From Lichtheimia corymbifera B2541 (taxonomy: Eukaryota > Mucoromycota > Mucoromycetes > Mucorales > Lichtheimiaceae), in the NCBI GenBank assembly GCA_000697475.1, contig JNEU01001169.1:186001-250000 (forward strand): a stretch of 64,000 nt of DNA, read 5' to 3'. A model generated the notes under the pieces. That model worked only from the letters and a program-made list of their open reading frames with translations. It searched no databases and was not told the DNA's origin. The stretch's first letter is position 1; every line of letters starts with the position of its first letter. Below are positions 1 through 64,000 of the stretch, in pieces. The position numbers were made by a program, and so were the translations under genes.

Positions 1-202
1 GCATTGAAGCGGAATCGTGCTGGTGTAACGAACGACCCAACAGCATTCACATGTTTTTACTTTTCATGCATGATAGACAAGTGAATATTTTTTATTTCTG
101 AAAGTGCTACATTGGGGACCACCTGTGGATGTCAATGGGATTGTATTGCTTGTTGTCAAGAAGGATGATGATGATGATGATGATGGTGATGATAGAGTTT
201 AT
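1..202. other. 3' flank, no gene seen
   Basis: No supported gene lies here. The segment is the 3' flank of the CCCH/RWD-like gene that ends at 203. An AATAAA on the minus strand (+ strand 198-203) overlaps the last base of that gene's stop codon and probably serves as its polyadenylation signal. The plus-strand open frame across this stretch is the complement of the last exons of that gene. Confidence 0.5.
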
Positions 203-927
203 TTATGCAATGAGATCTGGAAATTGAACGCTCAACCAGTCCAGCTGTTGAACAAGAGTAATATGACGTTGTTGATGCCATTCGTGTGCTTCAAATGCTT
301 CTTCGATCCTCCTGATAGATACATGATGATCATCAGTCATGGGGTTCATCCCAAGTTTGGTATGTACTATGACTTACTGCTTGATTTGTGGTGACAAGTC
401 ATGATTTTGTATCCGAATGGCACATTGAGAATCGGGATAATCGACAGGAATAACGAGGTCAAGATGTAGAATGGTGGGATCTATCCGCATATCTTGCAGA
501 GGAAGACTAACACTGATCATGGAAAAAGAGTCTTCAGGACCACTAGGCCATGCTCTTTAACATCATCATCCTTCCTTCCTTTCCATCGATGGTGTCGTTT
601 TTACCTTGATGGATCCTTATATGGCTTATACTTCTTCTCCAGTTGATCCAACTCCAAATCTCGAATGGCACGTTGTATTGAGTGAGAGTCACTGTTGTTG
701 TTGTTGTTGTTGTTTTGGGATATCGTTTGCTGGGTTGGGGATGAGGGTATCGTCGTGTCATCCAACGCGTTGTCACCAATAATCACGGCATGGGCATTGG
801 AGGATGGCATTCCGTGAATGGGTAAAATGTGAGCAAAGAGACACTCGTCACCAGCACGACAGTTGCCCTGAGCGAAAAAGCGACAAGCCGTTGGGAACCG
901 TTTTGTGGAATGGGCGGTCGAATACAT
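203..927 (-). CDS. CCCH zinc-finger protein with RWD-like C-terminal domain
   Basis: Three exons (927-605, 542-378, 311-203) join in frame to a 198-residue protein. The N-terminus has one CCCH finger, C-x7-C-x5-C-x3-H, read as ACRFFAQGNCRAGDECLFAH (about residues 15-34), the usual single-strand RNA-binding type. A poly-Asn stretch and a charged helix follow. The C-terminal ~90 residues (for example LHLDLVIPVDYPDSQCAIRI and LVQQLDWLSVQFPDLI) have the strand-rich P-x-x-YP pattern and terminal helix of RWD-like domains. The donors are GTAAAA and GTAAGT. The second-exon acceptor could be at 543 or 555; both keep the same frame. The start is the first ATG before the finger; the open frame extends upstream without another convincing ATG. 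It shares a divergent promoter region with SSD1. Function unknown; an RNA-binding adaptor is an inference. Confidence 0.75.
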
Positions 928-1233
928 ATGCAGTAAAATGGAAAAGGGGTGAAAAAACACAGCAGTCAATCGTCCTCGGTCACACGGGAATTGTTCGATC
1001 ATAAAGTGGTGCCTGTGTTCACTCTAATCGCTGATGGGATGTAGTACAGACATATCTTAATCCCAGCGCAAATATCCGTTTAGGTGGTGATACATTAACA
1101 CTCTCGGTGTCTTTCTTTTCTCTCTCTCTCTCTCTTTCTTTTACTCTCTTTTTTTTTCTCTTCCTCCTTCCTTTTATTCTGGCATCTCGGCCCTGATTGG
1201 ACTTTAGTCTCATTCCTTTTTGTCATTTCACTG
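928..1233. promoter_or_regulatory. Divergent promoter region of the CCCH/RWD gene and SSD1
   Basis: This 306-base spacer separates two divergent start codons. It carries a long pyrimidine tract on the plus strand (about 1105-1175, TC-repeat rich) just upstream of the SSD1 start, typical of fungal transcription start regions. No clear TATA box was found. Confidence 0.5.
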
Positions 1234-4200
1234 ATGGACAACGACCCCATACAGTTGGAGCACCAAACAGCTCCAGAGAGCACTCGTGGTCTTTTTGACC
1301 CTCCCGAAACAAAGGTAAAAGGAGGAGGAGGTGGTGTAAAAGTAACTTTATTGATTAACTTGCGGATCGATCATTGATTGATAACAGCCCCCGCTCAACT
1401 CTGCTCCTACATTTGATAAACGCCGCTCTCTTCAATCCTATTCTCCCCTCATTGACACAACCAATCGATCATCATCATCATCATCATCATCATCCTTTTC
1501 TCGTGGTCATCAACGTTCTCGTTCAGCTGTCATGCTTGGAAACTTTGGAGGTCGTCGTGGATCAGGTTTATTACATACATTGACTGAAGAGGCAGCAGCA
1601 GCCACAGCAACTACAACTACTACAACCGAGGATGATAAGAAGGTCACTGTGGATTCACTTCAAGATATGATCAATACATTGAAATCATTACCACCTGTCA
1701 CTATCAAGGAGGGCGGCGGACAACAACAACAACAAGTGATGCCATCTCCCAGTACAAGTGTGCCAACACCTCCTCAACGTATGCCACAACGACGTCGATC
1801 CACATTGAGTGGCGCCGATACCATGCAAAATATGGTCCAGAATACGGTTCAGGAACTACGCAATATCGATAGGCACAGCGTTGGTATGGTGGGTGCTCGT
1901 CGAAGAAGTCGTCGTGCCAGCAGTATGACAAGTACGCTTGAAGCTTCGGTTGCTTTACGCGATGCCGCTTTGGCTGAAACAGAGGCCAAGTTGCTAGGCA
2001 CCTTTGCAAAGATTGAGGAAGATGAACCCGATGCCACCATGGTGCCTCCTACTCCCATTCCTCGTCGCCATTCAGTCTCTCGTCCCATCATGGAAGACCC
2101 TCCTATCATACGTCCTCGTCGTCGTTATTCAGAATCCTCAAGTGGGTTTGATCTTTCTTCTCTGCATAATGGTTCGCTTGGTGGTGGTCCCAAGCGTATG
2201 TCTCTTCAACAACTACCTACCTTGGCTGAAAATGGAGAAATGTCGTCTTCGTTAAGATCTGGAAGACGTCTCACCTTCAACAAGCCCTTGACACTTGAAG
2301 ATAGCAACAAGAGACTCTCCAATGGTCCCAGTAGTGCAGGTCATAGTCGTCGGTCTTCACGTAATTTAGACTATGATTGGCGATCCAGTAAGTTGTGACA
2401 TATATGGATTGGATGGGTTGGATCATGGATTTAATATTTTTTCTTTTCAGGCACCGGTCCTATCTTAGCACCTGCAAGTGCATTGCAATCTTTCAATCTG
2501 GTTCCTTTTACGCCTACACGTGTCAGTTTTGCAAAGGATGATGCCAACCCACATCAACGCCGTCCATTGTTTATTGCCCATTTACCATTCTCTGCACTGC
2601 CACCCTTGTTCCGATCACGACAACTGGTGCGTGGCATGTTACGAGTCAACAAACGCAACCGAAGTGACGCCTATGTCACATGTGAGGAGTTGGATGCCGA
2701 TGTGTATATTTGTGGATCGCGTGACCGTAACCGTGCACTGGAAGGCGATGTGGTGGCTGTACGTCTTGTGGATGTCGATAAGGTGTTGCGGGAAAAGAGA
2801 GAAAAGGAGGATGCCAAAATTGCACGTAATGGCGGCAAAACACGTACCCGTATGCCTGATGAGGAGGATGAGAATGAAATCATCTTTGGTGGTGATGATG
2901 ATGTTGAAACTGTCAAACCAAAGTACTGTGGTGTGGTCGTTGCTGTGCTTGAGCGCGCTCAAAACCAAGTCTTTTCCGGGTAAGTCGAATCCTGCTACTG
3001 TCACACACATGCAAACTGATGTAAACATGTTTCATCCATTGGATAGCACTCTGACCCTCATGAGACCCAATAATAAGCGTGCACAAGAAGAAAAGGCTGC
3101 TGAACAAGCTCGTCTCGCTGAAGGTGAAATCCCACGCAAAGAAGCACCAAGAATCGTTTGGTTCAAGGCAACCGATAAACGTGTACCCCTTATTGCCATT
3201 CCCATTGAACAAGTGCCAACCGACTTTATTGACAACAGTGAACACTATGCAACTCGTTTATTTGTGGTATGTGGATTTTGTTGTCATCATAGGCATGTTC
3301 TTAACTCACACACAATGTATTAGGGCTCTATCAAACGCTGGCCAATTACTTCATTGCATCCATTTGGTTATTTGGAACGTGAATTGGGCCAAGTGTCTGA
3401 ATTGGATGTGCAGGTCATGGCCATTCTTGCCGACAACAACGTGACAGATTCCGAATTTGGGGAAGCCGTCATGGCATGTCTACCATCCTTACCAGCTCAG
3501 CTCCCCGACACAAACGATCGTCGTGATTGCACCAATATGCGCTTGTTTACCATTGATCCTGCAAACTCCTCAGGTAATACAAATTCATCTTGTCAGTGCC
3601 ATATTCCTATGTGTAGCTCATGCATGAGTGTAGTCTTGGATGATGGCTTTTCTATTCGCAAGATGGGTGATGATACCTATGAAGTGGGTGTACACGTCAG
3701 CGATGTATCGCATTATATTCAGCCTCATTCGGCATTGGACAAAGAGGCCCGTGCACGCGGTGTACGAGTGGATCTTGTCAGTACACATGTGCCTATGCTT
3801 CCTGAAACATTAACACACAAAGTAACAAACTTGGAACCCAATGAAACCAGGTACGTCAAACAATCATCATCATGCTATCAGAACAGAAAAAATTCATTCA
3901 TCCTCCTTAGATTGGGTATCTCGGTTATTTGGACAATGAATTCCCAAGGACAAATCTTTAATACATGGGTCGGCAAATCGCTTATTCGGTAAGTGAACGT
4001 AATAAGTACTTGATGCATCTACCCATGTATATTGATACCAATATTTGGATAGCTCGAGTGCCAAATTCACGTATGAGGAAGCCCAATCCATTTTGGAAAA
4101 GGAATCAACGTCTTCCGAGATTGAGCAAGATATCCGCAGTCTTTTATCCATTGGCGCCAAAATGCGCGCAACGCGTCTTGATCAAGGTGGAGCCATGTCC

Positions 4201-5543
4201 TTGATGCGAGAAGAGCTTTCATTTGCATGCGAACAAGGATATCAAATCCCACCCACTGCTGTATCACCCAAGAACATCCTGGCTGCTGAGAAATATGTCA
4301 AGGAAATTCAATTGCGGGCCAACATTACAGTGGCACAAAAGATTTCAAGCCATCTTCCTGAGCAAGCCATGTTGCGTCGTCATGCTCCACCTCTTGATAG
4401 AAAGATTGTAAGTTGGTTCTGGGTCATATACACACATACAGTAGGTGTGCTAATGGATGGTGGTTGTTAGCGTGAGCTTCAGCAATATGCGGGAGAGCAT
4501 CTCAATGTAAAGTTGGATATTGCAAGTGCCAATGCCTTGGAGCGATCCGTACAAGCTATTGTCGATCCACAACTACGCAAACTCGTTACCAGTCTTGTTC
4601 TCAAAACATTCCAGCCGCCAAAATACTTTTGCATCGGCACATTTGATATCCTCAAATATTCCCATTATGCGCTCAGCGTGCCTTTGTTTACCCACTTTAC
4701 TGCACCAAGCCGTCGTTACTCTGATATCATTGTTCATCGCCAATTGACGGCTGCTTTTGATGATGGTATGTGTGGTGTTATACTTTGATCATCATCATGC
4801 GTGGTAGTATTAACGCGTCTCTCTCTTTTTTCTCAGATAAGGAATTTTACCTTGACCGTGATACAGTACAGAAATTGGCTCAACATTGCAATGTCAAAAA
4901 GGAAGCTGCTCGGATAGCCCGTGATCAGAGCAACTTGTTATTCTTGGCTCGACACCTTTGTGCCAAGCAACAGCCTCCCAGCAACTCGATTGCTATTTTC
5001 AGAGACGCTATTGTGGTGGCTGTCACCAGCAGCTACTTTGATGTGATGGTACCTGATTACAACTTGGAAAAGCGTGTGCATCTTGCGCACTTGCCTGTGT
5101 GGAGCAGCAAATACGATGCCACGGGATTGACCATGTATTGGAAGAAGGGTGTTTCTACGCCCACAGGATGCAACAGCACAGCACAAGTTGATTTTGATGA
5201 AGAAGATGAGGATATGGATGAAGATGTCTTGGTAGAAGAAATGGAACAAGATCATGCATCACCCTCACAACAGGTTGTCATGGCAACACCTCTTTCAACA
5301 AGACCCATGATGAATGGTGGTGTCGGTGGAAATACATACCAACAGCATCAGCAGCAGCAAATACCGACTCGTCCACGTCGTGCCTCTGTCTTACGAGCTC
5401 GGTTGTCAGATAGCACAGGATATAGTCATGAACAATCTTCTCAAACACTCAAGCCATTGGATAGGATCAAGGTGGTGGTCATTGTTGAAATGAGTAAACC
5501 ACCTCCAGTCGTTCGTGTATTGGCTGCAAACCCATTTGCATGA
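1234..5543 (+). CDS. SSD1: SSD1-family RNB-domain RNA-binding protein (pseudo-nuclease)
   Basis: Ten exons (1234-1314, 1388-2387, 2451-2979, 3047-3266, 3324-3573, 3634-3850, 3911-3988, 4053-4407, 4471-4765, 4837-5543) give 1243 residues. The N-terminal third is low complexity (Ser, Gln and Arg rich) with NDR/Cbk1-like basic sites, including an exact HxRRxS in GHSRRSSRNL. Then come cold-shock-type domains (SGSRDRNRALEGDVVAV reads ICGSRDRNRALEGDVVAV here) and an RNB domain ending near HFTAPSRRYSDIIVHRQL, then an S1-like tail. These are the Ssd1/Dis3L2 hallmarks. Ssd1 is known to bind mRNAs for cell-wall proteins and repress translation under control of the Cbk1 kinase. The segment aligned with the active-site RDLDDA of real RNB nucleases reads SVLDDG near residue 694, so one catalytic acidic residue is lost, as expected for the inactive Ssd1 branch. 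It converges on the F-box gene. Confidence 0.93.
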
Positions 5544-5646
5544 TAGTTGTAACATTTCCTCTTAAAAAAAGCTTACCCTCATACATACTCAAATAAAACA
5601 AAAACAATGATGCCATGTAAAAGTTATGCATCGAACAACAAGGCAT
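5544..5646. terminator. Convergent 3' ends of SSD1 and the F-box gene
   Basis: The two genes end 103 bases apart, tail to tail. AATAAA at 5592-5597 is the likely SSD1 polyadenylation signal. On the minus strand an AATAAA overlaps the F-box gene's stop codon (+ strand 5646-5651). Confidence 0.55.
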
Positions 5647-6634
5647 TTATTGGGGACGACGATAATGAGGTAATGAGGTAATGGCTTGTTCTGATACAAA
5701 GGGATTGTGTTCAATGGTGAGATGACGACATTTTAGCCGACCAGCGGCAAAACGATACAATGTTGAGTCCGTGATATGGGTATGTGTAAGGCGAAATGAA
5801 TCGAGTTCCAATGGTATATCGAACAAGTCCTCCAAGCACCTGTCATCCACTTGAGCACCCGAAAGTTCCAGCCGTTTCAATTGTGCTAATGGTCTTACTA
5901 CTTGAGCAATGTCTGCTTGTTGTGAACGACTGCCCAGTGTACATCGATCGATCACTAACGTCTGAAGACTGCGTCTGCGATGGGTCGTAAACTCCACAAG
6001 GGATTGATGATCCAAAGAATCCAATTTGACTAGACGAACATCCATCAGGGTACGTGGCAGTGTGTTGAGTGATTGGCCGTCAATGGGTGTCATCTGAATC
6101 TCCACGTGCGTTAAGCTATCGAGACCACCAAAGTCGCATTCGAGCATAAATGGAAAGCTTTCTAATCCGCCCATATGCAATATGCGCAAGTTTTTGCAGT
6201 ATTTGGACATGAGTCGAATGGTGTCAGGCTTGACTGAGGATGGATGACCAAGTGTTAACGAGACGAGGTTGGGGCAGTAACGGATCATCTTGTGGACTCG
6301 CATGTCGATCCCATAACGGTTCACAGGGCTCAGGTCAACATTGCGAATGTATTCTCCATAAGGAAGCAACGTATCTCGGCTGGCAATGGTCCTGACAAAC
6401 CCTACAAATCCAAGGTAATTCTTGATCTCATAATCCCTATATTCCAACCATGAGTATCCATGTATGATCCATAGAAGAATATAAACATACATACCGGTAG
6501 AACTTGCTACAAACAAAGTGCGCCCATAGTTTGCATACACACATGGCTCGAAAAATAAACTTGTCATTGCTGGCAACGTCCATTGCATATTCGCAAATGA
6601 CCTGTTGCAGATCAAATGGAAGCATGACCGGCAT
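5647..6634 (-). CDS. F-box and leucine-rich-repeat protein
   Basis: Two exons (6634-6495 and 6436-5647; 58-base intron with GTATGT donor and ATATAG acceptor) give 309 residues. The first ~45 residues form a degenerate F-box beginning LPFDLQQVICEYAMD and ending VCKLWAHFVCSKFYR, the site that binds Skp1. The rest has repeated leucine-rich patterns such as LVSLTLGH, LRILHMGGLES and LKRLELSGAQVDD. Known F-box/LRR proteins are substrate receptors of SCF ubiquitin ligases; the target cannot be inferred. The ATG at 6634 was chosen because it places the F-box at the extreme N-terminus. An unspliced longer frame starting upstream skips the F-box and was not used. It is divergent from the ECL1-type gene. 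Confidence 0.8.
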
Positions 6635-7107
6635 TTCGTGTGGGCAATGGAGAGGAGAGGAACACTGCGTGCGTGAGAGTGGGAAAGAGAGAAAAAAGAG
6701 AAGAGAGCATATTCGGTGTCACCATCCATGGGTTGGTTTCAGCTACAACATTGGCGAATGAGCGCTGCTGTCGAATGACTTTTTTAGTAAGGCTCTCCCG
6801 ATCTTGGCTGTCTCAGTGTCTTTTGGTTGCTGTCATTGATAGCTCATTGGATCCGTGTTACACGGTGGCCGCTGCTACAACGCTCATGACAACTTGATCC
6901 CTTTGATATGTAATGAACCGGCTTCATTTGTCTCACTCTTCAACTTCACCAATCGACCGCTGTATTCATAAGCTCAACGTCTCCGCAATTCAGCAAGCAC
7001 ATAAAAATGACGTGCTCAGTTGTCTGATAATGCATCAATCACACTCACACCTTGTAACAGAAACGAATTCGCATTTAGTCACTTTTCTTTTTTCTCTTCT
7101 TTTCGAT
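6635..7107. promoter_or_regulatory. Divergent intergenic region
   Basis: This 473-base region lies between the divergent starts of the F-box and ECL1-type genes. A pyrimidine-rich run (about 7082-7105) precedes the ECL1-type start. No convincing gene or TATA box was seen. Confidence 0.4.
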
Positions 7108-7540
7108 ATGGCTGATACGAATTGGTGCTGTTATTGTGATAAAGCAATACCTATGGGTTATTCGGTAAGTCCATCTGCTTGGTATCACCCCGTCCTCCTA
7201 CTGACATTGGAATTACATACAGGGATCCCTTTATTGCTCGGAAGAATGCCTTCGTCGTGATACGCTCGAACATCGACGACCCTCAGCAGACGTTAATGCG
7301 TTATTTGATCCTCGGCATTATGATCATAAAATGAAGCAATTTTTATTCACCCCACAACAAGATAATGCACCAACACCATCCTCGAACGGTGATCCATGTG
7401 ATGCCACCACCACAACCTCTGATCAAGAAGGTTCTACCGTGCTTGCACGATCACAAAGTATTACAAGCAACACGTCCACCACAGGCGACTCGGATAAAGT
7501 GACACTCGTCAACGGTGACGACGACGCTAATAACAGCTGA
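7108..7540 (+). CDS. ECL1/2/3-family zinc-binding protein
   Basis: Two exons (7108-7164, 7223-7540) give 124 residues. The first ~35 residues hold two cysteine pairs, WCCYCDKAIP and LYCSEECLRRD, separated by a short linker that spans the splice junction. This CxxC...CxxxC arrangement at the extreme N-terminus, with a disordered Ser/Thr-rich remainder, is the pattern of the fungal Ecl1 family, small proteins that extend chronological life span in fission yeast and respond to nutrient limitation. The remaining ~85 residues are low complexity. The family assignment rests on the short motif only, so a generic zinc-finger protein is the alternative. Confidence 0.65.
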
Positions 7541-8041
7541 CAGCTAGAAGACATGACAGTAGTCATATACCCTAACTGATAAAAAGAGCTGCTGTTGTTG
7601 GTCAGAATGACGTCTTGTAGACAAATAAATGAGAGCATTCATGCGGAAGGAGAAAAAAGGGCACCCAAAAAAAATCGGAGCTGATGACAATGCTGCCATT
7701 GCATGATGATGATGACACGTATACATTCCATCTTATAATTATGATAAGCTTTAGTTTGTCATGTTGAGAATGATGCAAAAGGACAAGTGGTAGTAAAAAA
7801 AGTGGATTCGATTTCTGCCTCAATACATATATATACGTCATGATGACATGGAGCCAAGCAAAGCTATCATATGCACACGTGTGTAAGATACTTACCCTTG
7901 TCTTTCATTGCATACGAGCTAGCCTAGAGCAGGTTTGCTTCAAAATCACTATCCCATATAGGTGGGAATATGCATACGTTCATGACATGAAAATGACGAT
8001 TGATGAAAGTAGAAAGAAAACCACCCAACAACAATAACGAC
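7541..8041. other. Intergenic, no gene seen
   Basis: Short open frames here lack splice support, domain patterns or good context. The region contains the 3' flank of the ECL1-type gene and the upstream promoter of the C2-domain gene. Confidence 0.4.
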
Positions 8042-8050
8042 TATAAAAAG
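8042..8050 (+). promoter_or_regulatory. TATA box of the C2-domain gene
   Basis: TATAAAAAG lies 76 bases upstream of the ATG at 8118, followed by a CT-rich initiator-like tract. The spacing suits a strong TATA-dependent fungal promoter. Confidence 0.6.
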
Positions 8051-8117
8051 CTGCTTCTGTGATGAAGAAAAGACACTCCATCATTCTTCTTTTCTTTCTC
8101 TTCTATCAAACAATACC

Positions 8118-8172
8118 ATGCTCTCATCTACTGCTGCACCCACTCGTGGCAAGCTTGCCGTTACTGTTGGTA

Positions 8173-8205
<33 letters not shown>

Positions 8206-8766
8206 AGTGAAGGATGCTCACTAACAATGTTCTTAGTCGAAGCCCAAGACCTCAAAAAGGAAGACGTTGTGAGCGATGTAAGTGTACGGGTTCGTTATTG
8301 TGTCATCCAAGAATTAACCATTCTTTTGCCTATTAGAATGATGTCTACGTGTAAGCTTGCTCTTTCCAATGATGTTGTCATCCTCACTCACCCACTCACT
8401 TTTTCTCTTGTGTATAGTGAGGCCTGGTTGAACAAGAACTATAAGCAAAAGACTGGAACCATCAAAAACACCAGCTGCCCCATTTGGAACGAGACGTTGG
8501 TCTTCCCAGTTGAAAAGGGTGACAAGGAGAACAAGCTCTATGTACGCGTATTGGACAAGGATGTTGCGGATTCTGACAAGATCGGTGAAGGCAAACTTGA
8601 TTTTTCGAATGTCTACAAGGAAGGCACTGCCCCCATTGATGAATGGATTTCCCTTCCCACCCATTTCCACCTCTCGGACAAGGGCAAGGTTCATCTCAAG
8701 GTTGAATTCACTCCAGAGACTGAGCCAGCAGCAGCAGCCCCTGCCACCCAAACACAACAGCAATAA
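8118..8766 (+). CDS. Small single C2-domain protein
   Basis: Four exons (8118-8169, 8237-8277, 8337-8350, 8418-8766) give 151 residues; the third exon is only 14 bases. The protein is one C2 domain: GKLAVTVVEAQDLKKEDVVS, then NDVYVEAWLNKNYKQKTGTI, then CPIWNETLVF, then VRVLDKDVADSDKIGEG. Acidic residues in the first loop (EDVVSDND) and third loop (DKDVADSD) fit Ca2+ coordination. C2 domains bind membrane phospholipids or proteins. An Ala/Gln tail follows. The first intron holds a (TG)n run of about 28 bases. A strong TATA box and short 5' leader suggest high expression. The specific role is unknown. Confidence 0.85.
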
Positions 8767-9945
8767 GATGTTGATATGATGTTTCTTTCTCGCTCTTTCT
8801 CCATCTAGCTAGTGATCTTCTTTTTTTACTATTAGCTTTCACATCTTGCGAAATAACATGTTACCCCCTTTGTGCGCATCATTGCTTATCTTTTTATGTG
8901 CTTTGAAGAGGATTGAGGAGGTGGTACATAAACCACATGTTGGTTACACGAAAAGCATTGGCTTTCATGCAGCATCTTGATATAACCATTGCTGTACGCT
9001 TTTTTTTATTTGAGTCAGCACACCTCATGTAACCCAACAATAACAGCCCAAGCTGCTGCAAGATCCCCATCGTACCCCAAACATCACTGCTGAGGTTGTT
9101 TACTGTAAATGGAGGCATGCATGTTCCTTTAGTTTATAGCATCTCTGCTTTTATGATGGCGAGGTTACTATCCACGATCCTTACTATGCATGTTTCAAGA
9201 ACAAAACGCTGCTGTCAATGTGATCATCAGCATATTCCAAGATATAAGGGGGCCTGATATACCCAACGTTACAGCTTTCGAGGAGGCGGGATACTCTATT
9301 TAAAGCTGTTTTGAGCTTAGCAGAGGGAATTGGATGTATGAATGAGGCGTCAAACAAAACCTTTATTCGGATGATTGCGCCCACACAACAGAGCAGCATG
9401 CGTGTATTACAGTAGACCGGTCCAAATATATATATACAGCGTAACCTGCTCCCGCCAACAACAGCAAGTTCTCTCTTTTTACCCCTTTATAGAAAACGAA
9501 TACTCCTGGATTTCCTTGTATGTAACGATAGCCAGGGCATAATGACAGAAAACCTTGCCATGTCGTCGGAATACAATTACAGTATTGTACCCCCATAGTA
9601 GTAGTAGCAGTAGTAGTCATTATCATTGGATGTGATGATAAAAAGTGGCCGTGTCGTACAAATCTTGCAGATGGCGGACACGTATATCTCTTTTTCAGGA
9701 AGTGCTGCTGCACTGATAATCATAACAATTTGTTTATGTTTGCATGTTGTTGTGGAGAAAAGGGTAAAAGATGGCGCAGGAACACATACACATCTTTTCT
9801 CCTGTCTTATGTGTGTGTGTGGGTCAGCATAAAAGAGAGATAAAATTATTGCTACCAGCAAAACTAGTCATCCTCTTTCTACTCTTTACCACCTCCCCTC
9901 CCCTATTCCCCCCACCAAACCTCTGTGAAGAAAACAAAAAGCATC
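8767..9945. other. Intergenic, no gene seen
   Basis: Nearly 1.2 kb without a supportable gene. Open frames on both strands are short and lack domain patterns. A few microsatellite-like runs (for example GTAGTAGTAG near 9600) are present, and a pyrimidine-rich tract near 9880-9920 precedes the next gene. Confidence 0.4.
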
Positions 9946-10970
9946 ATGATCTGTCATTCACTCCCTGTTGTCGCGTTTTGGTTAGCTGTGATAGCCAATG
10001 GAGCTTTTGCCACCATGGCACCAAGTTATCCTGATCCAGGTGCTATATGGACAGCCGGAAAACAATACCAGATTCTATGGGGTAACATAACAAATGAAGG
10101 AGTCCTTTGTTATAAGAGATACTCATGCATCCTGGTTAGCCGATGATGGAAAATCCCCCAGTGTAAATGAAAGTTGGACCAATTTTAAAATAGGTATGCA
10201 GTTTCTTCATTAGGTGCCCATTCAATCTGACAGTGCAATAACACCATCCAAGATTTTATGACTGGAGACAATGCGAATCAAACATTTCTCACAAACGTCG
10301 CAAAGGTATAAGCGATATCCAAAACCAAATCAGCTCATGTATTCATTCCTTTTGAATGCAATATGTAGGGTTTGGATGGTAGCAAAACGACTTCATTCAC
10401 TTGGACGGCACCCCATGTGGATCCTTATTCTGCCATTTACTTTTTTATGTTTACCAATGGTAAGTGGGTGGCTAATGACTACAAATCTTGTGGTATAACT
10501 AAAAATGTGCATATATAGCTGCTGGTGAGACTGCATGGACTACACGATTTGGTATTGTGGCGAAGGATGGCGACACGTTGGTTCCTGAACAAGAAAAAAC
10601 TCAGTCCACAGGTACATATAAATAGAGCCCTCGATCCATATCCAAATCCTTTAACCTCGATGGGTCATCCATACTAGGCGAGAAGATCCCATGGGGTAAT
10701 GGGAAATTGATTGATAATGCCAATACCGCAACCAATGCTTCAACAACCTCCTCAACAGCAGCCTCGTCAGCAACTGCATCCCCTGCATCAGGACCTCCTG
10801 CTGCCACTAGTGGAGATGATACGGGAGTAACACCTAACGCAGCAGCAGCAGCTAATGCTTCCAACCATCCAGAATCCAGTGTTACCAAATATGACCCATC
10901 AATGCGGTGGATTGCCACCATCACCCTCCTTTCCTCTGCTGTTGTTGCCTTACATAGCTTGTATCAGTAG
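9946..10970 (+). CDS. Kre9/Knh1-like Ser/Thr-rich GPI-anchored cell-surface protein
   Basis: Six exons (9946-10081, 10140-10193, 10253-10305, 10369-10459, 10519-10611, 10678-10970) give 239 residues. A signal peptide (about residues 1-22) is followed by PDPGAIWTAGKQYQILWADD, the start of the Kre9/Knh1-type immunoglobulin-like domain found in fungal wall proteins; later blocks are DFMTGDNANQTFLTNVAKGL and HVDPYSAIYFFMFTNG. An Ala/Ser/Thr-rich linker with Asn-glycosylation sites and a hydrophobic C-terminus (IATITLLSSAVVALHSLYQ) indicate a GPI anchor. Kre9 relatives act in beta-1,6-glucan assembly, but this fungus-specific branch is uncharacterised. The ATG at 9946 is used; an upstream in-frame GTG is not a plausible start. 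Confidence 0.8.
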
Positions 10971-11049
10971 ATGTATTTGAGTTGCAAAATATAATAATTT
11001 AGTGTGTGCGTGTCTCTTGATGGAATGTAAGCGGAAAAAAAAAAGTATT

Positions 11050-11751
11050 CTATTGGGTAAAGATAGCTTCCTTCAGGGACTTGTAAGCAGCTTCCAAATC
11101 GTCGTTCACAATGATACGATCAAAGACGCCAGGTTGTTCAGCATATTCCAATTCACGAGTAGCTGCTTCCAAACGAGCCAAGACACCTTCTTCCTTTTCA
11201 GTACCACGTCCTCGCAAACGTTGTTCCAAGATTTCCAATGAGGGTGGACGAATGCAAATATAACGAGGGTTGAGATTGGTCTTTTTCACTGCTTGTACAC
11301 CTTGCATATCGATATCAAGCATGCACACCTTGCCGGTTTCGACTACATCCTCCACTGCCTTGACCGAAGTGCCTAATGATGATTTCACCTGTAAGCATCC
11401 AAATCAACCATCACCACCATCATCAAAAACATACCATACATGTTGCCTGAAAAAGTAGCACTTTCAATAAACTTGCCGTCGGCCACTTCACGTTCCATCA
11501 CGTCCTTGGCAACGAAATGATAATCCTTGCCATTCACTTCACCAGCACGGGGAGCACGAGTGGTATCTGTAGTAGTGGTAGAAAAGGTGAGCGATCGTCC
11601 CATGTCATGTCAAGATTCAAAGTGACTTACGAGAAACGCTAAAGCCAAACGTATCAGGGTATTCGGCAAATAGACGCTTGAGAAGAGTAGACTTTCCAGA
11701 ACCAGAGGGGCCTGCAATGACAAAGATCTTGGAAGCAGTCTGCATGGTCAT
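11050..11751 (-). CDS. GUK1: Guanylate kinase
   Basis: Three exons (11751-11631, 11566-11435, 11372-11050) give 191 residues, the usual size. The P-loop GPSGSGKST is at residues 14-22; [20 protein letters not shown] and [11 protein letters not shown] are the GMP-binding and core motifs, and the C-terminal lid has [15 protein letters not shown]. The enzyme phosphorylates GMP to GDP with ATP in the cytosol. The third-exon acceptor at 11373 was chosen because it alone gives the family-typical [16 protein letters not shown] second in-frame ATG lies at 11745. It converges on the Kre9-like gene with 79 bases between stops. Confidence 0.93.
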
Positions 11752-12542
11752 GATGAGGAACGTGAAGAGAAGAGAGAGAGAAAGAGGGAAAAAAAGCGGC
11801 TGGTCGGGGGGGTACACAAAAACGTCGATCATCGGATTTTAGCTCTGTCCTCCTTAGCACACGTGGAGTGTGTACCTTCACACAATCCTTTCCTTCAGTG
11901 ACTTTTTACTCTTAAAGTTTACATTCATTATAAAGCTATGATTGATATACACAATGAAGTCATGTATTGAGTAGTGCGTTCGACATCTGGATGTCTATGA
12001 ATAGCTCAACTGTATGACAAATCCATCGAATCTTCTAATTGATATATTCGCAAGAAGGGATATTGAATGTAGAATTATATTACATGCTACTCAGGGTGGA
12101 GTGGAGGTAAAAAGTATAGCAAATTAACCATATGCTTGGAACACAACCATTGATTTGGTTACCTAGCAACTGGAAATCCGATTCTATGGCAACATTAAAA
12201 GCATGGATTGGCCATCTATTACAGCCTTTCTCTCATCAGTGTCATTGTAGCATCTATATTGCGTAGTAGGATGGACATCAAATTCTGCTCTCGGACGAAT
12301 TAAGCCTAAGGAGTCGCATGAAAACATATGCCCATTATTTTCTTCTCCTTGATACCAAATCCCACTCCATCCAAAGTGATCCCATCCAAAAGTTGGTCAT
12401 TGCAGGTTGTTTTATTGTACTGCTGATCGATCCATGAGGAAAGGAAGGCGAGAATATGTTATGCGATTGAGACGAGGTGTCGTAGAGTGTACGAGGATGT
12501 TGAAGGGAATGATCACACATAAGCAATGAGGTAGGGAGAAAT
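11752..12542. other. Intergenic with an X-box-like palindrome
   Basis: Between the guanylate kinase promoter and the 3' end of eL24. No gene was seen. GTTACCTAGCAAC at 12158-12170 matches the RFX-factor X-box, and a TATGGCAAC half-site follows near 12185. Confidence 0.4.
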
Positions 12543-13254
12543 TTAAGCCTATGACAAGCACGTTAGTTGTACTGTAATTCCAACAAAGATTCACTAGTGA
12601 GAATTATACCTTCTTGGCAGCAGCAGGCTAGAATAGAGAGTATAATAAGTAAAAAGTGATCCATACTCTACAATCCCGTATTCATCATTATTACCTTGGA
12701 GGACTTCTTAGCATCCTTGGCAGCTTGACGGGCAGCAGCACGAGCTTCAGGCTTCTCGGTACGCTTGGCACGGATTTCTTCCCAGGAGGCACCAACAACA
12801 GCACGCTCGTGCTTGACAGTGCGGCGAGTACGCTTAGCACGGACCTCAACAGAGATACCCTTCTTGTTGACGCGACGATAAATTTGGGTCCAGCGGATCT
12901 TGCGAGGGCTCAAACGCTGCAAAAAGTACGACTCGGTCTTACCGTTGATGAAACGGAAGGTCTACAAAAAAGTTGGTTGTTGGTGCTATAGTCCAAATGT
13001 AGAGGTTGTAATAGAGTCAATGGTGTCAATGCTTACTCTACAATAAAGACGAAACGGGTTTAATACACTAGTCAATGCCCATGGATGGGGGGTTGTGGAT
13101 AAATGCGTACCTGCTGTCGCTGCGAACGAACACCTTACCCTTGGCAGGGTAGATCTTGTAACCGGAGAACGAGCAAATCTCGAGTCTGGAAGATGATGTT
13201 AGATGAGAATGATGATGATAGATGATGGATGGATGGATGGATATATTACTTCAT
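12543..13254 (-). CDS. RPL24: 60S ribosomal protein eL24, with a one-nucleotide exon
   Basis: The protein is unmistakable: [41 protein letters not shown] and [15 protein letters not shown]. It sits at the large-subunit interface. The exons are 13254-13250 (ATGAA), 13185-13111, 13037 (a single A), 12961-12695, 12627-12610 and 12548-12543, giving 123 residues. The single-base exon is needed because exon 2 ends AGCAG and the next coding block starts ACCTTC; one base is missing for Arg. The A at 13037 lies between a TTGTAG acceptor and a GTAAGC donor, splitting a 149-base gap into introns of 73 and 75 bases, both normal here. The C-terminus is shorter than in yeast (155 residues). The last exon is only Ala plus stop. 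Confidence 0.9.
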
Positions 13255-13998
13255 GGTCAATGGATGGAAAGGAGGAACTCACTATGGATGCGATATGCCT
13301 ACCAAATTTAGGATGTCCTCCTCCTCCCTCCACAACCCACTCATCCCCACCACCTCGCGGGGAATCAATAGTCGCCTTTCTTACTACTATTATCATTCAT
13401 GCACACGCACATACATATGGAGGATGCTATGAACCCTGTGATGCTACTACTATGGCTAATCATGAAACCAATACAATCCACCCTTGATATCCCTTGCAGC
13501 AGTCATCATCTTATGCAGGAACTTGTTTGTGTCAAACAAAAGCAAATAACAAGCTCTCACAGCAGCACCAGCAGCAGCACCAGTAGCAGTAGACCTTTTT
13601 ACAATATCCCAATCCGACCTTGTTATATGATGCCCTTGACTTTGTGTGTCGATTAGACAAAAAGTCAGTGTAACAACATGAGTTGAAAAACCAATCAAAG
13701 GTAGCCTTTACTACTAAAGTTAATAAATAATTTCGAATCATGATAAGCTCAAACACCAACAAGGAGTGTAAAAAGCGGTTCGGTGTACGGGAAGGGTTCC
13801 GACTTGTTTGCATAACGCCCTGGGTACACTTGCTGTGGGTCACAACCAATGTCAAAAGACCGAATGGCAGCGTGTCACGTTAAAGCGATCAGATGGGTAT
13901 AACAAGCTCGATAGGGTTTCCTCTCCTTCCTTTTGTTGCCATCTTTCTCTTCCTTTCCTATTTCTCTGCCCTTTTTTTTTTTTTCTCGCTCCTTGCTT
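13255..13998. promoter_or_regulatory. Divergent region of eL24 and the low-complexity protein
   Basis: 744 bases between divergent starts. No gene was seen. A T-rich pyrimidine tract (about 13918-13990) precedes the downstream ATG. GGATG/GATGG repeats near 13215-13245 belong to the first intron of eL24. Confidence 0.4.
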
Positions 13999-15672
13999 AT
14001 GTCGAGCATTGACGAGATTGGCTACCCACCTCAAAGGATATCCACACCAGATTCCACGCCCACTCGGTACGTACAAGTGAAAGGGCCAACCAAATCACCG
14101 CCGCCGTTATTGATGCCAAAACCTGTCCACGCCGTGGCTCCCACCCAGAAATTAGTTCAACAACAACAAAAACAAAAACAAACAAGCTCTACCACCACCT
14201 CTTCTACAACTGTCACTGCCACACGTACAACATCCATTCTTGTCAAGAAGAAACCATCATTAGCTAACATGAATAACCACCATCAACAACAGCAGCAACA
14301 AGATCATCATCAACATCAGCCACAACAACAGCAACAGCAGCAACAGCAGCCATCTTCTTCAATGCCACCTGTGATATCATCATCCTCAGCACCTACAACT
14401 TTGCAAGCACAAAAACCCATTACGGTATCAGAATCCCATTCATCTGCACCCACAACGTCTGTTGTCAACGCAGGTAAACAACCCGCTGGAGGAAATAAGG
14501 TTACTTTTGAAGCTGGTGTTGCCAATCCTCACCATCACCAGCATCATGATTCATCATCATCCGCTGCCCTCCCAAGCAACAGCAATGCTAACGCCACCAC
14601 TGCCAATATACTCAGCAACAAGTTTTCAGCCGAGTACCAAGCAATTATTCAGCAGAATGAAATGCTACGACACCAAGTGCAAATGCTTACCAGGGAAAAG
14701 ATGGAAATGGAACGTGAACGTCATGTGGTAGTGGATAGGTTAGAGCAACTTGAAAGGGAGATGCGGAAACATTGTCGTATTGCAGCTGCTCGTATGCGTA
14801 ATCAGCAACAGCAACCACAGCCTGACATGATGGATGATCCCATGGAAGAATCAACAGGTGGTGCTAGCACCCAGCAATCTGCCAACATTAATATGACCCA
14901 TTCTCGTTCTGATCCGACCACCTTACTTTCACCACGGCGCCGTCGTTCAACACCTTCCAATTCTCGTAATACAGCAGCAAGTCGTCAACGTCACCAACAT
15001 CATGCTAGAAGTAAAAGCGTCCCTCGAGATGAAGCTTATTGGCGAGTTGGACCAGGTGGTGGGATAAGAGGAAACAATCGAGCTCGCTATATGGATGATT
15101 ATTATGAAGATAGTGCTGCCAGTTATGATTATTATTCACAACAAGATGATGAGGATGAGAGTGAAATTGAAGGTTGGCCTGAAGATGAAGAGGACGATGA
15201 GGATGAGGAGGATGAGGAGGATTACCGTAGACCAAGACTTTTTCACCATCATCATCATCCACCAAGACGTCGTCGTTCATTGTCATCTGCTCGTGTACCA
15301 CCACCACCACCGCCAATGATCCCACGACCTAATGCTGCTACTGCCGCTGCTGCTGCTGCTGGTATACCACCCATGGTACCACCTCATCCAAGATATCCTC
15401 CCATGATGGGCCCACCACCTCCTCCTCCTCCAATGTCTATGGCTGGTTCATTAGGTCGTAATCCAAACCGAAGATCAGTAAGACAGCGAAGATCTGGGTC
15501 ACTTGGTTATTCATCAGCACCACGTTGGCGTGGCGGTAACACTTATGGAGCTCCACCACCTCCACCAGACGATGAATACATGTGGGATCAGTATGAAGAC
15601 GATTATAATGATTATCCACCTCCACCAAGATATAGCAGGCGATCAGCGGGTCGGTCGCGTTATTATGGATAA
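13999..15672 (+). CDS. Low-complexity coiled-coil protein (Gln/His/Pro-rich)
   Basis: A single-exon frame of 557 residues, unusual here because most neighbours are spliced. The order is a Ser/Pro N-terminus, Gln and His runs (about residues 55-210), a short coiled coil beginning EYQAIIQQNEMLRHQVQMLT (about residues 213-260), a basic Ser/Arg-rich section, a strongly acidic Asp/Glu block (near residue 395-410), and proline runs with PPPPPPM motifs. It has no enzyme motif. Polyproline stretches and a coiled coil suggest a scaffold, for example for profilin or SH3 partners, but that is inference. The ATG at 13999 follows a long pyrimidine tract; an in-frame upstream ATG inside that tract is less likely. 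Confidence 0.7.
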   Translation: MSSIDEIGYPPQRISTPDSTPTRYVQVKGPTKSPPPLLMPKPVHAVAPTQKLVQQQQKQKQTSSTTTSSTTVTATRTTSILVKKKPSLANMNNHHQQQQQQDHHQHQPQQQQQQQQQPSSSMPPVISSSSAPTTLQAQKPITVSESHSSAPTTSVVNAGKQPAGGNKVTFEAGVANPHHHQHHDSSSSAALPSNSNANATTANILSNKFSAEYQAIIQQNEMLRHQVQMLTREKMEMERERHVVVDRLEQLEREMRKHCRIAAARMRNQQQQPQPDMMDDPMEESTGGASTQQSANINMTHSRSDPTTLLSPRRRRSTPSNSRNTAASRQRHQHHARSKSVPRDEAYWRVGPGGGIRGNNRARYMDDYYEDSAASYDYYSQQDDEDESEIEGWPEDEEDDEDEEDEEDYRRPRLFHHHHHPPRRRRSLSSARVPPPPPPMIPRPNAATAAAAAAGIPPMVPPHPRYPPMMGPPPPPPPMSMAGSLGRNPNRRSVRQRRSGSLGYSSAPRWRGGNTYGAPPPPPDDEYMWDQYEDDYNDYPPPPRYSRRSAGRSRYYG

Positions 15673-17340
15673 TACAAATTTTAAAGTTTTTGCTATTCGG
15701 ACTGGATCCTTGTGTAGAGGGCATGTATCACATGCGCTATTGTATGAGTGAAATTTATGGGAGATGAGCCCACCACGCATATCACAGCCACTTGATGACC
15801 TCTTCTTTATGATCGATTGTTGTTTCTATTGTCCCCAATGCATGATTAAAAGACATAACGCGCTTCTCACGTGTGAAAGACATATAAACATTGTCGATCT
15901 GAGCATCAGGCTCGCGTTCCCTTTTTTGGATGTTTCGGTAGACCCACACACAAGCATGCGGGTGATCCCGTTTCTTGATTGTACGTGATGTCCACGTTAC
16001 ATCCGACATTGGAATACTGGACAGCAATTCTGTTGACGCGGTTCCAGACCAGCATTGTACAAAGATAAGGGCCGTGCCCACTTATGACAACCACCTGACC
16101 CTCATCACCAGGTCACATGTAACATCCGGTCCGATTGGACAATGAAGCTAATTGATGGTTATTGTATTGATGAAGGATCATTGTAACAAAGAAGGAATTA
16201 ATATACAGCTCAAAGGATGCATGTTGATAATGATCCGCTTTTACATAATGGGCATGGTCACCTCCACAACAACAATCAACATCATGATATGCAAGGATCG
16301 CACATGCGGAAAATGTACGTAGTGCAAACAATCACACCAAAACACGTCATCGGCAAATATGCAAGGAAAGCCGACCACAGCACCCGAATCCAATAGCATG
16401 GTGTTGGTATGATGTACACGGTAATTGTCAGATGATCTTGGTCATACGTATGACATTTACCACACATGTGAACAGAGACATTGGATGAGGTCGTTCTTAT
16501 ACGCCGCTACTTTTTATGCATGCGTTCAATGTTGGATGACAGGAACAACGACGTGTGTGTTATGGAACCTGGTAGTAACTCCCCGTTGTGTATATGCAAA
16601 CTCCATCAAGCCAAGCGAAAGTGAAGCATCAAACTCCACCAAGTTATTGATGCACAATATAGGTGGGTAAAACTGAAAGGCTGAAAGAAGATTTAATCCT
16701 CATAGTCCTAACTGCTTTATTCAATGATGAAAAGGTGCTATATTTACACGCTAAAGGATAGAGAGAAGAGCCAACAAGATGAGCTTCTCAATCGCTGTTG
16801 AACGGGAATGTGGGGAGGAGTGCTATTATCGTTGCCTGAACACCTCGTTTTCGATAAAATATGGGGTTACAAAATATTGTTCCTAGTCAATGCGTGCATA
16901 ATGGATTCTTCTCGTATATGTGATGAACAAGATGATGCGCTTAATTGTTGTTTATGCACGTGATGTTAATATGGTGATGTGGGAGCATGGTAATATGGCA
17001 GGACAACTCCGAGACTTGGAAAAATGCCCTTTCTGTTTGTCAGCTTGGACCCATACACACTGTGCAATCGCGCCATGCGTCAAGGCAAGTATTATAAGAG
17101 TAATTCACAAGCACTTGGTATCAGAATAGTAATGGTATCCATAGATACGAAGCGTGTGCAAGTGCTGTAGGGTGCTCTTCTTGTCCGTTGCTATGCCGCT
17201 CTGCGCGTGGTGCAACAGGTACATTCGACGCGCCCACGTAGCAGAAAAGCTTGTTCCATTAACGTGTATAGGCAGCAAGATTAGATCGCAAAGGCGTTGG
17301 CTCATTTGGCTTTTTGTTTCGGCTCGTTTGCACTACACCA
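15673..17340. other. Gene-poor region, no gene seen
   Basis: About 1.7 kb after the low-complexity gene. Short frames on both strands have no recognisable motifs or splice continuity. Confidence 0.35.
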
Positions 17341-17843
17341 TGGCTCCCCTTTCCAGCAACCCAACAACAAAGATCATTATGCATATGAAAAAGGCAAGTG
17401 CAGTGAACAAAGACAATGAAGGTGTTTATAGTAATAATGGATGATTCTATTCTTGAATAGGTTCTTGGTCAGGCAGTGCATTTCTGGGCATCATCTATCC
17501 TTGGGTTCGACTCCCAGCCTGTACCTTTTGGCCATTTGGCGCTCTTCTCGTGATATATGTCGGTGGTTACTCTTTGGGGATTTCTTTGTGGCAGAGGATG
17601 AATGAAAGTAACTATGCACCCTTGTTTGCTATGAGCTGGATGGCATCGATGGTGATTTGGTTATGTGATTGCTTTCTTTTCTATATAGAGACGACGATGA
17701 CAACTATGACTTACCTCTCTCTTGGCAAGATGATGATTACTTGGTGGATTCCTCATATCTCGTTGGCATCAGGAAGGAAGCATGCAGGATCCCATTCTTT
17801 TCTGTATTTGTTGTCATGGACATATAGCGATTATGGTGGATGA
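17341..17843 (+). pseudogene. Hydrophobic exon-like frame, possible decayed membrane-protein gene
   Basis: From about 17460 to 17843 one frame is open and strongly hydrophobic, with segments like FLGIIYPWVRLPACTFWPFG and LLVIYVGGYSLGISLWQ that look like two or three membrane spans. An ATG at 17340 opens a short upstream frame (MAPLSSNPTTKIIMHMKK) that could be joined, but the only good-looking donor (a GC-type GCAAGT) gives the wrong phase at the TTGAATAG acceptor. Another frame at about 17690 is acidic (DDDDNYDLPLSWQDDDY) and also cannot be joined cleanly. I read this as a possible degraded gene or chance frame, not an intact one. Confidence 0.25.
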
Positions 17844-18365
17844 AGACGGCCATGGCAGAGAGCTAGAGGTATTAGTTATTATCAACTTGCACTTAGCTAG
17901 CTTATCCCTCTCTCCTTTCTGTTTGTGGATTATAGCTTAGATGGTGTAATAGTAAAAAGTAATCCAGTTATTGACCCTGCAAGAAATGCGTGCCTTGTCT
18001 GATACGATAACGAGTGGGTGACCGAGTTCAGGATGAATGGCCAACCAGCATATCTTAATGTCATTTCCGCGTACATTGAATTGATTGGGTTTATGTTGCA
18101 GCTTGACCCCTACATCCCAATGCTATATGAGACCATTACTTGTCATGCACGTATACCTTGATACGTCTTCTTTGTTGAATTTTGTTTACGTGTCTTCTTA
18201 AAGGTAAGCATCATGCCATATTGTGCAGTAACCTGTCAACGACGTGTGTCTAACAACCACGTGCCATGTCAATCGGTTCATCACTCTGCCTCCTATATCT
18301 CTAGACGCAATCAATCAGCAGCAAACAGACCCATCACGCTTATTACAGTAAAATTAGCTGCTTCT
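17844..18365. other. Gene-poor region, no gene seen
   Basis: No supported gene or repeat unit was recognised between the hydrophobic frame and the first ~100-base repeat. Confidence 0.3.
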
Positions 18366-19358
18366 CGAGAATTTTATAATGAAGCATGGAGGCTCTATGA
18401 GGACGAAATTGATCAGCATGCTGATGACCACCTTGTGTGAAAGTTTCAAGTTCGAGGAGGGCAATCTCGGGGGATGGGCCGTCCATCCACTGTCTCTGCT
18501 GCATTGGACGGATCCCCATTAAATTTCCCATAATGAAGCATACGGTTTTTAAATGAATGGAGTTGGTCAGCATGTCCCAGAGAACCTTCTTACCAAGTTT
18601 CAAGTTCGAGGTGAGGAATCCCAAGGTAATTCATAGTAACTGACATTTCATGAATTTGGACAGGTACAGAATTTCCGTCGGTCATAGTGAATCCCACATT
18701 ATATCCTCCAATTCAAGATTTTCAAATGAAGTGTGGGCTCTTTATTAAGACAAAGCTGATCAGCGTGTCCAAGAGCATCTTGTGTGAAAGTTTCAGGTTC
18801 GAGATAGGCAATCTCGAGGTTATGGGCCGCATACCATTCATATATACCCGTCCGTTCATCATCCGACGCTCCCATTTTAATTCTCACAATGAAGCCTGCG
18901 GCTTTAATATGAATGGAGTTGATCAGCATGTCGATACCCAGTTCCCTGAACAAGTTTCGCAATGGAGATGGACAATTGCGGGGGTGTGCACTATGTACGC
19001 TACTTGCCTTCCGCCCATCCATCGTCACCCCTATATTTGGACCACCGGATTCATTGAATCATCATAATGGAGCATACGGTTTTTAAATGAATGAAGTTGA
19101 TCAGCATGTGCGAGAGTACCTTCTGACCAAGTTTCAAGTGCGAAGTGGGGAATCCCAAGAAAGTACATACTAATTGACTTTTTCATAAATCCGGCGCTTT
19201 CCCAATTTCCATCAGTCATAGCCAATCCCACATTACACCCTCCCATTCAAAATTTTCAAATGAAGTGTGGGTTCTTTATTAAGACAAAGTTGTTCAGCAT
19301 GACCTAGAGCACATTGTGTGCAAGTTTGAGGTTTGAGACGAGCAATCGCGAGATCATG
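18366..19358 (+). repeat. Array of six ~100-base repeats (plus orientation) with a higher-order period
   Basis: Diverged copies start near 18366, 18524, 18712, 18880, 19062 and 19245. The shared core is an ATGAAG-like start, then variants of GTTGATCAGCATG, then CTTGTGTGAAAGTTTCAGG and TTCGAG..GGCAATC. The copies at 18524 plus 18712 and those at 19062 plus 19245 form a higher-order unit with a period of about 538 bases, because the spacer between them is also repeated. The plus strand can be read as a recurrent peptide of the form MKxGxF..TKL..V..xLCxSFxFE, but both strands are mostly open, so coding is unproven. Confidence 0.7.
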
Positions 19359-19439
19359 GATTAATTTACAGTGTGCATGAATATGCAGGACAATGATTGA
19401 CTATTTAATTTCCAGCTCTTCCACTCCAAGCTCCTTGTC

Positions 19440-20305
19440 TCCTCCTCCCATTCTCAACTGTTGCCCATTCAAATACAACTATCTCCTGCGAACGATTGTC
19501 CTGCTTCAACCCATCATGTCAATCCTGCAGTTCTCTTGATTCGATTGCCTTTGCTTGAATGACAACTCCATGGCGTGTATACAGCCTACTACAGCACCCG
19601 CGTTTCATGACACTGCATGTTCTCTTGCACCTCCTACCACCATCAATCGTAACAGCATTCATTCCAGCAGTTATTATTAGCAAGACCTCTATTCCACTGT
19701 TTCAAGCAGCATGCACAACCTTGTCACTCTGCTACAACACACACTCGTGCACACTCCTCTGCCACCACCAAATCCAACAGCAGCTTCTATTAGCAAGCCC
19801 TTTATCCCATTGTCTCAAGTTACTTGCAGTAACAACTCGCTTTGGTAAATACGGATTACAATGGATGGCGTGCTGTATCGGCTACCAAGTACATCGCAAT
19901 ACAAGCAACCTTCACCTGGTTGAGCTGCGATAGAATGTGACCAAGGAATGAGATAGACCAACAACCGGATGGAGAAGGAAGCATATCTGTAGCAATCACT
20001 GAGGCTCTTTCTTATTGGACTTACAATGGTTATGATGGATGGGTGGAATCATGTGCAGTGATGAGAAATCCTGAAATGCTGCTTTGGTTATCTGGCGCGT
20101 CGTCAGCAGGAACAATGGAAGGTGTCGCTTGGATACGACTGAGGATGATGATGGATCGGATGGAATTGACAAAAGCGCTTATATCTTTGACAAAAGGCGT
20201 TGTTCAGCCATGGATGATATTGCAGTACTCGATTCAATGCATGCAGCAGCTATTTTACAACAAGGATCAAGAATGATTATGACCGCAGCAACGATGAATG
20301 TACAA
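19440..20305 (+). repeat. Segmental duplication copy A
   Basis: This ~0.9 kb block reappears inverted at about 22010-22920 and partly, inverted, at about 25470-26140. Shared landmarks include TTCTCAACTGTTG, GCGAACGATTGTCCTGCTTC and CCCATCATGTCAATC, a conserved ATG (19559 here) opening a peptide with PWRV at residues 4-7, a shared TTCATTCCAGCAGTTA, and later GATGGATGG and TATATCTTTGACAAAAGG. The three copies differ by many substitutions and small indels. It may be a decayed gene family or part of a non-autonomous mobile element; no transposase or reverse transcriptase motif was seen. Confidence 0.65.
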
Positions 20306-20882
20306 TAGTACAATTATCCCTGTTATCTCTATGTGACATACCCACACCTTACCCGATTTCCAATACTGTTCCTTTATCATATGTAGTTGCTGATAAACAT
20401 CCTCACTACCGTATACTATTCATCGACTTTATTATTGAATGAAAATTGGATTCAACGTAATGTACGGGGTATCATACTATCGGCTTATATGTGCAAGATG
20501 TGGATCACTTGGTTGGTTTCTGGATTGAAAGGAGGGAAATCGAAAAGCGAGATGGATCATTTACATACATCATTGTGTCGAAACGCTTTTGTTTTGTCAC
20601 AACGTTGTTACATTCCTAAACCTTCCTAGTTCACAGGTGATAATTGAAAGATAATGAGGTTCTCAGAACGCTTGTATTGCAACGATACTGAATTCAAGAG
20701 TGATGATGCCCATAAAAGTGCTGGTTGTTACAAAAGTTTGACTCATTGTAAGCTTAATTCATTATGCTCAAGAAAGAGAAAGCTGTCATACAATGCTGCA
20801 CGAGCACATAAACATATCATGATTGCCTATGCCATAATGCTATCTTATGCAACCTTATATAAGAATGAATCATCAAATAGGC
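20306..20882. other. Centre of the inverted duplication, no gene seen
   Basis: AT-rich sequence between copy A and the first foldback element, with only short unrelated frames. Confidence 0.35.
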
Positions 20883-21560
20883 GGACCTTACTATAGGAAT
20901 GGAGCTGCTTCATGCCCTCTCCACCAATAGGTTCGACCCTTCAGCTCCTGCCCCTCGACTAGTCAAACACGCCCCTCTGCACCTTTGGCTCTATTAGGGT
21001 CAAGGCACTTCACAATGAACAAACACCACTTGTCATATAGCATCACGCTTTCAGCATATATAAAACATCAAGATGTCCATAACTAAAAATTTTACAATGA
21101 AACGTGGGGTCTTCAATCGAATAAAGCTGCTCGTCGTGGTTGAGCGCACCTTGTGTGCAAGTTTCACGATCCAGCTCGCCGATCCTAGTTTCCGCAATGT
21201 TCGTCGTCGAGAAACATACAGGAGGTCGACCGCTGGATCCACTTTGGCTGGTTGACATTGTAAAAACGGGGATTGGCAACCACAATCGTGAAACTTCTAC
21301 GCAAGATGCTTTCGGCCCCGACGAGCAACTTTGTTGTATGAAAGAGCCCACGTTTGATTGTAAAGTTTTGAGATATGATTGTCTTTATGATTTCTTTATG
21401 CATGCTGTATGACAAGTGGTCTTTGTTCATTGTTAAATAGCTTGACCCTGATAGTACAAAAGATGCAGAGAGACTCGTAATAAAACTAATAGGGGCAAGG
21501 TTTGAAGGGTTATTATTGGTGGAGAGTGCATGATAGACAATCCCTAAATAGTAAGGTCTA
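20883..21560. mobile_element. Foldback (long inverted repeat) element 1
   Basis: Two long imperfect arms face each other, about 20883-21190 and 21266-21560. Outer landmarks are GGACCTTACTAT (left) and AGTAAGGTCT (right), then CATGCCCTCTCCACC (left) against GGTGGAGAGTGCATG (right), then AACACCACTTGTCATATAGC against ATGACAAGTGGTCTTTGTT. The inner ends are opposed copies of the ~100-base repeat. This is the architecture of a non-autonomous foldback or MITE-like element. No coding capacity for a transposase was seen and no target-site duplication could be fixed. Confidence 0.6.
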
Positions 21561-21896
21561 CCTATGATGGTGTGGTTAACAAGCATAAATGATCAGTGCA
21601 TCCAAGACTATGAGCGGTAATGGTATTGTTTGACTCTAGTGTTCGTTCTTATATAAGGCTATATATACAGAGCTCATCATCTTTCTTAGCCGTAAGGATT
21701 TAAGCTTACAACGGATCAAGCTTCCGTGACAAGCAGCTTGTTGGGTACCATTACTATGGGTTTATTAACATTGAAGATACAACCGTCTATTTAAACATGT
21801 ATACAATCAGTTATTGGCACTACCCATCGTCTAATCAGCATATGAACAATGAAGCTTTAATGAATGTAATATGACAGAAGGAACAAGAGCGTCTCG
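21561..21896. other. Spacer between foldback element 1 and copy B, no gene seen
   Basis: No supported gene. It contains a palindromic-looking TTATATAAGG segment near 21650 that also occurs left of the foldback element. Confidence 0.3.
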
Positions 21897-22448
21897 TTAC
21901 AATGATGTGGGTATAATCCAATCTCCTCTTCCGGCCTTCAAATTTCTATCCTTCCTTTCCTTCCAGATGCCAACCAGTGGATCACAAAGAATCATCAGGT
22001 GTCGTTGTGTCATTGTATTCTTGGTTGCTGCCATCATAGCATCTTCATCCAAATTTGTAAAAGTAGCTGTTGCATGCATTGACTTGAATGCTGCAGTATC
22101 ATCCATGGTGATAAATCCTCTCTTGTCAAAGATATAAGCCCTCGTTTCCATGCCATCCAATTCATCCAATCCATCATCATCCTCAGCCGTATCCACGTGT
22201 TCGTTACTGCTGACGACGAGCCATCTAGCCAAAGCAACATTCCAGGATTCCACATTACTGCACTTGATTGCATCCATCCATCCAAATCCAATATGTTGGT
22301 TGAAGATAGCCTTGATCGCTGCTGATATGCTTCCTTTTCCATCCAAGTGTTGATCTCTCTCTCTTTCTTGGTCATTTTCAGTGCAGCTCAATAAGGCGAA
22401 GAGTGCTTGTATTGCGGGATACTTGATAGCTGATATGGGACCATCCAT
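21897..22448 (-). CDS. Possible 183-residue protein in segmental copy B
   Basis: An uninterrupted minus-strand frame with a real ATG at 22448 lies inside segmental copy B. It reads MDGPISAIKYPAIQALFALL at its start and has an acidic stretch (DTAEDDDGLDELDG) and a TRAYIFDKRGFITMDDTAAF block. Related peptides can be recognised in copy A (KSAYIFDKRRCSAMDDIAVL) and in part in copy C (AIQAVFFWLSC), so this may be the best preserved member of a small family. I do not recognise the family. A non-coding origin remains equally possible because the copies carry indels that break the frame. Confidence 0.3.
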   Translation of the reverse strand: MDGPISAIKYPAIQALFALLSCTENDQERERDQHLDGKGSISAAIKAIFNQHIGFGWMDAIKCSNVESWNVALARWLVVSSNEHVDTAEDDDGLDELDGMETRAYIFDKRGFITMDDTAAFKSMHATATFTNLDEDAMMAATKNTMTQRHLMILCDPLVGIWKERKDRNLKAGRGDWIIPTSL

Positions 22449-22920
22449 TAGAAGTCGAATGCATCATTGCAAGTTGCCACACGTAAATAAAGCTGCCTTT
22501 ATACAATGTCTATCAGCTGTCCACGTGAAGAGGCCGCAAGTAACTTGAGACAATGGAGACCTTGCTAATGGCAGCTGCTGTTACGGGATGGTTGTGGCAG
22601 AGGAGCGTGTTGTAGTAGTAGCAGAGTGACAAGATTGTGAACGCTGCTTGAGACAATAAAGTCATTGCTAACAGTAACTGCTGGAATGAATGCTGTTTCG
22701 TTGATTGTGGCAATGGAGTGTGCAAGACAGTGTGTACTTTCAAGAAAGGGGTGTATTGAAGTGGGGTGCACACGCCATGAGCTTGCCATTCAGCTCAAGA
22801 CAATCGGATCAAGATATTCGTAGCATTGACATGATGGGTTGAAGCAGGACAATCGTTCGCAGGTGGTAGTTGTACTTGAATGGAGCAACAGTTGAGAATG
22901 GGAGAAGGAAGAGGCAAGAA
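22010..22920 (-). repeat. Segmental duplication copy B (inverted)
   Basis: Inverted counterpart of copy A. The conserved ATG with PWRV-like peptide start is at 22789 (MASSWRVHP). It is followed, at higher coordinates, by minus-orientation copies of the ~100-base repeat, mirroring the plus-orientation array in front of copy A. Confidence 0.65.
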
Positions 22921-22974
22921 ATTAAATAGGTCAGGCACCGTTCGACAGATGTATGCACACTATAAATTACTCCA

Positions 22975-23600
22975 CGACCTTGATTGCCTCTCTCAAACCT
23001 GAAACTTGCACACAAGATGCTCTAGGACATGCTGATCAACTTTGTCTTAATAACGAACCCACACTTCATTTGAAAATTTCGAAAGGGAGAGCATAATGTG
23101 GATTGACTATGAGGGATGGAAATTGGGAAAGCTCTGGATTTATGAAAAAGTCGATTAGTATGTAGTTTCTTGGGATTCCACATCTCGCACTTGAAACTTG
23201 GTCAGAAGGTACTCTCGTACATGCTGATCAACTTCATTCATTTAAAAACTGGACGGTTCATTATGAACATTTTGAATGCGGGCCAGCCCAAATGTAGGAG
23301 AAAGTAGGGTAGACGCTCCTGCTCCGCGAGATCGCCCACCTCGAACCTGAAACTTTCACACAACATCCTTTCGACCACGCCGAGCAATTTCGTTCTCATA
23401 AAGTCCCCAGAGTTCATTATGAAAACATTGAATGTAGGAGAGACGACGAAGGGATGGTAACATAAATGGGGTGTACGGCCGTGCGCGCCGATATTGCCCA
23501 TCGCGACCCCGAAACTTGGTCAGGAGGTGCTCTCGGGTATGCTGATCAACATCGTTCTCATAAAGCCTCTACACATCATTATGGAGATTTAGATATACAG
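22975..23600 (-). repeat. Array of four ~100-base repeats (minus orientation)
   Basis: Copies lie at about 22975-23090, 23165-23270, 23325-23440 and 23495-23600. They share CATGCTGATCAAC and GAAACTT with the plus-strand array at 18.4-19.4 kb in reverse complement. Together with copy B they form the mirror image of the 18.4-20.3 kb block. Confidence 0.65.
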
Positions 23601-23619
23601 GCACCTTTATGTTTTTATT

Positions 23620-24240
23620 ATGCTGTAAGTGTGATGCTATATGACAAGTGGTCTTTGCTCATTCTGAAGTACCTCGAGTCTCATAGAGCGGAAGGTGCGC
23701 AGGGGCGTGCTTGTGTAACACAGCTCATTTGCATGATACTTCACAATGAACAAACACCACTTGTCATATAGCATCACGTTTACAGCATATATAAAACATA
23801 AAGGTGCATGTATCTCTAAACTTTACAATGAAACGTGGGGTCTTCAATCGAACAAAGTTGCTCGGTTGGGTCAAGCGCACCTTGGGTGCAAGTTTCACGA
23901 TCAGGCTTGCCGATCTCAGATTCACCCAATGTCACCACCAGTGAAAGTGAACCAGGTCGACCTCTTGAATTTTTTTTTAGACGAGGCTGGTTGTGACAGT
24001 GCGAAATCTAGGATCGGCGAGCTCGATCGTGAAACTTGCACCCAAGGTGCGCTTCATCCAGCCGAGCAACTTTGTTCGACTGAAGATCCCACGTTTCATT
24101 GTAGAATTTTTAGTTATGGGCATCTTTGTGTTTTACATATGCTGTAAGCGTGATGCTATACGGCAAGTGGTCTTTGTTGATTGTCAAGTAGCTAGACCCT
24201 AATAGAGCCAAAGATCCAGAGAGGCGTATTTGTGTACCTG
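23620..24240. mobile_element. Foldback element 2 with an adjoining third arm
   Basis: Opposed arms at about 23738-23930 and 24005-24240 are closely related to foldback element 1, sharing TTCACAATGAACAAACACCA and TACAATGAAACGTGGGGTCT with reverse complements on the right arm. An additional right-arm copy at about 23620-23730 (GATGCTATATGACAAGTGGT) abuts it directly, suggesting nested insertion or tandem duplication. Confidence 0.55.
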
Positions 24241-24301
24241 AGTCAAAAAGTCAGCACTTCAGGGACCATGTATGATAGGTACGCAAACGCTATTTCCAAT
24301 G

Positions 24302-24654
24302 CATACATTGGCAGCTAACATGCACTTTTTCCCATTCCCAGCTTTTGCCCAATCTATTTGATGGGAACGATGCTCCTGCTCCAGACATTCATCTACATCA
24401 CTCAACTTCCTTGATCCGAGCTGATTTGAACGAGTTACGCTCAAACAAAGAGCATATCAACCCATACATGCAGCATGCACTATCTACCTCAACTGATGTC
24501 TCTTTATTTGAGAGTAACTCAGCCAAATCAGCACGGATCAAGACAATTGAATCATGGAAATGCTCGACTGGAGCAGGCGCATCATTCCCATCAAGAGGAT
24601 TGGGCAAAAGCTGGGAATGGAAAAAAAAAGTGCATGTTAGCTGCCAGTGTATGA
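24302..24654. repeat. Long near-perfect hairpin (inverted repeat, arms ~150 bases)
   Basis: The left arm (24302-24452) and right arm (24500-24654) are close reverse complements around a 47-base loop. Landmarks are CATTGGCAGCTAACATGCAC at left against GTGCATGTTAGCTGCCAGTG at right, and TTTTGCCCAATC against GATTGGGCAAAA. Because of this symmetry related peptides are readable on both strands (containing DGNDAPAP), so the open frames are not evidence of coding. Confidence 0.75.
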
Positions 24655-25469
24655 CCGTTATTGGATTGTCCATTAACTATCATGCATTCGCCCTTTCTGT
24701 TCGCCCCAATCAGATGTGCTCCATAAACACGCCCCTCTACAACTTCGGCTGTATTATGCTCTAGCTAGTTGAAACAACATCCAATAATAAGATGGTCAAG
24801 GTACATATGTGTACGATAATAAGGATTACTCATCACATGTGGATGTAGGAGGGGCGTGTTGCGTAAACCAATAATTTGGAGTTGTTGATTGAGCACGGAC
24901 ATCCCTGCTGAACAAGGCCCGCTCGAATGTTGTATAACCTTCGTAGTGTATCCGCAGATCCAGTAGTAGCATTCTTCTCTCAACTTCACTTTCATGTTTG
25001 TGCCTGACCTTATCCAAGTGCATTCCCCATTGTACCTGATAATCCATTCCTCCCTTCTTCGTTTGTATTATTGTCATCAATGAGCCATGTAGGTCAAGGT
25101 TCATAGTTCACAGCAATAGATGTATTATATAAAAACATCAACGTCCACTAGCTATAATGTTGAAAACATCTAGCTATGCGCCACCCCTGCAGATCCATTT
25201 CATTCCCATATACCCAAGGCGGGATACAATGACCATTAAGATGTCCCTCATCCTTCCCTTCATCTCCTGACCGTTGTAGATCCTCCATGTCATCCAGGAT
25301 AAGTAGCCCCTTGTGCCTTCGTGTTTGTGTCGATGAATCTTGTGGATAAGAATACACGATCCATTCTATGCCGCCAAGTGCTTCCAACCACAAGCTCATA
25401 CAACGTCTCTGCATCAATATCTGAAAGGTCCAAGCGTTCCAATGTCACCCACACCTTCACACTGCCATA
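24655..25469. other. Region with weak minus-strand frames
   Basis: A minus-strand frame from an ATG at 25104 to 24826 (92 residues) and frames at 25148-25499 continue past the recognisable part of copy C, ending with WRIARCFQHYS. They may be remnants of the copy C gene or chance. No domain is recognised. Confidence 0.25.
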
Positions 25470-26140
25470 CAATCCGTCATCATCCTCAGCCGAATGCACG
25501 TGGCATGATCCATCGTTCCCGCTGACGAAGCGCCATGCAACAACAAGCTACGTTGGAGAATTCCCGCCACTGCACTTGATTGCATCCATCCATCAAACCC
25601 GGTATGTTGATTGAAAAGAGCCATGTGATCGCTGCTGATATGTTTCCTTTCGCATCCTGCTGTTGATCCATCTCTTTCTTGGTCATTTTAATTGCAGCTC
25701 AACCAAAAGAAGACTGCTTGTATGGCGGGGGTACTCGATAGCTGATATGACATCATCCATTGGGATCTGTATGTGCCAAAGCAAAGCGTCCCACGTAGAT
25801 AAAGCTGCTTCCATACAATGGCCATATGCTGTTCACGTAAAAAAGGCTGTAAGCCAGGTTGCTGCCAAGTAACGAAGGCTGCTTGAGATAATGGTGTAAA
25901 GGGCACGGTAATAGCAACTGCTGGAATGAAAGCTGTTACGTTTGGTTGTGGTAGAGGATTGTACAAGAGAAGGTGGACTGTTGTAATGTGGTGCACACGC
26001 CATGGACGTGCCATTCAGTCAAAGACAGTCGGATCAAGACAGTTGTAGGATTGACATGATAGGTTGAAGCAGGGCAATCTTTCGCAGGTAGTAGTTGTGC
26101 TTGAGAATGGGGGAGAGGAGGCAGGAAGAAGTGAGTGGAA
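25470..26140 (-). repeat. Segmental duplication copy C (inverted, partial)
   Basis: Third, shorter copy of the block seen at 19.4 and 22.0 kb. The conserved ATG is at 26014 (MARPWRVHH), preceded as in the other copies by CATGATAGGTTGAAGCAGGG in plus orientation. Similarity fades below about 25470. Confidence 0.6.
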
Positions 26141-26520
26141 GAGCTGGAAATAAAATGCCTTGTCTTTGTTTGAGTATTGCTCAGTCTAATCCTCTCTCAG
26201 TCTAATCCTCTCATATCAAGAAAGTTGAAGGATGAAAATGATGGGCTGGAGCAGGACAATCCGTTTGTATACAATATTGAGCTTTTTATATCTGCTTGTC
26301 GATGTCAGTAATGGATCAGCATGCACGGATATAGCAGGTGCAGTGGCACACGGCGTCGCTGTTAGCTGCACGTCTCTCCGCATCGGCGTCGGCACGATAG
26401 TTTCGTACCACAATAGGAGGTGTCAGTTTGCATGATTGCCATGACAACACAGTTATTACTTTCCCTTCTACTTGCCCACATGTGCAAAAAGAGACGACGT
26501 CTTTAGGCAGAGATTAGCCT
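26141..26520. other. Intergenic, no gene seen
   Basis: No supported gene. ATTGCCATGACAAC near 26437 resembles an imperfect RFX X-box. Confidence 0.3.
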
Positions 26521-26654
26521 GCAAAACGCGCTACGCGAAACGCGCTGAGTATAAAAGGAAATTGGACGAAAAAACGCGAAAAAAGCACGTAAAAAAATCA
26601 CGCTGGGGTTGAAAAATTGCGCGTTTGAAAGAGCGCCCGTCTCCGTTATAAAAG
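26521..26654 (+). promoter_or_regulatory. Promoter-like segment with clustered ACGCG boxes and two TATA boxes
   Basis: ACGCG occurs at 26526, 26533, 26540 and 26574 and on the opposite strand at 26620-26624. TATAAAAGG lies at 26550-26558 and TATAAAAG at 26647-26654. ACGCG is the core of the MBF-type G1/S box in ascomycetes. No protein start follows, so the promoter may serve a non-coding transcript. Confidence 0.5.
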
Positions 26655-27145
26655 AAAGCCATTTTCCTCTGAGGCGCAGTATCCTCCTTTCTCTTGCCCG
26701 GTAAGTCTTATATTATTTCATTCATCTCTTGGTACTGTGTACTCATACAGTTTTTGTTAGAACAAGTTGACTGGAGTGGCCTGCACAGGGGTTTTTTTCC
26801 TTAGCCTTTGCCGCGTAACAAAGATAAGGTTTTTTCCCCTTCTTCGTAACCCCTCCGCCTGAAAGTATTCATGTTGCGCTGGTCGTATTCATGGATGCTC
26901 TTGGGTCGTAGCATGACTGGATGTTATTCGCTAAGCGTGTTCTGGTCATTGTTGCAGGAGTGGAGTTTCCACCTTGCTCCTTGAGAGGTTGGTGTAGTGA
27001 GTCCTTTACCTCGCAGTTGACAGGGAGTAAGGCTACGCTAGCGCAACAGACGTGAAGCGGTTCCCCTTCTGCAATGAGGAAAGATGAGGCGCCGTCTGCT
27101 GGAGTGTTGCGTTATACCAGCAGTTCTGAGCCGCCGCCAAAATAT
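26655..27145 (+). ncRNA. Candidate spliced or structured non-coding transcript
   Basis: Downstream of the TATA boxes there is no credible protein frame. A consensus donor (CCCG|GTAAGTC at 26700/26701) and a TTGCAG acceptor (ending 26957) could define a 257-base intron. The following sequence is unusually GC rich for the window and has hairpin potential, for example TCTGCTGG (near 27098) with CCAGCAG (near 27118). No known RNA family could be matched by eye. Confidence is low because transcription and structure were not tested. Confidence 0.25.
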
Positions 27146-27691
27146 GAAATGATAATGGTAGTATTAGAAGGTGGTGGTAGTATTAGAAGGAGTCCCCCAC
27201 ATCAGTAATAGATCACCCACTTGCCCTTCTTCACTATAACAAAAGCAACATTGTATGCTAATAAATCATCCTTATTACAATATACACGTTTATTGTTATC
27301 ATTGCATGCATACATCTCTATGATCTCTATGTCTGCATTGATGTATGTGGCACATGCAGCGGGAATGGTATCATGGCAACCAAGGCTGGTGGAGACGTAT
27401 TGACGATCCTTTGTCACGATGAGTAAACGAACGACCAACCTCACCTCTCCAACAAGAGTGCTGACGTAGTTTTCAAGGACACAAGAACAAGAAAAGTTGA
27501 GGAATGAGAGTACGCAATCAAGGCTGCAAGGATCTTACTGACATGGAGGCACCGATCAGCAGCGTCTTTGACTGTGAATGTTGTCAAAAGATATAGTGGC
27601 TCAGGACTGCTGGTTGTTTGTATGGCAGCAAATGGGATTTTGAGACACACACCACTGCACAGGCTTTTTCCTTCTCCGTTCGTTACTCGCC
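27146..27691. other. Intergenic, no gene seen
   Basis: It contains a short direct repeat of GTAGTATTAGAAGG (near 27156 and 27177). Minus-strand frames here lack splice or domain support. The 3' part is the promoter of the RNase H2 gene. Confidence 0.3.
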
Positions 27692-29010
27692 ATGACGATT
27701 GAAGACGAGCCGACCTACATTTTACCATCGGTGAAGGTGCCTTTATCCGACAGCTACACTTACGCAAGTCCAGTTCCTCAATCGTTGATCGATTCAAAAG
27801 AGCCATGTGTTTTGGGCGTTGACGAAGCCGGTCGCGGTCCCTGTTTGGGTAGGTTGATATTCTTTGGCGCGTACATCAGCTTATTGATATGGTACCTTAT
27901 GAATGTAGGCCCCATGGTGTATGCTGTATGCTATTATCCCTTATCGCGACATGAGGAATTCAAAGAGCTTGGATTTGATGGTATGCAGGATGATTGATGG
28001 TGATGGCTCAAGAGAGAGAGGATGTTGGTGGCTGATGTATGGATTGGTGATATCTAGATTCGAAAAAGCTGACAGAAGAACGACGAGTCAACCTCGCTCA
28101 AGTGATTGAAAAGAATCTGGATTGGGTTGGTTGGGCAGTTCAAGTCATTTCCCCTCGAGATATCTCTTGCAACATGTATTCCCGGTATGATCACGTGGTT
28201 CTTTTTGGGTAAAAGGAAACAAGCCAACATGTTTGATTGATAGACCGCCTTACAACTTGAATGAAATGGCACATGATGCGACCATGCATTTGATCCGACT
28301 AGTATTGAACTCTCAAGTACAAGTGAACGAGGTAAGAAAAACGTGCTGGGAAAGAAAAGCGAGTAACTCAAACGAGATACACCCTGTTGCACGTAGATCT
28401 ATGTGGATCCTGTAGGTCCGTCACAGTCGTACAAGGCCAAACTATCTCGATATTTCCCCGGCATTCAATTCACTATTGAACCTCGTGCTGATTCGCTTTA
28501 CCCATCAGTAAGTGCGGCGAGTATTTGTGCCAAGGTAACACGTGATCAGATTCTGGAGCATTGGATATGGACCGAGTCAGATCTTGAGGGCAAGGTTTCA
28601 AAATCCTTTGGATCGGGTTATCCTTCAGGTATTAAAATCGATGTTATGCAGCGAATTAAGGCTAACTTTAACGATGCAACTAGATCCTAATACGGTCAAG
28701 TGGCTCGATGAAAATGAAGATCCCTTTTTCGGCTTCCCTAGTTTGATACGATTCAGCTGGAAAACGATCTCTAACCGTATGGATGAGACTAGTGTGGTTG
28801 AATGGTATGTCGTTTGAAGCCTTTGTCAAGTGTAACGCTAAATTGACTTGTGTATCCAGGTCGGAAGATGAAGATGAAGATGAGAAGCAGAAAAGGAAAC
28901 GTAAACGAGGTGGTCAGCAAAGCACGCCCTCACCGCCACCACCAAAGCCTGTATACCAACGTAGTAGAATCAACCAATCCTTCAGCCTAGAAGCCGTGCA
29001 CACCCTGTGA
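27692..29010 (+). CDS. RNH201: Ribonuclease H2 catalytic subunit A
   Basis: Seven exons (27692-27848, 27909-27980, 28058-28184, 28244-28331, 28397-28628, 28684-28804, 28860-29010) give 315 residues. The type 2 RNase H signature is complete: [12 protein letters not shown] with the catalytic Asp at about 44, [20 protein letters not shown], and [20 protein letters not shown]. The enzyme removes single ribonucleotides and RNA strands from DNA in the nucleus, with partners B and C. An acidic then basic tail ([18 protein letters not shown]), probably a nuclear localisation signal, is encoded by the last exon. The exon 5/6 junction replaces a readable but non-family continuation in the 55-base intron. 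Confidence 0.93.
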
Positions 29011-29519
29011 AAGACTCTGATGTTGGAATTCTCGCCCCATTTTCCCATTCCTTTTCCCTTGTCATACAATCAAACTTTATAACTTTGTATATACAGTTTT
29101 TCATGCCATCTGTCAATAAGTTTTCGTCTTTGTGCAACCCATGACAACGTGCCACATAACAATAATGTTATCCTTTAGCGGGTGATTCAAGAATAAAAAT
29201 TGACCAACCATTTATATTATATTGTGCAAGAAAAGAGATACACAACACACATCACTGGCAACACATACCTATGTATCAGCACGTTCACATTACTGCAACA
29301 ATCGATCATGCTTTAAACCTAGCCACCTTACACAGGCTCAATATGTAGGCACAGACTTTTCATTGAGCTATATAAGCCGACAACGTGTTGCATTTTGGCT
29401 TTTGTTTTTTTTTATTCCTTCCCCCATCACACCCACCGCTTCTTCATTGGCACTACGCTGTACTTGTTTCTTTCTCGTGTACACGCATCATCCATTTTGT
29501 CGCCCTCATCATTATATTA
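29011..29519. promoter_or_regulatory. Promoter region of the zinc-ribbon gene
   Basis: TATATAAG at 29369-29376 lies about 144 bases upstream of the ATG at 29520, followed by a T/C-rich leader. The first ~90 bases are the 3' flank of the RNase H2 gene. Confidence 0.5.
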
Positions 29520-29924
29520 ATGGATGGCAAAAAGAATATCGCCAAACTGAAACGCCAATTCAAGCGTTTGATGAAGAATCCATTTCATCGACATCGACGA
29601 CGTAAAGGCAAAGAGCCAGCAACCGGAAAGGCATCGTCATCATCATCATCATCATCAGCGTCATCCTATTCGAGTCAACAACAACAAAAACAATCGACAT
29701 CACGTCCTCGACGAATCGCTACCCGGATTCTCGGATTACACAACAAATTTTGGCGTCGTCAACAAACCGTGGCAGTATGTGGTTGTGGACGTCCACTTAA
29801 AGCAGGATGGAATTGTTCGAATTGTCGACTTGTATGCCCGAATTGTCAGCGTGCCCTGAGTGATGGTGAGAAATGCAGCCGCTGTTATCCGCCATCATTA
29901 GAAGAGGATTTGCCGATGTCATAG
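29520..29924 (+). CDS. Small zinc-ribbon-like protein
   Basis: Single-exon frame of 134 residues. The N-terminal half is strongly basic (LKRQFKRLMKNPFHRHRRRK) and then Ser/Gln rich. The C-terminal ~45 residues contain ordered cysteine pairs: VCGCGRPLKAGWNCSNCRLV, CPNCQRALSDGEKCSRC. The pattern CxC-x9-CxxC-x4-CxxC-x9-CxxC suggests two zinc ribbons back to back. I do not recognise a named family. The basic region could bind nucleic acid or direct nuclear entry; this is inference. A TATA box and compact leader indicate a functional gene. Confidence 0.65.
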   Translation: MDGKKNIAKLKRQFKRLMKNPFHRHRRRKGKEPATGKASSSSSSSSASSYSSQQQQKQSTSRPRRIATRILGLHNKFWRRQQTVAVCGCGRPLKAGWNCSNCRLVCPNCQRALSDGEKCSRCYPPSLEEDLPMS

Positions 29925-31071
29925 GGTGGTGTTATTGAAGCATCATCATCATGATCATCACCATCAGTCAGCAGCAGTAGCAGCAGCAGACCAAATGCCT
30001 ACAAGTGACAAGGACGACTTTATCAATCAACAATGGCACCACTTGTAGCCTCCAATTTTTATACCAGTTTCGTTTTCTCCTCCTTCTATCACCACAGCGT
30101 CATCCATTCCCCCAACAACTACGTATACAAGAGAACTATCACCTTATCCCTGTACCATTTGCCATCTATGTATATTTATAGTCTAGATTTCTTTTTGCTT
30201 GCCCACCTCATCAAAATGTGGCTGCTCTTTTTATTTATCTATATATCCTTTTTTATGATGGCGAGCAACCTTTAGATATTGCCGCTGTACAAATAACTTT
30301 TCAAGCTTTTACTTGGAGGATATCATTCATGAATGATTGTTGGGAAACCCATTTATCCGTTTAGAAATTGTATCCGAGCACATATTATGCAAGCATCCAG
30401 CAAGCTTTACCTGTTTCTGATCTTGATGCTGGATGTGGTGGGGGATTTTGTGGGGGGAGATGAATCGGAAGATGCAAAAAAGGCAAATGTTGACTGGAGA
30501 TAGATGATGGGAGAGTGTACAAGGCGGGTTCTTTGTCGTCATGTTAGGAGCGCAAGAAATGGCATGATTTGGGTGCGTTGGGAGGGTCAAATAAAAAGGT
30601 GCAACAAGGAAGAAATATTTGTGCTATCACCGCAACTGCTATTTTCCCTCGGGCCAGCCTACCGTCTTTAGCAAGAGTCAGCACTCTGCTGGAATCCACA
30701 ACTGTGTATTACATTATGCGTAACGAGTGCCAGCAATCTGGACTTGTTCATGTGCATCCTCACGTAATTCTTATATAGGCAACAAGGAAACCATGTACAT
30801 GTCCCTGGATCCCTCAAAGACAATTCAAGTATGCACAAAGCTTATATATATTATTACATGTCTTATTATACAATGTGGGTGGATGAGCTAATGATGCTAA
30901 GGGTATGATGTGAAAATATTAATTGCAGATGGATTAAAACACGTCTACTGATCCGTTGCCTTTGGAATGGAGGCACCAGGTAATAAAATGAACGCCTTAC
31001 AATCGGGCTCTTGTAGGCTGGTCGGAAAGAAGCCATCGTTGATAACTTTGGACATCGCTGATATGATCCAT
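29925..31071. other. Intergenic, no gene seen
   Basis: About 1.1 kb without a supportable gene. Trinucleotide runs (CAT/ATC and AGC) lie near 29940-29990. Confidence 0.4.
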
Positions 31072-33701
31072 TTACTGGTTACTGTTGTTAGCACCGCGAC
31101 CACGACCACGACCTCGGTTGTTGTTGTTAGATCCTCGTCCTCTTCCTCCACGAGATCCTCGATTCGTGTTACCAGAACTTCGACTTCCTCTTCCACGGCC
31201 TCTTCCACGGCCTCGTCTTGACGTTGAAGATGTATCACTATCATTGTTGTTGTTGAAGCCACTTGGTGAGCCTTGATTGGAATTGGCATGGTTGCGAGAA
31301 TCTTGATCCGGTCGATAATGCGTCCTTAATGAACCAACCAGCTTGTTGAGTTCGTTGAGTGTGCGTCCATACATTGACCGATATTTCTCAAGACTTTGCT
31401 GAATCACGTTTGCTTTTTCCATAGTTCCTTGACATATCCTTTTTAGATCTGCCTCCATCTAAATAAACAACAAAGAACATGTGAATTTTTCAATCCACAA
31501 AAGCTGCTGTTGCTTCTTACCTCGCGTCGTAGAAAAGGCTTGCTTAAACTTGTTTCAAAGCCAATCTCGTCATATCCCAAAATGAGCGCAATACCAAGGG
31601 TGGTTGGGTGGAAATACTCGTTCTCCTTGTATGCATACATGCGATCTTGGATTTTTTTGATATGGTCGGCGATCGTGGCATCAGTGCCGATTTCATTCTT
31701 TTCCATCAAAGCAATAAGGTCGTATTCCTTGAGCAAAGAAGGTGCACTGGTGGTACCAGAATTGAGTAACAATGATGATGGCATGAACTGGTCCCCTTGT
31801 TCGAAATCAGGTAGATAATTCCCTTTCCATTTGTCGTACGTATACACCTCGAGAAAGTTCTTTTCCAGAATGATCAAACCGCGTGCATCAAAGTCCTCCG
31901 TCGTAATCCGTGCTTCCACAACCGTCTCAAAGCCCAAAGCATCTTTCCAGCATGATGCAAGAAATCGTCGTGCAATAAACTCGTATACACGCTTGTCGTT
32001 GCCTGACAATGATTGATCATATCCTGTTGGGTGAATCGGTGGATGTGCCTTGTCATTATGTCCTCCTTTTCTCGGTCGTTCGAATTCACCATCCCGAATA
32101 CTGACAAAATTGAGCGAGTGAGTGAGCATCAACGTCTCGATGTATATAACCTTTCATCCCACTTACAGTTGTGCATAGCGACCCCACTCCCGGTCATTCG
32201 CTTGCATTTGAACGTGCTTCATAAAATCAAACTTGTCGTCAAATTCGTCGGTTTCAGTACGCGGATAACTGATCAGACCACGATTATATAAGCTTTCAGC
32301 GATCTAAGATATCATTATTAATATAGGCAGCTCCAACAGTATAGGGTATATATTCACACTTACTGTCATGATCACATCACTAGGTATATGAAGCATCCGA
32401 TTAGCGGTCTTTTGAAGCTCGACTGTTGTCAAAGGAAGAGGTTTACTAAAAACATAATTTTCCTGAATGAGTGGATTGCATAGCCTTGGAAACCATTGTA
32501 TCATTACCGCTTCGTTATTTGCTTCTTCCTAACAGCCGTTACAGTTGCCAGTGGATTCTGGTAGCAAGCTTCATAGAGGATAAAGGCCGCCCAATAGTCA
32601 AACAAGCGATTGCGTTTCCAATTGAACTTCACCACGTGCGTGTCGCCGTCTTTTTTCTTGTTCACGTTCATACCAGCTCCTTCATCGATGATCATGTCAG
32701 CACCGTGGATTGCGTTTTCATGATGTGTGTACTCCATATCAATCTGCCAAAAGTCTTCTGGTACAAAGTTTTGTCTAGCCATGTAGCGATCCACCACAAA
32801 ACCAAGCGTAGGGAATTGACAGCTGCCTATAAACTGTCATGAATACATTTCCTTCGTTGGAACCAATAAGAGTGCATACCATAACTCAAAACCTGCCTTG
32901 TGTCTGCCAAATAGTGTTGCAACTTTAGAGTTTGCAGTCGAGTAAATGCAGCACCAATTCGCAAATCCAATTCTTCACGTGTGTTGACAGCATCCACTAA
33001 TCGCATATCCAATCGATCCGGTGACCGTGCAGCTTGATGAATAGCACTATTCATGTATTGTGTGCATATCAGCCACTACCCCTGATCCCAAAAGATATAT
33101 ATTACTACTTACGCTCCTTGAAATGATGAAAACCGAGCTCGCCATATTTCTAATCGAGGATTGACCGATGTGCATATGTTTTTGACTTCTGCACCAATGC
33201 CTTCGCCTTCACGATCACAATCCGTCCAAATGAATAGCACTTCGGCATGTCGTGCCTGACGTTTCAGGTTCTCAGCAATTGTATCTTGATTCTACAAGGA
33301 GACCAAGTTAGATAAACATGGATCCACACTCTGCTATGTAAAAGATACATACGGGCAATACGTTTCGATAGGTTGGTGCATGGAATAACGTATCAGGATC
33401 GCATTTGGTCCACCCATATTGCTCCTTGTTAAAGTCAAGACCCGTCAAGTGGCCCAGGAGTGCTGTTACGACCATGCTGGCTGTTCGGTTGTTGATGGTA
33501 TAGTCGAATGTATAGTTCTTAATATATCGATTATTGGTGCTTTCCTAAATGTCAACGATGCCATGCATGAGCTTGCTTTGTCCATGTGGGCAAAAGGACG
33601 ATCGCGATCGTTGAACGTACCGTACGAAAACTGCGTTGAGATAGAATCTCGGCAATTTGTTTTGATGCACTGGGCTTCTCTGCAACGCATAGGATCCTCA
33701 T
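31072..33701 (-). CDS. TOP3: DNA topoisomerase III with C-terminal RGG tail
   Basis: Nine exons (33701-33621, 33544-33353, 33291-33113, 33046-32880, 32826-32508, 32445-32364, 32303-32167, 32100-31521, 31458-31072) give 707 residues. It starts MRILCVAEKPSASKQIAEIL with the first Toprim Glu. The Toprim metal site is WTDCDREGEG (about residues 115-120). YGSCQFPTLGFVVDRY and GLISYPRTETDEF follow; the latter holds the catalytic Tyr at about 353, which forms the 5' phosphotyrosine link. The last ~50 residues are RGG/RG rich with Asn runs, an RNA-binding type tail known from animal TOP3B. No C4 zinc fingers are seen. The enzyme relaxes single-strand-containing DNA and, with RecQ and Rmi1, dissolves recombination intermediates. 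Confidence 0.94.
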
Positions 33702-35164
33702 TGACTGGGGCGTGTGGAATAGCCGTGGCAAGAACGAACATGGCTCGCAGTACTCCGTATCTCTACCAACATTTATGGCAGTCGCCACTACCGCGTCTCC
33801 CACGTGACGCGTATGTTTTCAGGAACTGAAATCATGCATGCAAGCAAGCCAATAAAGTTGTTTATGATTAAGAATATGAGAAAAAGTAGCTTAGTAAAAG
33901 GGTGCATCATTATAAATACTGGGAATAGTAAATAAAGCCAACAAATGAAGATAGACCGGCAGAGGAAAGAGAAATGTTTATTGTCATAAAAGCGAACTCG
34001 TGGCGGTTTTGTAGGTTGGATATTTCTAGAATGTGACTTTTAGCAATCAACACACATGCTACCAGAAAAGCAACGGGTCAAGCCTATGCGTTATGCAAAT
34101 CAACTTTCAGCGGTACGATGGTGAAAGGCGTGGCAAAGCGTGGGACGGATTGGCAAATGATTGGATAGTGTAATCACCCTTTCGTCGTCGATAGCGGAGA
34201 GGTGTATGGAGAAAGTGGAGATCGCCAGAAGCAGTGACATGTCACAGTGGCAATTATATGGACGAGCATAGCTCCTTGTCGTGAGGTATGTCATGCCATC
34301 GAGGAAGCGTCTTTGTTGAGTTGGTTCATGCTGGTGATGTACAGTCGTCGGCCTTATAACAGCTTTTTCCACACTAGGTCCATGATAGCGCTGCACACCG
34401 ATTCTGAAGGTGGCGGGCATTGTGAGAGAAGTATAATCATCAAAGAAAGATTTGAGTGGAACAATGAAAAATTGAGGGAAGAGTTGCAGGTCCACAGCAA
34501 GGTGCTTGTCATGGCAACAATGCTTCTCGCTTTCACACCTCCGACATTACAGCATGCATCTCACTACATGGCCACTTTTAGAGGCTACTGAAGCAGATAT
34601 CAATATACATATTGCAAGAGGCAGCTATAGCAAGAAGATAACAAACATACCACCACAAAGGATCTTCACGGAAAGAGAGTTACATATCAAAAGACAACAA
34701 TGAACACAAGTAACAATGAAGCACTGTATACATAATGACAATGGTCAACCCATTTTTGAGTCATACACAAATGGTGCTTGCGACAACATCATTGTTTACA
34801 TGGGCGTGGGAAATACTTTTGGATGATTGATAAAGTGGTCAACCATCTTTGAATACGAGCTGCAGCATTAACCATCCAACGCCTCGGAGGAGTAAATCCG
34901 GTGTGGGTGACAATAGTATGTCATAACAAAGAACCAGCGCTGATTTACTGATTTACCGATCATAGCAACATTGCCATGATACATGTATTTCTTCTGGTCA
35001 GAGACTCGGTCGCCATGGCGACATACAAAGAGGTGGCATATTCATTAAAGACACTGTGGCAGTAGCAGCCAATGCGAATTTATTTAGAAGCCAGGGATGA
35101 ATACCGCTCTATCTATCGGTTTCTCTACAACTTGTCAAACTCGATATATATATATCTATCTACA
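33702..35164. other. Long divergent intergenic region
   Basis: About 1.5 kb between TOP3 and the mitochondrial-type protein. No gene was seen. GTCGCCATGGCGAC at 35009-35022 is a perfect 14-base palindrome resembling an RFX X-box, and GTCATGGCAAC occurs near 34508. A (TA)n run precedes the downstream ATG. Confidence 0.4.
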
Positions 35165-35831
35165 ATGTCGTTTGCCCGATCATTGCTGCCATTGGTTCGA
35201 CCCACCGTCAAGTTGACTCGACCGGCATGTCAACAACGACCGATTGCTCTCTCCATGTCTCGCAAGATCAACACAGCAGCAGCTTCACAATCGGCCGGGA
35301 GTGGTAATTTGTCTTCCATGGTGTACCATTTCAGACGACAGCAGCACTTGCCCTATTTCTTGGAGTATCTCATGTGGGTTATTCTTGGTTCGGAAGCCTT
35401 GCACCTCATGTGGCTCAAGATGGAAAAGAAGGAATACAAGGAAAAGACGCAACACAAGATCAAGTTGCTGGAAGAGATCATTGACCGTATCGAGAAAGGA
35501 CAAGCATTCACGGATGACTTTCGGGAGGAAATCCGGATTGTTTTGAAGAGTGGCCGATTACAGCATCACGAGGAAGAAGACGAGGATGTGGATGATGATT
35601 ATCTTGACAAATGTATGCATTGTAAAAAGGGGAGAGAATGTGTGTGCCGGCCGATAGCTTACTCTTTATTTTCATTTAGTGCTTGCTCTCAAAGAACAAG
35701 AGGAACAGACACAAGAAAAGACAACCACTCCATCATCAGAATCACCATCATCCAAAGACGCCCCAATCAAATCAACTTGGCCTACACAGGATGACAATGG
35801 TGACAAAAAGAAGAAGGCTTTCTTTCTGTAA
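35165..35831 (+). CDS. Predicted mitochondrial single-span membrane protein, unknown family
   Basis: Two exons (35165-35612, 35680-35831) give 199 residues. The N-terminus (MSFARSLLPLVRPTVKLTRP) is rich in Arg and Ser with no acidic residue, typical of a mitochondrial targeting peptide. A hydrophobic segment (FLEYLMWVILGSEALHLMWL, about residues 73-92) could cross the inner membrane. After it come a charged helix (EYKEKTQHKIKLLEEIIDRI), an acidic run and a Ser/Lys tail. Such small fungal mitochondrial proteins are common but I cannot name the family. The exon join is supported by the phase and the poor coding quality of the intron. Confidence 0.65.
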
Positions 35832-36945
35832 CGCGATTACTTGTCATGCGTACGAAATGGCGTCGAGGGACAAACAACAGCGGAGAATACCTATACAGCA
35901 TTTCACATATATAGTAGCCATTAAAGACCACATGTCACACATCATCCCATCATTCGGATTTGTATTGATGAAATAGCAACAAATGCACACGTTGTCGGGT
36001 TTATAGCTTTTCCTCGGAATAAGATGCTTTCAATCCAGTCCGCAGATTTTCATTATTGCATCCGCGTGCACATTTTCGTATAAGGCGTGGTTATTACTGC
36101 TCGGGTCGCTTGTTGTCATCTATATCAACAATGAGCAAGCGTGTCATGTATGTTACACTACAGACTTTGACATGAAACAAGCTGGTCGCCCCACAATTGT
36201 CAACAAGCTCCAAAAAAGCTTAACGTACACGTAGCAACCATATAGAGAACTTGTATGGGGTAAATAGCGTTTGCTTTGTTTGCAAGGAATATGATCAGCA
36301 GGGAATAAACTAAACGATCGTCATGGCGTATTTCAAATATTGTGGCTAAACATCCTGAAACAACTCATCCTGCCATTTAGCCACTACCGTGTGAATGTAC
36401 ATAATGCGCATACAGTAGTAGAATGCCATTCACCCCCTTTTACTTATCACCGCTGACATAGTCCACCCCGTGCAATCGACACGATGATACGGCATGGAAT
36501 TTCATGGACCGACTTTAATGCGTCTATATTGCTATGCTGTGCAGAAATAGGACTGTCATTCACTGCTGTTGTCCCTTGCCACGTTTTGCTTTGTTTACGC
36601 TCATCTAACAATGTACCTTTCGTGACAGATAAACAGCCATCGCCTGATCTATACCCCACATGGTCAAATTAACAGTCTCCTCCCGCTTTTTTTTATTTTT
36701 GTAAAACCGTTACAGCTCATCATGGTATTGTTTCAAAAGAAAAAGAGGCTTTGTATATGTATGTATTTACCCCCTGCATGATGTCGGTAGGCGTTGTTGC
36801 TTTCCGTTACATAGCAAAAAGGGGCACTTTTTTTGCACGCGATAGTGGGGTAAACCTCGGATTGGTGTACGCCCTTTTACCGCGTGGCGGGAATCATCAC
36901 ATCATAAAGTGTCTCAAATGCTATTGCAGTTTGACATCCTCCAGA
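35832..36945. other. Intergenic, no gene seen
   Basis: About 1.1 kb without a supportable gene. Short frames on both strands have no recognisable motifs. Confidence 0.4.
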
Positions 36946-36955
36946 TATAAAAAGG
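36946..36955 (+). promoter_or_regulatory. TATA box of the short peptide ORF
   Basis: TATAAAAAGG lies 72 bases upstream of the ATG at 37018, followed by a CT-rich leader. This is one of the best-formed core promoters in the window. Confidence 0.55.
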
Positions 36956-37017
36956 ACCCCTTGATCAAGCGAGTCATTTTATCTTTTCATCATCATCCAC
37001 AGATACCAATAACAAGA

Positions 37018-37089
37018 ATGCCTCCAGAACGTCCTGCCAAGCCTGCACTTCCACAACCTTATCCACGCCCTATCAGCCGGCCAAGATAA
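37018..37089 (+). CDS. Short proline/arginine-rich peptide ORF (23 residues)
   Basis: The first ATG after a strong TATA box opens a 23-codon frame, MPPERPAKPALP then QPYPRPISRPR, ending TAA. Eight residues are Pro and four are Arg; there is no acidic residue apart from one Glu. No signal peptide is present and no downstream exon could be joined. The composition resembles proline-rich antimicrobial peptides, but it could equally be an upstream ORF or the only frame on a mostly non-coding RNA. Confidence 0.4.
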   Translation: MPPERPAKPALPQPYPRPISRPR

Positions 37090-37257
37090 AAGGAACAATG
37101 CTACTGCTGTGTATATGTTGTCATGCCAAGCTCTTTTGAACACGTTATCAAATACCCCCCCCCACCATACCCATAATCCACGCGTTCATTGACCAATGTA
37201 TAAATCTTCTCCCCCTCAACGACCTTTTTGTTTTACTTGACTTTCATCAATGATAAA

Positions 37258-39367
37258 CTACAATTCACTCAGTTTCTGATCAATCTCTTGTATTGTGAGT
37301 GTGCTGATATCGAGTGTCTCCTTCCATATTTGTCTCAGGAACCGGATAGCAAATGGATGCATGGATTGCTGTTGGCTTGTGAGCAGAGTCTACGTAGTTC
37401 ATCATGTGATAGTGAGTGGCATTGATTGAGTCATTCTTCAAAATTTGAATGTTTACCGTAAGCAGTGATTCTTCATGCGATGCAACTTCATTCGTTCGTT
37501 CGCATATTGACTTTAGCATGATCAACACGCGTCGTTCATTATCCACACTGATCAAATCGCTAGCACCAGAGACGACTTGTTGCCAATCGATTAACCTCCT
37601 GTCGAAACCAGAGCGGGAATCAGGACCATCCAATGCCAATAATCGTAGTGCAGTCAATAGCCGGAATGAGATCTCATTTTTCTTTATCGAATAGTCGCTA
37701 TATGTATGTTGTAGTCATGATTAGCAACGTGTCGTCTCGGACAATGCATTTCACTTACCCTGCATAGCTGAATCATCCGCACACGCGTAATGATGTTGGT
37801 AGTTAGTGAGAGAGCAACAATATCGGAAGAATAAGACTCACCCTTCTTTCTCCAAAATCGATTTCTTCAACCGAGAACCGCGTACCGTTTCCATTTCATC
37901 AAACAAGTTCCATACTTCTTGATCCAAAGAGACAAAGTTGTAAATGTTGTCAGGGATGACGAATCCATATTCGCGAAGAATGGCGAGGTTATCATGTGGG
38001 CCATAGTTGATGAACACCTGTAGTGGTACATCTCTGTTACTCGTCTTTTTCTCTCCCTTGGATAGATATATATATACATACCTGCTCGCCTTTGCGATAA
38101 GGTGTCAATGTACGAATTTCAAAGCATTGGGTGCGTACGTTAAACCCGCTCTCTATCTTTGAATCGTTTGCTCTTTTGTGTAAGTAAACGGCGTCGTCAT
38201 CCCCTCCCTCCCCCCCGGGTGCAACTGACCTTGGCTTCCCAAGAATGATTCAAAAAATCCAATAGAATAGCCATGGCAATATTTCCACCCTTTGCTGTAG
38301 CATCAATGGTAGACATGTGGATACATCGCGTGTTGACTATGGACGAAATGCTGGGTCAGATGGATGATCCACCTCGAGATACAAATACGTACCACATAGC
38401 CATGCCCATTCATACTCCTTGTATCCAACAGATCCCAAATCTCGACGCGACTACGTGGAAAATCAAGATGATGATTGGCAATGGATACTATGATGCTCTT
38501 CTTTTTAATACCTTGATATATCGATTGACATTGGCATAATCCGATTCCAGCTTGTTTGCTTGTTGTGCTACTTCCTCTAATAGCGATATGCATGGGTGAG
38601 ATGGTGTACGCTTAATAAAGCAGCGACGATATGTACCTTTGAGATAGTAAGGCAAATGCTTGGCCAGAGTGGGTGGGTATTTAACAGGCATGGTATTGAA
38701 ATGACTTGGTAAAAGATCAACATAAGGTTTCCACCAGCTTGTTGGATCACGTTTCAAGTAACACAAGTGTAATGCGAGCAATTGATGCATGCTGAGCGGA
38801 TGTTGACCATACACCTTTTGAAGCGTTTCATTGCACATCAAGAATGCTTTCGGTACCGATACAATGACCTCCCCTGCCTAATAACAAGTGATACTCAGCC
38901 AACCCATCCACTACATACATCCTGTCGGGTGACTTTACCTCGATATCTGATGTCGCCATCATGCCTTGTGAACGGAGAATTCAAAAGGTTAAAAACGTCG
39001 CTTTCCAACCTTGGTTGAATATCCATACCTCTGCCAGTGTCTATAATGGGAGATTGGATTAACAACATCGTATCGACGATTTGATAGCTATCCCTCACTT
39101 ACTGGGAAACTCGGCTAAAACCATCTTGGTTTTTGGAAAATCATAGTGTCGTAACCAGTCGAAAAACTTGACGTACGGCTCGTCCTTGACGACTGTTGTA
39201 GAGAGAGATCAATGAGTCTTTGTTGCGATCTCGAGATCGAAGCGTCTACCTCTTCCTCGAATAATGTCTGAATGGTCGTGCATGGTGTTGGATCGCGCAG
39301 TATGACGACGTCTGCCTGTCCTACCGCGGCGAGTGGTAGGTGCTTTATGCAACAAGGGATGACTCAT
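37258..39367 (-). CDS. SET-domain protein methyltransferase (SETD3/Rubisco LSMT type)
   Basis: Thirteen exons (39367-39250, 39192-39103, 39040-39029, 38964-38939, 38877-38637, 38576-38512, 38450-38393, 38336-38230, 38156-38082, 38017-37842, 37767-37759, 37697-37457, 37389-37258) give 449 residues. The split SET domain starts AEFPNTGRGMMATSDIEAGE; the cofactor-binding FLNHSW and the closing INYGPHDN are present. The C-terminal helical domain (NEISFRLLTALRLLALDG) is the LSMT substrate-binding fold. Such enzymes methylate lysine or histidine in non-histone proteins. Exons 3 (12 bases) and 11 (9 bases) are micro-exons demanded by frame and by family-typical sequence at the joins. The extreme N-terminus is basic. 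Confidence 0.88.
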
Positions 39368-39494
39368 GGTTACTGTGTATGTGAAAGAGTAACACAAACA
39401 ATTTGAGAAACAGCAGCAACAATGTCTTTTTTCCGCAAAAACCAGTTTTTTATTTACAAATGCAATAAAGCAAGAAGGATTCTTTTTTTTTTCT

Positions 39495-39904
39495 TTACTC
39501 GCAGTTTTGCAGCATGGATGTTAGAGTGCTGTGGATCTTATCGAGAGCCTATTTAAGCATGTCGTGGTGAGTAAGCTTGTGCACTAGCGTAATCAGATAC
39601 AATAACAACTTACATCAGCAATCTGAGCTTGACCTTGGTGCTCATATGGATCATCATCCAAGTTTGACTTGTCACGATCATCAATGACTCCTTCGCGATA
39701 CTTTTCATCAATATGATGAAGCTTGTTTTGCAAGTGTTGGATATCCTTGGAAGTGTACTTGGAGCGAGCCAAGCCTTGGACTTCCTTTGAGATTTCGACC
39801 AATTGGTCTTCAACGCGCTCTGGAGAAGGTTATGGATCAGCAATCAACCCTTCGTATCCTATAAATTAGCAACACTTACGGAGAGCAGGATCTTGTTGAG
39901 GCAT
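39495..39904 (-). CDS. Small helical protein, unknown family
   Basis: Three exons (39904-39880, 39819-39614, 39548-39495) give 94 residues: MPQQDPALQRVEDQLVEISK, then ARSKYTSKDIQHLQNKLHHI, then DDDPYEHQGQAQIADALDKI and HSTLTSMLQNCE. The protein is mostly amphipathic helix with no membrane span or metal motif. Both introns (60 and 65 bases) have consensus sites. The clean three-exon structure argues for a real gene; I do not recognise the family. It is divergent from the SET gene's promoter side by only about 130 bases on the same strand. Confidence 0.7.
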
Positions 39905-40127
39905 GATTGAAAAAAGTTCTAAGTGGGGAACCGTGCTACCTCGCTTCCCATTTATATGAGTTATTACGGGGGTTCAAGGGAAGGGGTGGGATGTTATGCA
40001 GATTTACTTCATAATGACCGACACAATTTTTTTTTATCCAAAACCCATGAATGACCCCAATAGGACAGTAGAACAATGTATACATTTACACAATAAGTAA
40101 TAAAAAAGGGACGGTGAGGGAGATACT

Positions 40128-43100
40128 CTAATTGTCATGAACGTCAACAATGGCCCATTCGTGATCGTAATACACATGTTGGGTGTGTACATCTTCTGCA
40201 TGATACAAGAATTCAAATTGGCCTCGTGATAGGAAACACATGGGGAGTTGATGTGTTGTGATACCGTCGTTTGGTGGCACCTACCACGTAGAAGGATTTA
40301 ATCGGCATGATTTCTCTTTTACCCCCTTCCCTACCGACCGACTTACCTCAGGTAACACCACCTGTTGCAAACCCTGTATTAATAACTTGCCAGTCAAATC
40401 GTATTCCTTGGCTCCATCATCGTAGCTTTGGACGGGTTGCACACGCAATATCAGCTTGATCGGATGTACTATTAAAAAAAGTCGTCAATGAGAATATGCG
40501 CTTAACCTATCCGAGGATGACAACGTACCATGTCGGTTTCTTATCGATACATTCATCGTGACAAATTCATTGCTCTTGCACTCAAAGCGTCGATGGCTGA
40601 CTTTTTTTGCATGGTCGCTCGTCATCTCGACTATAAACTCAATATCCTCCTTTTTCAAAATGGAAAGTTGCATGGGTGTAAGTCGCAAGGATGATCGTAT
40701 GTTCAGGAGACCGTGTCGACCCGTGGAATTGCAATGCCAAGAGGCTGTGATGCGTCGAAGAAGGGTTTCCCGGTACCAAAACATTTGTAGTCGAGCACGC
40801 TCTTGTTCAATGGGGATTTTAGGACCTTGGGATACCACAAATTGCTTGTTGGGTTCGAGTGATGGTACGGGCTGATAACATTCTTCGGGATCAAGGAAAA
40901 GTCGTTTGACAGGTAATGTGATTCTGGCAATTAAAAAAAGCTTATTAGCCAGCCACCCTCACTGCTGCCTCCACATGATTCCCTTACCTTTTGGTTGATC
41001 CTGGTTGAAGTGTGACGATGGATGTGAGTTTATCATCATCGCCATTGTCGATCACGAGTTTGGTGTCAAAGGGTACAGTCCACGTATTGCGAACGTCCAG
41101 CGTCACAAGGCAATAGTCATTTTTGCTTTTCTGGTCATCAAATTGACGCGTAATAAGCAACAGGTCTTCAATGGGCTGATCATAGGCATTGCTAGGCTCC
41201 AAACCAATCTTTGCGATACGTTCACGAGCATTGTCGATATCTGCCTTTGGCACAGGTGCGCTATGTCGTAGATAGAGGATATCCCAGTTGAGAGGCTCCA
41301 AATTCTGATACACTGTAATAAGCACGGGAAGATAAAGCTGTCTCGTATAGAAAGAGTCTGCCTCATTTTCATCACGCTTGAGATATCCATAGTCGATTTG
41401 AATGGTGCCACCAGTGCTATTGAATATGCCATGTGAGGATAATGAGATATGCTTTGCAGGACTTTTTTTTAACGTACCATCCACGTTTACCATAAACATT
41501 GACATTGACTTTCCATAAGTCTCCTGGTGGCAGCCAGATCTTCTTACCCACGAATTGGGCCATTTCTTCTTTGGATCCTTCCCAAGAGAAAACATGCATC
41601 CCTTTGGTATACAGCTCAATCTCATATTGCTCTTCGACCGGTAACTCGGGATTGACAGGAAGTGGGTTGGCTGTAGTTGAGTCAACAAATGAAAGGCTTG
41701 CAAAGTCGACAGGGATATTGCCAATGTTTTCCAATTCAATGGAAATATGCGTCCTATTTGAGAGATGAATGAGTACATTGTATCTCTTGTTGCATTGTTT
41801 CAACTTACATCTCTCCTTCATAAAGCATGACAGCATCATGTAGTAAGGAGGTTGACCGAATCTTCAATAATGGCTGGTCCTCAATGACAGAAAGCTCGTA
41901 AAACTGGACCGGGCGTAATTCATTTGATGTTTCCCTCTTGCGGCTCGATTGAATGGCACTCAAACCACTACAACAGGATATTAGCCCTCTTGTACCCTCC
42001 ATGCTATCTTCGAGTTACATTACCTATGCTTCAATTTAATGAATTCGCTCTTGTTGTTGCTATCATCATGTTTGTTCTTGGGATCCTTGGCAGCTTCCTT
42101 CTTTTGCTTTTGACCATAATCCACAAGGAACTCTTGCTCTGCAAAGCCGACAATTTTGATCATGCATCCACGCACCACGAGGGTTCCTGTTTCTTCAGGG
42201 GTGCCAGTCAATCGCAAATTCAAGGTTCCATTGGCCGGTATGGTAGCAGTTGCGGACACAGCATTGAATGGCACACCCGTTGTGCTATATATATACATGA
42301 TGAATACGCGTTTAATGAGTGGGTGAGTACTTGATGCTTACCTTAATACAACGTGTTGTAATTCCAAATCGAATCCAAAAGGATTAGTGAGTGTTACTCG
42401 GAAATCGCATAACTCGTTCTTGACCAAGATGACCGATTGCTATGTGATACACGCTATAAGCACCCTATCCTCGACGTTCCCATGGTTACCTACGTACCTT
42501 TTCATTACGTTTTTGTGAAAATGGGTTGTAAATAAAGGGATCGCCACTGGCTGCTGCAGCTGCTGCAGGTGATACACGGCCTTTAGCTGAATGCTGGTAA
42601 ACGGCTTTCCGTGGAATTGGCAACAAGGCTTCGACTGCAGAGACAATATTCACACCCCAGTAATTGACATTGCTTTCGACTTGACGAACACGCTTGCCCA
42701 TAGCCACAATTCTTTGAATCGATGTTGCCAAACGGATCTGCTCTTCCTTGGATATGTACTGATACAAATTCTTCAGTAGTACAGTGGTATAGTAGAGAAC
42801 AGCACCATAATCTAAAGACGGTGATTAGCCAAAAGTGAGTGGGATCAACCATGCATAAATTACCTGGAAGTGCTTCGGCAATGGCAATGCATTGTCGAAG
42901 GATATCAATCTGCAACTTGGGCCATCCAAAACGTAAAGGTTCCTTGGATACTGCACCTCGCACACCATCGCCCACATTCTTATCCGATCCATCTTCTTGA
43001 CCTTGCAAGGCATCCAAGGTACCACCATCATGCACATTGCGTTCTATGTTGAATGAATATACATGAATGATGACGGGCGTTATCCTCCTCCACCCATTTA

Positions 43101-45307
43101 CCTCCAAGTCCATACACCTCGCATATCCGTTTGAGGATTTCCAAAATGCCATCATCGCTCTTTCCAAAGTCTTTCTTGGTCGTGTCACGTGAGCTGGCTA
43201 ATGTTGCACGTCCTTGGATCAAAAGTGGGAGCATTCGATTCACACTTTCATACATGAGCCATGCTGATTTCCGATGATATCCGACAGCATTGAGAACACT
43301 TGACATGTGCGTCATAAGATTGATCTACACACAAGAGAGAGTGAGTAAGCACGGTGTTCTCTTCAACCCATAGCCGGTCTCACTCATACCTGATCCAATA
43401 ATGATAAATCATCCAATTGCACGACCCATATTTTGGTTGCCCATTCCGCAATGTCGTGTCGTGGAATTCCACTTTCCTTGTATCTCATCATGTCCTCAAT
43501 AGAAATGAATCGCTGTGGTCCAGTCAGGATGCCGTTATCTTCAGAGGAAAGTTTTCCCTGCACCAACAATGACAATGTATGATCGCTCCATCCTTTGTTG
43601 GCGTACACTGTCAGCATAAATCGAGCCATTTTGACAAGGGTCTCTGCATAGATCAAGGTTGGCATCGGGATGCTGGATGTGGTGCTGACTTTGTCGTAGT
43701 AATCGAGCAATGCTGTGTATCGCTGAAGCACTTGCGCTACAGTGGATGTTGTATCATCGAGAAGCGTAGTTGGTGAAGGATCCGTAGTAGGTGTGGATGG
43801 TGTTTCAGGTGTGCTTCCACCAGGGGCACTTTGACTTCTGGATACAATATGCTGTGTGCAACACGAATTAATTTTCATTCCTTCCCATAACGCTCCCCTA
43901 TTGTACTACTTACACCAACATCTGCATGAAGATACTCCAGCAATAAAGTAGCGCATGTTAAACCTTCCATTGCACTTCCTAGCCATAAATAATCGGATGT
44001 CGTCTTTGTCATCTCGATCGCTTGGGTATAGCTAAAAGGACGTAGTATGATTAAGAGCGTGTAAACATGTATACATGGAATTGACTACTTACTGGGTAAC
44101 TGCATCGGGTAAACGACCTGCCAACAGGTATAAATCAGCCAAGAGTTTCTTTACTCGAGCAGGGGTTCGTCTTTTGGTTTTTCCATTGTCTCCTTGATTG
44201 CCTGTCGATCGTGTTGGTTGTGGTGATGGAAGAGGTGGTGACATGGGTCCATGGGGAACATTGGGAGTAAGTTTTTGTTGGTGTTGTGCAAATGAAAGTG
44301 GGCGTGAGTTGCCGACGGGCGTGGAGGCGCGCTTCAATAAAGAAGATGACGAGGATTGTGTGGGTTTAGGTGGTTGTGATGTGCGATGATTCATATTTGG
44401 AGAGCCTGGTGTACTGACTGAAGGTGTTGGCGATACGTTGCTAGGCGAGTCAAAGCGTGGTGTAATGTAATAAGCACGTGGTAAAGGCGATTCAAGCGTA
44501 GGTAAGTTTTCTATCCTGGAAGCCTATCATTGATTGATGAGCAACTTGTTTCTATATCCATCTCATGTTCAACTTACCAGCATTGCAAATTGACTTAGGA
44601 TCTCACTGGCAAAGTCGCATATCATCGTGCTCATGTAAAATGACATGTTGCCAACGTTCGGGATCATGATAAGGCCTTTGGTGTCATCAGGTTGTGTCTC
44701 GGTTGGATCAAAAGCAAAACATCTTGAAACAATGGCAGTAGGATACTTTTAGAACAGGGATCGTTAATAAGCATATATCTTGGTTGCATAAACGTCCGTT
44801 ACCTTGTGGAGTGTATCCACGAAATGCTTATGGCCTTCACTCAAATCCTTATCCTTCCATTCTTGACAATCCATAATACCAATGACCTAGAAGACCACTA
44901 TTAACATCCATCCGTAGGTATCCACATTGTCTTTTACATACACCAAATATACGGCGGTGCGGTTGGAAATCTTCCAAATGGGCGTGATCACGCGTGTAAG
45001 TGGTAGTAAACTGAAAATGCATTTGTCCCTCCTGGAAAACTTGGCTACTGAACATGGCTGTATATATAAACAATAGCTCTTAGTCCCTTTCATACAAGGC
45101 TTCCATGACAGTGCCGGGATTACCAGCTGATGCGCGTTTACCTCCAGCTCCATTCTGCAAGTCAGGTGTCACATCTCCTAATCGAACCACGCTGAATTTC
45201 TTGACAAGCTCGACATGCTTCCAAAAAGTGGACGACTTGATGGGTGGAACAGGCACCAAGAGCACTCGCACTCGGCAGGATGAGGTGATGTTTATCGCCA
45301 AGTCCAT
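40128..45307 (-). CDS. TRS120: TRAPPII complex subunit Trs120 (TRAPPC9)
   Basis: Eighteen exons, all joining in frame (45307-45142, 45057-44942, 44886-44803, 44745-44578, 44523-44093, 44031-43914, 43851-43390, 43324-43102, 43043-42864, 42811-42498, 42439-42342, 42284-42024, 41967-41809, 41753-41478, 41416-40988, 40923-40529, 40468-40347, 40280-40128), give 1384 residues. The N-terminus (SCRVRVLLVPVPPIKSSTFW, then VRLGDVTPDLQ) and the beta-sandwich repeats of the C-terminal half (NPFGFDLELQHVVL, ISIELENIGNIPVDFASLSF) match Trs120. The complex is the Golgi GEF for Ypt31/Rab11. A Ser/Pro-rich insertion is encoded by exon 5 (44.1-44.5 kb), another around 43.8 kb. Confidence 0.92.
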
Positions 45308-45612
45308 TCACGTTATCAATTTAGTTCCTGAACGAAAGGACGAGTACAAAGAGTCAATAGCCAAATGCGACACAACTTGACTCCGCGACGTCTTTCAACC
45401 TTATGGACCCGCTGTAACTTTGCTTTACAAAATTACCACCACATCATCACCCTATTGAGTGGATCCTGTCATGTATATGTAGTAACTATGATTCGAATAA
45501 AGACGCTCTTTGTCATCATTGGGCCTTCTTTTTATCACGTGATTCTCATTTATTTCAATGATGGCTTGGTATAGAACACAATTACATGCTAAATGACTAT
45601 ATACAAGGATGC
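45308..45612. other. TRS120 promoter and ORC4 3' flank
   Basis: 305 bases between two genes on the minus strand. No gene was seen. Confidence 0.4.
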
Positions 45613-47510
45613 TTATCCGGTGACCCACTTTTTGATCGGTGCTGGGCAATTTTTATACTTGAGAACGGCCTCTGTTACTTGCGGCTGCTCGAGCATCAAT
45701 CGTGCCATTCGGTATTCTTTTGGACACTTTGCAATATCCTCCACTGGACATACAATCTCAAACCCTTGCAGGTTTTCAAAAGCCTACCAAGCATTTAGGA
45801 TCAATATCCCCCATAATAACATCCCTTTTTGATAAGCCTACCTTGAGCGCGACAGGCCGCTTGTATAATTTCACGCCAAATCCACCACCACTGACTTGCG
45901 TTCGATTCATGAAATCCTTGTATTCGTCGTATACCATTTCAAAGTTGAAAGTTGTGATATCCTTTTCCAAAAGCTTCTTCATTGAAACAATAAGAACGAG
46001 TTCCAGCATGGACACACCTGCAATAAAATTGATAAGCCCAACATGTCATGTCACCACCAACACCACCGCTATCCGACCATTACCTTTAAGGATCTCCGTT
46101 TTGGCATCAGAACGCTGTGCAACGCTTGTTTCCTGGAAATCCTCCACTCGCAAATATGGATTATCTTGATTCAATTTGGATACAGGCTCAAACTAAATAC
46201 AAGGCATTAGAACACGATAGGATAGGCTCTGTGGCCCAACTTACACATAGCTTATAGAACGAGCGGATGTCCTTGGTCAGGTCAAAGATGCGCCTTAAGA
46301 TCGTATTCATAGTTGGGTTTTGGAAAAGATCCTGTGTAATGATGATGATCCATAAGTACGCATACATAGAGTGGTCACTTTCCATTCCCACTTACATCCA
46401 ATGCTGCATTAAATTTCTCGACGTATACGCTGTAAGCTGCATGATCACCAAGTGCAACCTGTAACCGTAATTGACTCTTTGCCAACTCGATAAATTCACC
46501 AAAGGTTGATGGAGGAAACACGTAGATCTGACGATGCGAAAAACGCGACTTGACACGCTTCTCCAGTAATGACAATGCATCCTACCATTAATCCATCTTT
46601 AGCTTCCTCGTCGACTGTAGAAAGCACCAATCATCCTTACCAGCCTGCATGTCAAACCAATAACAGCCATTGGGCTTTGAGCGCTCTGTGCTGCATCGAA
46701 AAGGTTGTAAAGTAAAGCTTGCTTTGGTTGCTGTGCGAAAAGATCGAATTCGTCAAGGATAAATATGATCGGCAGCGTCGACTTGTCTCCCGCTTTGATC
46801 AATGAGAGTAGATAATCGAAGGATTCAGCAAACGAAGCCTACATACATACACACGCATTAGGTTGGCATAGCAACATGGCAAAGATAGAACTTACAAATT
46901 GACGGCTATTCTGTTGCTGCTGTTGATCCGGTTGCTTTTGTTGAAGAAAGAGTTGTCTAGCAATCTCACTCAGGGCAAGTCTATCTGTGGTCTCTGTTTG
47001 ACCGTTGAGTCGAATAACACAAAAGTTGGACGCCTCGCTGCCACGGTTGTATTGTTTATCAAGGTCCTCTAGAGCACTCCGTACCAGCATCGTTTTGCCA
47101 ACACCTCGGTTGCCGATCAAGAGACACGAGTTGCTTTCACCTTTGGAAATGGTCTGATCCAGCAGATCGTACAACTTGGCATACTGATCTTGAAGACAAT
47201 GCATATGAGGAGGACTCAACTTTTCTGATAAGCGTCCCAAGAGACGAGATCTTGCACATGCCACCTGTTGCTGCAAGTTGGAACTGGTCTTTGTTGTGCT
47301 CTCTGGATCGGTGAATGGATCGTCGTCTAGGACATTGAGGACACTGCTGCTTTGTTGACGTTTGGCTGAGACAGCATTAGGGGAAGAAGCACCACCATTG
47401 CTACGACGTCGTTTCATTGTACGCTGGGGCGATTTGCTGTTGGGTGACGATATATAAAACTTGTCGAGGTTCTTCCTGTCAAAGTCGTGAGCAGATCCGG
47501 TCTGGGCCAT
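45613..47510 (-). CDS. ORC4: Origin recognition complex subunit 4
   Basis: Seven exons (47510-46896, 46838-46641, 46581-46396, 46331-46245, 46192-46084, 46017-45842, 45783-45613) give 513 residues. An AAA+ core follows a disordered N-terminus: Walker [12 protein letters not shown] (about residues 130-140) and Walker [14 protein letters not shown] (about 225-237). Later [20 protein letters not shown] is the classic Orc4 sensor-2 region; its Arg finger acts on Orc1 ATP. The C-terminal winged-helix part ends KKWVTG. Orc4 helps bind replication origins and load MCM in the nucleus. The ATG at 47510 was chosen because the sequence upstream reads as untranslated leader. Confidence 0.92.
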
Positions 47511-47863
47511 ACAGCATAAAAGGAGGAAAGAAAGATGAAATGCGAAATGATGCTCGTCTCGCCAATTCCCCTCCCTCTCAGGTACACAGCACGTGACTTT
47601 TTCCAGATAAACGAATGCCAATCAAGTATTGTACCTCCATCAACAAAATAAAATTGAGACATGTAGGGTTCCTAGCATCATCACTGCATTTAACGCTGCC
47701 CCATCCATAGCCATATGCACCTTGAATATCATCCTGATCCCCCCCTGTTACATGATTCTATATCCACATATTGTCAACTTCCTTCCAAGTGTTCAATAAT
47801 CGCCCATATCTTTATTTTTGTCAAGAGGCACATGAAAACGGCTAATCATCCCAATTGTTACAT
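47511..47863. other. ORC4 promoter with a diverged partial repeat copy
   Basis: No gene was seen. Bases 47748-47820 are a diverged copy of the leader part of the tandem repeat that follows (ATCCACATATTGTCAACTTC). Confidence 0.4.
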
Positions 47864-48651
47864 GATCCTACATCCACTTATTGTTAATACACTTCCAAGT
47901 TTTCAACAAATAGTAGTCCATATACTTATCTTATTTTGGTTGCCATCCAACAGCTAACATTGGGAACTGCTATACGCGGGCATGGCGCGGCTCACCATAG
48001 GAGGTGCATGGCAACCATGATGGCGTACGCACAGTCGCCAGGTCAGCCTTCTCAATGAACAACCACCCTGACAACTGTTTGTTCTCAATGTAAAAGCATG
48101 ACACTTTGGAGCTGCAATACGCGGGCATGGCGCGGCTCACCATAGAAGGTGCATGGCAACCATGATGGCGCATGCACGGTCGCCAGGTCAGCCTTCTCAA
48201 CGAACAACCACCCTGACAACCGTTGTCCCAATGTGCCATGCTAAAGGAAGCGTATATGATCCTACATCCGCTTATTGTCAATACACTTCCAAGTTCCAAC
48301 AAATAGTAGTCCATATACTTATCTTATTTTGGTTGCCATCCAACAGCTAACATTGGGAACTGCTATACGCGGTGAATGGCGCGGCTCACCATAGGAGGTG
48401 CATGGCAACCATGATGGCGTACGCACAGTCGCCAGGTCAGCCTTCTCAATGAACAACCACCCTGACAACTGTTTGTTCTCAATGTAAAAGCATGACACTT
48501 TGGAACTGCAATACGCGGTGAATGGCGCGGCTCACCATAGAAGGTGCATGGCAACCATGATGGCGCATGCACAGTCGCCAGGTCAGCCTTCTCAACGAAC
48601 AACCACCCTGACAACCGTTGTCCCAATGTGCCATGCTAAAGGAAATAACGT
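47864..48651. repeat. 394-base tandem duplication made of ~145-base subunits
   Basis: Two near-identical units begin at 47864 and 48258 (GATCCTACATCCACTTATTG against GATCCTACATCCGCTTATTG). Each holds two related subunits starting near 47964 and 48109, and near 48357 and 48503, with shared GGTGCATGGCAACCATGATG and CAGTCGCCAGGTCAGCCTTC. The minus strand is open across each subunit, giving repeated peptides with LSGWLFIEKADLATV and PSWLPC. High identity of the long units shows a recent duplication. Confidence 0.85.
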
Positions 48652-49170
48652 ATATACACTAGTCATTTTTAGTTACAGCAGCAAATAGTCATTTTCAGTT
48701 ATAGCATCATATAGACTTATCTTTGATTTGCTGTATTGAATTGAAGGTCGCATCGGAAAAGCAGAGGAGATGGGTGCAGTTGGTATTCGCAAAGATGAGG
48801 TGAAAGAGGGAAAAGCTACGCGGAGAATTCAGTGGCGGAGGTGGTTGCCTTGATACAGCATAGCCATGGCAACCCGTCCCCGCACTATCACAGCTCTTTT
48901 CTCATGGTCGCTGTGATATCTTTTCATGAAATACCATATACTGGGAATGTTGCTAAAGCCAAGGAGATAGCAGCAGGATGGTGGGTGGCAACAAGAACGG
49001 CACTTACATAATATGGAACACATAGAATCTTCGCATCTACTAGCTCTAAAGATTATATAACATCCAGTTAACCAATGTTGAAAAATACGTAGTACTCCCA
49101 ATAAAATAAGATGTAGGCATTTTATTCATGTCTTGGTATTCACTACCAGTACTAGCATAAAGCTAACCTA
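48652..49170. other. Intergenic, no gene seen
   Basis: Short imperfect direct repeats (TAGTCATTTT, TTATAGCATCA) lie near 48660-48715. AGCCATGGCAAC at 48862-48873 is an X-box half-palindrome. Confidence 0.35.
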
Positions 49171-50193
49171 TTAATCCTTCTTATGATGGTCTGCTCCCTT
49201 GCACCATTTATTTCCTTCCCGGTATACTGCATATATACAAAGCCCGGTACCTGGTCCTGCAAGGATGGATGACAGTAACAAGACCACCAAGCCTTTGTAA
49301 CCATTCTCTAAAGCCGCCCATACACAGCAGGCTCCAAACGTAACAACCGTATCCAAAAGAAAAACGTGTGTAGCGCCAATTTTGCCCAGTTGCTCAAGAG
49401 CAAGCGATGTCAAATCCACCTCATCTTTGTAAAGGGTTGCTATGCCGACCAATGTTGCCATGTTCAGCAGGCCTTTAGACTTTAGTCGTACACATGCTGC
49501 ATAGAAAATCACAGCGTTGAAAGCACCAATCGGCATATAAAGTCTCCACATAGCCTTACGCTTGTCGTCAGTGATTTTTGCTTTGTCGAATATCCACGCT
49601 GTGATATAATGTGCTGGTGACAATAATAAGGGAGCTAGCTGCCACAAAGCGATAACGTTGCTCTCCATGGGGCTGTATGGTATGGTACCGAAAAGCATAA
49701 AGATGGTTGGCAGTAGGTAACACATTACTATGGCAATTAAAGTAGCATAGAGTCGAGATGCGCTTATAGAGTATTGAGCGGATGTAATGTTGTCGCCATA
49801 GCAATAGTAAAATGCAGGCACCCACATCAACGGCAAGGTTATTGATATGCCTATCATGTTTGCTACGAATCCCCACAAAGATACGCAAGACATGATCCAA
49901 TTGGTACCGGAACGTGAACCTTCAACTAGCATGATGGTGAGCACTGAGCCAAAGAAGAAAAGGAGTATCCAGCTAAGCTCATATCCAAAGGAGTCGTGCA
50001 TAGCATGCGAAAAGACATTGACCAAGAAGCAGAATGGATGGTCGATAGCGTTGATTGCACCTGAAGTTGCATGATAGTTGCGAGCATTGGAACAAAGATC
50101 GGCAAGCCTAGCGAAAGGATAAACAATGATAAAATGATGACCAAGAGCGACTGCGATAGGAAAGCCAATAGCAAAGGAAAGCCAAAGCTTCAT
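49171..50193 (-). CDS. Multi-pass membrane protein of unknown family
   Basis: Single-exon frame of 340 residues from the ATG at 50193 (the frame continues upstream only to a GTG). It is hydrophobic throughout, with about eight membrane segments, for example LWLSFAIGFPIAVALGHHFI, ELSWILLFFFGSVLTIMLVE, IGISITLPLMWVPAFYYCYG, LIAIVMCYLLPTIFMLFG and GLVVLLLSSILAGPGTGLCI. The C-terminus is lysine rich. Its length and topology resemble fungal integral membrane proteins of secondary-metabolite loci, but no catalytic motif is recognisable and no cluster genes lie nearby. Absence of introns is unusual for this window. Confidence 0.6.
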   Translation of the reverse strand: MKLWLSFAIGFPIAVALGHHFIIVYPFARLADLCSNARNYHATSGAINAIDHPFCFLVNVFSHAMHDSFGYELSWILLFFFGSVLTIMLVEGSRSGTNWIMSCVSLWGFVANMIGISITLPLMWVPAFYYCYGDNITSAQYSISASRLYATLIAIVMCYLLPTIFMLFGTIPYSPMESNVIALWQLAPLLLSPAHYITAWIFDKAKITDDKRKAMWRLYMPIGAFNAVIFYAACVRLKSKGLLNMATLVGIATLYKDEVDLTSLALEQLGKIGATHVFLLDTVVTFGACCVWAALENGYKGLVVLLLSSILAGPGTGLCIYAVYREGNKWCKGADHHKKD

Positions 50194-50371
50194 CGTAAAA
50201 AAAGAAAGTGAAAAGCACACAAGTCGATTCACTCAATTGCTTGCTGCATGTCATCCCGAATGGAAAGTGGGCTGACAGTAGCACAAACCCCACTGATAAC
50301 TATAATTACATCGTGTATATCATTTGCCCCTAGCAGCGTATTTATTGCACTCCATCCACAGTAAACACTGT

Positions 50372-51077
50372 TTACAAAAGGGTCTCGTAAGGAACAGGGG
50401 CGATGGTTTGAGGGACATTGTGCTTGGTAGAAACGTGACGAGCCTCGCGAGGTTGAGCAGGAAGACGCTTCAAGTTGACCTTGACTATAGATTCACATGT
50501 ACAAATCGAGATTAGCTTCTTTCCCATCACACATAGCATTAATCAATAGCTTGATCCTTACCACCAGTCTCCTTGGCAACCTTCTTCTTTTGAGCGTTTT
50601 CCTTGACACGTTCCAAGAATTCTTGACGGCACTTGGAGTGCTTGACGTGCTCGATGCGGATGTTGACACGCTTCTCCATGTAGCGGTTACCGACACGCTT
50701 GTGAACAATGACACCAACAGCAGACTTGGTAACGTTGTAGACAACACCAGTGCGACTATATAAAAAGACAATAGCCATGAATACTCCCAATAGCCAGCCA
50801 TAACAATCCATCCATCCCTCAACTTACCCGTGGTAGAACTTGTGGGGCATACCCTTTTGGACAGCAGCGTTAGCCTTGATGTCAACAATATCGCCAACCT
50901 TGTAGGTCTTCAAGTAGGTCGACAAGGGGATAGCACCATGCTCGCGGAACTTGCGCGAGAACATGTGGCGGGTGCGAGCACGAACTGCAATGCATCGAAA
51001 TCAGTCTCATGCGCAAAAAGGAACACGTACAAGGTAAATGGACCCAATGACTACTTACGACCAAAGGAGTGAGGCAT
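50372..51077 (-). CDS. RPL21: 60S ribosomal protein eL21
   Basis: Four exons (51077-51059, 50984-50828, 50755-50562, 50484-50372) give 160 residues, the normal length. Recognisable blocks are [69 protein letters not shown] and the C-terminal [11 protein letters not shown]. It is a component of the cytosolic 60S subunit near the central protuberance. A short first exon of 19 bases is typical of ribosomal protein genes. Its start region faces an extended promoter. Confidence 0.95.
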
Positions 51078-52609
51078 TCTATAGCATAATCGAATATCGT
51101 TAGACTAGCTGTCTCCTGGATTTCCTGATCGCTGCAGTCAAGTTACCTGTCAACGTATTACAGAGGCAAAAAAGAGAAGGAAGAAGTAAGCCACAGCTTG
51201 CAACTAAATTTTAACAGCGCTGAGATTGGGTATAAGAACCAACGTGGATCATCCACTCTGTGTCAGTCTCTGGTTGCCATATCCCTATGCGCCATTCAGT
51301 AAGTGGGTATGTGTGTGTGCGTGTACTTTTATATAACAATTCCTGATATCGTAGTAATTGGATCATTGTAGTAGCATTCATTTCGGTTTACCTAGGTTGC
51401 CCTTTAATATTGAAACCAAGAATTGCATTGAGACCTTGGAAGGCATGATGCGTAATAAACCATTGAATCTATTTACCTGCTGGATATTGGATATTGGGAA
51501 ATGGTTCCATTTGGTGGGGGGGGAATACAGAAATATAGCGTAGGAAAATGGGAGTAATATGTATGTAACCAGGGACAACCATACCAAGGAAACATACATA
51601 CACCCTTAATAAAAGAGCCAAATGTCACAATGACGACAATGACAATCAACGTATGATGATAATGAAACGCTGAAGATCATCACAAATGTTAATACATGGA
51701 TCTCTCTTAGGAAAGAACACCGTGTCCCATTGTATATCAGAGTTCACTCTTTCAAGTAATATTGTTGAATGTGGGCGTGGGTATCTCTGTGACCACAAAG
51801 AATGATAACATTTTTGTTGAGGAATGGTGGTGAGCTGATAGATTAGTGGTGTGGGGTGGTTGTTTATCAAAAAGCCGAGCTGCAAAGATAAACAAACTAA
51901 GCAATGTTGCAATGTCATCGAACAACAACAACAATCAGCTAATACAAGTTGCTCGCTTGTTGGTGTTCATCATAAAATGGGAGCGATCACCTTATTTACT
52001 CTTAGTATATATGAAGAACCCATCCACCTCTGACAATGCAGAACACTGAGAACGGAATACGTTACAAGAGGAGCAGATCATCATAAAGGGAATGACAAAT
52101 TAGGCTTCCACGTTTACATATTGAACGCGTACAAGACATTAGTGACCCAACATGAACCACATATGTGTGCAATTGTATTTTTTTGACGGTAATGTAAGTA
52201 AAATGGACGTACAAAATCGTGTTTTGCTCACGTCGTGCCATTGGCATTGTTCAACTCAAAGGGTCACGTGCATGTTATCGAAAATATAGAATGCAATCGT
52301 TCTTTATATATGTGATTGATGGTGGTGGATGCAATTCCAAAGAGAGGGCTTTTCATGATGGGTATGCTGAAGGTATATAGCTGGACCATTTTACTGGTAG
52401 GTTTTCTTGGATCAGAGGTGTGTCAAATGGTATATGATTACATGGATCATGATGGATATGGATGTCAATGGTAATAGGATGGATGGAGGATTGGATGAGG
52501 CACGTGCACAAAGCCACAATTGGAGATCTACTGTCATTATTCGTGCACCGCCCAAAGAAAAAAAAAAGCTTTTGGTGAGCGATAGGTGGAATCCTCCTCT
52601 TTTTCAAAA
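51078..52609. promoter_or_regulatory. Divergent intergenic region of eL21 and uS4
   Basis: About 1.5 kb between two ribosomal protein genes transcribed apart. No gene was seen. GGTTGCCATATCC near 51270 resembles an X-box half-site, and an A/T-rich tract precedes the uS4 start. Confidence 0.4.
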
Positions 52610-53240
52610 ATGACTGGTGCTTCGCGTACTTACAGCAAGACCTCCAAGGTCCCTAAGCGCCCCTACGAGTCTGCTCGTTTGGACCAAGAATTGAAGCTCG
52701 TTGGCGAGTATGGTCTCAAGAATAAGCGTGAAGTCTGGCGTGTCGGTTTGACCTTGTCCAAGATTCGTCGTGCTGCTCGTGATTTGCTTACTTTGGACGA
52801 GAAGGACCCCCGTCGTCTCTTCGAGGGCAATGCTTTGATTCGTCGTTTGGTCCGCATTGGTGTCTTGGACGAGAGCCGCATGAAGCTCGATTACGTCTTG
52901 GGTCTCAAGATTGAGGACTTTTTGGAACGTCGTCTTCAAACTCAAGTCTTCAAGCTCGGTCTTGCCAAGTCTATCCATCACGCTCGTGTCCTCATCCGTC
53001 AGCGTCACATCCGTGTTGGCAAGCAAGTTGTCAACGTGCCCTCCTTCATTGTCCGTTTGGTAAGTATTGAAATGATTTATTGCATGAGTATTGTCTCTTA
53101 CATATAACGCTATACAGGACTCGCAAAAGCACATTGACTTTGCCTTGACCTCTCCTTATGGTGGTGGCCGTCCTGGTCGTGTCAAGAGAAAGAGAGCCAA
53201 GGCTGCTGAGGGTGGTGATGATGAGGAGGATGAAGAGTAA
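52610..53240 (+). CDS. RPS9: 40S ribosomal protein uS4 (S9)
   Basis: Two exons (52610-53059 and 53118-53240) give 190 residues. The protein begins [20 protein letters not shown] and contains the S4 RNA-binding domain [20 protein letters not shown] followed by [20 protein letters not shown]. The second exon encodes [19 protein letters not shown] and an acidic tail. uS4 helps nucleate 40S assembly and sits at the mRNA entry channel. The 58-base intron has GTAAGT and TACAG sites. Confidence 0.96.
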
Positions 53241-53934
53241 ATATTCGATGCATCACAATAAACCCATTGCCCATACTCGTTCAAAAACAACTTGACTTTT
53301 TTTTATATGTGAGATGTTTATTCTGGCTCGTAACAGTTACAGTGCTGATATAGAAACAACGAAATTATCTGATTAACAAAGAGCAGCATGACAGAATAAA
53401 GACTAATGGCACACAATGAGATGTAGCTTTATTTCCTGGGATACGTAATGATAATTGGGTCACAAGTTGCCATGGCAACCTTCCTCAAAGATACATCTGG
53501 CGTTTTAGCCGTGCTTGTAGATAAGGCACGTTCTTAAGAGTAGTAGCATACTTCAATAAAAATTATTACTACTGATATTGCTGTATCATGTATTATATAT
53601 TAAACGGCGACTTGGAAGAGGAAGAGCAAACGTTGATTGCATGATGGGTGAAGTAGAGAAAAGAGACGCCGCATAAAGCAATGGCGTATGGTGGTCAGAA
53701 TAGCATTTCACAACTCACGCCCCTTATTACACCTTTATTCATCATTCAACTTGAGCCCCTGATGTCTATCAACGTAGTCAAAAAGAATGCCTTGACACTG
53801 ATCTCTACTATAACGCGGTATCCGTAAGCTTGCTCAATAGTCTGTAACGGGGAAAGCGGCTCTTGGACTATTATTATATTGCTTGAGCTACTTTGGTATA
53901 ACCCTCCGCCAAACCTTTCTTTTATTGCCCTGAA
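53241..53934. other. Intergenic with a perfect X-box palindrome
   Basis: No gene was seen. GTTGCCATGGCAAC at 53466-53479 is a perfect 14-base RFX X-box palindrome. AATAAA at 53260 may end the uS4 transcript. Confidence 0.45.
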
Positions 53935-54452
53935 ATGCGGTTACGCATTCTCATTGTCCTTTTCTTCCTTCTCATCGTACTCGCCATTCTCGGTTTTGCG
54001 CCCATTCAGCTGGGTGGAAAGGTCAATGACAAGGTGCTTCACTATACAGCCTTTCTGATCCTCGGCATTTGTCTTTATTTCCTATGGGATCTCTCCTATA
54101 AACGCAACCTACTTCTTGCCTCGGTCATCTTGTTTTCGGCTGCTATCCTTAGTGAATGCGTTCAAGGGCTTTTACCGGTGCGTATTATGGGCTATGTATC
54201 TAGAGTGCATTGTCTCCTAACATGGTAGTTAATTAGTACCGCACATTTGATCAATATGATATCTTCGCCAACTTACTTGGAGGCATCACCGGCCTATTAT
54301 CGGCATTCTTGATCGATTACTTTTTTACATCAAGGCGTGAGCATCGTCGTCGCTGGGGAGGCAAACGTGAAGCCGAGTATCAAAGGGCCTTGATGGATGA
54401 ATCTGATCTTGAACTCAACGAAGAAAGCGACCATGATGAGCATCACCGATAA
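53935..54452 (+). CDS. VanZ-like small membrane protein
   Basis: Two exons (53935-54177 and 54237-54452) give 152 residues. Four membrane spans are visible: ILIVLFFLLIVLAILGF, HYTAFLILGICLYFLW, LLASVILFSAAILSECVQG and ANLLGGITGLLSAFLIDYF. The conserved pattern KVLHYTAF...SECVQGLLP...FDQYDIFANLLGG is that of VanZ-like proteins: charged and polar residues at loop edges with DxxAN before the last span. The family is named after a teicoplanin-resistance protein; its role in fungi is unknown. An acidic and basic cytosolic tail follows. The donor is GTGCGT, weaker than usual, but the join preserves the frame and motif. Confidence 0.8.
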
Positions 54453-54954
54453 TGTTCCCTCTTTACCCTCTCTTTTTATTTGGTTCCTTAATAGCCGTTC
54501 TACACCCCTATATCTATTTTTCTTTTTGCTCTGTACTTTATCACTAAATATTAATAAACTTTTCTTCAAAGCTGATGTCCCACCAGCGTGAATGTTAAGG
54601 AAAACTCAATGATCGACACGTGGTCACTGTAGACGCATATTTAATGCCATGCAAATGTCTTTTTTGATTAGTATTGCACAAGAAAAAAAGTCAACGGTGA
54701 AACTGGTATCCTGGATCATAAAAGAAGAATAGAATGGCAATAGACATGGCAAATAACTATTAAAACAGATGACAAGAAATGGTACAAATATGTGTTCCTG
54801 GCATATAAAAAGGATCGAATGCGCGGATGGGTGGTGAGAAGGATGGTGGGTGAAAGGTAATATTGTAGCACACGTGATGTGGGGAGTGGATGGGGGAGGA
54901 GGAGGAGGTGGTGGTGGGAGGGAACGATAACAATACAGACTTGCTTTTGGGGAT
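54453..54954. other. Convergent 3' region, no gene seen
   Basis: 502 bases between the ends of the VanZ-like and coiled-coil genes. AATAAA at about 54551 (plus strand) can end the VanZ-like transcript. Minus-strand frames here overlap purine-rich low complexity. Confidence 0.4.
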
Positions 54955-56391
54955 CTAAGCAACAACAACCTTGCCTTTTTCCACGAATCCATGTTCTCCA
55001 TCGCCTCCAATAAAAGGTGGACAAATACAGAAACGCACTGTGCCACTTGTTTTACCCTTGACATCGACCATGGTTTCTGGATCAAATGGTGCTTCTCCTT
55101 CCTTGGTATCAAGCGTAGATATATCAACCTCTTGTCCACGGATAGCCACTGTCAGTTTGGTTGCCTTTTCTACAATGTCTGCCACCTTATTGATGTATCG
55201 CTTCTCCTCATCCGCCTTAGCATCGTGTTCACGTAAAAAGGGTGAGTACACATCGGCCAAATCCTGGTAAATAGTATCAACAATCCGCTTCTTTTCTGTA
55301 GCTGCTGCTTGTTGTAATTCGCTATCTTTGTTGCTTTTGGCGATAATGCATGCTAGTTGTTGTCGCAAGCGTACTGCGAAATCGGATCCATTTGCTGTCA
55401 GCCATTCGCTCACTGAGGCGTAAGCATCGTTGATCTCCATGCCTGGATACACGGGGCATTTGAAAATCTCATAGACCAAATGTTCATGTACAAGCTTTTC
55501 TGCCAGCAAGTTGATGTGTACGGGCTCAAGTTCAGAGGCACCCTTTGGAATCAAGGCGGGCCATTTGGATGCAAACTTGGATGCGGCGGTTTGCATGTCA
55601 GCTTTTTTGTTGAGGGACATGATAAGACGTGCAATCGAGTACTTTAGTAACTTGAATGTATCTCGAATGGTCGATAAATCATCATCGGTGGCTCGTACAG
55701 AACGCGTGTGCTCGAAGAATCGATGTTCGATTTGCTGATATTCTTGTTCCTCTTGTTGCAGCATACGTCGCATCTCTTCATATTGTTGTTGCAATGCATG
55801 CTTCCGATCAGCTTCTGAAATCACTTCTTTTTGCATATGAGAAATGGCCGTATTCACTTCTTCAAGTTCGCGTAGTAGTTCTTGGACCTCGGGTGAATCA
55901 TCATCGGCATGCTGTCGTGCCAGTGAAAAGGCTCCTCCTCCATCATTCTGTATCGAAGTAGGACGTACATCGGATCCAACATCATCTATTCGTGATATGA
56001 GTTAGAGGTCCATGCCACATAGATCCCACTTTATATACTCACTGTAGGATGGCTCGCCATAGTACGAAGTAGCTTGTGAGACGGGTCGATCCAGGGCATC
56101 ATTATAATATTCAGGACCTCCACCAAACGAAGCACGATCCCAGCCTCGTTGACTGCTTGCCGATGAGATGGAACGCAACTCATTGTCACGATGCTTGTCG
56201 TTGTTGTCTTTTCCAGTCTTCTTGAAGAACCGACCCACTTTGCTCGCAGTACTTTTCATGGTCTTTGCTCGTTGTACATGCTTTACAGGTGGCTGCTGCT
56301 GCTGCTGTTGTGAGTGATGGTCATGCATGCCTTCATGGGGAGGAGGATGCGGTGGCATGGGTGCAGGGAATGGAGACTGGTTTTCGGTCAT
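54955..56391 (-). CDS. Coiled-coil protein with disordered N-terminus, unknown family
   Basis: Two exons (56391-56043, 55985-54955) give 459 residues. The first ~150 residues are disordered: Pro and His rich, a Gln run, and a basic patch (TMKSTASKVGRFFKKTGK) that may form an amphipathic membrane-binding helix. A coiled coil follows (about residues 160-220: VQELLRELEEVNTAISHMQK onward). The C-terminal ~250 residues look globular and helical (YSIARLIMSLNKKADMQTAA, VHEHLVYEIFKCPVYPGMEI) and end in a short beta-type segment, TSGTVRFCICPPFIGGDGEH. The architecture resembles fungal proteins of unknown function that associate with membranes. No enzymatic motif is seen. Confidence 0.7.
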
Positions 56392-57429
56392 TGCCAGAGA
56401 TGTTTAGAATAAACTCAAACCGAGAAAAGAAAGAAAAGGTGGCAAATAGTAAGAAAGGGGAAGTGGAAACCAGGGCCTAATGGGCTAGTGTCTTTGGTAG
56501 CTAAATGCTAATCTCTCTCGGTGTCTGCTATTTTTAGCTGTGGCAGCCAATCCATTATCTTTGTATCACAGATCGCAATATGCGTAGTACATTGGCCCGC
56601 TCGGGGAGAATGCAGCTATCATCTTGACGCATGAATTCCTTAGACATCGTTGTTATTTACTAGTATAGCGTTCGTAAATAAAATCATAAAAAAGAATGAG
56701 AAAACATACTAGCTTTGGTGAAATGTTGATGTCATGCACGTTTCCAACGACAACCACCGCTGGCCTTTCCCAAAAAGAAACCTGCCATTATTGCACGTGC
56801 ACAGGCCATACATTGTTGTAGTATACTGAACTTTACTCAGTGATCGCCCACATAGAGGTGCTATAGACTAAACAAATTCCGTCATACCATTGTGCCACCG
56901 ATGAATTCTCACCCTTAATAGATTGGTATTCTTTTGACAGTTTGCTATTCACAACATGGTTGCATCCCCAATGAAAAATGAACGTTTTAGCAATGACAGC
57001 TGCTACCCTGGTTTACAAGGAAAAGGATACTCCTTCCAATCATACAACACCGCCCACAACCAAATAAATATAGTTTGTTTTCTCATTCTACATTCACGCC
57101 CATCCATTCGTTTTTGACAGCTTCTTTTCCGTTTTATGGTCTGCATTTGCTCATAATGATCACAATGACCTTATAATGAACCAAGGATAATACTGACGGC
57201 AAAGACCGTGATATTGTGATATGTATATGCAGAAGCTGCGATAAACTTGAATCGCCTACTGTTTCTAGCTCCACTGCTGAACCCCTTTTCTCCAACGTCG
57301 TTACTACCCAGCGGCACATCTTTAGTAAATGCATGCTCGGGAGCAAGTTTTCTCTCTCTCTCTCGATCCCCTAGCTCCTCAAAATTTGGTTGTTGCCCTT
57401 CAGCTCCTTTTTTTCAAATAAATCCTTGG
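56392..57429. other. Long divergent intergenic region, no gene seen
   Basis: About 1 kb upstream of two divergently transcribed genes. No supported gene. A (TC)n run lies near 57350-57362. Confidence 0.4.
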
Positions 57430-57438
57430 TATATAAAG
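57430..57438 (+). promoter_or_regulatory. TATA box of the second Kre9-like gene
   Basis: TATATAAAG lies 93 bases upstream of the ATG at 57523, with a C/T-rich leader between. Confidence 0.55.
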
Positions 57439-57522
57439 GTATCGATCAGTTCTCCCTCCCTCTTGGTCAAGCGATACATTTCTTTTTTACCTCATTCTTC
57501 GTTTTCCTTTACCATCCCCATC

Positions 57523-58384
57523 ATGAATAGTTCTACTACTACTCGCATGTTGCTATCTTTGCTAATCTTGAGCTTGGTGGGGACCCATTCGTTAGCTCAG
57601 TTATCAGCTCCCATGAGGAACTATAATGTCACAAGCCCGGTATCCAATGGCCCTTATGTCGTGGATCGTATCCTACCATGCACCTATCGTCTTATGAGTG
57701 ATGTTGACAGTTCATGTATGGATCCATTGTTGGGGAAAATAAGTTTGCATTGATAAACACCGGGCGGATATCTTATATTAACCCACCTATTCTTTCTATA
57801 TATTAGCGCTTCGTCTCCAAATCATTCTTAAACCAGTGGCTACGACTCCAACAACCTCATCAGGTAATCAACATGGTGCTCCTGCAAGTGCTGCTCCTGC
57901 ATCGGCTGCTGCTGCATCACCTACTACTGGCGGATCATCATCAACAAATAGCAGCAGTAGTGGTGGTAGTGGTGGTAAGAATGCTACGCAACCCGAGCCT
58001 ATTGTGATTACGGATAATGCGGATGTGTCAAAAACGGAAGCATCCGCCAAGCATGATGGGAATATTACATACTATGAGCATTCCTTCAACTTTAAGATCC
58101 CATCGACTGTGGCACCAGGGCGTTACAACGTCGTGTTTTTTGATGCTTCAACGAATACTGAACTCCCCATTCCTATCGAAATCCGGTCAGCTGCACCCGC
58201 TCAGTCTCCCAATGGCAGTTCAGGGGGCAAGACGTTGGGCGGTTCCTCGAACGGTAATTCAAATGATGGTCATTCTCAGAGCATCTTTGCTTCTTCCACC
58301 ACTGCAGCCATGTCGCCATCTGCTTGCACCTTTACACGTATTATTATCATGTTGTCCATTGTAATGTTTGCATTTGCTGTTTGA
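57523..58384 (+). CDS. Secreted GPI-anchored Ser/Gly-rich protein, Kre9-like
   Basis: Two exons (57523-57715, 57807-58384) give 256 residues. A signal peptide (TRMLLSLLILSLVGTHSLAQ) is followed by YNVTSPVSNGPYVVDRILPC, a beta-type domain start seen in fungal Kre9/Knh1-like wall proteins, and later NITYYEHSFNFKIPSTVAPG and RYNVVFFDASTNTELPIPIE. A long Ala, Ser and Gly linker interrupts the domain. The C-terminus (TRIIIMLSIVMFAFAV) is a GPI-attachment signal. The intron of 91 bases is longer than most here. The role is presumably in the cell wall; compare the related gene at 9946. Confidence 0.7.
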
Positions 58385-58555
58385 ACAAAGAAAATAGATA
58401 TCATCATTTGTATCTCACGTGTGTGATGTGTGTGTGTATAATTCTCTTGATTGCCTTTTTTATCCTGTTGTCGTTGTCGTCGTCGCTTCTTTTCCCTCCT
58501 CCTCCTACTCAGTCCTACTCCTCAGTCCAACCTCCCCCCCTTTAACTTCCCCTCA

Positions 58556-60597
58556 ATGGACGAAGAAGAATTCAGCAATGTCACATGGGATATCCAAGAC
58601 AATACCAAACATGATACACTCGACCCTTTATCTGATATCACGGATAGTCTAAATCAACCTATACAACAACAGCCGTCCATAGAGGTACATAGGCAGCAGC
58701 AGCGACACCCTTTCTTCTTCTCTTGGCATTCACATTTTGAAACTTTCCGTGATAGCACGAGTCTTCGAATGGAGATCCAGCATCTTCCTTGACGTCCATT
58801 GATGTCCAGCAGTCCAATGATCCTCTTGTGTCTAGTGAAAGCATTGAGAAAGGTGGTGGTTCGTGGTTGCAGGACGACAATAAGCTTACCCTGCATGATA
58901 ATGCTGAATCTTCCTCGTCGCCGTTCGCCACTCGGAGCCAACAAGATCAACCTCAGCATAACATCTTGGTGTCCGATCCACGGAAAGAAAACGACTATAT
59001 CTCATATCGTATCGTATCTCCTGTAAGTTAGGACACCCCACTCTCTCGATTCTATAGGTGGCGTACTCATATCATCATGTGATTAGAAATCATCTGTGCG
59101 GCGCCGATTCCAGGATTTTGTATGGCTCTACAATGTATTATACACACACTTTCCAGCATGCTTTGTACCTCCTCTTCCAGACAAACATAGGATGGGTAAG
59201 TGGACATGAACACACATTCCTTATGACCATCAAGTGACTCGAGAAAATTGACTTTAGAGTATGTCAAGGGTGATCGATTCAGTAGCGAGTTCATTGAACG
59301 TCGACGCGTCAGGTATGGTGTTTCGCAATGCGTCCTTTACACAAATAGGTTGACCTGTCAAATATAGCCTCCAGCGATATCTCCAGCGTATTGCACGTCA
59401 TCCCGTATTACAGAAATCCGAGTTCTTTATCATGTTTCTTGAATCGTCAAAGTTTGTACGTATACACATGGAGAGGATGCGATGGGGATGTATATATAAT
59501 AGAGGACTAATTTTTACGTCAAGAATGATGCTTCAGCTCGTGCACTCCGTGAAAGCCAAGAGACCATGATGGATACCATTAGCGACTCCCTCGTGAACGC
59601 ATTTGTCAAAATTCGGAAAAAGGACGAGCGTTTCGTCGAGATGAAGGACCGTGTAGATCGTCTTCAAGAAAATATGAGTCTTTTGGAAAAGACATTACTA
59701 CGTACCAACAAACGCACAGAAGGTAAAAAGTCATTCGATGGTTGATAAAAACGCGCTTGCTTAACTATTTCCAATAGACATGGCACACGATTACAAAGAG
59801 CTTGCAAGCAGCATGGCTGGATTGGCTGAACATGAGAACCGGATAGGATTACCACTCGGCAAATTTGCTACAGGACTGTTGAGCTATTCACAACACATGA
59901 AGGAGATGGCAACACACGATGGCATGTGGCTAAGTGAAGTTCACGATTTTATGGCATATTACAATGTTGTCAAGGTAATGTATGTGCGTATCCATGGGAA
60001 CGAGGAATTTGACTCATTAGGATGTATGTAGAGTGTGCTCAAACTACGAGATCAAAAGCAATTGGATTTTGAAGAGCTTTCAGATTATCTCCAAGCAACC
60101 ATCACAGAACGAGAGAAAACACTGCATCCACGACCAGGGGAAGGTGGAGGCTATAATCTGACAGGCTATTTCACTGGAAAGCTAAATGAAGTGCGGGGTG
60201 CTGATGCTGACAAGATTCGGAGGGAAAAGGTGCTTCGATTGGATGAGCAAATTCGAGAGGTATGTATAGCGCACACACACACGCACACCTACTGTGATAC
60301 TAATCCCCCAACCCACTATAGCTTCAAGATGCAGTTGAACAAACACATCAAGTATCCACCGGTTTCTCAGAACAAGTAAAGCGTGAAGATGGATATTTGG
60401 CACGAACAAAGTCATATGAAATGCGTGAAGCGCTGAGTGATTACACAAATGCCAAAGTCGACTTTTATCAGCAGGTAAATGATATGCATTTATTCTTCTG
60501 TTCTCCCCCCCCCTTTGCTAATGAACGTGTCGATGATATATAGAGTGCTACGATATGGCGTGATATTGTCAATAGCTTAGAACAATTGGAAGGATAG
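58556..60597 (+). CDS. SNX4: Sorting nexin SNX4 (Atg24-type)
   Basis: Ten exons (58556-58684, 58756-59022, 59087-59195, 59258-59312, 59368-59455, 59524-59722, 59778-59974, 60032-60259, 60322-60474, 60544-60597) give 492 residues. An acidic N-terminus precedes a PX domain with the PI3P-binding SVRRRFQDFVWLYNVLYTHF and PPLPDKHRM, then YLQRIARHPVLQKSEFFIMF. The C-terminal half is a BAR domain of long helices (MKDRVDRLQENMSLLEKTLL, LAEHENRIGLPLGKFATGLL, LDFEELSDYLQATITEREKT). SNX4 recycles cargo from endosomes to the Golgi and acts in selective autophagy. Confidence 0.9.
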
Positions 60598-60667
60598 CTT
60601 GTAATTCATCATAGCGTTTTTATATATGTAACAAAAAGAAACAAGGATTCTAGTCGGTTTTTTTTTT

Positions 60668-61105
60668 TTACTCGCCACGGCTGTAAACCCATTGACCCTT
60701 AGGAACAGGGACTTCAAGAGGCTCCCAAGGCTTCCATTCCTCCATCTTGCCAACGAGCTTGAGTTCTTCTTCAGCTTGGATAATGAGTTCCTCGATCTGA
60801 CCATTGTCGATAGTCTTTTCAATCTCGGACACGTCCTCGTTGCCTTCAACAATGGCAAGACGGTGCTGAGTCATTGATTCAGTTGCTTGGCGATAGACAG
60901 CGCTTGCTGGAAGACGCGACAAAGCGGTGAGTGTCTTGTTGTATGTTTGAATGAGGTGTGGGCGTGGGTTGGGATGAACGGGAATGCCGGTAAGACCAGT
61001 GGAGGCCTAATGCTTTATCGTCAACGCGTCTGATGCATGCCATGTAAAAGATTCCTAGTCCCTTACCTTCTTGGCCGCCTGCAGCAATGGACGGGTGAAG
61101 AACAT
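60668..61105 (-). CDS. Mitochondrial complex I subunit, NDUFA5 type
   Basis: Two exons (61105-61067, 61006-60668) give 125 residues. MFFTRPLLQAAKK is a short basic targeting-type start. GLTGIPVHPNPRPHLIQTYN then LTALSRLPASAVYRQATESM is the characteristic NDUFA5 (29.9 kDa subunit) sequence, followed by an acidic helix and EEWKPWEPLEVPVPKGQWVY. The protein is an accessory subunit of the peripheral arm of NADH:ubiquinone oxidoreductase. It converges on SNX4 with 70 bases between stops. The presence of complex I genes excludes Saccharomycetaceae. Confidence 0.9.
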
Positions 61106-61397
61106 TATAGGGTCAAGTCTTAAAGGTGTTGTTTGTGGAGACCCGGCTTTGTTGCCCGCTTGTGCCCACTATTGGCCGCAGTCACGAGGAACTCCAATTT
61201 CTATTTTGATAGTCGGCTTAATTAATACAATTTCTATTGAACTTCTCTATATAACAAGTCAAGTGGTTGACTACGTTTGTAATGAAAAAAGACACATACA
61301 TCTGTTTAATAAAACAAGGGATTTGACGAGTAACGCAAGCGATAACAATGCATGTCGCTCTATAAAGAAACACTTTTAATTTGAAAAGATACGATTT
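61106..61397. other. Short intergenic region, no gene seen
   Basis: About 290 bases between the NDUFA5-type start and the ICP55-like 3' end. Nothing else was seen. Confidence 0.35.
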
Positions 61398-63417
61398 CTA
61401 GTTGGTGTTTGCGCAACAGAATTCTATATCAACGATTTCTTTGGGAGCAGTTGCAGTAAGCACATAGGGTTCTTCTTCGCCCACGACACAATTATCTTCG
61501 ATACGGATGGCAGTGCCTTGATATTCACGAGGGAACCGGTCATCATAAGGTACGTAAATGCCTGGCTCAATGGTGATAACCATATTCTTCTTTAGCCTAC
61601 GCGACCGATCAAGATCATGGCAGTCGTGCACGTCAAGTCCAAGATAATGTCCAACATGGTGAGGATATAGGATACGTTCGAGATCCTACATATATAGGTC
61701 GTTAATATCCTTGCTGCTCTAGGCTGTGGATGAACTCTTTACCCATCTATTTGTTTGGAAGCCAATTTTCGCCAGTTCCTCCTTCATTAATCGTGCAGAA
61801 ACAGCATGGATACCGTGTAGTGAAATCTTGGCTTGTTCTGTACAGAGCTATGTGTATGGTTTAGCGATCGTACCCGGTGATTATATTAGGGGGGTGTCAC
61901 TTACCTTGATGCATGCTTTATTGACATTCAAAACGGCTTGATACAATTGACGTTGTGGTTCAGTGAACTTGCCATTGACAGGCCAAGTACGTGTAATGTC
62001 GCTTGCATAACCATGATATTCACCACCACAATCCACCAGCACAAGATCACCATCTCTGTGTTAAAGAAAGGAAATTAGTAAAGAAAAAGCAAGCGTGAAT
62101 GACTGAACCATGTACAAACCTGAGTTTCATATCATTGCGTACATAATGCATTGACAATCCATTAGGGCCGCCAGCGACCACTGGGACATAGGCAAGGATA
62201 CTCGATCCACGCATGCGACATTCATAATCCAGCTTTGCCCACAATTGAGATTCTGAATATCCAGGTTGTGTCCACTTCATAGCCTATATACAAAAAGTTA
62301 ATGCCCTGATCCTGCATAGGGTGGATGCTCTCACTCACTCACTCACTACGTACCTCAATAAAAGCCTTTGCACTGATATAACCCGATTGTTTCATGAGCT
62401 CGATCTCATTGTCGCTTTTGATAACACGCATTTCTTGCACAAGAACTGAAAGAGGCTTCACGGATCGTTGGTTCTTGGCTATGCATGAACACAATGTCAG
62501 TAAAACCACACCCTCTTTTGTCCCATCATTCCCATGTGCAGGAACCTGATCATACTCAAGCCTTACACACCCTTTATGAAATTGAACCACGAGGAAGACC
62601 TACCAAAGTCCACGAGACGTGTAGCATCCGAAGCAGCCAAGATGGACGACGCAGGAGGTTTATCCATAAAGACATGTTTTGCTTGTAGTGCATCCTTTAG
62701 GAACATTGGAAAACGTGCATTGTCATAGGCCTAAAATCAATCAATGATGAGTTATTTTGCAATTAGGTGACAAAAGCAATAAGCTATACCTCATCAGCAG
62801 CGAATAATTCTTTAGCACCATCCACACCAGTACGAGGACCATCCCATAACTCATCGGCAGGACTTTTGGGCGGGACAAACATGGTTTGCTTGTATCCTCT
62901 AGATGAATCGTTCTTTTCTTCCAGCCCATCGTCAGCAGCTATCCCATCTTGTATATCCTTTGTTCATCACTGTACCCAAAATCATGGCCGAGTCTGGTTC
63001 ATTGAATCCACTGAGGTAGGAGAAATCCGTGTTTTGATGAAAGGGATAAAAGACATTGTTGGACATGTAGCGTGTGCCATAACCAGCGCTGATCACAGCA
63101 CTTCCTTCAGGCAGTACTTTCATGAGATTGGCTCTTCGTCGTTCATACTCGGTTGCAGGGATACCAGGTGTCACTATCGGAAAATTGGGTGCATGGATTT
63201 AGCCGTATATTCTCCTTATCAACAAAAGACATTGTATCCATAATCATACCTTCCCCTTTTTTCATAAGATAAGGATGGCTATATACAGTGGGTTGTCCAA
63301 ATGAACGCTGGTGTGTTTCTGGAACAAGATCAGATACGGTGGTGCCCGAAAAGGGTGCTTTGCGTTGAATGAGGCGTGTGGTACGCGTGGCTGCAAAGCG
63401 TGCACCAAGCAATGAAA
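61398..63417 (-). CDS. ICP55: Mitochondrial Xaa-Pro aminopeptidase (ICP55/XPNPEP3 type), 5' end unresolved
   Basis: Nine exons are supported (63417-63250, 63173-62976, 62938-62790, 62730-62604, 62478-62354, 62283-62120, 62055-61905, 61847-61743, 61685-61398), giving about 491 residues. The pita-bread metallopeptidase ligands are all present: VDCGGEYHGYASDITRTW, HHVGHYLGLDVHD, ITIEPGIYVPYDDRF and GTAIRIED. The AMP_N domain has TPGIPATEYERRRANLMKVL and MFVPPKSPADELWDGPRTG. The protein trims one residue from imported matrix precursors. Two oddities: the first supported exon (63417) starts in phase 1 behind a TGTAG acceptor with no convincing start exon upstream, and exons 2 and 3 join only if a 37-base intron (62975-62939) is removed. 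Confidence 0.85.
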
Positions 63418-64000
63418 CTACATGGAGTGGATCATGTATGAGAAAAAGAGAGAGCCAGAGGCAAGGAGCATGGTCATTGGGATTGGATCACTTGCCACCA
63501 AGAGAGGATCGTGCCTGGCAGTACATGTGGGAAAAGTGTCAAAACCGGGGGGTGGGGTTGTGAGATAAAGCGAATGGGTTGGTGATAGTGGTGGTCACAA
63601 TGATTTCTATGTCAGGCGGCTGTTGCCATCATCACACGTACACGTACACACACACGCACACACAGACATACAGGCATACTACATCACCAGTGCGCGCTTA
63701 CTCGGAGCATTTCGGATTGCGTTGAATGGGCATTGAGCGTATCCTAGTTACTGTCGTATCCATGACTCCCATTGATCCCATCCTTCTCCTCCAGCTTTTG
63801 CCATTCATATCCCTCCCTCATCATAACAACAATATAACAATATAATAATCTCATTGATATCTTGAACAAGGGAACACTGTTCTTGAAAGTGTGTGTGATA
63901 TGCATTCGAACTATCTATGGTTGCGGAGGGGAAAAAGAATTGTGATGTAAACACACAGAGAAGCTATCTTATTGAGCATCAGCACGGGAAGCAATGTAGT
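63418..64000. other. 5' region of ICP55, start exon not found
   Basis: This should hold the first exon and promoter. Candidate ATG exons with GT donors in the needed phase exist (for example near 63640 and 63815 on the minus strand), but none gives a clear targeting peptide. A CA/TG microsatellite lies near 63636-63670. Confidence 0.4.

Follow-up and report, generated by a model that had tools for sequence, protein, structure and literature searches.

Base 13037 of the 64,000-nt stretch of Lichtheimia corymbifera DNA analyzed here (the window) most probably forms a constitutive coding exon one nucleotide long in the eL24 ribosomal protein gene, situated between two GT-AG introns; we assign this reading a probability of about 0.9. 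The gene lies on the minus strand of the window (contig C427; genome of 35.0 Mb in 432 contigs), and its predicted protein showed 99% identity to L. ramosa LRAMOSA08300 in a protein search. With the A at 13037 included, the protein matched profile PF01246 at 101.8 bits (cut-off 27) over residues 1–65 of 123. The gene is laid out as follows.

13250–13254, minus strand: coding part of exon 1, ATGAA; predicted start, with ATGAA|GTAATA located by script
13186–13249, minus strand: intron between exons 1 and 2, 64 nt, predicted along with exon 1
13111–13185, minus strand: exon 2, 24 complete codons plus AG, ending in phase 2 (..AGC GAC AGC AG)
13038–13110, minus strand: intron 1, 73 nt, GTACGC..TTTATTGTAG, from script and splice scoring
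13037–13037, minus strand: putative single-nucleotide exon, A (T on the plus strand), third position of the arginine codon AGA in SDS-R-TFRF
12962–13036, minus strand: intron 2, 75 nt, GTAAGC..TTTTTTGTAG, from script and splice scoring
12695–12961, minus strand: exon 3, starting in phase 0 (ACC TTC CGT)
12628–12694, minus strand: last intron, 67 nt
12604–12627, minus strand: last exon, encoding PAAAKKV plus stop

The assignment of exon 1 was based on the joining of ATGAA to CAG|A CTC GAG, which would yield MKLEIC (cf. L. ramosa P0001). Exon 2 ends in phase 2 at 13111 and exon 3 starts in phase 0 at 12961, which leaves the coding sequence exactly one base short. The letters and coordinates of this deficit on the minus strand, with AGCAG before the gap and the next coding block starting ACCTTC, agreed with those given in the initial annotation. 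The 149-nt gap reads GTACGC..TTGTAG|A|GTAAGC..TTGTAG on the minus strand, with the A at 13037, and inclusion of this A restored SDSRTFRF, the same motif as in L. ramosa P0001. The joint was spanned without a gap in the three listed of 80 solved-structure matches. Enumeration of in-frame, stop-free internal exons flanked by introns of at least 40 nt returned three options for the window gap, and the A at 13037 ranked first with a summed splice score of 14.5, as compared with 9.9 and 8.2; the earlier proposal that a single A divides the gap into introns of 73 and 75 nt was thereby borne out as the best-scoring solution. The third option was another single base (8.2), giving SDSSTFRF and introns of 43 and 105 nt.

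Other loci of the same genome exhibited the same arrangement. A DNA search recovered two more eL24 copies, L002 (contig C110) and L003 (contig C223), and the PF01246 profile detected at least four loci, comprising the eL24 genes on C427, C110, and C223 together with one on contig C167 that we take to be Rlp24-like. The one-base deficit was found in all three eL24 copies, within gaps of 149, 139, and 145 nt (window, L002, and L003, respectively), and all three gaps contained TAG-A-GTAAG, with introns of 73/75, 60/78, and 64/80 nt on its two sides. In L002 (score 15.3) and in L003 (13.3), the A was the sole in-frame internal exon option. Direct joining of 13111 to 12961 in the window copy, skipping the A, caused a frameshift with 16 foreign residues followed by a stop codon; skipping of the A led to a stop codon in L002 and L003 as well, and retention of either intron did so in all three genes. 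Among the three copies, 7 of the 24 complete codons of exon 2 varied, every change being synonymous, and the remaining exons were open. The deficit, the anatomy of the splice sites, and the presence of both in three gene copies are thus direct observations.

The longest string common to the interiors of the three gaps (outer six bases per end left out) was TAGAGTAAG, with a length of 9 nt. Shuffled triples shared strings of 4–8 nt, with 4 of 2000 reaching 8 nt and none reaching 9 nt, and the last introns of the three eL24 genes shared interior strings of at most 6 nt. Because four of the six pairwise intron alignments scored at least three standard deviations above their shuffles, the three copies are not independent of one another, and descent without selection is part of the picture.

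Splice-site strength was evaluated with matrices built from 41 introns of Ras-family genes in the same genome. The set was drawn from 40 stretches with Ras-domain matches (out of 136 matches), where 41 of 65 adjacent match pairs tried were resolved by one canonical intron and the other 24 were not; five of the 41 introns scored poorly. Their lengths ranged from 56 to 260 nt (median, 65 nt), with 26 of the 41 at 60–80 nt, which confirmed 73 and 75 nt as normal intron lengths. The accompanying claim that a 149-nt intron would be exceptional did not hold: three of the sampled introns are longer (180, 228, and 260 nt) and one more measures 148 nt. The average intron length of 258 nt given for L. 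corymbifera in the part of the genome report available (PMC4133162) also counts against it. The two sites around the A had been described as perfect, which was apt for acceptor 1 (95th, 93rd, and 88th percentile of the Ras set in the window, L002, and L003) but not for donor 2 (15th, 29th, and 15th percentile, respectively), whose low score is mainly due to the A at position −1 on the exon side in place of the usual G. Donor 1 of the window lay at the 46th percentile of the 41 introns. Branch-point-like 5-mers were graded on a simple ad hoc scale, and scores of 5 or more were obtained for 28 of 36 Ras introns, for intron 1 of all three genes, and for intron 2 of L002. The last 55 nt of intron 2 in the window contained no good branch-point match (best, CCAAC; score 2), and the match in intron 2 of L003 was weak (score 3). 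The weak donor 2 and the weak branch points are real weak points of the one-base exon reading; the splice sites and sizes of both flanking introns are nevertheless usable and normal, with donor 2 on the weak side.

To what extent chance could produce such an arrangement was estimated from 5000 dinucleotide shuffles per gap, with both introns set to at least 45 nt and the splice scores summed. AG-N-GT without a score threshold appeared in 11%, 4%, and 17% of the shuffled gaps (window, L002, and L003, respectively), whereas AG-N-GT scoring at least 13.3 appeared in 0.08%, 0.02%, and 0.08% of them and in 3 of 3 real gaps. Bare AG-N-GT is not rare, and it is the quality of the splice sites and the recurrence in three copies that count. 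On both strands of the 64-kb window, 126, 18, and 4 occurrences of AG-N-GT reached scores of 5, 10, and 13.3, respectively, and position 13037 scored highest (14.5). The other three at or above 13.3 were located at 7571 (minus strand; 13.4), 32345 (plus strand; 13.7), and 37759 (minus strand; 13.5), and in all three a G stands between AG and GT. The 41 Ras introns contained eight AG-N-GT in 3532 bases, with a best score of 7.4. Across both strands of the 35-Mb genome, YTNTAGAGTAAG occurred 19 times, three of these in the eL24 genes, as compared with 61 matches to the pattern read backwards. A search of the other 16 sites, restricted to this strict core with A as the base, revealed no convincing second one-base exon; joining in an open frame was possible at 5 of them (L024, L026, L027, L028, and L030) and, under the thresholds applied, at none of the other 11.

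Four other readings of the joint were weighed. The deficit could be removed by one non-canonical intron of 148 nt, bordered either by TA..AG (exon 2 ending AGCAGG) or by GT..TA (exon 3 starting GACC). A G is available at either side of the gap, and the resulting AGG codon also encodes arginine, so that frame and protein fit equally well. Such an intron would, however, have to occur simultaneously in three gene copies with TA-AG or GT-TA borders, which are not known from any standard intron class, and it gives no account of TAG-A-GTAAG as the longest string common to the gap interiors; we consider it quite unlikely. We regard as very unlikely a canonical intron extending from an inner donor at 13133 (AAG|GTGTTC) to 12962, which would produce eL24 without VFVRSDSR or else an alternative product. 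This donor lies 23 nt upstream within exon 2, is in frame, and gave sums of 13.8, 13.1, and 13.1 in the window, L002, and L003, as against 14.5, 15.3, and 13.3 for the one-base exon, although these sums concern different site pairs and are only roughly comparable. Several databank models, such as P0003 and P0036, also have a deletion at or near the same place. The intron would nevertheless be 162–172 nt long and would leave TAG-A-GTAAG idle; moreover, the skipped stretch varies in three of its seven complete codons among the copies, all synonymously, as expected of coding sequence, and VFVRSDSR is gap-free in the three listed of the 80 solved-structure matches.

A longer internal exon of 31 nt using the same donor corresponds to the second option in the window gap (in frame; score 9.9). 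The insert of the L. corymbifera protein model P0004 is letter for letter this 31-nt exon ending at the A|GTAAGC donor. This match, which involves the donor of the one-base exon, counts in favor of the latter as well. We assume that P0004 stems from the published annotation of this species, which was guided by RNA-seq according to the available part of that report (PMC4133162). The 31-nt exon would place ten extra residues, absent from the L. ramosa protein, within a conserved motif, and it is impossible in L002 and L003, where the A is the sole in-frame option found, which makes it highly improbable. The fourth reading is a sequencing or assembly error of one base in an exon, or a pseudogene. 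A lost base would equally yield a one-base deficit, but the likelihood of this reading is negligible given that three copies on different contigs show an identical deficit at the matching position, the open state of their other exons, and the apparent presence of the deficit in models of two other genera.

The single-nucleotide exon would also account for irregularities in the eL24 protein models of other species. Two protein searches (best 120 matches each) yielded 158 distinct eL24 models, which were scored as broken when they contained an insert or a deletion, were in the wrong frame, or had an upstream part that differed or was missing, using a motif pattern and three checks by eye. At or up to the joint, 48 of the 67 Mucoromycotina models were broken, as compared with none of the 73 other named models (Fisher p = 3e-22, for models that are not independent owing to gene copies, strains, and shared pipelines). 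All 16 Mortierellomycotina models were clean, and among 18 models lacking an organism name, 17 were unbroken and one did not cover the joint. The broken models spanned 19 genera, as counted from the names, and included all six Umbelopsis models. The 19 clean Mucoromycotina models, several of which came from genera also having broken ones, may represent species without the one-base exon or annotation that used transcripts. For L. ramosa, the species of the P0001 protein that carries SDSRTFRF, the accessible text of the genome paper lists transcriptome data among the evidence used for annotation (PMC4161746).

Errors at the SDSRTFRF joint are frequent in databank eL24 proteins of Mucoromycotina, including Lichtheimia P0002, P0003, P0016, and P0026. 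In addition, both P0002 and P0003 begin with MNRLEIC; its counterpart in L003 would be ATGAATAGG before CTCGAG, probably a read-through of the final bases of an intron.

Some of the broken models could be decoded with respect to the splice sites, these decodings resting on protein models and not on DNA. Rhizopus arrhizus P0128 (..IDSR|LSVSST..) and Mucor hiemalis P0161 (..VDSR|LSVSL..) resemble the A-skipping junction and thereby suggest a donor in phase 2 and an acceptor in phase 0, so that the same deficit seems to be present in both species. In Choanephora P0112 (..SAYR|TFRF) and R. delemar P0160 (..FYNR|TFKF), the extra stretch ends like YAG plus one base, provided that the arginine is encoded by AGR. 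Models reading SRV(S/R/C).. look as if donor 2 had been read through, but they could also come from an ordinary phase-0 intron whose donor was misplaced. Scans of the genome_contigs and viral_contigs collections for eL24 DNA of relatives gave no Mucoromycotina match. The viral_contigs scan yielded no match of any kind, and the lone match in genome_contigs, an archaeal locus with 37% identity (L031), was not used.

We propose that a phase-2 intron (73 nt) and a phase-0 intron (75 nt) are placed one nucleotide apart, with the retained A completing AGA. Exon definition could hardly recognize an exon of one base. Fungi whose introns are short rely on intron definition, and introns 1 and 2 would presumably be removed successively in this manner, since acceptor and donor factors could scarcely occupy one nucleotide simultaneously. 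Either order of removal should work, neither weakening the next step. Donor 2 reads AGA|GTAAG whether or not intron 1 has already been removed, because exon 2 ends in AG, as does intron 1; exon 3 begins with A, the same base as the one-base exon. That the A is actually spliced in, in which order, and as a constitutive exon is what we infer from the gene anatomy. The initial annotation also raised stepwise, recursive-like splicing. Recursive (ratcheting) splice sites consist of AG|GT, a zero-length exon without a retained base. The eL24 site resembles them in having an acceptor directly before a donor inside a longer gap and in being compatible with stepwise removal, but at 13037 one base stands between AG and GT, is retained, and is required by the frame, so that the suggestion is compatible with stepwise joining but does not hold for a classical recursive site.

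The Rlp24-like gene (L004; G000:C167:118420–118681, minus strand) contains one 73-nt phase-0 intron (FVRNDAK|TFRF), whose position and phase equal those of eL24 intron 2. The presence of an intron at the matching place and phase suggests that intron 2 is the older one; intron 1 would have been inserted later, one nucleotide upstream, and early enough to be common to much of Mucoromycotina. An old phase-0 intron followed by a phase-2 insertion is plausible as the simplest history. The route proposed by the authors of the Fusarium CYP621A study, in which a lost base was rescued by a cryptic exon (PMC12940212, as far as its available text goes), also fits eL24. On balance, we lean towards a one-base exon that was already present in the ancestor of Mucoromycotina (Mucorales and Umbelopsidales), was kept in most of their eL24 genes, and arose by insertion upstream of the intron shared with Rlp24.

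Single-nucleotide exons are an established phenomenon, to which eL24 adds a further case with a likely broad distribution. In the accessible portion of the report on Arabidopsis APC11 (PMC4674806), an A standing alone between AG and GT is likewise needed for the frame, and the exon was tested with GFP fusion constructs in protoplasts. APC11 differs from eL24 in being a plant cell-cycle gene with a 422-nt gap and the A at position 333 (PMC4674806), whereas the fungal ribosomal protein gene has near-equal introns of ordinary size and occurs in three copies. The 1-nt microexons of plant APC11 and VPS55 share with eL24 the symptom of wrong protein models; the available portion of that study describes them as conserved in land plants, missing from reference annotations, and followed by a GTRAGT donor (PMC8831610). 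These microexons are backed by RNA-seq and RT-PCR (PMC8831610, same portion), and the eL24 exon is deduced from DNA and broken models.

A parallel among fungal nuclear genes is Fusarium CYP621A, in which, according to the text available for PMC12940212, a one-base exon also lies in a conserved motif, was likewise found by a phase mismatch, and sits in a short gap (139 nt in F. graminearum). This exon differs from that of eL24 in belonging to an ascomycete P450 gene described as rarely expressed and in being a G (AGGGT) that forms the middle base of a glycine codon; the eL24 exon belongs to a ribosomal protein gene of Mucoromycotina and is an A that forms the third base of an arginine codon. 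The CYP621A exon is backed by 18 SRA reads and is called the first in a fungal gene in the same available text (PMC12940212), whereas that of eL24 is predicted from sequence. In the open-licence literature, covered mostly as titles and openings of abstracts, we found no one-base exon described for a ribosomal protein gene, for eL24, or for Mucorales.

The one-base exon would reside in a presumably essential and strongly expressed ribosomal protein gene, where splicing must be efficient, so that there would be little ground for setting it aside as splicing noise. It would provide a natural test of how the spliceosome copes with an acceptor that is followed after one base by a donor, and would account for a group of broken databank proteins, namely 48 of 67 Mucoromycotina eL24 models among the matches listed. 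If the exon is ancestral to Mucoromycotina, few single-nucleotide exons outside plants would be older or more widespread, and it would be the cause of wrong eL24 databank proteins across this group. These features also suggest a simple screen for further cases, combining a one-base phase mismatch with broken models confined to one clade.

Two further features of the locus were observed. The last eL24 intron (12694–12628, minus strand) also contains TTGTAG-A-GTATGG, and the last intron of L002 contains TTATAG-G-GTATGG at the matching place, which was not seen in L003. This AG-N-GT is probably due to chance, as it lies approximately 27 nt from the donor, is absent from L003, and supplies no base required by the frame. 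A run of CAA/CAG repeats at 14281–14400 (plus strand), located 5′ of the eL24 gene, resembles a glutamine-rich coding stretch.
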